DNA of 33,269 nt from assembly GCA_022510605.1 (NCBI GenBank), contig JAFLTB010000028.1, positions 1 to 33,269 of the forward strand. Direction: 5' to 3'. Positions within the stretch are counted from its first letter, which is position 1. Each line of letters begins with the position of its first letter. The notes below the pieces were generated by a model. The model was not told the DNA's origin and searched no databases. It saw only the letters and a program-made list of their open reading frames with translations. Of the stretch, positions 1-33,269 are shown piece after piece. The translations under genes and the position numbers were made by a program. The stretch comes from Lachnospiraceae bacterium. GTDB taxonomy: Bacteria > Bacillota > Clostridia > Lachnospirales > Lachnospiraceae.

Positions 1-325
1 TTCGAACCGGCAACGCTTCGCGTTAAGGTTCTCACTGATTGGATTCTTTCTCTTGCTTTAACTCTGTTTACCGCCCAAGCCGCTTCAAGAGATGCAAAAC
101 AAGGACGGTATTATAAAATGCGGGTATCAAATAATGTGAGTATCCAATATTGCGTCATGCGAGGATTGTTCCCGCACACCTGGGGGCCAGAGTTCAACAG
201 TTGGAGATTGTTGCCTTCGCCTGTTAAATAATCTTTGTTTTGCTCAAATCAAAAAACCACAAATCAGCGAGAACCTTAAACGCGTAAGCGTTACCGGTTC
301 GAGTCGATTTGTGATTTTTTGATTG
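1..325. repeat. Pair of palindromic repeats in opposite orientation around about 200 bp of unassigned DNA
   Basis: This gene-free stretch carries two related imperfect palindromes. The left one (4-29) has arms GAACC/GGTTC around AACGC-TTC-GCGTT. The right one (271-300) has the same GAACC/GGTTC arms around AACGC-GTAA-GCGTT. Read as reverse complements, 1-40 and 262-303 match closely, including the adjoining CTGATT, so the copies are inverted relative to each other. The right copy is extended by a second pairing, 245-265 with 306-325. The DNA between (about 41-240) holds no convincing reading frame. It has minor inverted repeats such as CAACA/TGTTG near 197-215, but I cannot match it to a known RNA family. 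The layout resembles a REP doublet or miniature element; the left flank lies outside the window. Confidence 0.55.
245..325 (-). terminator. Long hairpin downstream of comEB, possible terminator
   Basis: On the minus strand, 30 bases after the comEB stop, a long hairpin can form. Its outer stem pairs 306-325 with 245-265 with one mismatch and one bulge. Its inner stem is GAACC/GGTTC plus AACGC/GCGTT with a GTAA-type loop. A run of six T on the minus strand (251-256) lies within the outer 3' arm, so termination could occur there. It is also the right-hand copy of the palindromic repeat pair, so a terminator role is inferred from position only. Confidence 0.35.
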
Positions 326-354
326 CCAAGCCAAAACACAGATTTTTAACTGAA

Positions 355-837
355 CTAAAGCAACAACTCCAGCTGTTTCTCTGGCTCACCATAGGGCCGG
401 GCAATAATCCCTGCTGAGCGCATCATCTTCTTGGCCGCCATCACAGACGGTGTGTCAGAGTATTTATCCTCCATGTAAATTACCTCCCGGATGCCGGACT
501 GAATCAGCGCCTTCGTACATTCATTACAGGGGAACAGGGTAGTGTAAATCCGCGCGCCCTTTAAGTTGGTTCCGGTGTAATTTAACAGAGCGTTTAATTC
601 CGCATGGCAGACGTAGAGGTATTTTGTATCCATAGGATTTTCGCCATCACGCTCCCAGGGATAGTCATCATCGGAACAGCCATGGGGCATGCCGTTGTAG
701 CCCACGGAAAGAATTTTATTATCTGTACCTACAATACAGGCTCCCACACTGGTATTCGGGTCCTTGCTCCGCATAGCGGAGAGTTTGGCAATTCCCATAA
801 AATACTGATCCCAGGAAAGATAGTCCTGTCGTTTCAT
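355..837 (-). CDS. comEB: Deoxycytidylate (dCMP) deaminase, ComEB family
   Basis: This enzyme deaminates dCMP to dUMP, feeding thymidylate synthesis in the cytosol. The 160-residue protein has the full zinc-dependent cytidine deaminase signature. The first motif is CHAE with zinc ligand His78 and catalytic Glu80. The second is PCNEC with zinc ligands Cys104 and Cys107. The N-terminal DPNTSVGACIV and GYNGMP segments are typical of dCMP rather than free cytidine deaminases, and the length is normal for the family. The ATG at 837 is preceded by GGGAGG at a suitable distance. The gene follows rpsT on the same strand, but a good intrinsic terminator lies between them, so it probably has its own promoter, which I could not locate. 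The function call is firm. A competence role, suggested by the Bacillus name comEB, is not implied here. Confidence 0.95.
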   Translation of the reverse strand: MKRQDYLSWDQYFMGIAKLSAMRSKDPNTSVGACIVGTDNKILSVGYNGMPHGCSDDDYPWERDGENPMDTKYLYVCHAELNALLNYTGTNLKGARIYTTLFPCNECTKALIQSGIREVIYMEDKYSDTPSVMAAKKMMRSAGIIARPYGEPEKQLELLL

Positions 838-863
838 CCTATTGTCCTCCCTTATATATTGGC

Positions 864-892
864 GTTACCGAGGCCGTCTGGGCAACGGTAAC
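864..892 (-). other. Stem-loop in the comEB leader
   Basis: GTTACCG (864-870) pairs perfectly with CGGTAAC (886-892), and a smaller GCC/GGC stem lies inside. On the minus strand it sits about 10 bases upstream of the comEB ribosome binding site. No T-run follows on the minus strand, so it is not a terminator in that direction. It may influence comEB mRNA stability or translation; no known regulatory RNA is recognised. Confidence 0.35.
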
Positions 893-904
893 AGATTTTA
901 TGCC

Positions 905-935
905 AAAAAACAGATACCACATGTCATGGTATCTG
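905..935 (-). terminator. Intrinsic terminator of rpsT
   Basis: On the minus strand a perfect 9-bp stem CAGATACCA/TGGTATCTG with a 7-base loop is followed directly by six T (complement of 905-910). It lies downstream of rpsT and upstream of comEB. A second stem-loop, GAGCGAC/GTCGCTC at 954-960 and 971-977, lies between rpsT and this terminator and has no T-run. Confidence 0.85.
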
Positions 936-1030
936 TTGTCTTATTGGACATAAGAGCGACTCGCTTTAGGGTCGCTCGTTGTTTATATGACGGGTAGAAT
1001 TGTAGTTGCAGTACGACTGCCCTCTACATA

Positions 1031-1294
1031 TTACGCAAGTTTGTTTACAGCAATTGTCATGCGGGAAACTTTTCTTGCACAGGTATTTTTGTGATAAATA
1101 CCTTTTCTCATAGCCTTGTCAAGTTCAGAGACAGCGTTTTTTAATGCTGCTTCTGCGGCGGCTTTATCCTGTGCCTCAATCGCAGCGTATACTTTCTTAA
1201 TCGCAGTCTTAACTTTAGAACGAATCGCTTTATTTCTTGCGGTTCTCTTTTCAGCAACAAGAATTCTTTTCTTTGCAGACTTAATATTTGCCAA
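1031..1294 (-). CDS. rpsT: 30S ribosomal protein S20
   Basis: S20 is a primary 16S rRNA-binding protein of the small ribosomal subunit. The 87-residue product starts (M)ANIKSAKKRI, the usual S20 N terminus, continues with the basic RNARNKAIRSKVKT-type helix and ends with the conserved KNTCARKVSRM segment. The start chosen is TTG at 1294-1292. It is preceded by GGAGGTG at 8 bases and gives the family N terminus exactly. The in-frame ATG 23 codons upstream would add residues foreign to the family. A UUG start is also known for E. coli rpsT, where it keeps expression low and autoregulated. The gene has its own near-consensus promoter and an intrinsic terminator, so it is probably monocistronic. 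It is divergent from gpr. Confidence 0.96.
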   Translation of the reverse strand: MANIKSAKKRILVAEKRTARNKAIRSKVKTAIKKVYAAIEAQDKAAAEAALKNAVSELDKAMRKGIYHKNTCARKVSRMTIAVNKLA

Positions 1295-1371
1295 TTCTAA
1301 CACCTCCATCACATTATTAATCCATGTGTCTGGCTGGTCGGACACGGACGACAGCACAAACATACTCGTTT

Positions 1372-1400
1372 ATCATAGTATAGATTCCCTGGAATGTCAA
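1372..1400 (-). promoter_or_regulatory. Housekeeping (sigma-A type) promoter of rpsT
   Basis: On the minus strand the -35 box TTGACA (complement of 1395-1400) and the -10 box TATGAT (complement of 1372-1377) are separated by exactly 17 bases. Transcription would start near 1365, giving a leader of about 70 bases before the TTG start of rpsT. Confidence 0.8.
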
Positions 1401-1417
1401 GCAGTTTTTGAAAAAAG

Positions 1418-1446
1418 GCATAAAAGCAGAAAAACAGGGGATAGTA
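1418..1446 (+). promoter_or_regulatory. Possible forespore (sigma-G/F type) promoter of gpr
   Basis: GCATA at 1418-1422 fits the -35 class of forespore sigma factors. GATAGTA at 1440-1446, 17 bases downstream, partly fits the sigma-G -10 class. Forespore expression of gpr is established in Bacillus; the exact boxes here are a tentative reading with mismatches in the -10. Confidence 0.35.
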
Positions 1447-1502
1447 GGGAAGAAAAATCAATGGAAAATTTCAAGAGAAAAGGCAGAAAGCGAGGCGGCA
1501 AC

Positions 1503-2408
1503 ATGGCAGAAAAAAGAACAGACCTGGCGCTGGAGGCACGAGAGAGTTTTCCCAGAGGGCATGTGGAAGTACAGGGAGTGGTATTGGAAAAACACTATTG
1601 CGAGGAGGGGCAGGCCCAGATTACTATGGTGAAAATCAAAGACGATGCCGGGAGCAAGGCCATGAAAAAGCCCAAGGGTACTTATATTACGATTGAATCG
1701 GAACTGATGTTACGGGAAGAAGCAGACAGAGAGCCGCTGCTTCTCTGCATTTGTGAACAGCTGGAAAAAATGATCGGGAAAATGAAGCAAAAGTCTGTGT
1801 TAATTGTGGGACTTGGCAACCGGGAGGTGACCTCGGACTCCCTGGGACCGAAAATGACGGAAAATCTTTTTATAACCAGACATCTCGAAAAGGAGTTGGG
1901 AAGTTCCTTTATGGAGCAGAATGAATATGGCTGTGTCAGCGCCATTGCGCCGGGGGTTATGGCCCAGACTGGTATTGAAACCAGTGAAATTTTAGAGGGA
2001 ATCATCAAAAAGACCAAGCCGGATTTGGTAATAGCAGTGGACGCTTTGGCAGCCCGGAGCGTTAAGCGCCTTTGTACTACCGTGCAGATTACCGATACCG
2101 GGATTTCGCCGGGAGGCGGTGTGGGAAATAGGCGGCGGGAGTTATCTGAAAAAAGCCTGGGGGTTCCTGTGGTGGCAATTGGAGTGCCTACAGTGGTAGA
2201 TGCCGGAACGATTATTGGCGACCATCTGGAACATGTGCTGGAGAAGCAGGGGTACTCGGAGCAGGAGATAGAACAGTTCCTCAGTGAAATACTTACTGGG
2301 GACACGGAAAATGTCATGGTGACGCCCAAAAATATCGATGCCTCCGTGGGGAGAATCAGCAGGGATTTGGCGGATGTGTTGAATCACTGCTTTCAGAAAA
2401 AGGGATAA
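1503..2408 (+). CDS. gpr: Spore germination protease GPR
   Basis: GPR degrades the small acid-soluble proteins that coat spore DNA, supplying amino acids at germination. It is made as a zymogen in the forespore. The 301-residue product keeps the family blocks: RTDLALEARE near the N terminus (the zymogen processing region), SVLIVGLGNREVT, SLGPKMTENL, IAPGVMAQTGIETSEI, VIAVDALAARS and SPGGGVGNRR, and it ends with NVMVTPKNID. It is shorter than the roughly 370-residue Bacillus protein, lacking part of a C-terminal insertion. The ATG at 1503 has GAGG 7 bases upstream. An in-frame ATG at 1461 would add 14 residues, but it lies too close to the candidate promoter at 1418-1446. The gene is followed by spoIIP after 45 bases, the same pairing as in Bacillus. 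Confidence 0.93.
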   Translation: MAEKRTDLALEARESFPRGHVEVQGVVLEKHYCEEGQAQITMVKIKDDAGSKAMKKPKGTYITIESELMLREEADREPLLLCICEQLEKMIGKMKQKSVLIVGLGNREVTSDSLGPKMTENLFITRHLEKELGSSFMEQNEYGCVSAIAPGVMAQTGIETSEILEGIIKKTKPDLVIAVDALAARSVKRLCTTVQITDTGISPGGGVGNRRRELSEKSLGVPVVAIGVPTVVDAGTIIGDHLEHVLEKQGYSEQEIEQFLSEILTGDTENVMVTPKNIDASVGRISRDLADVLNHCFQKKG

Positions 2409-2453
2409 ACAGAGGGCCCGGCTCATATACTGTAGGAGAACCGGGAGGTAGGC

Positions 2454-3620
2454 ATGAGAAAGTTGATTGGCAGAATTTTGGGAGGGGTTTTGGTGGCTGC
2501 TTTTGCCGGCAGCCTTTTTATGGTTAGCGAAATACCACGGATAGAGAGCATGAGTCAGTTAGGAGAACTTTTGTTATCTCAGTCCGATATTGCCTACGAA
2601 GATGGACAAGGCGGGCAGAGTATGTTAGCAGAGGTGATGGGGGGAGAGGAATATTTTTACGGCTCAGGAAAAGCGGAAACAGAGCAGGCGCTGGTGCTGG
2701 CAGAAAATGAGCGGGAAAACCAGGGAGATGAGGAAAATGCCCGGAGTTCCGCTGACCGGATATCAGGAGATGTTTATAATCAAAACAGTGCCCAGACTCT
2801 GAACCAACCCACCGGAAATACCGATGGCGTCCGTACCAGTAATGTCTATGTGGAAAAACTGAAAAATACACTGGACACCAAATATCTATGGAAAAAATTT
2901 TACATAGTGGACTCTACTACTTCAGTGACAAAGGATTTATTTGACGTAAAAACATTGCTGGAGACCCAACTCACTATGTCGAAGAAGAAGGGGAAAAAGC
3001 AGATTTTAATTTACCACACCCATGGGGCTTCGGAATATTTTTCAGACAGCCGTAAAAACAAAATTGAAGATTCCATTGTGGGAGTGGGGACAGAGTTGGC
3101 AAAGGAACTGGAAAAAAAGGGATATGGGGTCTATCACGATACGAAGCGGTATGACCTGATTAACGGCAAACTGGAGCGGAGTCTTGCCTATAACAATGCA
3201 CTGGAGGGAGTCCAGGCAATTAAGAGCCAGTATCCGGATATGGAAGTGCTGATTGACTTGCACCGGGATTCTGTGGGACAGGGGAAGCACACCTATACTA
3301 CCATTTATGGAAAAAAAACAGCCATTGTCATGTTTTTTAATGGAATGAGCCGGAATAAAACGGGACCGATTTCCTATCTGTATAATTCCAATTTACAGTC
3401 CAATCTGGCTTTCAGCCTCCAGTTAAAATGCAAGGCCATGGAATACTATGACGGTTTTACCAAGCCTATTTATCTAAAGGGTTACCGGTATAATCTGCAT
3501 CTTGCCAGACGTGCTCTGCTCATTGAACTTGGGAATGAAAACAATACAGTACAGGAGGCAAAAAATGCCGCCGCTCCTTTGGCAGATGTACTGGATAAGG
3601 TACTTTCCGGTAAAGGTTAA
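2454..3620 (+). CDS. spoIIP: Stage II sporulation protein P (engulfment peptidoglycan hydrolase)
   Basis: SpoIIP works with SpoIID and SpoIIM at the septum during engulfment, cutting peptidoglycan cross-links as an amidase/endopeptidase. The 388-residue protein has an N-terminal membrane anchor (about residues 4-26). A low-complexity acidic linker runs from about 50 to 130. The SpoIIP domain follows from about 145 to 385. The hallmark metal/catalytic segment ILIYHTHGASEYF includes His188 and His190, and a later DLHRDS motif and a C-terminal LLIELGNENNT block are also typical. The length is close to Bacillus SpoIIP (about 400). The ATG is preceded by GGGAGGT. A hairpin CCCGG/CCGGG (about 2418-2446) overlaps the region just before the binding site. 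It is probably co-expressed with, or follows, gpr. Its 3' end is only 3 bases from the convergent regulator gene. Confidence 0.95.
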   Translation: MRKLIGRILGGVLVAAFAGSLFMVSEIPRIESMSQLGELLLSQSDIAYEDGQGGQSMLAEVMGGEEYFYGSGKAETEQALVLAENERENQGDEENARSSADRISGDVYNQNSAQTLNQPTGNTDGVRTSNVYVEKLKNTLDTKYLWKKFYIVDSTTSVTKDLFDVKTLLETQLTMSKKKGKKQILIYHTHGASEYFSDSRKNKIEDSIVGVGTELAKELEKKGYGVYHDTKRYDLINGKLERSLAYNNALEGVQAIKSQYPDMEVLIDLHRDSVGQGKHTYTTIYGKKTAIVMFFNGMSRNKTGPISYLYNSNLQSNLAFSLQLKCKAMEYYDGFTKPIYLKGYRYNLHLARRALLIELGNENNTVQEAKNAAAPLADVLDKVLSGKG

Positions 3621-3623
3621 AAA

Positions 3624-4001
3624 CTATTTCTGGCCAGTATTTTGAAGCTGGTTGCCTTTGGCATAAATGTAGGCGGTGTTACATAGATTGTTAAATTGTT
3701 CGGGGGATAACTGGCGGCAGTAGTGAAACAATCGGTGATAATCGTATTCGATAGCAGTGGAGAGACGGTCGGCGGGTCTTGCCTCCACATCCTTTATGAA
3801 GCGGCTAAAAGAAATCTCAAGACCGCTGGTGATTTTTCGCATAGTAGAAAGTTTGGAATCCGTTTCTCCGCGTTCGATTTTTCCAATGGTATTTTTATCA
3901 CATTCCGTCCGGTCTCCCAATTCTTCCTGGCTGAGCCCTGCGATAGAACGGTATTTCCGGAGGGATAAGCCCACCCGGATTAAAAAATCGGTGTCTTTCA
4001 T
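3624..4001 (-). CDS. XRE-family (helix-turn-helix) transcriptional regulator
   Basis: This 125-residue cytoplasmic protein has an N-terminal Cro/CI-type DNA-binding domain (about residues 8-68). Recognisable parts are LRKYRSIAGLSQEELGDRT, the recognition helix DKNTIGKIERGE, and a KITSGLEISFSRFI helix. The C-terminal half (70-125) is short and of unknown fold, probably for dimerisation. The ATG at 4001 is preceded by GAGGAT on the minus strand, and a TTGAGA/TAGAAT promoter lies about 50 bases upstream. It is divergent from a second XRE gene plus a LytTR gene, and a palindromic operator candidate lies between them. It is probably a repressor of itself and/or the divergent pair. Its natural signal and regulon cannot be told from sequence. 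Confidence 0.85.
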   Translation of the reverse strand: MKDTDFLIRVGLSLRKYRSIAGLSQEELGDRTECDKNTIGKIERGETDSKLSTMRKITSGLEISFSRFIKDVEARPADRLSTAIEYDYHRLFHYCRQLSPEQFNNLCNTAYIYAKGNQLQNTGQK

Positions 4002-4048
4002 AGGTTATCCTCATTTCTGCGCGGCAATAAACCGAGCGTTCTATTACC

Positions 4049-4076
4049 ATTCTAAAAAAAATAAAAAAATTCTCAA
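4049..4076 (-). promoter_or_regulatory. Promoter of the minus-strand XRE regulator
   Basis: On the minus strand the -35 box TTGAGA (complement of 4071-4076) and the -10 box TAGAAT (complement of 4049-4054) are 16 bases apart. The spacer is almost pure T, which should make it flexible or bent. The leader to the ATG would be about 40 bases. Confidence 0.6.
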
Positions 4077-4108
4077 CACACTAAAATGGGTACTTGAATT
4101 ATGGTATG

Positions 4109-4175
4109 AACCACTGTAGTGGTTAAGAAAAAAGGAAAAGTAAAAAACTTTATCGGCGCTTTTCACGAAAAAGCG
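4109..4175. promoter_or_regulatory. Operator-like palindromes in the divergent regulator control region
   Basis: AACCACTGTAGTGGTT at 4109-4124 is a perfect inverted repeat of 7-base arms around a 2-base centre, a typical size for an XRE dimer site. A second symmetric sequence, CGCTTTT (4157-4163) and AAAAGCG (4169-4175), lies 33 bases further on. Both fall between the two divergent XRE promoters. I see no gene in 4002-4280; an open frame running in from 4119 lacks a ribosome binding site. The binding protein is inferred, most simply one of the two neighbouring XRE products. Confidence 0.5.
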
Positions 4176-4229
4176 TATTTTGTCGTTTTACGCCAAAAAA
4201 AGTTGTGGTGCGAACTATCTTTTTGGGCT

Positions 4230-4246
4230 GAAAATTGGTATGATAT
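4230..4246 (+). promoter_or_regulatory. Extended -10 promoter of the XRE-LytTR pair
   Basis: TATGAT at 4239-4244 is preceded by TG at -15/-14 (TTGG just upstream), giving an extended -10. No good -35 is present 17 bases upstream, which is common for extended -10 promoters or those needing an activator. The leader to the ATG at 4281 would be about 30 bases. Confidence 0.5.
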
Positions 4247-4280
4247 AAGCAGCCGTATAGCAGAAAAAAGAGGAGGAGAT

Positions 4281-4607
4281 ATGGTTTACGAAGAAAATGA
4301 ACGGATTGGGAAACGGCTGAAAAAAATTCGCCAGAATGCCGGGCTGGACTATCCCGATATGGCAGAGGTGTTAGAGGTCAGCGAAGGGCATTACCGGAAA
4401 ATTGAACGGGGTGTCTATGGGCTGGATGTAAAAAAGATTATTATGCTCTATCAGAAGATGAAAGTGGACCCTTTGTATCTGCTGACGGGAAAACGGGGGA
4501 TGGACACGCCTTATAAACCTCATTCCCTGAAGGCAGATAAGAACACCATTGTATGCGAACTTTTGGATTATTGTAAGAAGCAGCTGGCAGACACAGGGGA
4601 GGAGTAG
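4281..4607 (+). CDS. Small XRE-family transcriptional regulator
   Basis: This 108-residue protein is little more than a Cro/CI-type DNA-binding domain (about 7-70). It has IGKRLKKIRQNAGLDYPDMAEVL, the recognition helix SEGHYRKIERGV, then a C-terminal helix of about 35 residues. The helix-turn-helix departs from the canonical SQEELA form (DYPDMAEVLEVSEGHYRK). The ATG at 4281 follows an excellent AGGAGGAG site. A longer in-frame ATG at 4119 is rejected because it has no such site and its extension looks non-coding. The stop codon is one base from the TTG start of the LytTR regulator gene, so the two are almost certainly translated from one mRNA. Role unknown; it may act with, or be controlled by, the LytTR protein and the divergent XRE. 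Confidence 0.82.
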   Translation: MVYEENERIGKRLKKIRQNAGLDYPDMAEVLEVSEGHYRKIERGVYGLDVKKIIMLYQKMKVDPLYLLTGKRGMDTPYKPHSLKADKNTIVCELLDYCKKQLADTGEE

Positions 4608-4608
4608 A

Positions 4609-5295
4609 TTGAAAGAAGTATTTATATTTTCAGGCGAAAGACAGCTGGAGGCAGGCTCCCATCGTCATAGCCTCTATATCGCCCATGATGTGGAGACGGC
4701 AAAAGAGATTCTCTGCCATCAGAAGTATTGTCTGATTCTGATTGATCTGGTTGCACAGCCGGAGAAGGGAATGGAACTGGCCCGCTTTATCCGGGGACTT
4801 CCTGGGCACTATCTGACGCCTATTGTATTTCTGGCCGAGAATTTCCAGTATGAAAGGCAGGCATTCCACGAGATTCACTGTTATGACTATCTGATAAAAC
4901 CCATTTGCAAGGAGGACATTATTCAGATAATATATTTGTATCTCACCCGTCTTTTTCCGGAAAAAAAGGGAGAAATTATGCGCTTTCGCATTCATGGCGC
5001 CACGTATCTGGTAAATATCAAGGACATCATTTATATGGAAACCATGAACCGTTCTGTTTTTGTTCACATGACAGCAGGTAAGATTATTGAAGTTCCCTAT
5101 CTGAAACTTCAGGATTGTGTAAAAGAACATGGGGACACTTTTATTCAGTGTCACCGCTCAATACTGGTCAATCGTGACTATGTTCGTGGAATTGACGGGC
5201 TGAGACGCCGTCTGGAGCTGGCAGGGTGTCCAGACCGGGTGGAAATCGGCCGTACCTTTGAGCAAAAAATCCGGCAGGAGTTTGAAGCATGGTAG
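4609..5295 (+). CDS. LytTR-type response regulator with an atypical receiver domain
   Basis: This 228-residue two-domain transcription factor has an N-terminal receiver-like domain (about 1-115) and a C-terminal LytTR DNA-binding domain (about 124-228). The LytTR domain shows DIIYMETMNRSVFVH and the hallmark FIQCHRSILVN. The receiver has the phosphoacceptor position Asp46 (LILIDL) and the conserved Lys97 (DYLIKP). It lacks the pair of acidic residues normally at the end of the first strand, since VFIFSGERQ stands there. Magnesium-dependent phosphorylation may therefore be altered. The start is TTG at 4609, with GGGGAGGAG 5-6 bases upstream and one base after the preceding stop. No histidine kinase gene lies nearby. 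LytTR regulators commonly control virulence factors, bacteriocins or competence; the target here is unknown. Confidence 0.87.
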   Translation: MKEVFIFSGERQLEAGSHRHSLYIAHDVETAKEILCHQKYCLILIDLVAQPEKGMELARFIRGLPGHYLTPIVFLAENFQYERQAFHEIHCYDYLIKPICKEDIIQIIYLYLTRLFPEKKGEIMRFRIHGATYLVNIKDIIYMETMNRSVFVHMTAGKIIEVPYLKLQDCVKEHGDTFIQCHRSILVNRDYVRGIDGLRRRLELAGCPDRVEIGRTFEQKIRQEFEAW

Positions 5296-5334
5296 CGCCA
5301 TCTAAGTTTGACGGAAGAAGGGAGAGGAAGTATA

Positions 5335-5424
5335 ATGATACTGCGCAGAAAAAGAAGAATGGAGACAGAGGATGAAAGAGATTTTTTTAATCCGGCACGG
5401 GAGACAGTGCAGCAAGCTTTGTAA
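5335..5424 (+). CDS. Possible 29-residue leader peptide overlapping the phosphatase start
   Basis: An ATG at 5335 has a good GGAGAGGA site 6 bases upstream and opens a 29-codon frame ending at 5424. It overlaps the first 53 bases of the histidine phosphatase gene in another frame. The peptide is very basic at its N terminus (MILRRKRR). It could couple translation of the downstream gene, or be chance. No homologue is recognised. Confidence 0.2.
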   Translation: MILRRKRRMETEDERDFFNPARETVQQAL

Positions 5425-6028
5425 TGTGGATGTAGAATTAGATGAAGCGGGACGGAAGCAGGCGGCATTGGTGGGAGAGCGGCTGAAAACCTATGGGCTG
5501 GAAAAACTGTATTCTTCGGAACTCATCCGGGCCAGGGAGACAGCAGAAATAATTGGAAAAAAAATAGGACTGTCCTGTGAAGTATTGCCGGATATTCAGG
5601 AGATTCATTTTGGCGGCTTTACCGGGAAAACCGATGAAGCCATCCGGGAGCAGTATGCGGATTTTCGCAGGGAGCGTTCTCTGCACCAGGCGGATTTGCC
5701 CTATCCGGAGGGGGGAGAGTGCGGCGCCGATGTGGTGCGGCGGGTCATGCCCCAGTTACATAAATTATGTCAGCGGCCGGAGATGCGAATCGGAGTAGTA
5801 ACCCATGGCGGGGTAATCCGTTCCACCTGTGCCGCTGTGCTGCAGACGGAGCAGAGACACAAATTAAAATTTGCCATGGACATGGAAAACACCAGTCTGA
5901 CCCATCTGATATATGATGAGGACAGAGGATTTTTTATTCTGGAAAGGTTCAACGATTTTGCCCATTTAGAAGGGCACCCGGAACTTCTGCGGGGAAATTG
6001 GAAGACGTCCCTGGAGCGGAACGGATAA
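5372..6028 (+). CDS. Histidine phosphatase family protein (phosphoglycerate mutase-like)
   Basis: This 218-residue cytosolic phosphatase is of the branch-1 histidine phosphatase superfamily. The catalytic LIRHGR motif (His9) sits at the extreme N terminus. The SSELIRARETAEI segment supplies Arg54. VVTHGG supplies the second catalytic His145. EIHFGGFTGK around residues 77-86 is the usual acid/base region. Substrates in the family range from phosphoglycerate and alpha-ribazole phosphate to small sugar phosphates, and nothing in the sequence or neighbourhood fixes the substrate here. The ATG at 5372 has AGACAGAGG upstream. The gap to the LytTR gene is 76 bases, so co-transcription is possible. 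The lone cobO-like gene is 10 kb away and does not support a CobC assignment. Confidence 0.88.
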   Translation: MKEIFLIRHGRQCSKLCNVDVELDEAGRKQAALVGERLKTYGLEKLYSSELIRARETAEIIGKKIGLSCEVLPDIQEIHFGGFTGKTDEAIREQYADFRRERSLHQADLPYPEGGECGADVVRRVMPQLHKLCQRPEMRIGVVTHGGVIRSTCAAVLQTEQRHKLKFAMDMENTSLTHLIYDEDRGFFILERFNDFAHLEGHPELLRGNWKTSLERNG

Positions 6029-6082
6029 AACTGGCATGGTGAAAAAATGAAAAATTGGCAGTTTCCATATTGCCAGTTATGG
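6028..6082. other. Overlapping inverted repeats between the phosphatase and aminotransferase genes
   Basis: Three short related arms can pair in mutually exclusive ways. AACTGGCA (6029-6036) pairs with TGCCAGTT (6071-6078). AAACTG (6028-6033) pairs with CAGTTT (6059-6064). TGGCA (6056-6060) pairs with TGCCA (6071-6075). No T-run follows, so this is not a plain terminator. I recognise no riboswitch family in 6029-6152. Confidence 0.3.
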
Positions 6083-6152
6083 AGTATTATAGCGGTAATT
6101 CCAGCTCAATCAAATTCAAACTTAATCATTTCAATACAGGAGGATTACTGCT

Positions 6153-7358
6153 ATGAAGGAAAAGAATAACAGTCAGGTAAGAGTTCTGACACAACCAGAA
6201 GACATTCAGAAAGAAGAAGCCATGTATAAAATGATGACGCCGGGGCCCACCATGGTGGCACCTTCCGTATTAGAGGCAAGAAGCCGTGTGTTTGGCAATC
6301 CGGATACGGATACCGATTTTTGTGAGGAATATCATCGGGTATGTCGGGAACTGGCAGAGCTGTTACATACGAAAAATGAGGTCTATATTTTAGGCGGTGA
6401 GGGCATCCTTGCCTTAGAGGCCGCCTGTGCCTCTCTGACGGAGCAGGGAGATAAGGTGCTGGTAATTGATAATGGCATCTTTGGCAAAGGTTTTGCGGAT
6501 TTTGTGAAACTGTACGGAGGGGAACCGGAGCTTTATACGGTGGATGGACACCAGCCGGTGGAGGTGGAACCGCTGCGCCGTTTTTTGGAAAAGCACCACG
6601 ATTATAAATATGCTACGGTGGTGCACTGTGACACGCCCAGCGGAGTTTTGAATGATATTTCAGTCATCTGTCCGCTGTTAAAGGAATATGGTATTTTGAC
6701 GGTGGTGGATGCCGTGGCCTCCATGTTCGGCGAGGAGGTACGGGTGGATGACTGGCAGATTGACATTGTCTGCGGCGGTTCCCAGAAGGCGTTGTCGGCT
6801 CCGCCGGGGCTGGCTTTTGTGTCTGTCAGTGAGGCAGCTGTAACTGCCATGGAAAAAAGAAAGACACCGATTGCCTCCTTTTACTGTAATCTGCTTACCT
6901 TTCAGAATTATTACCGGGACAAGTGGTTTCCCTATACCATGCCAATCAGCGATATTTATGGTCTGGCAGAAGCAGTGCGTCTGGTGAAGGAGGACACGGG
7001 CAGGCTCGACAGGCACCAAACCATTGCCGCCGCTGTCCGCAAGACAGTGGAGAAGGCGGGACTGCGCCGGTATCTGAAGGAGGGAGACGCTTCCACCGTG
7101 ACGGTAATTCGCGTGCCGGAGGGACTGACGGATCAGGCTGTCATAGACACCATGAGGGAGCAATACGGGATTTTGATTTCCGGCAGTTTCGATGTGCTGG
7201 CAGGTAAAGTGCTCCGCCTCGGTCATATGGGGTACAATGCCAATATAGAAGATGTGGCGCAGATGCTAGGCGCTTTGACAAAGACTTTGGAAAAACTTGG
7301 CTTTTCCTGTAAGTGCGATATGGAGGAGGGATTTCAGAAGTTTGCAAAAATTCGGTAA
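6153..7358 (+). CDS. Class V PLP-dependent aminotransferase (alanine-glyoxylate / serine-pyruvate type)
   Basis: This 401-residue fold-type I pyridoxal-phosphate enzyme belongs to the class V group that includes alanine-glyoxylate and serine-pyruvate aminotransferases. Family features are MTPGPT near the N terminus, the phosphate-binding turn LGGEGILALEAA, the cofactor-contacting Asp186 in VVDAVASM, and the Schiff-base lysine Lys212 in GGSQKALSAPPG. It has a C-terminal LRLGHMGYNA block, where Arg/His would bind the substrate carboxylate. The ATG at 6153 follows CAGGAGG at 8 bases. The first 25 residues precede the conserved domain and look like a lineage-specific extension. It lies 90 bases upstream of methionine synthase. 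A link to serine/glycine one-carbon supply is attractive but unproven, and the true amino donor cannot be read from sequence. Confidence 0.88.
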   Translation: MKEKNNSQVRVLTQPEDIQKEEAMYKMMTPGPTMVAPSVLEARSRVFGNPDTDTDFCEEYHRVCRELAELLHTKNEVYILGGEGILALEAACASLTEQGDKVLVIDNGIFGKGFADFVKLYGGEPELYTVDGHQPVEVEPLRRFLEKHHDYKYATVVHCDTPSGVLNDISVICPLLKEYGILTVVDAVASMFGEEVRVDDWQIDIVCGGSQKALSAPPGLAFVSVSEAAVTAMEKRKTPIASFYCNLLTFQNYYRDKWFPYTMPISDIYGLAEAVRLVKEDTGRLDRHQTIAAAVRKTVEKAGLRRYLKEGDASTVTVIRVPEGLTDQAVIDTMREQYGILISGSFDVLAGKVLRLGHMGYNANIEDVAQMLGALTKTLEKLGFSCKCDMEEGFQKFAKIR

Positions 7359-7370
7359 CCATGCTATTCT
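7342..7370 (+). promoter_or_regulatory. Candidate promoter of metH
   Basis: TTGCAA (7342-7347) and TATTCT (7365-7370) are separated by 17 bases and overlap the end of the aminotransferase gene. A start near 7377 would give a leader of about 70 bases with no recognisable SAM or cobalamin riboswitch. Confidence 0.35.
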
Positions 7371-7447
7371 ATAGTAAAAATAGAAGGTTTCTTCATAAAA
7401 GATTGCTTCATAGAAAAACGCTTCAGAAGGAAAGAGAGGCAGACAGC

Positions 7448-9868
7448 ATGGAATTAAGAGAATTTTTAGCACAGGGATTTGTTCTGTTAGATGGTGCCAC
7501 CGGCTCCAATCTGCAGCAGGCAGGAATGCAGAGCGGGGAGTGCCCGGAACAGTGGATTGTGAATCATTCGGATATTTTCATAGACTTACAGAAACAATAT
7601 ATCGAGGCAGGTTCCGATGTGCTATATACGCCTACCTTTACCTGTAACCGCATCAAACTGGAGGAATACGGACTGGCAGAGCAGCAGGAGGAGCTGACAG
7701 CCAAACTGGTATCCTTGACAAAGGAGGCCATACGGCAGAGCGGCACCAGCCGGAGGATTTACATTGCCGGGGATATTTCCATGACCGGACAGCAGTTAGA
7801 GCCAGTGGGGAGTCTGCCTTTTGAAGAACTGGTGGATATTTATAAAGAAGAAGCGGCACTGTTGGCAAAGGAGGGTGTGGATGGTTTTGTCATTGAGACA
7901 ATGATGAGCCTGCAGGAGTGCCGGGCGGCGCTTCTGGCGGTGAAAGAAACCTGTGATTTGCCGGTACTGGTAACCCTTACTTATCAGGAGGATGGGCGGA
8001 CTTTATATGGGACAAGCCCGGAGACGGCGGCAGTGGTACTACAGGCCATGGGAGCCGATGCCATCGGGATTAACTGCTCTACAGGCCCGGATAAAATGCT
8101 GCCTGCTGTGCAGAGGATGGCAGAGGTTCTTTCCGTACCGATTATTGTAAAACCCAATGCAGGACTTCCCGCCCTGGTGGATGGCGTTACCTGTTATGAT
8201 ATGGGAGCGGAGGAATTTGCGGAAGCTATGCTGCCACTGGTGGAGGCGGGAGCCAGCATATTAGGCGGCTGCTGTGGCACCACAGCGGCACATATCCGGC
8301 AGTTAAAGGAAGCGGTTGCAGAGAGGGCTGTGCCAGAGAGACAGAAAAAGAGAGTCCGTGCCCTCTCCACAGAGAGGAATCTGACGCCGATTTCTCTGGA
8401 TGGCAGTTTTATGATTGTGGGCGAGCGGATTAACCCCACCGGAAAAAAAGCCCTGCAGGCGGAATTGCGGGAGGGACGTCTGGATATGGTTTTAGACATG
8501 GCCGAGGAACAGGTGGTAAAGGGAGCCAGAATTCTTGACGTCAATATGGGGATGAATGGCATTGACGAAAAGGAAATGATGTTAAAGGTGGTTCAGGAAC
8601 TGACCCTGGCCGTGGATGTACCCCTTGCCATTGATTCCAGTTATGTGGAAGTAGTGGAACAGGCTTTGCGGATTTATCCCGGACGGGCCCTGGTTAACTC
8701 CATTTCACTGGAAAAGGAAAAATTTGAAAAACTGATTCCTGTGGCGAAAAAATACGGAGCCATGTTTATTCTTCTGCCTCTTTCCGAGGAGGGTCTCCCA
8801 AAGGATATAGAGGAAAAGAAGCAGATTATCCATACAATATTAGAGGAAGCCAGACGCCATGGCATGTCGGAGGAGGACATTGTAGTGGATGGCCTGGTGG
8901 CCACCATTGGTGCTAATAAAAAAGCGGCGCTGGAGGTATTGGAAACCATCCGTTACTGTAAGGAGGAACTGGGACTGGCTACCATATGCGGTCTGTCCAA
9001 CATTTCCTTTGGACTGCCGGAACGTGTCTTTGTCAACACGGCTTTTCTGACGCTGGCCATAGGACAGGGACTGACAATGGCTATAGCCAACCCATCCCAG
9101 ACCCTGTTGACCAATGCGGCACTGGCTGCTGACCTTTTACTGAATAAAGAGGAGGCTGACCTTCGGTATATTAACGGCGTGGCAGAGGCCACTGTGACCC
9201 AGGCAGCTTCTGGCAAGGCAGAGATGGAAGTAGAGGGACATCCGCTGTATATGTCCGTGGTAAAAGGTAAGGGAGCCCATATTGTGGAACTGGTGGAGGA
9301 CGAGTTAAAAACGGGGAAAAAACCGGCAGAAATCATAGATACCCACCTGATTCCTGCTATTAACTATGTGGGGGAGCTCTTTGAGCAGAAAAAATACTTT
9401 CTGCCTCAGTTAATTGCCAGTGCAGAGACAATGGAAAAAGCCATAGGCCGGCTGGAGCCACTGCTGGAAAAAGAGCGGGGCGGGGAGAAGTTAGACACCA
9501 TTGTCATAGCCACCGTCAAAGGAGACATTCATGACATAGGAAAAAATCTTGTGGTACTGATGTTGAAAAATTACGGCTACGATGTAATAGATTTGGGAAA
9601 AGATGTGGAGACACAGCAGATATTGGATACGGCGAAGGAGACAGGGGCCGCTGTCATTGGCTTGTCTGCCTTGATGACAACTACCATGATGGAGATGAAG
9701 CAGGTGGTAGAGCAGGCAAGAAAACAGGGAGTGACAGCCAAAATCATCATTGGAGGGGCCGTTGTCACAGAGAGCTTTGCAAAGGAGATTGGCGCTGACG
9801 GTTATTCGGCAGATGCCAGAGAGGCGGTGAAACTGGTGAACCGCCTTTTGGACAGGAAAGGACAGTAA
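7448..9868 (+). CDS. metH: Methionine synthase, B12-dependent, short form without reactivation domain
   Basis: It transfers a methyl group from methyltetrahydrofolate to homocysteine through a corrinoid cofactor, making methionine. The 806-residue product has a homocysteine-binding barrel (about 1-290), with zinc ligands Cys210 (GINCSTGP) and Cys275/Cys276 (LGGCCGTT). A pterin-binding barrel follows (about 320-585, opening with GERINPTGKK). Next come a B12 cap (about 600-680) and a B12-binding domain (about 685-806). Asp693, His695 and Gly698 form the DxHxxG cobalt-ligand motif (KGDIHDIGKN). The roughly 300-residue C-terminal AdoMet reactivation domain of E. coli MetH is absent, as in other Clostridia, so reactivation must use a separate protein. 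The start is ATG 7448 with AGAGAGG upstream; a longer in-frame ATG at 7313 lies inside the previous gene. The next gene begins 2 bases after the stop. Confidence 0.95.
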   Translation: MELREFLAQGFVLLDGATGSNLQQAGMQSGECPEQWIVNHSDIFIDLQKQYIEAGSDVLYTPTFTCNRIKLEEYGLAEQQEELTAKLVSLTKEAIRQSGTSRRIYIAGDISMTGQQLEPVGSLPFEELVDIYKEEAALLAKEGVDGFVIETMMSLQECRAALLAVKETCDLPVLVTLTYQEDGRTLYGTSPETAAVVLQAMGADAIGINCSTGPDKMLPAVQRMAEVLSVPIIVKPNAGLPALVDGVTCYDMGAEEFAEAMLPLVEAGASILGGCCGTTAAHIRQLKEAVAERAVPERQKKRVRALSTERNLTPISLDGSFMIVGERINPTGKKALQAELREGRLDMVLDMAEEQVVKGARILDVNMGMNGIDEKEMMLKVVQELTLAVDVPLAIDSSYVEVVEQALRIYPGRALVNSISLEKEKFEKLIPVAKKYGAMFILLPLSEEGLPKDIEEKKQIIHTILEEARRHGMSEEDIVVDGLVATIGANKKAALEVLETIRYCKEELGLATICGLSNISFGLPERVFVNTAFLTLAIGQGLTMAIANPSQTLLTNAALAADLLLNKEEADLRYINGVAEATVTQAASGKAEMEVEGHPLYMSVVKGKGAHIVELVEDELKTGKKPAEIIDTHLIPAINYVGELFEQKKYFLPQLIASAETMEKAIGRLEPLLEKERGGEKLDTIVIATVKGDIHDIGKNLVVLMLKNYGYDVIDLGKDVETQQILDTAKETGAAVIGLSALMTTTMMEMKQVVEQARKQGVTAKIIIGGAVVTESFAKEIGADGYSADAREAVKLVNRLLDRKGQ

Positions 9869-9870
9869 CC

Positions 9871-10788
9871 ATGGTAGATGTAATTGTTCCGGTGTACCGG
9901 CCGGATGAGAAACTAAAGCTTCTCATTGAAAAATTAAATGTCCAGACCGTAAAGCCGGCTCATGTATTTTTTATGCAGACTTTGACGGGAGGGGCAGAGG
10001 ATGAGCAGGTGAAGGAACTTCTTTTGCAGGCGGAAAGTGCGGTGATAACGCCAGTAAAAAAAGAGGACTTTGACCATGGCGGTACCAGAAACCAGGCGGC
10101 GGCTATGTCTGAGGCAGAGTTTATGCTGTTTTTGACCCAGGATGTGGTGCCGGTGGACGAATATCTGATTGAGAAGCTTCTTGAGGCCATGAAAGGGGAA
10201 AATACCGCCACGGCCTATGGCAGACAGCTGCCGGGGGAAGATGTGGGAGTGATTGAACAGTATACAAGGCAGTTTAACTACCCGGCGGAGAGTTCCGTGA
10301 AATCCGGCAAAGATTTGGAAAAACTGGGTATTAAGACCTATTTTTGCTCCAATGCCTGCGCCATGTACCGGAAAAGTGTATATGAACAGATGGGGGGCTT
10401 TGTCCTCCATACCATCTTTAATGAGGACATGATTATGGCGGCGCATGTAATCGGGGCAGGCTATGATATTGCCTATGTAGCGGAAGCCATGGTGGTACAC
10501 GCCCATAAGTACACTTACCGGCAGCAGTTTACCAGAAATTTTGATTTGGCGGTATCCCAGAGGCAGTACCGTGAAATTTTTGATGGGGTAAAATCTGAAT
10601 CGGAAGGAATCCGGCTGGTAAAGGATACGGCAAAATACCTGCTGAAATGGGGAAAGTGGTACCTGCTTCCGGATTTGGTTTTTCAGAGCGGTTTTAAATT
10701 TTTAGGTTACCGTTTCGGTAAAAAATACGATAAACTCCCCCGGTGGCTGGTGAAAAAATGTTCTATGAATAAGTCGTACTGGAAATAA
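9871..10788 (+). CDS. Family 2 glycosyltransferase (rhamnosyltransferase-like)
   Basis: This 305-residue GT-A fold enzyme probably adds a sugar from a nucleotide donor to an envelope polysaccharide at the cytoplasmic face. The N terminus VDVIVPVYRPDEKL is a standard GT2 opening. DHGGTRNQAA and LTQDVVPVDE (the metal/donor-binding position) are typical of bacterial rhamnosyltransferases. FNEDMIMA around residue 188 is the likely acid/base region. The C terminus carries hydrophobic aromatic-rich helices (residues 245-285) that may touch the membrane. It starts 2 bases after metH, within reach of the same mRNA, and is followed within about 20 bases by a second GT2 gene and then an LCP gene. The donor sugar is an inference. 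Confidence 0.85.
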   Translation: MVDVIVPVYRPDEKLKLLIEKLNVQTVKPAHVFFMQTLTGGAEDEQVKELLLQAESAVITPVKKEDFDHGGTRNQAAAMSEAEFMLFLTQDVVPVDEYLIEKLLEAMKGENTATAYGRQLPGEDVGVIEQYTRQFNYPAESSVKSGKDLEKLGIKTYFCSNACAMYRKSVYEQMGGFVLHTIFNEDMIMAAHVIGAGYDIAYVAEAMVVHAHKYTYRQQFTRNFDLAVSQRQYREIFDGVKSESEGIRLVKDTAKYLLKWGKWYLLPDLVFQSGFKFLGYRFGKKYDKLPRWLVKKCSMNKSYWK

Positions 10789-10809
10789 ACGATGTTGGAG
10801 GAAATACAG

Positions 10810-11736
10810 GTGGAAGGACAAAAACCGGTTCATATTGTGATGGCTTCCTATAATGGTGAGGCCTATCTGGAGGAACAGCTGGAGTCGCTGTTACATCAGA
10901 GCTATGCAGATTTTACTTTGGAAATCTGTGACGATGGCTCTACGGATGGCACATTGGACATTCTGGAGCGCTATGCGAAAGAGGATGAGAGAATTTCCAT
11001 ACACCGGAACGAAAAAAATATGGGTTATGTAAAAAATTTTATGCAGGGTATAAAGAGAAGCCAGGCATCCTATATCATGCTCTGTGACCAGGATGATATC
11101 TGGAATCCCAACAAGATTGAAATTACGCTGAAGGCCATGAAAAAGGCAGAAAATGAAACTCCGAATGTGCCGTTGCTTGTTTTTACTGACGCCATGAATT
11201 ACGATAGCGATTCGGGGGAGGAGACCGGGCGTTTTCACAAAAATAGCCATTTAGACATAAAAAAGGTTGACACCGCCCATATTTTCATGGAAAATAAATG
11301 TATTGGCTGTACTGTTATGATAAATCAGGCAGTTTTGTCCTATCTGTCCGAACTGCCGGAACAGATACGGGTTCATGACTGGTGGCTGGCTCTGATATGC
11401 AGTCACTTTGGCAGAATTGTGTATGTGGATGAACCTACGCTTAAGTATCGCCAGCATGGTGGCAATATGATAGGGGGGAGCTCTTTTTCCAGTTATGTGA
11501 AGGAGCGCCTTGCAGGAATTGCCAGACAGCGGGAAGCATTGCGGCAGACCTTTGCCCAGGGAGCGGCCTTTTATGGGCAGTATGGGGAGCGGATGGGGGA
11601 GAGTGAACGCAGGATTGCGGCGGCCTTTGCCGGTATGGAACAGGCAGGATGGTTTTTGCGGAGAAAAAATATGTTTTGTTATGGATTTACTAAAAGCGGC
11701 TGGATTCGGAATGTAGGTTTGTTTTTTCTGATTTAG
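10810..11736 (+). CDS. Family 2 glycosyltransferase
   Basis: This second GT-A glycosyltransferase has about 308 residues. It opens with KPVHIVMASYNGEAYLEEQLESLL, shows ICDDGSTDGT (nucleotide binding), MLCDQDDIW (DxD metal site) and a C-terminal HDWWLALICSHFG block (likely catalytic base region). These features match RgpB-like rhamnosyl or related transferases of Gram-positive wall polysaccharides. I prefer the GTG start at 10810, which has GGAGG 8 bases upstream. An ATG at 10792 is in frame, adds six residues and overlaps that ribosome binding site. It sits between another GT2 gene and an LCP ligase gene, consistent with assembly and wall attachment of a surface glycan. No flippase or polymerase gene is nearby, so the rest of the pathway must be elsewhere. 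Confidence 0.85.
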   Translation: MEGQKPVHIVMASYNGEAYLEEQLESLLHQSYADFTLEICDDGSTDGTLDILERYAKEDERISIHRNEKNMGYVKNFMQGIKRSQASYIMLCDQDDIWNPNKIEITLKAMKKAENETPNVPLLVFTDAMNYDSDSGEETGRFHKNSHLDIKKVDTAHIFMENKCIGCTVMINQAVLSYLSELPEQIRVHDWWLALICSHFGRIVYVDEPTLKYRQHGGNMIGGSSFSSYVKERLAGIARQREALRQTFAQGAAFYGQYGERMGESERRIAAAFAGMEQAGWFLRRKNMFCYGFTKSGWIRNVGLFFLI

Positions 11737-11767
11737 CAGGAGTGAAACAATAGAAGAGAGGGAGCAT

Positions 11768-12799
11768 ATGGGAAATACGAAGAAAAAAGGAAAGGGCAGA
11801 ATTGTTGCCAGAATATTTTTTGTGATAGGACTGATTTTTTCAGTGACACTGGGAAGTGTGGCAGCGACTTTCGTGCATCAGACGGACAATATGCTGGGAC
11901 TGATTAACTACAATGAGGCAGATTCCCTGGCCAGTGTGGATTTGTCGAAGTACCAGCTGGACAGCGATGTGGATGTCGTAAATGTTCTTTTAGTGGGAGC
12001 GGATAAAAATCTGGATGAGCAGGAGAAAGATGTGGACAGACGCTCGGATTCCATGATGATTGCCACCTTGGATATCAAGCATAACAAATTGAAGATTACT
12101 TCTCTGATGAGAGATTTATATGTGGAGGTTCCGGGATATGGACACAAGAAATTAAATGCGGCGTATTCCCTGGGAGGAATCAAACTGCTTTATAAAACCA
12201 TTGCCCAGAATTTTGGTATCAGTCTGGACGGCTACGCCGAGGTGAATTTTGATGCCTTTGTCAATGTGATTGATGAAATAGGAGGAATCGAGGTGACACT
12301 GACGGAATCCGAGGCGACTGGCCTCCGCACCACGAACTATATTAAGCGGCGGAAATACCGCAATGTAAAGGTGGGCAAACAAATATTTAATGGATATCAG
12401 GCCCTGGGATACTGTCGTATCCGCCATGGAGTGCGGCAGCCGGATGGAAGTTATCCGGGTGTGTATACAGCCAGCGGTAAAGGTGATGATTACGGCCGGG
12501 TGGAGCGCCAGAGATTGACAATGCAGGCGATTTTAACCAAGGTCAAGACCCTGTCCATCAGTGAACTGTTAGATTTGACAGAGGTGGTTCTGCCCAATAT
12601 TACGACGGATATTTCAAAGAAAAAGATTTATAGTTATATGATGGGAGTAGTGCAGATGGGTACTACGGAACTTCATCAGTTCAGCATTCCCGTGGAAGGT
12701 ACTTTTAAGGGAGAGAATATCCCTGGTCTTGGTGATTGTCTGGTGCCGGATTTGGATGCCAACAAGGCGGCATTAAAGAAATTCATTTTCAAGAGTTGA
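11768..12799 (+). CDS. LytR-CpsA-Psr (LCP) family cell-wall glycopolymer transferase
   Basis: LCP proteins move anionic or neutral glycopolymers from a lipid carrier onto peptidoglycan outside the cell. The 343-residue protein has a basic N terminus, one membrane anchor (about 12-34) and an extracellular LCP domain (about 72-320). Landmarks are NVLLVGADKN, DRRSDSMMIATLD with the pyrophosphate-binding arginines, SLMRDLYVEVPGYGHKKLNAAYSLGG, and a DDYGRVERQR block carrying the late conserved arginine. The length is typical for the short LCP form without a LytR_C domain. The ATG follows AGAGGGAG. It forms a tight cluster with the two upstream glycosyltransferases, suggesting one surface-glycan job. 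The ilvN promoter overlaps its final codons. Confidence 0.93.
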   Translation: MGNTKKKGKGRIVARIFFVIGLIFSVTLGSVAATFVHQTDNMLGLINYNEADSLASVDLSKYQLDSDVDVVNVLLVGADKNLDEQEKDVDRRSDSMMIATLDIKHNKLKITSLMRDLYVEVPGYGHKKLNAAYSLGGIKLLYKTIAQNFGISLDGYAEVNFDAFVNVIDEIGGIEVTLTESEATGLRTTNYIKRRKYRNVKVGKQIFNGYQALGYCRIRHGVRQPDGSYPGVYTASGKGDDYGRVERQRLTMQAILTKVKTLSISELLDLTEVVLPNITTDISKKKIYSYMMGVVQMGTTELHQFSIPVEGTFKGENIPGLGDCLVPDLDANKAALKKFIFKS

Positions 12800-12824
12800 C
12801 AAGGAAGATTGATGTTGATAAAAT
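12796..12824 (+). promoter_or_regulatory. Strong promoter of ilvN-ilvC
   Basis: TTGACA at 12796-12801 and TAAAAT at 12819-12824 are 17 bases apart. The -35 box overlaps the stop codon of the LCP gene. The start would be near 12831, leaving a leader of about 50 bases with only a weak AGCG/CGCT hairpin, too short for a T-box. Confidence 0.75.
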
Positions 12825-12878
12825 GTGAATAGCGTTTTTTGGGCGCTTGCAGATTGTGAAATAAAGGGGGCAGGACTC

Positions 12879-13382
12879 ATGAGCAAAGTAGTTCTATCCA
12901 TATTAGTAAATAATACCTCCGGTGTATTAAGCCGTGTGGCAGGGTTATTCAGCCGCCGGGGCTATAACATTGACAGTCTTACGGTGGGGGAGACGGAGGA
13001 CCCGGCGTTTTCCCGGATGACTGTATCGGTGACAGGAGACGATATTATCCTGGAGCAGATAGAGAAGCAGGTGAATAAACTGGAGGATGTAAAATCTGTC
13101 CGGCAGTTGACTGGCGAAGCATCGGTCTGCCGTGAATTGATTTTGGTGAAGGTGGAGGCCAATCGTGATGCGCGTCCTGCTATCAATGCGATTGTAGAGA
13201 TTTTCCGGGCTAAAATCGTAGATGTGGCAGATACCTCCCTGATGATTGAACTGACGGGAAACCAGGCCAAACTGGATGCGTTTATCAAATTGATTGAGGG
13301 CTATGAGATTAAGGAACTGGTGCGTACCGGGATATCCGGACTGGCCCGGGGCTTCCAGGATGAGGAGCAGGAAAGTGAATGA
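12879..13382 (+). CDS. ilvN: Acetolactate synthase small (regulatory) subunit
   Basis: This is the regulatory subunit of acetohydroxyacid synthase, the first common enzyme of branched-chain amino acid synthesis; it confers valine feedback inhibition on the catalytic subunit. The 167-residue product starts MSKVVLSILVNNTSGVLSRV. It has a full ACT domain (about 3-78) including GLFSRRGYNIDSLTVGETED, then the ALS small-subunit C-terminal domain with ELILVKVEA and the GISGLARG end. The length matches the single-ACT IlvH/IlvN type. The ATG at 12879 has GGGGG 8 bases upstream; a longer in-frame start at 12825 lies across the promoter start region and is rejected. ilvC follows after 77 bases. The large subunit gene ilvB is not in the window, so the holoenzyme is encoded at two loci. 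Confidence 0.94.
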   Translation: MSKVVLSILVNNTSGVLSRVAGLFSRRGYNIDSLTVGETEDPAFSRMTVSVTGDDIILEQIEKQVNKLEDVKSVRQLTGEASVCRELILVKVEANRDARPAINAIVEIFRAKIVDVADTSLMIELTGNQAKLDAFIKLIEGYEIKELVRTGISGLARGFQDEEQESE

Positions 13383-13447
13383 ATGGAAAACCACCCACGG
13401 GTTATGTCCCGGAGAGGCTTTAATACAAATTTATAATTTATTTATAG

Positions 13448-14482
<1,035 letters not shown>

Positions 14483-14501
14483 TAAAAAAGAAAACTCTTA
14501 G

Positions 14502-14545
14502 AACTGTCGTACAAGAGGAAAAGCTTCTGTACGGCAGTTTGTTTT
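14502..14545 (+). terminator. Intrinsic terminator of ilvC
   Basis: AACTGTCGTACA (14502-14513) pairs with TGTACGGCAGTT (14528-14539) with one G-T wobble, and TGTTTT follows. It lies 20 bases after the ilvC stop and should end the ilvN-ilvC transcript. Confidence 0.82.
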
Positions 14546-14600
14546 AACAGTGTTGTGGAGCAGCTCGTTATTTGCATAGTTTACAGAAATGAGGAATACC

Positions 14601-15407
14601 ATGATACGACTGATTGTCTCAGATATTGATGGTACATTAGTGGGAGACGGACAGGGAGAGGGCTCTTTGAATCCGGAATATTACCAGGTCATCCATCGAT
14701 TATCTGAAAAGGGTGTACGGTTCATGGCCTGCAGCGGCCGCCAGAGGCTCAGTATTGCCAAGTTATTCCGTCCCATTGAGAATGAAATATATTATGCCTG
14801 CGATGGCGGCAGTCTGGTATTTGACAGAGATGTTTTATTGTTTGCCCGGACACTGCCAAAGGAGATGGCGTATGACATTATCCGGGATGCCAGGGAGATT
14901 CCTCCCTGCGATGTAATGGTGTGTGGCACAAAGCGGGCATACTGCAGAAGCGAAGACAGCGAGTTATACCGCTGGATGGTAAATGGTTATGGTTACGATA
15001 TTCAGGCGGTGGGAAATTTGACAGAAAACATTGAGGATGATATTGTGAAGGTGTCAGTATACCACCATGACCGGGCGGAGGAACTGACAAATCCCTGGTT
15101 TCGTCCAAAATGGGAGGAAAAGGTAAAACTGACGCTGGCGGGGATTCAGTGGCTGGACTGTGTACCAAAGGATGCCGGAAAGGGCTCGGCGTTAACATTC
15201 ATGCAGGAGCATTTTCAGATTTCTCCTTCAGAGACACTGGTGTTTGGAGACAACCAAAATGATATGGAGATGTTTGAACGGGCGGAGGAAAGTTATGCGG
15301 TGGAAAATGCCAGAGAGGAAGTAAAGCAGGCAGCGGCCCACATCTGCCCGGGATATTCTGAGGATGGGGTGTTGCAGATATTGCAAAAAGTGTTGAAAAA
15401 GATGTAA
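14601..15407 (+). CDS. HAD-superfamily phosphatase, Cof subfamily (IIB)
   Basis: This cytosolic hydrolase of about 268 residues acts on small phosphorylated metabolites. Motif I is VSDIDGTLV with nucleophile Asp8 and acid/base Asp10. Motif II is the ACSGR segment. Motif III is the lysine in the KGSAL region, and motif IV is VFGDNQNDMEMF. The middle third is the IIB cap domain. The start chosen is ATG 14601, with GAGGA 7 bases upstream. An ATG at 14589 in the same frame would add four residues and overlaps that site. The gene stands alone between the ilvC terminator and its own terminator. Cof-type phosphatases are numerous and promiscuous, so no substrate is assigned. Confidence 0.9.
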   Translation: MIRLIVSDIDGTLVGDGQGEGSLNPEYYQVIHRLSEKGVRFMACSGRQRLSIAKLFRPIENEIYYACDGGSLVFDRDVLLFARTLPKEMAYDIIRDAREIPPCDVMVCGTKRAYCRSEDSELYRWMVNGYGYDIQAVGNLTENIEDDIVKVSVYHHDRAEELTNPWFRPKWEEKVKLTLAGIQWLDCVPKDAGKGSALTFMQEHFQISPSETLVFGDNQNDMEMFERAEESYAVENAREEVKQAAAHICPGYSEDGVLQILQKVLKKM

Positions 15408-15466
15408 TCTTATGATGGCATGTCGACGATAAAAGAATTATAAAGAATTATAAATAAAAAGTGAAT

Positions 15467-15496
15467 AAAAAGTATATTTTTCGGGTATACTTTTTT
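15467..15496 (+). terminator. Intrinsic terminator of the HAD phosphatase gene
   Basis: AAAAAGTATA (15467-15476) pairs with TATACTTTTT (15486-15495) around a 9-base loop, and the T-rich arm itself supplies the T-run. The A/T-rich symmetry means it could work on both strands. Confidence 0.65.
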
Positions 15497-15517
15497 AATA
15501 AAGTATTATATTTTATG

Positions 15518-15546
15518 TTCTAACTGGAGAAATGACGGCATATAAT
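15518..15546 (+). promoter_or_regulatory. Candidate promoter of the SSB-like gene
   Basis: A consensus -10 TATAAT lies at 15541-15546. The -35 region near 15518-15523 (TTCTAA) is poor. The leader to the ATG at 15608 would be about 55 bases and contains a small hairpin, TCTGC/GCAGA, near 15570-15588. Confidence 0.45.
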
Positions 15547-15607
15547 ATACTGTTGTGAAAAAAGTCTGCCTGTCATGCAGATAAATAAACAAAGGGGGTC
15601 ATAAAAA

Positions 15608-16333
15608 ATGACAGATAAGATTTTAGGAAACAATCAGGTTAATGTTTATGGTGAAGTGGTAAGTGAGTTTACCTTCAGCCATGAAGTGTACGGGGAAGGT
15701 TTCTATTTGTTGAAACTTTCGGTAAAGCGGTTAAGCAAGGTATATGATACCATTCCGCTTATGGTATCCGAGCGTTTGGTGGATGTGACAAAAGATATTC
15801 GTGGGTGTTTTATGGAGGCCAGCGGACAGTTCCGCTCCTATAACCGGCACGAGGAGAACCACAACCGGTTAGTGTTGTCGGTCTTTGTGCGGGACTTACA
15901 TATTGATGAGACAGAGCAGGAAAATGAGAAGCCAAATTATATTTTTCTGGACGGTTATCTGTGTAAACCTCCCGTATACCGCAAGACACCATTGGGACGG
16001 GAGATTGCAGATCTTCTCATGGCGGTAAACCGCCCTTATGGAAAATCCGACTACATTCCATGTATCTGCTGGGGGAGAAATGCCCGTTATGCCGATGGAT
16101 TTGCCGTAGGCGAGCATGTGCAGTTATGGGGGCGGATTCAGAGCAGAGAGTATCAGAAGCAGATTGCCGAGGAGCAGTATGAAACCAGAGTAGCATATGA
16201 AATCTCGGTGAGCAAACTGGAATGTGTGGAGGAGAGCGGCGAGATAACAGCAGCTTCCGAAATATCCGAGGAAACGGCGCCGGAGGAAGATGTGTCCGAG
16301 GGGATGTCCGGGGATTCTTATGAAACAATTTGA
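15608..16333 (+). CDS. Single-stranded DNA-binding protein-like, two OB-fold domains
   Basis: This 241-residue protein looks like two SSB-type OB folds in tandem. The first (about 8-100) runs from QVNVYGEVVSEFTFS through FYLLKLSVKRLSKVYDTIPLMVS. The second (about 115-205) has IFLDGYLCKPPVYRKTPLGREIADLLMAVNR, then YIPCICWGRNARYA and VGEHVQLWGRIQSREYQK, which are close to classic SSB blocks. An acidic tail (206-241) follows but ends GDSYETI rather than the DDDIPF-type tip that recruits partner proteins. It probably binds single-stranded DNA, but it is unlikely to be the sole replicative SSB, which is normally about 150 residues and sits beside rpsF/rpsR. The ATG follows a strong AAAGGGGG site. 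It is a single gene with its own promoter; function is inferred from the domain resemblance. Confidence 0.72.
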   Translation: MTDKILGNNQVNVYGEVVSEFTFSHEVYGEGFYLLKLSVKRLSKVYDTIPLMVSERLVDVTKDIRGCFMEASGQFRSYNRHEENHNRLVLSVFVRDLHIDETEQENEKPNYIFLDGYLCKPPVYRKTPLGREIADLLMAVNRPYGKSDYIPCICWGRNARYADGFAVGEHVQLWGRIQSREYQKQIAEEQYETRVAYEISVSKLECVEESGEITAASEISEETAPEEDVSEGMSGDSYETI

Positions 16334-16357
16334 AATATTTTGAAAATGTGATATAAT
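16330..16357 (+). promoter_or_regulatory. Promoter reading into the palindromic element and the cobO-like gene
   Basis: TTGAAA at 16330-16335 (overlapping the upstream stop codon) and a consensus TATAAT at 16352-16357 are 16 bases apart. The start would be near 16364. The whole element at 16377-16561 would therefore be the 5' leader of the cobO-like mRNA. Confidence 0.6.
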
Positions 16358-16376
16358 TGTGTCCATGTGAATATTA

Positions 16377-16561
16377 CCTGGGTTTTTAATCTTGTGTGTA
16401 AAAAGCACTCATCACATTTAGTGATGAGTGAATATCCGCCAGAATCGCACTCGGAAAACTCGTTTTCCAGATGCCATTCTGGTGGCTATTGACATCGCCG
16501 CTTTGGCGGCGAGTGCTTTTTACACTACAATACAAACTTTTAACAAAATAAAAAACCCAGG
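16377..16561. repeat. 185-bp nested, multibranched palindromic element
   Basis: Two closing stems enclose three hairpins. The outer stem is CCTGGGTTTTT (16377-16387) with AAAAACCCAGG (16551-16561), 11 bp perfect. The inner stem is GTGTAAAAAGCACTC (16396-16410) with GAGTGCTTTTTACAC (16511-16525), 15 bp perfect. Inside are CACTCATCAC/GTGATGAGTG (16406-16430), CCGCCAGAAT/ATTCTGGTGG (16436-16485) holding GGAAAA-CTCG-TTTTCC (16453-16468), and CGCCGC-TTTG-GCGGCG (16496-16511). CACTC at 16406-16410 is shared by two stems. A third copy allows GCACTCG (16447-16453) to pair with CGAGTGC (16510-16516), followed by five T. It has no coding potential. It could be a miniature mobile element or a structured leader RNA; I match it to no known riboswitch. 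Confidence 0.75.
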
Positions 16562-16588
16562 ACATATCAAAGAAAGGAATTATAAAAC

Positions 16589-17083
16589 ATGGATACAAGA
16601 CTGATACAGGCGTTTTACGGTCTGGGCAAGGGAAAGACCTCGGCGGCTGTAGGCCAGGCTTTACGAGAAGCCGGTGATGGCCAGCGCATTACAATTATTC
16701 AGTTTTTGAAGGGAAAGGTAGCAGACGAGTTCCAGGTTCTTACCCGATTGGAGCCGGATATTCAGATTTTCCGATTCGATCAGTCTGAGGTAAATTACTG
16801 TGATTTATCTCTTCAGGAAAAAGAAGAAGAGAAGCAGAATATCCTCAATGGGTTTCATTTTGCCAAAAAGGTAATTGAAACCGGGGAGAGCGATATCATC
16901 ATACTGGATGAACTGCTGGGACTGGTGGACTTGGGAATCATCAGCATAGAGGATGTATGTGAACTGCTCCAGATACCGGGTGATTACAAAAAACTCTTTA
17001 TTACCGGAAGCACATTGGCAGAACCATTGATTCCATATATTGATGTGATTTGTGAGATTACATTGCGTAAAGATAATACTTGA
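16589..17083 (+). CDS. cobO: Corrinoid adenosyltransferase-like P-loop protein (CobO/BtuR family)
   Basis: Family members transfer the adenosyl group of ATP to cob(I)yrinate or cobalamin, completing the B12 cofactor. The 164-residue protein has the family P-loop GLGKGKTSAA (residues 11-20), a QFLKGK segment, a Walker-B-like IIILDELLGLVDLGII and a late ITGSTLAEPLIPYIDVICEIT block. Most CobO/BtuR proteins have TGR where this one has TGS, and continue with a C-terminal tail of about 20-30 residues that is missing here. It is thus a short, divergent member, and corrinoid activity is uncertain. The ATG follows AAAGGAAT. It is a single gene with no other cobalamin genes nearby, although B12-dependent metH is in the window. 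Its leader holds the large palindromic element. The stop overlaps the -35 box of the dapA promoter. Confidence 0.72.
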   Translation: MDTRLIQAFYGLGKGKTSAAVGQALREAGDGQRITIIQFLKGKVADEFQVLTRLEPDIQIFRFDQSEVNYCDLSLQEKEEEKQNILNGFHFAKKVIETGESDIIILDELLGLVDLGIISIEDVCELLQIPGDYKKLFITGSTLAEPLIPYIDVICEITLRKDNT

Positions 17084-17108
17084 CCTTTTGTCACAGGAAT
17101 GTTATTCT
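17080..17108 (+). promoter_or_regulatory. Promoter of the dapA operon
   Basis: TTGACC (17080-17085) and TATTCT (17103-17108) are 17 bases apart, directly upstream of the lysine riboswitch. The start would be near 17115. Confidence 0.72.
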
Positions 17109-17114
17109 AAAAAA

Positions 17115-17282
17115 GGAAGGCAGAGGTGCGGACGTTATCAGTAGGAGGTCGGACATGTCAGGCATGGAGGAAGGTCTTTGAAAGGGACGTCTGCCGAAGA
17201 GAAAGAGTGCCTGTTCACTCTTTTTCTGGGCATATGGTGAAGAACCATGTGACTGTCATCGAAGGATGGAGTGCTGCTCATA
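17115..17282 (+). promoter_or_regulatory. Lysine riboswitch (L-box) upstream of dapA
   Basis: The leader contains the conserved L-box blocks in order: AGAGGTGCGG (17122-17131), AGTAGGAGG, GAAAGGGA (about 17180-17187), GCCGAAG (17193-17199), and ACTGTCATCGAAGGATGGAG near the 3' side. Between them are the expected peripheral hairpins: AAGAGTG/CACTCTT around 17203-17223, and CATATGGT-GAAG-ACCATGTG around 17231-17251. GCAG (17119-17122) and CTGC (17274-17277) can close P1. The position before dapA fits the known regulon. When lysine binds, the downstream terminator should form and lower expression of diaminopimelate and lysine synthesis genes. The regulatory direction is from family knowledge, not shown here. 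Confidence 0.93.
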
Positions 17283-17295
17283 AAATCAGGATGAT

Positions 17296-17327
17296 AGAAG
17301 GAGCTGGCGCTTAGTCGGCTTCTTTTT
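17296..17327 (+). terminator. Expression-platform terminator of the lysine riboswitch
   Basis: AGAAG (17296-17300) pairs with CTTCT, extended by CTGGC with GTCGG across a 3-base bulge, and five T follow (17323-17327). It lies between the aptamer and the dapA ribosome binding site, as expected for a transcription-attenuating L-box. Confidence 0.65.
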
Positions 17328-17353
17328 GAATTTATAGGAAAGGATGGATAACG

Positions 17354-18244
17354 ATGTCAATATTTACGGGAGCAGGTGTGGCTCTGATTACACCGATGAA
17401 GGGGGATGGCAGTGTAAATTATGACAAACTGGAGGAACTTCTGGAATTTCAGATTGCCGGAGGAAGCGATGCCATCATTATTTGTGGAACCACGGGAGAG
17501 TCTTCTACCCTTACCCACGAGGAACATATTGCTTGTATCCGGTACGCCTGTGAGGTGACGAAGAAGCGGATTCCAGTGATTGCCGGCACAGGTTCAAACT
17601 GTACGGAGACCAGTGTGTATCTTTCGGAGGAGGCGCAAAAGGGAGGGGCCGATGGTCTTCTTTTAGTGACGCCGTATTATAATAAAGCTACCCAGAATGG
17701 ATTAAAGGCCCATTTTACCAAAGTGGCAGAGCGTGTGAAACTGCCGATTCTTTTATATAACATACCGGGACGTACCGGTGTGGCCATGGCTCCTGAAACC
17801 GTGGTGGAACTGTGCCGGGAGGTGCCTAACATTGTGGGAGTGAAGGATGCTACAGGAAATATTTCCCAGGTGGCAGAGGTAATGAGCCTGTCTGAGGGGA
17901 CCGTGGATTTGTATTCAGGAAATGACGACCAGATTACCCCGGTGCTTTCCTTAGGAGGCAAGGGCGTGATTTCTGTGCTGTCCAATATCCTGCCAAAAGA
18001 GACACATGAAATCGTAGCCTCCTATCTGCGGGGCGATGTGGAGACCAGCCGGGAACTGCAGTTAAAATATCTGCCTCTGATTCATGCACTGTTTTGTGAG
18101 GTGAATCCAATTCCGGTGAAAAAGGCCATGAACCTGATGGGAATGGAAGTGGGAGGCCTGCGCTTGCCTCTGACGGAAATGGAGGAGGCAAATGCCTCAC
18201 GTCTGGCAGAGGAAATGCGTAAAGTAGGAATAGAACAGAAGTAA
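17354..18244 (+). CDS. dapA: 4-hydroxy-tetrahydrodipicolinate synthase
   Basis: It condenses pyruvate with aspartate semialdehyde in the first committed step to diaminopimelate and lysine, which also supplies dipicolinate for spores. The 296-residue TIM-barrel enzyme has the Schiff-base Lys164 (VGVKDATGN). The catalytic triad includes Tyr135 (LLYNIPGRTG) and Thr46 of CGTTGES. Length and blocks are standard. The ATG at 17354 follows a GGAAAGGATGG segment. It heads the lysine-riboswitch operon; dapB follows after 29 bases. Confidence 0.97.
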   Translation: MSIFTGAGVALITPMKGDGSVNYDKLEELLEFQIAGGSDAIIICGTTGESSTLTHEEHIACIRYACEVTKKRIPVIAGTGSNCTETSVYLSEEAQKGGADGLLLVTPYYNKATQNGLKAHFTKVAERVKLPILLYNIPGRTGVAMAPETVVELCREVPNIVGVKDATGNISQVAEVMSLSEGTVDLYSGNDDQITPVLSLGGKGVISVLSNILPKETHEIVASYLRGDVETSRELQLKYLPLIHALFCEVNPIPVKKAMNLMGMEVGGLRLPLTEMEEANASRLAEEMRKVGIEQK

Positions 18245-18273
18245 ATCACAGGAATCATACAAGGGAGGACAAA

Positions 18274-19047
18274 ATGACAAGAATTATTATGAGTGGCTGC
18301 CATGGCGCCATGGGTAAAACGATTACCAATATTGTAAGGGAGGATTCGGAAGCCGATATTGTGGCGGGAATCGATATAACAGAGGGAGAGGAGAAGGGGT
18401 ATCCGGTATTTTCTGCCATCGGTGACTGTGATGTGGAGGCAGATGTGCTGATTGATTTTTCCACACCTAAAATCCTGCCGGAGATTCTGGATTACAGTAT
18501 AAAAAAACAGGTACCAGTGGTGCTTTGCACCACTGGTTACACCGAAGAGCAGCTGGCACAGATTGAGGCGGCGTCAGAAAAAACGGCGGTGTTAAAGTCT
18601 GCCAATATGTCCTTAGGCATCAATACCCTGCTGAAATTAGTGCAGGATGCCGCCCGGGTACTGGCAGAGGAGGGCTTTGATGTGGAGATTGTGGAGAAGC
18701 ACCACAATCAGAAAGCCGATGCGCCTTCGGGAACCGCACTGGCGTTGGCAGATTCCGTAAACGAAGCCATGGGAAATCAATATGAATATATTTATGACCG
18801 TTCCCAGAGAAGGGAAAGGCGGGATAAAAGGGAACTGGGTATCTCTGCCGTCCGGGGAGGAACCATTGTGGGAGACCACGACGTTATCTTTGCTGGCACC
18901 GATGAAGTGGTTACCCTTTCCCACAGAGCCTACAGCAAGGCTGTATTTGGCAAGGGTGCGGTATCAGCGGCCAAATTCTTAAAGGGAAAAACGGCCGGAC
19001 GCTATGAGATGGCAGATGTGATTGCAGCGAATGGAGGGAATGCATGA
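18274..19047 (+). CDS. dapB: 4-hydroxy-tetrahydrodipicolinate reductase
   Basis: It reduces the DapA product to tetrahydrodipicolinate with NAD(P)H. The 257-residue protein has an N-terminal Rossmann motif SGCHGAMGKT, a VLIDFSTP segment, and the catalytic/substrate loop EKHHNQKADAPSGTAL (residues 141-156, His143/His144 and Lys147). Downstream is RGGTIVGDHDVIFAG. It is slightly shorter than E. coli DapB (273), which is normal for Clostridia. The ATG follows GGGAGGA. Its last four bases overlap the start of murF (ATGA), so the two are translationally coupled. Confidence 0.97.
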   Translation: MTRIIMSGCHGAMGKTITNIVREDSEADIVAGIDITEGEEKGYPVFSAIGDCDVEADVLIDFSTPKILPEILDYSIKKQVPVVLCTTGYTEEQLAQIEAASEKTAVLKSANMSLGINTLLKLVQDAARVLAEEGFDVEIVEKHHNQKADAPSGTALALADSVNEAMGNQYEYIYDRSQRRERRDKRELGISAVRGGTIVGDHDVIFAGTDEVVTLSHRAYSKAVFGKGAVSAAKFLKGKTAGRYEMADVIAANGGNA

Positions 19048-20450
19048 AACCGGTTTCTATAGCAGAAATTGTGGAGGCTGTGTCCGGCACGCTGGCCTGG
19101 GGCGATGAGAAGGCTCTTGTAACCAGCGTGGTTACGGATTCCAGGGAGGTAAAAGAGGGAAGTCTCTTTGTGCCGCTGATTGGTGAACGGGTGGATGCCC
19201 ATCGGTTTATCCCAGGGGTGCTGGAAGAAGGGGCAGCCTGTGTTTTTTCCTCAGATCATACCATACAGGAGGAGAGGGGAGCCGGCATATATGTGACAGA
19301 CACCCTGCAGGCCCTGCAGGCATTGGCCGCCTGGTACCGGAGTCAGTTTTCACTGCCGGTCATTGGCATTACCGGCAGTGTGGGCAAGACCACCACGAAG
19401 GAAATGATTGGGGCGGTATTGGAGACAAAATACCGAACCGTTAAGACCCTTCAGAATCTGAACAGCCAGATTGGCGTGGCGTTGATGCAGTTTCAGCTGG
19501 AGGAGGACACTGAGATGGCAGTGTTTGAAATGGGAATAAGTATGCCGGGAGAGATGGAGCGGCTGGCAGTCATGGCCAGACCCAATTGTGCGGTTCTGAC
19601 AAATGTGGGTGTGTCCCATATTGGTAATCTTGGTTCCAGAGAGAATATCTGCACCGAAAAAGGAAAGATAATTACTGGTTTTGACAAAGAGGGGACGGTA
19701 TATATTTGCGGCAATGGAGACTTAAAGGAACTGTCCCGGGAAAATCTTCCCTATGAACAGTGCCCGGGCCGTTGTGAGACTCGATTTTACGGGACAGAGC
19801 CGGGATGCCTGTACTATGGGGATGAAATACAGACAGGGGAGCAGGGACAGAGTTTTCTTTTCCACTATCCGGAGGGAGAGATGCGGATTGAACTGTCTGT
19901 CATGGGACTCCACAACATAAACAATGCCATTGTGGCTCTGGCGCTGGCGCTGGAATACCAGGTGCCTTTATCCGATGCTGCGAGGGCTTTGAAAGAGTAC
20001 CGGCCCATCGCCATGCGGGGCGTGGTAAAGGAGCGGGACGGCGTGCATATTATTGACGATACTTATAATGCCAGTCCGGACTCCATTAACAGCAATCTGG
20101 ACGCTTTGTTTGACTATGGCGGCAAGGACAGCCGGAAAATTGCCGTGCTGGCGGATGTGCTGGAGTTGGGAGAGCGCTCCAGAGAACTTCATGAGGGCGT
20201 CGGGAAATTCATTCTGCAGGAGCGGGAAAAGGGCAAAACCCTTTCCTTTCTGGTTACAGTGGGAACCGAGGCCGGGTATATCAGCGATTATGTGACCGGA
20301 CATTCTGACATTCCTGCACGCCATTGTAAGAGCAATGAGGAAGTGGCAGCGGTTGTGAGGGAGACCATGAGGGCCGGAGACTGGATTCTGGTAAAAGGCT
20401 CCCGGGGTATGAAGATGGATGAAGTGGTAGAGCGACTGATAAAGGGGTGA
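19044..20450 (+). CDS. murF: UDP-MurNAc-tripeptide:D-Ala-D-Ala ligase
   Basis: It uses ATP to add D-Ala-D-Ala to UDP-MurNAc-tripeptide, the last cytoplasmic step of the peptidoglycan precursor. The 468-residue Mur ligase has the N-terminal UDP-binding domain (1-100), the ATP-binding GITGSVGKTTTKEM (residues 108-121, Lys115) and the NLNSQIGV segment. The Mur-ligase Glu/His motif FEMGISMPGEM and the C-terminal YNASPDSI and VKGSRGMKMD blocks are present. It overlaps dapB by four bases. Pairing a diaminopimelate pathway with MurF makes sense, because the tripeptide substrate carries diaminopimelate. The usual neighbours mraY, murD and murE are absent, so this gene has been separated from the division cluster. 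Confidence 0.96.
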   Translation: MKPVSIAEIVEAVSGTLAWGDEKALVTSVVTDSREVKEGSLFVPLIGERVDAHRFIPGVLEEGAACVFSSDHTIQEERGAGIYVTDTLQALQALAAWYRSQFSLPVIGITGSVGKTTTKEMIGAVLETKYRTVKTLQNLNSQIGVALMQFQLEEDTEMAVFEMGISMPGEMERLAVMARPNCAVLTNVGVSHIGNLGSRENICTEKGKIITGFDKEGTVYICGNGDLKELSRENLPYEQCPGRCETRFYGTEPGCLYYGDEIQTGEQGQSFLFHYPEGEMRIELSVMGLHNINNAIVALALALEYQVPLSDAARALKEYRPIAMRGVVKERDGVHIIDDTYNASPDSINSNLDALFDYGGKDSRKIAVLADVLELGERSRELHEGVGKFILQEREKGKTLSFLVTVGTEAGYISDYVTGHSDIPARHCKSNEEVAAVVRETMRAGDWILVKGSRGMKMDEVVERLIKG

Positions 20451-20454
20451 CAAC

Positions 20455-22695
20455 GTGTTTGCAGATGTGATTGTGGATATCTCGGTGGAGGCACTGGACA
20501 GAACCTTTCAATATCGGATTCCGGACGAACTGACGGATAAGGTCCGGGTGGGAAGCCGGGTTGTCATTCCCTTTGGACGGGGCAACCGTCAGTTATCCGG
20601 TTTTGTAGTGGGGCTTACCGGTACGCCGAAGTGGCCGGAGGAGAAAATAAAAAATCTCCTTGCCCTGGAGGAAAAAGAGATTCCGGTGGAGGGACAGCTT
20701 TTGCAGCTGGCGGCGTGGATTCGGGAGCGCTACGGTGCCACCATGAATGAAGCCCTGAAAACCGTATTGCCGATAAAAAAACAGGTTAAGTCAGTGGAGG
20801 AACACTGGCTTAATTTTGTAATTTCCAGAGAAGAGGCAGAAAAGGAATATAACCGGTGCCTGCTCCGGCATCATAAGGCCAAGGCCAGGCTGCTGCAGGG
20901 GATGCTTTCGGAAAAAGAGGGGCTGACGACCCGGTTGGCGGCGAAGAAATACGGAGTAACCAAATCGGTCATTGATGGTATGGTAAAGGCCGGGATTCTC
21001 TCGGTGACAGACCGTCGCCAGTACCGCAATCCCCTCCCGGCTCCTGTGGGAGGAAAGAGTCCGGAAATCCTCCTGAATGAACAACAGAAGGAAGTAGCAG
21101 AGGATTTTGCCAGAGAGTACCAGGAGGGGATTCGCCGCACCTATCTGTTGTATGGCGTTACGGGAAGCGGCAAGACTCAGGTATATATGGAGATGATACA
21201 GCAGGCATTGAAACAGAAAAAGCAGGTCATTGTACTGATTCCGGAGATTGCCCTGACAATTCAGACGGTACGGCGGTTCCAGAGCCGTTTTGGAGACCGG
21301 GTCTCCATTCTGAATTCCAGAATGTCCGATGGGGAGCGGTACGACCAGTACGAGCGGGCGAAAAAGGGAGAGATTGATATTGTGGTGGGCCCCCGCTCTG
21401 CGCTGTTTATCCCCTTTGAGAGGCTGGGGCTGATTATTCTGGATGAGGAGCACGAGATGAGCTATAAGAGTGAGAATCCCCCGAAATATCATGCCAGAGA
21501 AACGGCCATACAGCGGGCGGCCATGGTGGGAGCCAGTGTGGTATTGGGTTCTGCCACCCCTTCGGTGGAATCCTATCAGGCGGCAAAGGAGGGGCGGTTT
21601 CATCTGTACCGGCTTTCAGAACGGGCGGGGGACGCTTCTTTTCCAACGGTTTCTGTGGTGGACTTGCGGGAGGAATTAAAGGCAGGAAACCGCTCGGTAT
21701 TCAGCCGGCTCCTGCAGGAAAAAATTCAGGACAGGCTGGATAAAAACGAACAGATTATGCTGTTTTTAAACCGCCGGGGCTATGCGGGCTTTGTTTCTTG
21801 CCGGAGCTGCGGATATGTGTTAAAATGTACTCATTGTGAGGTATCCATGACAGCCCATAAGAATCATGTGGGAGAAGTGGACACCCTGGTGTGCCACTAC
21901 TGCGGCCATGCGATGGCCATGCCAAAGACATGTCCGGAATGTGGCTCTCCTTACATTGCTGCTTTTGGTCTGGGCACCCAGAAGGTGGAGGAAATGCTTC
22001 ACCGGCAGTTTCCAAAGGCCAGAGTGCTGCGAATGGATGGAGATACTACAAGCGGCAAGCATGGCCATGAAAATGTGCTGGCGCCCTTTCGCCGGGGGGA
22101 GGCGGATATTTTACTTGGCACCCAGATGATTGTAAAGGGCCACGATTTTCCCAACGTTACTCTGGCGGCGGCTCTGGCGGCGGACCTTGGCATGTACGCA
22201 GGGGATTACCGTAGCAGTGAGAGAACCTTTGAACTTTTAATGCAGGCCAGTGGCAGAGCCGGCCGGGGCGAGAAAAAGGGCGAGATGATTATCCAGACCT
22301 ACAACCCGGAGCAGTATTGTATCGAGTCGGTAGCCAGACAGAAGGCGGAGCTTTTTTATGAAAATGAACTGGCTTACCGGCGGATGGCACTGTACCCGCC
22401 CTATGTTATTTTACTGGCGGTATTGGTTTTGTCAGAGGAAAAAGAAATGGCCCGTGGCTGCATACATGCACTGGCAGAGGGAATACAGGGATATAAGGAC
22501 GCTTCCATCGTAGGACCCTCCGAAGCGGGACTGAGCCGGGCAAAGGACCGCTACCGGTATGTGATGTATGTAAAGTGCCGGGAGGAGGTAAGCCTGACGG
22601 CAGTAAAAAATGAATTGGAAAAGATTAGCCGGGATGAAAAATGGGAAAAATATTGTAGTGTACAGTACGATGTCAATCCCGTATCCGGCTACTGA
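20455..22695 (+). CDS. priA: Primosomal protein N' (replication restart helicase PriA)
   Basis: PriA recognises stalled or collapsed forks and reloads the replicative helicase. The 746-residue protein has an N-terminal DNA-binding domain (about 1-110). Helicase motif I is GVTGSGKTQVYM with Lys240, and the Walker B box DEEH lies at residues 330-333. A zinc-binding insertion has paired cysteines (CRSCGYVLKCTHC, then LVCHYCG and CPECGSPY, about 443-495), followed by late helicase motifs including LGTQMIVKGHDFPNVTL and QASGRAGRGEKKG. The start is GTG at 20455, five bases after the murF stop, with AAGGGG upstream. In Bacillus priA heads the def-fmt-rsmB cluster; here it is preceded by dapA-dapB-murF. 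The call is firm. Confidence 0.96.
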   Translation: MFADVIVDISVEALDRTFQYRIPDELTDKVRVGSRVVIPFGRGNRQLSGFVVGLTGTPKWPEEKIKNLLALEEKEIPVEGQLLQLAAWIRERYGATMNEALKTVLPIKKQVKSVEEHWLNFVISREEAEKEYNRCLLRHHKAKARLLQGMLSEKEGLTTRLAAKKYGVTKSVIDGMVKAGILSVTDRRQYRNPLPAPVGGKSPEILLNEQQKEVAEDFAREYQEGIRRTYLLYGVTGSGKTQVYMEMIQQALKQKKQVIVLIPEIALTIQTVRRFQSRFGDRVSILNSRMSDGERYDQYERAKKGEIDIVVGPRSALFIPFERLGLIILDEEHEMSYKSENPPKYHARETAIQRAAMVGASVVLGSATPSVESYQAAKEGRFHLYRLSERAGDASFPTVSVVDLREELKAGNRSVFSRLLQEKIQDRLDKNEQIMLFLNRRGYAGFVSCRSCGYVLKCTHCEVSMTAHKNHVGEVDTLVCHYCGHAMAMPKTCPECGSPYIAAFGLGTQKVEEMLHRQFPKARVLRMDGDTTSGKHGHENVLAPFRRGEADILLGTQMIVKGHDFPNVTLAAALAADLGMYAGDYRSSERTFELLMQASGRAGRGEKKGEMIIQTYNPEQYCIESVARQKAELFYENELAYRRMALYPPYVILLAVLVLSEEKEMARGCIHALAEGIQGYKDASIVGPSEAGLSRAKDRYRYVMYVKCREEVSLTAVKNELEKISRDEKWEKYCSVQYDVNPVSGY

Positions 22696-22766
22696 CAACG
22701 AGCGGTGTGCCGCTTGTATGTCTATAATGAAAACCGCGCAAAAAATGGCGCAGAAAAGAGGAAATT

Positions 22767-23258
22767 ATGGCAATACGAAACATTCGGGTGATGGGAGATG
22801 ACATCCTAACCAAAAAATGCAAACCGATAAAGGAAATGACCGAGAAAAACCGGGAGCTGATTCAGGATTTGTTTGACACTATGTATGAGGCGGACGGCGT
22901 GGGTCTGGCGGCACCTCAGGTGGGTATTTTAAAACGCATTGCGGTGGTGGATATTACCGAGGACAGAAGCCAGCCCCTTGTGATGATAAATCCGGAAATT
23001 ATTTCTACGGAGGGCGAACAGAGGGGCAGTGAAGGGTGTCTCAGCGTGCCGGATAAGGTAGGCATTGTCACAAGACCCAATAAGGTAAAAGTAAAGGCGC
23101 TGGATATCGACATGAATCCAATTGAGCTCGAGGGAGAAGAGCTGTTGGCCCGGGCCCTGATTCATGAAATTGAGCATCTGGATGGACAGTTGTATGTAGA
23201 CAAAATAGAGGGACGTCTCTATGATGTGGAGGAATTTCAGAGCGAGGAGGAAGATTGA
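22767..23258 (+). CDS. def: Peptide deformylase
   Basis: It removes the N-formyl group from nascent proteins. The 163-residue metalloenzyme has all three deformylase motifs: GVGLAAPQVG (44-53), EGCLSVP with metal ligand Cys91, and HEIEHLDG with His133, His137 and catalytic Glu134. The ATG at 22767 follows AGAGGAAA. The 71-base gap after priA holds two small hairpins, AGCGG-TGTG-CCGCT and GCGC/GCGC. It is paired with fmt, the enzyme that adds the formyl group. The stop codon lies inside a perfect 13-bp palindrome. Confidence 0.97.
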   Translation: MAIRNIRVMGDDILTKKCKPIKEMTEKNRELIQDLFDTMYEADGVGLAAPQVGILKRIAVVDITEDRSQPLVMINPEIISTEGEQRGSEGCLSVPDKVGIVTRPNKVKVKALDIDMNPIELEGEELLARALIHEIEHLDGQLYVDKIEGRLYDVEEFQSEEED

Positions 23259-23316
23259 AAGATTTGGAAAATCTTTCAATCCGCAAGTTTGTGTCTGCGT
23301 TGCATCCACAAACTTG
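23253..23316. repeat. Two perfect hairpins between def and fmt
   Basis: The first, GATTGAAAGATTT (23253-23265) with AAATCTTTCAATC (23269-23281), is a 13-bp perfect stem around GGA and contains the def stop codon. The second, CAAGTTTGTG (23284-23293) with CACAAACTTG (23307-23316), is a 10-bp perfect stem around a 13-base loop. Neither is followed by a T-run, so ordinary termination is unlikely. They may be REP-like DNA or mRNA-stabilising structures. Confidence 0.6.
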
Positions 23317-23355
23317 TTATGCACCAGGACAGTGTAGAAGAGAGGAGAGGCAACA

Positions 23356-24291
23356 ATGAATGTGATTTTCATGGGAACTCCGGATTTTTCTGTGCCGGTA
23401 CTGCAGGGGCTTTTACAGTCCGAAAAGCATAAGGTGACGGCAGTGGTGAGCCAGCCGGATAAGGCCAGAGGGCGCAGCGGCAAGCTGGTGTTTACGCCAG
23501 TGAAGGAAGCGGCGGTGGCAGCAGAAGTGCCGGTGTATACCCCGAAGAGGGTAAAGGAGCCGGATTTTGTAAAGAGCCTGCGCCAGATTCCCTGTGATGT
23601 GATTGTGGTAGTGGCCTTTGGACAGATTCTGCCGCCGGATATACTGGAATTTCCGAAATACGGCTGTATCAATGTCCATGCCTCCCTGCTTCCCCGGTGG
23701 CGGGGAGCGGCGCCGATGCAGTGGGCGATTCTCTCCGGAGATAAAAAGACAGGGATTACCACCATGCAGATGGATGCCGGTCTGGACACCGGGGATATGC
23801 TGTTGAAAAAGGAAGTGGAGATTACCCCGGAGGAAACCGGAGAGAGCCTCCATGACAAGCTGGCGGCTCTGGGGAGCGATTTGCTCTTAGAGACTCTGGA
23901 GCAGGCGGAGCAGGGAACCCTGCAGAAAATACCCCAAAAGGAAGAGGAAAGCACCTATGCCAAAATGCTGTCAAAGGATTTGGGACGGCTGGATTTTTCC
24001 TGGGAGGCGGAGAAAATTGAGCGCTATATCCGGGGATTAAATTCCTGGCCCAGCGCTTACACCGGCCTGAGGGGAAAGACACTGAAGTTGTGGCAGGCCC
24101 AGGTGGTGGAAACAGACACGAAGGAGGTGCCGGGAACGGTGGTATCTGTGGAAAAAGACGGTTTCTCTGTGCAGACCGGAAAAGGGTGTCTGAAAATTGT
24201 TGAACTTCAGTTAGAGGGAAAGAAACGGATGAATGCCTCGGATTTTCTGAGAGGAATGCAAATAAAGGAAGGTGATGTGCTATGTATTTAG
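23356..24291 (+). CDS. fmt: Methionyl-tRNA formyltransferase
   Basis: It formylates initiator Met-tRNA using 10-formyl-tetrahydrofolate. The 311-residue enzyme starts MNVIFMGTPDFSVPVL. It has the formyl-donor/active-site block NVHASLLPRWRGAAPMQWAI, then TGITTMQMDAGLDTGDMLL, and a C-terminal OB-like tRNA-binding domain (about 205-311). The active-site Asn and His of the NVHASLLP segment are present. The ATG follows GAGGAGAGG. The end overlaps the next gene by 10 bases. Confidence 0.97.
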   Translation: MNVIFMGTPDFSVPVLQGLLQSEKHKVTAVVSQPDKARGRSGKLVFTPVKEAAVAAEVPVYTPKRVKEPDFVKSLRQIPCDVIVVVAFGQILPPDILEFPKYGCINVHASLLPRWRGAAPMQWAILSGDKKTGITTMQMDAGLDTGDMLLKKEVEITPEETGESLHDKLAALGSDLLLETLEQAEQGTLQKIPQKEEESTYAKMLSKDLGRLDFSWEAEKIERYIRGLNSWPSAYTGLRGKTLKLWQAQVVETDTKEVPGTVVSVEKDGFSVQTGKGCLKIVELQLEGKKRMNASDFLRGMQIKEGDVLCI

Positions 24292-24998
24292 GCGGTTATG
24301 GCACCGGACTATATCTGATGTGGGACCCCACCTATGTGCTGATACTGATTGGTGTGGCATTGTCTCTGATTGCGTCTGCCGGTGTGCGGCGAACCTTTTC
24401 CCGGTACAGTACGGTGAGAAGTGCCAGTGGAATTACCGGAGAGGAGACGGCCCGGAGAATCCTGTCATACGCAGGAATTACCGATGTAAAAATCCAGCAT
24501 GTATCCGGTCAGTTAAACGACCATTACAATCCTAAAACCAAGGTGGTGAACCTGTCGGATGCCGTATATGGAAATAATTCCGTGTCGGCGGTGGCAGTGG
24601 CAGCCCATGAATGCGGTCACGTGATTCAGCACGCCAAAGGCTATGCCCCCCTGTCTATACGGACCGCTTTGGTGCCGGCAGCAAATTTCGGCTCCGGGGC
24701 TTCCTGGTTTATCATTCTGGCTGGAATTTTGTTTAGTATACCACCACTGATTACCATGGGAATTGTGCTGTTCAGCCTGGCTGTGTTATTTCAGCTGGTT
24801 ACTTTGCCAGTGGAGTTTAACGCCTCAAGAAGGGCGCTGGGAATCCTGCAGGAAACAGGAATTCTTGGAAATGAAGAGGGAAGGAGTGCCCGTAAGGTAC
24901 TCCGGGCAGCAGCCCTGACCTATGTGGCAGCAGCGGCAGCCTCTATTTTACAGCTGCTCCGGCTGATAATACTTTTTGGAAGGAATCGGAACAACTAA
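24282..24998 (+). CDS. yugP: Membrane zinc metallopeptidase, YugP family
   Basis: This 238-residue integral membrane protein has an N-terminal transmembrane segment (about 16-34). A peptidase region follows with the HEXXH-type zinc motif HECGH (109-113) and a nearby VNLSDAVYGNNSVSAVAVA segment. Two or three hydrophobic helices come next (about 130-175 and 205-232). These match the neutral zinc metallopeptidase family named after Bacillus YugP; physiological substrates are not established. In many Clostridia it sits between fmt and rsmB as here. It overlaps fmt by 10 bases and its stop overlaps the rsmB start (TAATG), so translation is likely coupled. Confidence 0.9.
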   Translation: MYLGGYGTGLYLMWDPTYVLILIGVALSLIASAGVRRTFSRYSTVRSASGITGEETARRILSYAGITDVKIQHVSGQLNDHYNPKTKVVNLSDAVYGNNSVSAVAVAAHECGHVIQHAKGYAPLSIRTALVPAANFGSGASWFIILAGILFSIPPLITMGIVLFSLAVLFQLVTLPVEFNASRRALGILQETGILGNEEGRSARKVLRAAALTYVAAAAASILQLLRLIILFGRNRNN

Positions 24999-26320
24999 TG
25001 AGGGAACTGGCCTATGATATTGTGTACGGAACCATGGAGCAGGGCGGCCACAGCGATGCACTGTTTCACCGGACACTGGAAAAAAGAAGGGAGCTGTCCC
25101 CGCCACAGAAAAACTATCTGAAACGGCTGTCCTATGGAACCATTGAGCGGTGTATTGAACTGGATGCTATCCTGAACCAGTTTGCCACTACACCGGTCCA
25201 AAGGATGGAGCCGGTGGTGCGAACAGTGCTTCGGATGGCTTTGTATGACATATGGTATATGGAACAGGTGCCGGAAGCTGCCGCCTGTAATGAGGCGGTG
25301 GAACTGGTGAAGAAAAAGGGTGGAGAACGGTACGCTGGTTTTGTCAATGGACTGTTACGAAACCTTCTCCGGCAGCGGGACAAAATCCGGCCCGGGGAAG
25401 ACTGGGTTCGGTACTCCCTTCCCCGGCCGCTGATGGAGCAGCTGTCGGCCCGATATGGAAAAAAGACGGCAGGAAAAATAGGAGCGGCCTTTTTATCCCG
25501 CAGCGGCGAGACAACTCTCCATATTCACACAGGCCGGGTGGGACTGGAGGAATATAAAGAAAGATTAACCATGGCCGGTATTTCCGTCCGGCCGGGGGAA
25601 TATATGGAAGAGGCTCTGATTGTGAAAGGGCTCCCGGATGTCTCTTCCCTGCCGGGCTATGAGGAGGGACTGTTTTTTGTCCAGGATGAAAGTTCCATGC
25701 TGCCGGTATGCTGTGCTGGCATTCGACCGGGACAGCGGGTGGTGGATGTGTGCAGTGCCCCGGGGGGAAAAGCACTTCATGCCCTAATGAAGCTGCAGGG
25801 ACAGGGGCAGGTCATTGCCAGGGACGTCAGTGAACATAAAGTACAGCGTATTCGGGAAAATGTGAGCCGGATGCGATTTGAAAATACAGAATGCAGAGTA
25901 TGGGACGCCAGAAAAGAGGATAAGAGTCTGGCGGGACAGGCCGATGTGGTGTTAGCCGATGTGCCATGCTCCGGTATCGGGATTATCGGACGAAAGCCGG
26001 AGATTAAGTACCGGGCCATGGAGCAGATAGAGGAATTGGTGCCATTACAGAGGAAGATATGTGAGGCCTCGGTAAAACTTTTAAAGCCGGGCGGCGTATT
26101 TCTCTATAGTACCTGTACTATCAGTGAGAGAGAAAACGAGGAAAATGTGGCATGGATGGAGGAAAACTGCGGACTGAAACGAGACAGTCTGAATGCCTTT
26201 CTGCCGGAATCTCTGCGCAACCGGATGACAGAGAAGGGCATGCTGCAAATGCTTCCGGGCCTTCAGAAAAGCGATGGTTTTTTTGTGGCACGGATGATAA
26301 GGAATGAGGGAAATGGATAA
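24998..26320 (+). CDS. rsmB: 16S rRNA (cytosine-967-C5)-methyltransferase
   Basis: It methylates C967 of 16S rRNA using AdoMet. The 440-residue protein has an N-terminal NusB-like RNA-binding domain (about 1-130) and a C-terminal Rossmann methyltransferase (about 235-440). The latter has VVDVCSAPGGKALH for AdoMet binding. Of the two cysteines of the m5C family, Cys324 (ADVPCSG) is near the RNA adduct site and Cys373 (YSTCTIS) is the second. The FFVARMIR ending is typical. Its end overlaps the rlmN start region. Confidence 0.95.
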   Translation: MRELAYDIVYGTMEQGGHSDALFHRTLEKRRELSPPQKNYLKRLSYGTIERCIELDAILNQFATTPVQRMEPVVRTVLRMALYDIWYMEQVPEAAACNEAVELVKKKGGERYAGFVNGLLRNLLRQRDKIRPGEDWVRYSLPRPLMEQLSARYGKKTAGKIGAAFLSRSGETTLHIHTGRVGLEEYKERLTMAGISVRPGEYMEEALIVKGLPDVSSLPGYEEGLFFVQDESSMLPVCCAGIRPGQRVVDVCSAPGGKALHALMKLQGQGQVIARDVSEHKVQRIRENVSRMRFENTECRVWDARKEDKSLAGQADVVLADVPCSGIGIIGRKPEIKYRAMEQIEELVPLQRKICEASVKLLKPGGVFLYSTCTISERENEENVAWMEENCGLKRDSLNAFLPESLRNRMTEKGMLQMLPGLQKSDGFFVARMIRNEGNG

Positions 26321-27380
26321 GAACGGAGACTTGCGAAGCTGCAATCTGGAGGAACTGACAGAGGTGGCAGCAGAACTGGGGGAAAAACCTTTTCGGGGCA
26401 GACAGCTTTTTGAATGGGTACACGGAAAACAGGTACGCAGTTTTGATGAGATGACAAACCTCTCTCTGTCCTTCCGCCAGAAACTGGCAGAGAATTTCCA
26501 GGTTTCCGGCGTCAGGGAAGTGGCAAAACAGGTGTCGGCGGGAGGGGATACTGCCAAATATTTATTTGCTCTTCCGGACGGCCATGTCATAGAGAGTGTC
26601 TGGATGAAATACCGCCATGGCAACAGCGTGTGTATTTCCTCCCAGGTGGGGTGCCGGATGGGCTGTACCTTTTGCGCCTCCACTTTGACGGGGCTTGAGA
26701 GAAATCTGACGGCAGGGGAAATGCTTTCCCAGGTATATGAAATTCAGAGGGAGACCGGGGAACGTGTGTCCCATGTGATTGTTATGGGGATGGGAGAGCC
26801 TCTGGATAACTATGATAATCTGCTGAAATTTATCCGGCTGTTGTCGGAGCAAAAAGGAATCGGTATCAGCCAGCGTAACATTACGGTGTCCACCTGCGGT
26901 CTGACAGAACAGATGCGCCGGCTGATGGAGGAGCATTTGCAGATTACCCTGGCGGTGAGCCTTCATGCTCCCAATGATGCAATACGCCGGGAAACCATGC
27001 CAGTGGCAAATAAATATTCCATAGAGGAAATATTTCAGGCCTGCCGTGAATATTTTGAAACAACAGGACGGCGAATTACTTTTGAATACAGTATGATTCG
27101 CGGAATCAATGACCGGGAGGAGCATGCCAGAGAACTGGCAGAGCGCTGCAAGGGGTTGAACTGCCATATAAATTTGATTCCTCTCAACGAGGTAAAAGAG
27201 CGGAATTGCCTGCGTTCTGAGGCTTCAGATATAGAGAAATTCAAAATAATGCTTGAAAAATATGGGAGAAATGTTACTATAAGAAGAGAGATGGGGAGCG
27301 ATATTGATGCTGCCTGTGGTCAGTTGAGAAAGCAATTTCTAAATCAGACCGATAAAAAACCAGAGGAGGTCAAACTGTGA
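26313..27380 (+). CDS. rlmN: Dual-specificity 23S rRNA A2503 / tRNA A37 C2-methyltransferase (radical SAM)
   Basis: RlmN methylates C2 of adenosine 2503 in 23S rRNA, and in several species A37 of some tRNAs, by radical SAM chemistry. The protein has an N-terminal RNA-binding helical part with EKPFRGRQLFEWVHGK. The cluster-binding CxxxCxxC is Cys114/Cys118/Cys121 in QVGCRMGCTFCAS. VMGMGEPLDNYDN is a family hallmark, and the methyl-carrier cysteine is in SDIDAACGQL. I prefer ATG 26313, because AAGGA lies 9 bases upstream (26299-26303). An ATG at 26304 directly abuts that site and adds three residues. It overlaps rsmB by 8 bases and prpC by 4. Confidence 0.96.
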   Translation: MDKNGDLRSCNLEELTEVAAELGEKPFRGRQLFEWVHGKQVRSFDEMTNLSLSFRQKLAENFQVSGVREVAKQVSAGGDTAKYLFALPDGHVIESVWMKYRHGNSVCISSQVGCRMGCTFCASTLTGLERNLTAGEMLSQVYEIQRETGERVSHVIVMGMGEPLDNYDNLLKFIRLLSEQKGIGISQRNITVSTCGLTEQMRRLMEEHLQITLAVSLHAPNDAIRRETMPVANKYSIEEIFQACREYFETTGRRITFEYSMIRGINDREEHARELAERCKGLNCHINLIPLNEVKERNCLRSEASDIEKFKIMLEKYGRNVTIRREMGSDIDAACGQLRKQFLNQTDKKPEEVKL

Positions 27381-28099
27381 ATACATTTTCTATAACAGAT
27401 ACGGGACGTGTACGAACCAGCAATCAGGATTGTGTGTTTTGTGAAGAAAATGCAGTTGGAAGTTTTCCGAATCTGTTTCTTGTGGCGGATGGTATGGGCG
27501 GCCACCAGGCCGGCGATATGGCTTCGCGGATATGTGTGGAGGAAGTGGTGCGGCAGATTCAGGCCACAGACCGGAAAACGCCGGTGAGTGTACTGGAGCA
27601 GGCGATTTCTGTTGCCAACCAGAAGATTTACCAGACGGCCATACAGGATAAGGCACTGGAGGGTATGGGAACCACTTTGGTGGGAACCATGATTGAAGGG
27701 AATACCGCATATATTGTAAACATCGGTGACTCAAGGCTGTATCAGCTACGGGATACCCTGCGGCAGATTACCGTGGACCACTCCCTTGTAGAGGAGATGG
27801 TGCAGTCCGGGGAGATTCAGAAAAATGAAATGCGGACACATCCCAATAAGAATATTATAACACGCGCTCTTGGCACGGACACAGCAGTTCGTCCAGACTG
27901 TTTTGAAATCGAAGTGCAGGAAGGGGACGTGCTTTTGTTGTGTTCGGATGGCCTGTCCAATATGCTGGAAGACAACCAGATAGAGAACATAGTGAGAGAA
28001 AATGCAGAAGATTTGAAGCAGGCGGGAGAGAGTTTGGTAAGACAGGCGAATGATGCCGGTGGAAAAGATAACATCAGCGTGATTTTGATTCGACTGTAA
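27377..28099 (+). CDS. prpC: PP2C-type serine/threonine protein phosphatase
   Basis: This 240-residue metal-dependent phosphatase is the partner of the PASTA kinase encoded next. The PP2C motifs appear in order: VRTSNQD, VADGMGGHQAGD (metal-binding Asp), GMGTTLV, NIGDSRLYQ, LLCSDGLSNML and GGKDNISVIL. The start is GTG at 27377 inside the rlmN stop (GTGA), with GGAGG upstream, so translation is coupled to rlmN. The kinase gene starts 13 bases after its stop. The pair controls growth, cell-wall metabolism and germination in related species, with the phosphatase reversing phosphorylation by PrkC. Confidence 0.95.
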   Translation: MNTFSITDTGRVRTSNQDCVFCEENAVGSFPNLFLVADGMGGHQAGDMASRICVEEVVRQIQATDRKTPVSVLEQAISVANQKIYQTAIQDKALEGMGTTLVGTMIEGNTAYIVNIGDSRLYQLRDTLRQITVDHSLVEEMVQSGEIQKNEMRTHPNKNIITRALGTDTAVRPDCFEIEVQEGDVLLLCSDGLSNMLEDNQIENIVRENAEDLKQAGESLVRQANDAGGKDNISVILIRL

Positions 28100-28112
28100 A
28101 GGAGTGAGATGA

Positions 28113-30176
28113 ATGATTAATATCGGAACGATGATTGGAAACCGCTACGAAGTGGTGGAAAAAGCAGGTGCAGGAGGAATGGCAGATGTTTACCGTGCCA
28201 AAGACCATCGCCTGAACCGCTCTGTGGCAGTAAAGATATTGAAAAATGAATATAGCGAGGATACCAAATTTATAGCCAAATTCCGTCAGGAAGCCCAGGC
28301 GGTTGCCTGCCTGTCCCACCCGAATGTGGTGGGGGTGTATGACGTAGGGGAAGAGGACGGCATGCACTATATTGTTATGGAATTTGTGGACGGTATTACT
28401 CTGAAAAAATATATTGACCGCAAAGGAAAACTCTCGGTGCGGGAGGCGGTGGGTATTGGCCTGCAAATCGCCAATGGTTTAGAGGCTGCCCACAGCAATC
28501 ACATCATTCACCGGGATATTAAGCCGCAGAATATATTGATTTCCAAAGATGGGACGGCCAAGGTCACGGATTTTGGTATTGCCAAAGCAGCCAGCGCCAA
28601 TACCATCACTGCCAATGCCATGGGCTCTGTGCACTATATTTCACCAGAGCAGGCAAGAGGCGGTTTCAGCGATGAGAAAAGCGATATTTACTCGCTGGGT
28701 GTTACGATGTATGAAATGCTCAGCGGTACTCTGCCATTTTCCGGAGAGAGTGCGGTGGCGGTGGCATTGGCTCATATTCAGGAAGATGCTACGCCATTAG
28801 CAGCCATTGACGCTACCATCCCTCATGGCCTCAGCAATATTGTTGCCAAATGTATGCAGAAAAAGACAGAACTCCGGTATCCTACCTCGGCAGATTTGAT
28901 TGCAGACATGAAAATGTTTTTGCAGGATCCGGCAGGAGAGTATGGCATTATCAAGCCGTTGTATGAAAATTCCGAAACTATTTTTATCTCCAGTGGGGAT
29001 ATGGATACCTTAAAGGCGGCATCGGGGAAAATTCCTACTGAGGAGACTCCTGCTGAGGAAAATACAGAGGAGGATGAGGATGGAAACGGTGATGTGGATC
29101 CGAAACTGGAAAAGGCACTGATTATTGGAAGTATTGTGGTTGCCTTGATTATCGGCGTTATTATCATCTTCATGCTGGGTAAATTCATTGGTTTGTGGGA
29201 TAGCGGCTCAGTGGCCACAGTTACACCGACGCCTTCTGCCAGTGCGGATGTCAAGGCCAGCGATTCACCGGAGCCATCTATCTCAGATGAGCAGACTACG
29301 GTTCCATCCATTGCCGGCATGACAAAGGATGCGGCCATAGTGGAATTGGAAAACAACGATTTACAGTATAAATTTACCGAACAGGAATCCGATACCGTGA
29401 CGGAGGGCCAGGTGATTGGCACCAATCCGGCAGAGGGTTCCACCGTAGAAAAGGAAACAAAAATTGAAGTATATATCAGTTCCGGGCCGCATAAAGTCGG
29501 TGTGCCAAGTGTTATGTCCTATACGCCGGAGGATGCCCAGAGTACCCTGGAGGCGGCAGGGTTTACAGTAAAGACAGGAAGCAAGGTATACAGTGACACA
29601 GTGCAAAAGGGACTGGTAGCCTATTCGGATCCGAAGGGCGGCGCCAAAGTTTTACCAGGGGCAACCATAACCCTTTATATCAGTAAGGGACCGGAAAAAA
29701 CTACCGTGCTGGTACCGGATTTGATTGGCATGACAAAAAGCCAGGCAAAGGAGGCCTTAAAGGCCAGGGGACTGGTGCTCGGCAAGGTTACGCAGGCCAA
29801 TTCAGAAAATGTAACAAAGAACCGGGTATGTGTCCAGAGCAAAAAAGAAGGAACTGAGGTGGAAAAAGGTTCCTCTGTGGATATTACGTTAAGCCTTGGA
29901 CCGGCGGCCACCTATTCCTATTACAATAACCCGCTTACCATAGACAATCCATTTGACTATGAGACCGACCCGGCGGCTACCATCCGGATTGTGTTGAAGC
30001 AGGATGGAAAAACCTATCCGATTCGGGAGGCCCAGATGACCTACAGCGACTTTCCGCTGACCCTGGCACAGGGAGATGTGCAGGGACATAGCGCCTCTCA
30101 GGGTGAGGTCATTGTATATAAGGATGGCAGTCAGGTGGATTCCTATCCAATTACCTTCCGACAAGTAGCAGACTGA
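28113..30176 (+). CDS. prkC: PASTA-domain serine/threonine protein kinase
   Basis: This 687-residue membrane receptor kinase senses peptidoglycan fragments or lipid II. The kinase domain (about 8-270) has the glycine loop EKAGAGGMADVY, AVKIL lysine, HRDIKPQN catalytic loop, DFGIAKA activation start and SPEQARGG. An acidic linker leads to one transmembrane helix (about 334-358). Outside are three PASTA repeats (about 394-455, 460-525 and 529-595). An additional C-terminal domain of about 80 residues (606-687) is predicted to be beta-rich and is not a PASTA repeat. The ATG follows AAGGAGTGAG. It lies between prpC and rsgA, the standard Firmicute order. Its stop overlaps the rsgA start by one base. 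Confidence 0.96.
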   Translation: MINIGTMIGNRYEVVEKAGAGGMADVYRAKDHRLNRSVAVKILKNEYSEDTKFIAKFRQEAQAVACLSHPNVVGVYDVGEEDGMHYIVMEFVDGITLKKYIDRKGKLSVREAVGIGLQIANGLEAAHSNHIIHRDIKPQNILISKDGTAKVTDFGIAKAASANTITANAMGSVHYISPEQARGGFSDEKSDIYSLGVTMYEMLSGTLPFSGESAVAVALAHIQEDATPLAAIDATIPHGLSNIVAKCMQKKTELRYPTSADLIADMKMFLQDPAGEYGIIKPLYENSETIFISSGDMDTLKAASGKIPTEETPAEENTEEDEDGNGDVDPKLEKALIIGSIVVALIIGVIIIFMLGKFIGLWDSGSVATVTPTPSASADVKASDSPEPSISDEQTTVPSIAGMTKDAAIVELENNDLQYKFTEQESDTVTEGQVIGTNPAEGSTVEKETKIEVYISSGPHKVGVPSVMSYTPEDAQSTLEAAGFTVKTGSKVYSDTVQKGLVAYSDPKGGAKVLPGATITLYISKGPEKTTVLVPDLIGMTKSQAKEALKARGLVLGKVTQANSENVTKNRVCVQSKKEGTEVEKGSSVDITLSLGPAATYSYYNNPLTIDNPFDYETDPAATIRIVLKQDGKTYPIREAQMTYSDFPLTLAQGDVQGHSASQGEVIVYKDGSQVDSYPITFRQVAD

Positions 30177-31066
30177 TGAAGGGGAAAATTATTAAAGGAA
30201 TTGCAGGGTTTTATTACGTCTGGGGCGAAGATGACCGTCTGTATGAATGCAAGGCAAAGGGCAGTTTTCGCAAGGAGGGAATAAAGCCTCTGGTGGGAGA
30301 TAATGTGTCTATCCGGATTTTGGATGAGGACAGGCTTCTTGGCAGTATGGAGGAAATTCTTCCAAGAAAAAACGAATTAATCCGGCCGGCCGTGGCTAAT
30401 GCAGACCAGGCCATGGTGATTTTTGCCATGACGGAGCCGGAGCCGAATCTGAATCTGCTGGACCGGTTTCTGGTGATGATGGAATGGCAGGGTGTGGAAA
30501 CCATTATCTGCTTCAGCAAGCAGGACATGGTAAACAGAGAGGAAGAAGAGCGCCTGGCGGCAGTGTATGAAAAATGCGCCAACCGGGTGCTGATGTTCAG
30601 CAACCGGGAGCAGACCGGTATCGAAGAGGTGAAGGAATGCCTTAGAGGCAAAACCACAGTATTGGCAGGCCCTTCCGGTGTGGGAAAGTCCAGTCTCGTC
30701 AATCAGATTTACCCACAGGCTGCCTCGGAAACCGGAGCAGTCAGTGAAAAAATAGGAAGGGGCCGGCATACTACCAGACATTCAGAACTGTTTGCCATTG
30801 GGGACCAGTCCTTTCTCTTTGACACACCGGGATTTAGTTCCCTGAAACTGCCGGAGGTGCCAAAGGAAGAACTGCGGCGGTATTTTACAGAATTTTTACC
30901 CTATGAAGGAAAGTGCCGGTATCTGGGATGCTCCCACATTCATGAGCCGGGCTGTGCTATAAAGGAAAAGGGGGAAATCTGCCAGAGCCGGTATGATAAC
31001 TATGTGCAGATGTATGAGGAGCTGGCAGAGCAGGAGAAACGAAAAAACTGGAGGAATAAGAAATGA
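30176..31066 (+). CDS. rsgA: Small ribosomal subunit biogenesis GTPase RsgA
   Basis: RsgA is a circularly permuted GTPase that checks late 30S maturation. The 296-residue protein has an N-terminal OB fold (about 1-65). The permuted GTPase order then follows: a G4-type FSKQDM segment, G1 LAGPSGVGKSSLVNQI, G2 RHTTRH and G3 FDTPGFSSL. The C-terminal zinc domain is CRYLGCSHIHEPGCAIKE with the CxxC/H/C ligands. It overlaps prkC by one base (TGATG) and rpe by four. It is a known phosphorylation target of PrkC in Bacillus, which fits the neighbourhood. Confidence 0.96.
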   Translation: MKGKIIKGIAGFYYVWGEDDRLYECKAKGSFRKEGIKPLVGDNVSIRILDEDRLLGSMEEILPRKNELIRPAVANADQAMVIFAMTEPEPNLNLLDRFLVMMEWQGVETIICFSKQDMVNREEEERLAAVYEKCANRVLMFSNREQTGIEEVKECLRGKTTVLAGPSGVGKSSLVNQIYPQAASETGAVSEKIGRGRHTTRHSELFAIGDQSFLFDTPGFSSLKLPEVPKEELRRYFTEFLPYEGKCRYLGCSHIHEPGCAIKEKGEICQSRYDNYVQMYEELAEQEKRKNWRNKK

Positions 31067-31725
31067 TATACAAACTGTCACCTTCCATTCTGGCGGCGGA
31101 TGTGTCCTGCCTGGGGCAACAGTTACAGGCAGTAGAAAAAGCCGGAGCAGAGTATATCCATATTGATGTAATGGACGGTGTATTTGTGCCAAATATTTCC
31201 TTTGGGCTCCCTGTTGTCAGGGGGCTTAGGTCTCATGTAGATTCTTTTTTTGATGTGCATCTGATGATTGTGAATCCAATACAGTATGTGGAGCGGTTTG
31301 CCCAGGCCGGAGCCGACGGAATCACAGTTCACGCAGAAGCCTGTGAGGATTTGGAAAAAACCATTGATACCATCCGGGGCCTGGGAAAACAGGCGGGGGT
31401 TGCCATCAGTCCGGACACGGGAATTGAGGCGGTACTGCCAGTGCTGGAGAAGCTGTCCATGGTGCTTGTCATGACAGTACATCCCGGCTATGGCGGGCAG
31501 AAAATTATGACCGAGACCTTTGATAAGGTAAGGAAGCTGAGAAAAATTGCAGAGGAGAAAGGGCTGCCCTTGGATATAGAGGTGGACGGCGGCATCAATC
31601 CGGATAATGTGACGGAGGTTCAGCAGGCGGGAGCCAATGTCTTTGTGGCAGGAACGAAGATTTTCAGAGGCGATATAGAGGAAAATGTCAGAAACTTCAA
31701 AAGGAAGCTGAATGCGGGGGGGTAG
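31063..31725 (+). CDS. rpe: Ribulose-phosphate 3-epimerase
   Basis: It interconverts ribulose-5-phosphate and xylulose-5-phosphate in the pentose phosphate pathway. The 220-residue TIM barrel starts LSPSILAADVSCLGQQL. It has YIHIDVMDGVFVPNISFG (metal-binding His/Asp), VHLMIVNP, MTVHPGYGGQK and the phosphate-binding DIEVDGGINPDN with GTKIFRG. All catalytic residues appear intact. It overlaps rsgA by four bases. In Bacillus the next gene is thiN; here an unrelated membrane protein follows five bases later. Confidence 0.97.
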   Translation: MIYKLSPSILAADVSCLGQQLQAVEKAGAEYIHIDVMDGVFVPNISFGLPVVRGLRSHVDSFFDVHLMIVNPIQYVERFAQAGADGITVHAEACEDLEKTIDTIRGLGKQAGVAISPDTGIEAVLPVLEKLSMVLVMTVHPGYGGQKIMTETFDKVRKLRKIAEEKGLPLDIEVDGGINPDNVTEVQQAGANVFVAGTKIFRGDIEENVRNFKRKLNAGG

Positions 31726-31730
31726 GAAGA

Positions 31731-32753
31731 ATGGAAGAGAAGGATAATAAAAAAACCGGCAGAAGAAATGGAAAGAAAATAATTCTGTTTGTGGGGATTC
31801 TTTTAGTTCTTGGTATTCTTTGTATTCTAATAAGAAAAGTGATTGAACCCTTTGATATAAATGAGGATGAAGTTGCCCGGATTTCTATATCCTGTCACTG
31901 GTCCATGGAGGAATACCATGCAGATTTGGCCCGTGGGGAAGAAATGCGGGATGCAATAAAGGTGATAAACAGCATCCGGGCGTTTGGGGGCGATGATACC
32001 TTGGTTGAATATATAGGTGGAGATTCACCCGATGCCATGGTGCATTTTTACGATGAAAACGGGGATGAGTGTCATTTTATGAATTTTTATGGCAATATTA
32101 TTTTGTATGATGACACGTATTATAAAATAATTGGGAATGAGGAAAGACAGTATAATAAACTGGAAACATTGTGTGAGAAATATGAGGAGACGGAAGAAAC
32201 TATTTCTGACGATGAAAGTGCCGAACCAACACAGGACAATATAGAGGATGAATATGATGATGAATATTTTGTGGAAAAATATTCTGTATACAGCAATCCC
32301 ATTGATGAATATTTCTGGCCTGAAATATATTCCTGGGAGGCCTCCCAGGTGGAAATCCGGGCAGCACAGGATGCTTATAAAAAAGTGTGGAAGGCAGAAT
32401 TTAAGAGTGTAATGAAGTGGCTGAAGAAAAAGTGTATTTATGATGAGGATAAAAAGAATATTCAGGCACTGGAAAAAAGTGTTGCCAGACAGATAAAAAC
32501 AGAACGCAAGGTTTGTGAAACAGAAATGACAGATGCTTATGGTACGAAGCCGGACCCTGCCAAGGCGGCGGATGGTGTATCGAGGATTTCTCTTTGGGGG
32601 AACGGAACCCGAAGCGGGTTAAATAAGATAGAGGGTGAAATATACCGGGATGCCGCCATGAAAATCATACATCTGTATGGAGGTGTGGGGGATGAAACCT
32701 ATGAATTTCGCAAGGTGGATTATGCTGCAATTATAGAAAAAGAAAAATGGTGA
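31731..32753 (+). CDS. Membrane-anchored protein of unknown function, possible LprI/DUF1311-like C-terminal domain
   Basis: I do not firmly recognise this 340-residue protein. It has a very basic N terminus and one transmembrane helix (about 17-36), so the rest should be extracellular. Residues 45-150 form a mixed domain rich in charged and aromatic residues (ISCHWSMEEYHADL, VHFYDENGDECHFMNFYGN). Residues 150-190 are a strongly acidic, low-complexity linker. Residues about 203-320 are helical. Here QVEIRAAQDAYKKVWKAEF and later spaced lysine/arginine helices resemble the DUF1311 (lysozyme inhibitor LprI-type) family; this likeness is weak and from memory. It starts five bases after rpe and replaces thiN at the end of the operon. 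The ATG has GGGGGGTAGGA upstream. A role in the envelope is a guess based on location. Confidence 0.6.
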   Translation: MEEKDNKKTGRRNGKKIILFVGILLVLGILCILIRKVIEPFDINEDEVARISISCHWSMEEYHADLARGEEMRDAIKVINSIRAFGGDDTLVEYIGGDSPDAMVHFYDENGDECHFMNFYGNIILYDDTYYKIIGNEERQYNKLETLCEKYEETEETISDDESAEPTQDNIEDEYDDEYFVEKYSVYSNPIDEYFWPEIYSWEASQVEIRAAQDAYKKVWKAEFKSVMKWLKKKCIYDEDKKNIQALEKSVARQIKTERKVCETEMTDAYGTKPDPAKAADGVSRISLWGNGTRSGLNKIEGEIYRDAAMKIIHLYGGVGDETYEFRKVDYAAIIEKEKW

Positions 32754-32801
32754 ATAAGGGGCAGGGCCGCAGAACGAAATGGTAGGGCTTTCGTCTGGCC
32801 G

Positions 32802-33269
32802 CTATCTGTATTGCTCCTGCATTAATTTCACAAGCTTCTGCACAATCTCGCGGGTGTCATCTTTGTGGGTGCAGAGTACACAGGAGACCCGCTCTTCACA
32901 GTCGAAGGGCGTCCATGCATAGTCAGGGTTATGGTCATTTAAGAAGCCCGGAGCAAGGCAGATTCCCAGATTGGCCGCTACATTTATCAGTGTAGTATCA
33001 TGGTCTGCACTGTTGAAGTAATTGATTTCTACGGAGTTTATTACTCGTTGTTGTACTTTTCGAAGTGCTATCGGAGAACCACCGCCCACCATGAGGGTCC
33101 TCCCGGCTAAGTCATTGACTGTAACAACTTTTTTCTTTGCTAAGGGATCGTCAGGCTGGGAAATCAGGTAAATCGGACTTTGATAAAAAGGGTGGATCTG
33201 GATGTCCGGAACCCTTCTGACATTTTCCTCTAAAGCAAAAAGAATATCTGTCTCTCTTTTCAGAAACTG
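32802..33269 (-). CDS. LysR-family transcriptional regulator, C-terminal part (cut by window edge)
   Basis: The frame is open from the window edge (33269) to the TAG at 32802-32804 and gives the last 155 residues of a LysR-type regulator. The fragment is the effector-binding domain. DPLAKKKVVTVNDLAGRTLMVGG is the common start of its second subdomain. LINVAANLGICLAPGF is the usual late block, matching the VAAGLGIALLP-type segment of the family. The DNA-binding N terminus lies outside the window. It is convergent with the long dapA-rpe gene train; the 48-base gap has an imperfect hairpin (ACGAAA/TTTCGT within GGCC/GGCC arms) but no T-run. Which operon it controls cannot be told. Confidence 0.82.
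   Translation of the reverse strand, partial: QFLKRETDILFALEENVRRVPDIQIHPFYQSPIYLISQPDDPLAKKKVVTVNDLAGRTLMVGGGSPIALRKVQQRVINSVEINYFNSADHDTTLINVAANLGICLAPGFLNDHNPDYAWTPFDCEERVSCVLCTHKDDTREIVQKLVKLMQEQYR

Follow-up and report, generated by a model that had tools for sequence, protein, structure and literature searches.

The palindrome analyzed here lies in a window of 33,269 nucleotides (the whole stretch of DNA under study) from the genome of a Lachnospiraceae bacterium. It lies between a single-strand–binding-protein gene (PRK05813 type) and a downstream gene for an ATP:corrinoid adenosyltransferase of the BtuR/CobO type (positions 16589 to 17083, plus strand; PF02572, E = 2e-32), which is followed by a lysine riboswitch (positions 17113-17284; RF00168, 113 bits) and by dapA, downstream of that riboswitch. 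The cobO promoter, TTGAAA-16-TATAAT with a TG before the −10 box, occupies positions 16330 to 16357 of the plus strand, and the palindrome now sits between this promoter and the cobO ribosome binding site; on both points the initial annotation of this DNA was correct. That annotation proposed that the palindrome is a switching leader of the cobO-type gene and offered, as an alternative, a miniature mobile element that had landed at the site.

The whole element spans positions 16377 to 16561 (185 bp, plus strand in the A-to-B orientation), from terminal repeat to terminal repeat. In order, it consists of a diverged left terminal inverted repeat (CCTGGGTTTTTAAT, 16377 to 16390), the 5′ arm of an outer stem (GTGTAAAAAG, 16396 to 16405), hairpin A (CACTCATCAC-loop-GTGATGAGTG, 16406 to 16430), a long central hairpin (16431 to 16490), hairpin B (GACATCGCCGC-loop-GCGGCGAGTG, 16491 to 16515), the 3′ arm of the outer stem (CTTTTTACAC, 16516 to 16525) and a diverged right terminal inverted repeat (CAAAATAAAAAACCCAGG, 16544 to 16561). 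The arms of the central hairpin, AATATGCACCAGAATCGCA...TGCGATTCTGGTGCATATT, are topped by an apical palindrome, GGAAAACTCGTTTTCC (16453 to 16468), that is nearly invariant among the copies in this genome, and a mismatched internal loop pits CTC on the 5′ side (16450 to 16452) against AGA at 16469-16471. The arms of hairpin B contain TTGCCGC/GCGGCAA. When the stems of the initial annotation were reread from the sequence, every one was found fully paired: the closing stems 16377-16387/16551-16561 (11 of 11 positions) and 16396-16410/16511-16525 (15 of 15), hairpin A at 16406-16415/16421-16430 (10 of 10) and hairpin B at 16495-16501/16506-16512 (7 of 7). Folded as RNA, the palindrome has a minimum free energy of −87 kcal/mol compared to −37.2 (SD 3.8) for dinucleotide shuffles, none of 200 of which was as good (z = −13); folded as DNA, it reaches −53.9 (z = −13.2). 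The predicted structure is that of a four-way-junction, or “cloverleaf,” palindrome between transposon-type ends.

The window copy carries a terminator-like site on each strand, two being found where 0.6 would be expected from shuffles. The plus-strand site is formed by 16495-16512 and the T-run of the 3′ outer-stem arm, and the minus-strand site by 16430-16406 and TTTTT from the T-run complementary to the 5′ arm. For two copies the side hairpins were calculated at −14.8 to −15.6 kcal/mol, and among 29 copies the T-run or its complement has stayed intact in 26 at either side. With a T-rich outer-stem arm after each side hairpin, the element is predicted to act as a portable back-to-back intrinsic terminator, which would stop transcription arriving from either side. 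The window copy, having landed in the cobO leader, probably lowers or attenuates read-through into cobO.

The element is a short, noncoding repeat with many copies in one genome, as expected of a miniature inverted-repeat transposable element (MITE). A DNA search of the host genome (G000; 2.72 Mb in 123 contigs, assembly 94% complete) returned 64 matches, both strands counted, which confirmed that other copies exist there. A covariance model was built from 29 complete copies aligned over a 131-position core (the whole element measures ∼185 to 200 bp), and it matches 37 distinct places in this genome, in which further fragments were found at contig ends. The genes flanking the 29 copies, picked by a crude open reading frame criterion, are in tandem at 16 sites, divergent at 6, convergent at 5 and unresolved at 2, an unremarkable distribution. 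Among 39 genomes of the genus, this model, the kind of search that the initial annotation had suggested, matched only 2, the host and G044; the matches in G044 are identical to those in the isolate Lachnospiraceae bacterium HAN043. Three G044 copies are 73 to 76% identical to the window copy and have the apical palindrome TGAAAATATATTTTCA instead of GGAAAACnnGTTTTCC. The remaining one of the four G044 places, L078 (G044:C67), is on a 4.4-kb contig of which the 2.0 kb compared is 99.4% identical to locus L023 of the host genome; it is most likely a misbinned contig in a HAN043-like assembly, and we left it out when testing promoters and running permutations. A pattern scan of genome_contigs gave seven stretches, of which only the three from isolate HAN043 are real copies; the other four were rejected as short matches only, the best covering 20 to 35 bases. 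A DNA search of 40 relatives, a set that did not include G044, gave no match outside the host genome, no match to the element was found in phages and plasmids, and viral contigs gave zero matches.

Several copies are irregular. At G000:C95 (L164, ∼1440 to 1605, also designated L222), a second nested palindrome with the outer stem GGTGTCAAAAG/CTTTTGACACC lies inside an element copy; fragments of this palindrome occur at a few other places, three of them at contig ends, and by eye its outer stem resembles that of the elements in genome G111 from another genus. A half-element at L031 (G000:C47:50877) has a central GGGAAAACT joined without a gap to a terminal-type CTCAAG, as though recombination had taken place between the centre and similar terminal-repeat sequence. 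The copy at L163 (G000:C41:13220) lacks the upper central hairpin and retains hairpins A and B and both ends.

The ends of the element belong to a repeat family with the consensus CTTGAGTTTCCGYATTTT, which also delimits IS4-like insertion sequences of the genus. A 17-mer from this repeat was matched at 11 or more positions by 57 of 77 element ends compared to 26 of 560 random stretches from the same loci, and at 13 or more positions by 41 of 77 compared to 3 of 560. With at most one mismatch, the 17-mer occurs in 22 of the 39 genus genomes, whereas 36 of these genomes lack the reversed control. In many genus genomes the repeat is present without the element core, often at contig ends; a few of the matches fall in coding sequence. 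Three full insertion sequences of 1,505, 1,568 and 1,586 bp are bounded by these repeats; the element has terminal inverted repeats, and its ends are shared with an autonomous transposon of sister species. One of their transposases was tested and proved to be a DDE protein (Pfam DDE_Tnp_1, E = 2e-13, above the Pfam cut-off) in which we can read a Y-2-R-3-E-6-K motif, which we take to be the IS4 signature; its scores against the NCBIfam IS4 models fall below every cut-off (best 51 bits vs. 115). The transposases of the three insertion sequences are 72 to 100% identical to the tested protein, the other two at 74% and 72%.

Target duplications point in the same direction. The 1,568-bp insertion sequence is flanked by a perfect 8-bp duplication, GTTTTCTG, and no duplication was found at the 1,505- and 1,586-bp sequences (two of the three full ones). 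Beside the element, 14 of 33 copies have both ends readable, and in these the direct flanks show 44% identity in the best register compared to 27% for mismatched pairings; 36 registers were tried, and the values of the six best were each reached by 0 to 4 of 2,000 permutations. Individual old copies have degenerate duplications: the candidate pair of the window copy, GAATATTA (16369 to 16376) and ACATATCA (16562 to 16569), agrees at only 5 of 8 positions and is putative. The direct target duplication of the element is seen as this statistical excess and as a clear 10-bp case in another genus (L272), in which the copy is bounded by the direct repeat ATGACAGATA. Inverted flanks showed no excess over the 14 copies, and an inverted flank duplication or fold-back extension, suggested by the extended appearance of L018, L024 and L014, was rejected on this result. 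We found no partner transposase in the host genome (94% complete, 123 contigs), with zero matches to the genus transposase and zero to Pfam DDE_Tnp_1; such a partner would strengthen the assignment to MITEs but is not part of their definition. Because the copies look old and the present genome holds no such transposase, the element is probably immobile now.

A search of 299 genomes of the family, run with stricter filters under which weak matches were lost, matched five: the host and four genomes of other genera, G111, G230, G342 and G163. When seven cross-genus copies were folded freely, they adopted the same plan of an outer stem with inner hairpins, and by eye apices of the form GGAAA[A/G]C..G[C/T]TTTCC are seen in other genera. 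We assembled a set of 13 copies comprising the window copy, three from HAN043, a divergent host copy at C91 and four each from G230 and G111; the eight G230 and G111 copies are 48 to 52% identical to the window copy. In these 13 rows, 92.5% of cells are Watson–Crick pairs compared to 63.4% after shuffling, and 41 of 52 pairs show two-sided changes. The fraction is 90.1% in 18 rows, after addition of degenerate G230 copies and L222, and 89.2% over all 26 sources including G342 and G163; all of these cross-genus figures come from alignments fitted to the model, which inflates pairing. At least one good terminal repeat is present in all four well-kept G230 copies, in none of four degenerate G230 copies and in one of four G111 copies (L277, which by eye lacks a T-run). 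The G342 elements at L266, L270 and L279-L283 are dispersed and have similar architecture, apices such as GGAAAACnnGTTTTCC and quite different, longer ends. The G342 and G163 elements, having other ends, may be convergent.

The position of the window copy between a promoter and the ribosome binding site of a cobO-type gene would suit a leader that responds to corrinoids, or switches otherwise, by mutually exclusive stems, and the alternative pairing noted at the outset is present in this copy (GCACTCG at 16447-16453 with 16510-16516, 7 of 7). Comparison across copies and species does not support such a leader. The strand GAGTGC needed before the T-run occurs in 1 of 29 complete copies, that of the window, and even GTGC occurs there in only 3 of 29, so the switch-like pairings are private to the window copy. 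Of the 29 aligned copies, 28 are found at other sites in the genome. Among 30 cobO leaders including that of the window (L236 being represented by 90 bases only), the core is present in the window's alone and in none of the 29 from other species; a consistent position before cobO is not what the model matches show. Nine of the 30 leaders have a TTGA..-TA.AAT promoter followed by TGTCC, namely that of the window and eight from other species (L235, L238, L239, L240, L242, L243, L244 and L245) in which the element is missing, so that the orthologous sites of relatives are element-free. As already noted in the initial annotation, the palindrome matches no known riboswitch: Rfam places neither a B12 nor any other riboswitch on it, no family reaches its gathering score, and the best subthreshold score, 17.8 bits, compares with a gathering score of 42.6. 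With its copies dispersed, one leader in 30 occupied, the pairing strand in one copy of 29 and no Rfam match, we reject the riboswitch or switching leader as very unlikely, and leaders of this type should not be annotated as riboswitches. The mobile element offered as the alternative is instead upheld by the dispersed copies, the terminal repeats common to insertion sequences, the degenerate duplications and the element-free orthologous leaders. At another locus (L084 vs. L166), G044 has a complete element and the host only a stub of one terminal repeat beside a promoter. The repeat family has also visited the cobO leader independently of the window insertion: a 34-bp relic with both ends of this family and an 8-bp duplication, AAAGAGAG, is present in leaders L260, L261 and L262 (of G024, G020 and G016) and absent from the cobO leaders L249, L250 and L263. 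Movement of the element as a single-stranded hairpin by a Y1 transposase (IS200/IS605 or REP-associated) rather than a DDE enzyme is called to mind by its hairpins with a conserved mismatch, which recall those of REP and IS608, but we think it very unlikely, as long inverted repeats at the termini, together with direct duplications of the target, fit a DDE enzyme, and in relatives these repeats border DDE genes.

Covariation, usually considered to prove that an RNA is functional, is found here, strongly, in a mobile DNA repeat. In alignment A1, 96.1% of 1,501 cells pair compared to 90.9% after shuffling, and two-sided changes affect 25 of 52 pairs (8.0 shuffled), the lower stem of the central hairpin having more such changes than any other part. 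The covariation of the stems, a check proposed with the initial annotation, amounts to 69 double-changed cells compared to 12.5 in shuffles, none of 500 of which was as high, and is destroyed by sliding the partners by one to three columns. Selection on an RNA, whether a stable small RNA made by the repeats or a domesticated RNA regulator, would account for this signal, and hairpin B taken alone (5 G-T, no A-C) and the cross-genus copies (24 G-T vs. 12 A-C, on a strand chosen by a model score that itself favours G-T) lean the same way. Over all helices in the host genome, however, the non–Watson–Crick cells number 30 G-T, 28 A-C and 31 others, a parity of G-T and A-C by which nothing favours RNA of one strand; this parity, the intergenic positions with neighbours in mixed orientations and the patchy spread within the genus make an RNA function improbable in our judgment. 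The parity sits better with a mostly mutational origin, in which the element is still a MITE and polymerase template switching copies arm onto arm with no need for a function of the fold. Template switching in hairpins that copies one arm onto the other is a mechanism described in PMC8794818. The left and right terminal repeats also share copy-specific letters (15 vs. 6.1 expected in 18 copies, 1 of 5,000 permutations; for the host genome alone, 10 vs. 4.8 in 15 copies, 34 of 5,000), and the sides of the internal loop are swapped in 8 of 29 copies, like a spacer inversion. Such correction should nevertheless erase the mismatch just below the apex, where three positions stay unpaired (21 of 87 cells equal, an approximate count in which several GGG-bearing copies are shifted by one) and where, by eye, all three copies of the other species with matches in the genus are mismatched too. 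Nor are adjacent double changes clustered as a sign of template switching (5 vs. 4.1 expected, 791 of 2,000 shuffles as high), and pairing persists at ∼50% identity across genera. We regard a mainly mutational origin as a real possibility with somewhat less than an even chance. That the internal mismatch persists argues for some selection, and the parity in the host genome argues against selection on one RNA strand; what maintains the fold may be selection, correction of one arm templated by the other within the hairpin, or a combination of the two. Because it combines strong covariation, host-genome parity, a persistent mismatch and copy-specific symmetry of the terminal repeats, the element provides a natural test case for selection vs. 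template-switch correction.

The terminal repeats have a marked relation to promoters. We called promoters at 9 or more of 12 matches, reading outward from the terminal repeat, at 63 repeat ends from other species, of which one was too short; the resulting 62 include a few matches in coding sequence that are probably due to chance (e.g., L136, L146 and L150, by eye). Of these ends, 29 abut an outward σ70 promoter whose −35 box starts 11 to 13 bp away, whereas three-base windows at other offsets average 1.0, with a maximum of 3. Were each insertion to have its target promoter at just one of its two ends, a share of about one half would already be close to the maximum. A promoter spacer of 17 predominates (29 of the 42 ends on the promoter side, repeat ends of other species and structured element taken together), and in 34 ends aligned on the −35 box the T and the G before the −10 box are each present in 79%. 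For the structured element, 20 of 77 ends with fewer than 11 of 17 matches were dropped, followed by one passing L078 end, leaving 56, a few of which may be misplaced given that ∼5% of random stretches also pass this threshold. Eleven of these 56 ends obey the rule compared to 0.6 at other offsets (maximum 3), a weaker effect than that of the insertion sequences; with stricter ends (13 of 17), 10 of 41 do so, compared to a mean of 0.44. Next to the window copy there is nothing better than a weak promoter-like match, at offset 11 on the minus strand (9 of 12), and the real cobO promoter lies upstream of this copy. Solo terminal repeats without a core are seen by eye beside promoter-like sequences at L111, L113 and L117 (G044) and L122 (host genome); they are deletion stubs or domesticated promoter elements. 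At L149:1501-1552 (G022), a 52-bp terminal-repeat pair lies between divergent promoters at offsets 12 and 13 and shows no clear direct duplication; instead of an insertion, this pair may be a regulatory palindrome.

Taken together, the data indicate that the element is very probably a nonautonomous DNA transposon (MITE) of ∼185 to 200 bp, moved by an IS4-like DDE transposase and carrying a cloverleaf cargo of back-to-back terminators. In the past, such a transposase would have recognised the CTTGAGTTTCCGYATTTT ends, moved the element in trans and made a short direct target duplication, 8 to 10 bp where readable. The promoter data do not separate targeting from the survival of harmless insertions, but the tight offset favours targeting. 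We tentatively suggest, as an idea that could well prove wrong, that the IS4-like transposons and cloverleaf MITEs of this bacterial family target promoters ∼11 to 13 bp upstream of the −35 box, perhaps through contact with RNA polymerase or a sigma-bound −35 box, and that the folded back-to-back terminators of the MITE are a portable insulator that spread through the genome and was conserved across genera by making such insertions tolerable. Because the family inserts just upstream of −35 boxes, a terminator cargo suits the element: it would insulate the promoter, not break it. The promoter rule, if confirmed, would help to explain how a genome takes dozens of terminator-like repeats and would be an insertion specificity of which we found no description among bacterial insertion sequences in the open-licence literature; outward promoters at a fixed distance from insertion-sequence ends were not found described there either, a weak absence given that only this literature was covered.

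The element shares much with known systems. Like the bacterial MITEs treated in PMC10969869 (Nezha, Chunjie, Correia and RUP), it is short and noncoding, with many intergenic copies, a folded interior, terminal inverted repeats common to an insertion sequence and direct target duplications. It differs from those MITEs, as far as that account describes them, in that its whole interior is a branched, covarying fold whose shape is kept at ∼50% identity across genera and in that two opposed terminator-like sites are built into its ends. BOX, RUP and SPRITE of Streptococcus pneumoniae are likewise families of structured repeats; in the description given in PMC3049150, the terminal repeats of BOX and RUP pair with each other and SPRITE resembles a terminator. 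We see no boxA/B/C modular plan in the element, which sets it apart from BOX as described there, and where SPRITE is an 18-bp duplex plus a U-rich tract (PMC3049150), the element has two opposed terminator-like hairpins flanking a third. The resemblance to the IS4 family lies in a DDE transposase weakly matched by IS4 models and in duplications of 8 to 10 bp, but the presumed partner scores below the NCBIfam cut-offs, and outward promoters lie at a constant spacing from its ends. REP/REPIN palindromes, which are associated with RAYT transposases, are also dispersed, imperfect intergenic hairpins; the element is much larger and has long terminal inverted repeats and duplications. Like a cobalamin riboswitch, the window copy lies in a leader that precedes a corrinoid gene, whereas neither that family nor any other in Rfam matches it at the gathering score. 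By the features tested, the element is a MITE; it is unusual in how deeply its structure is conserved and in the rule by which its parent family inserts beside promoters.
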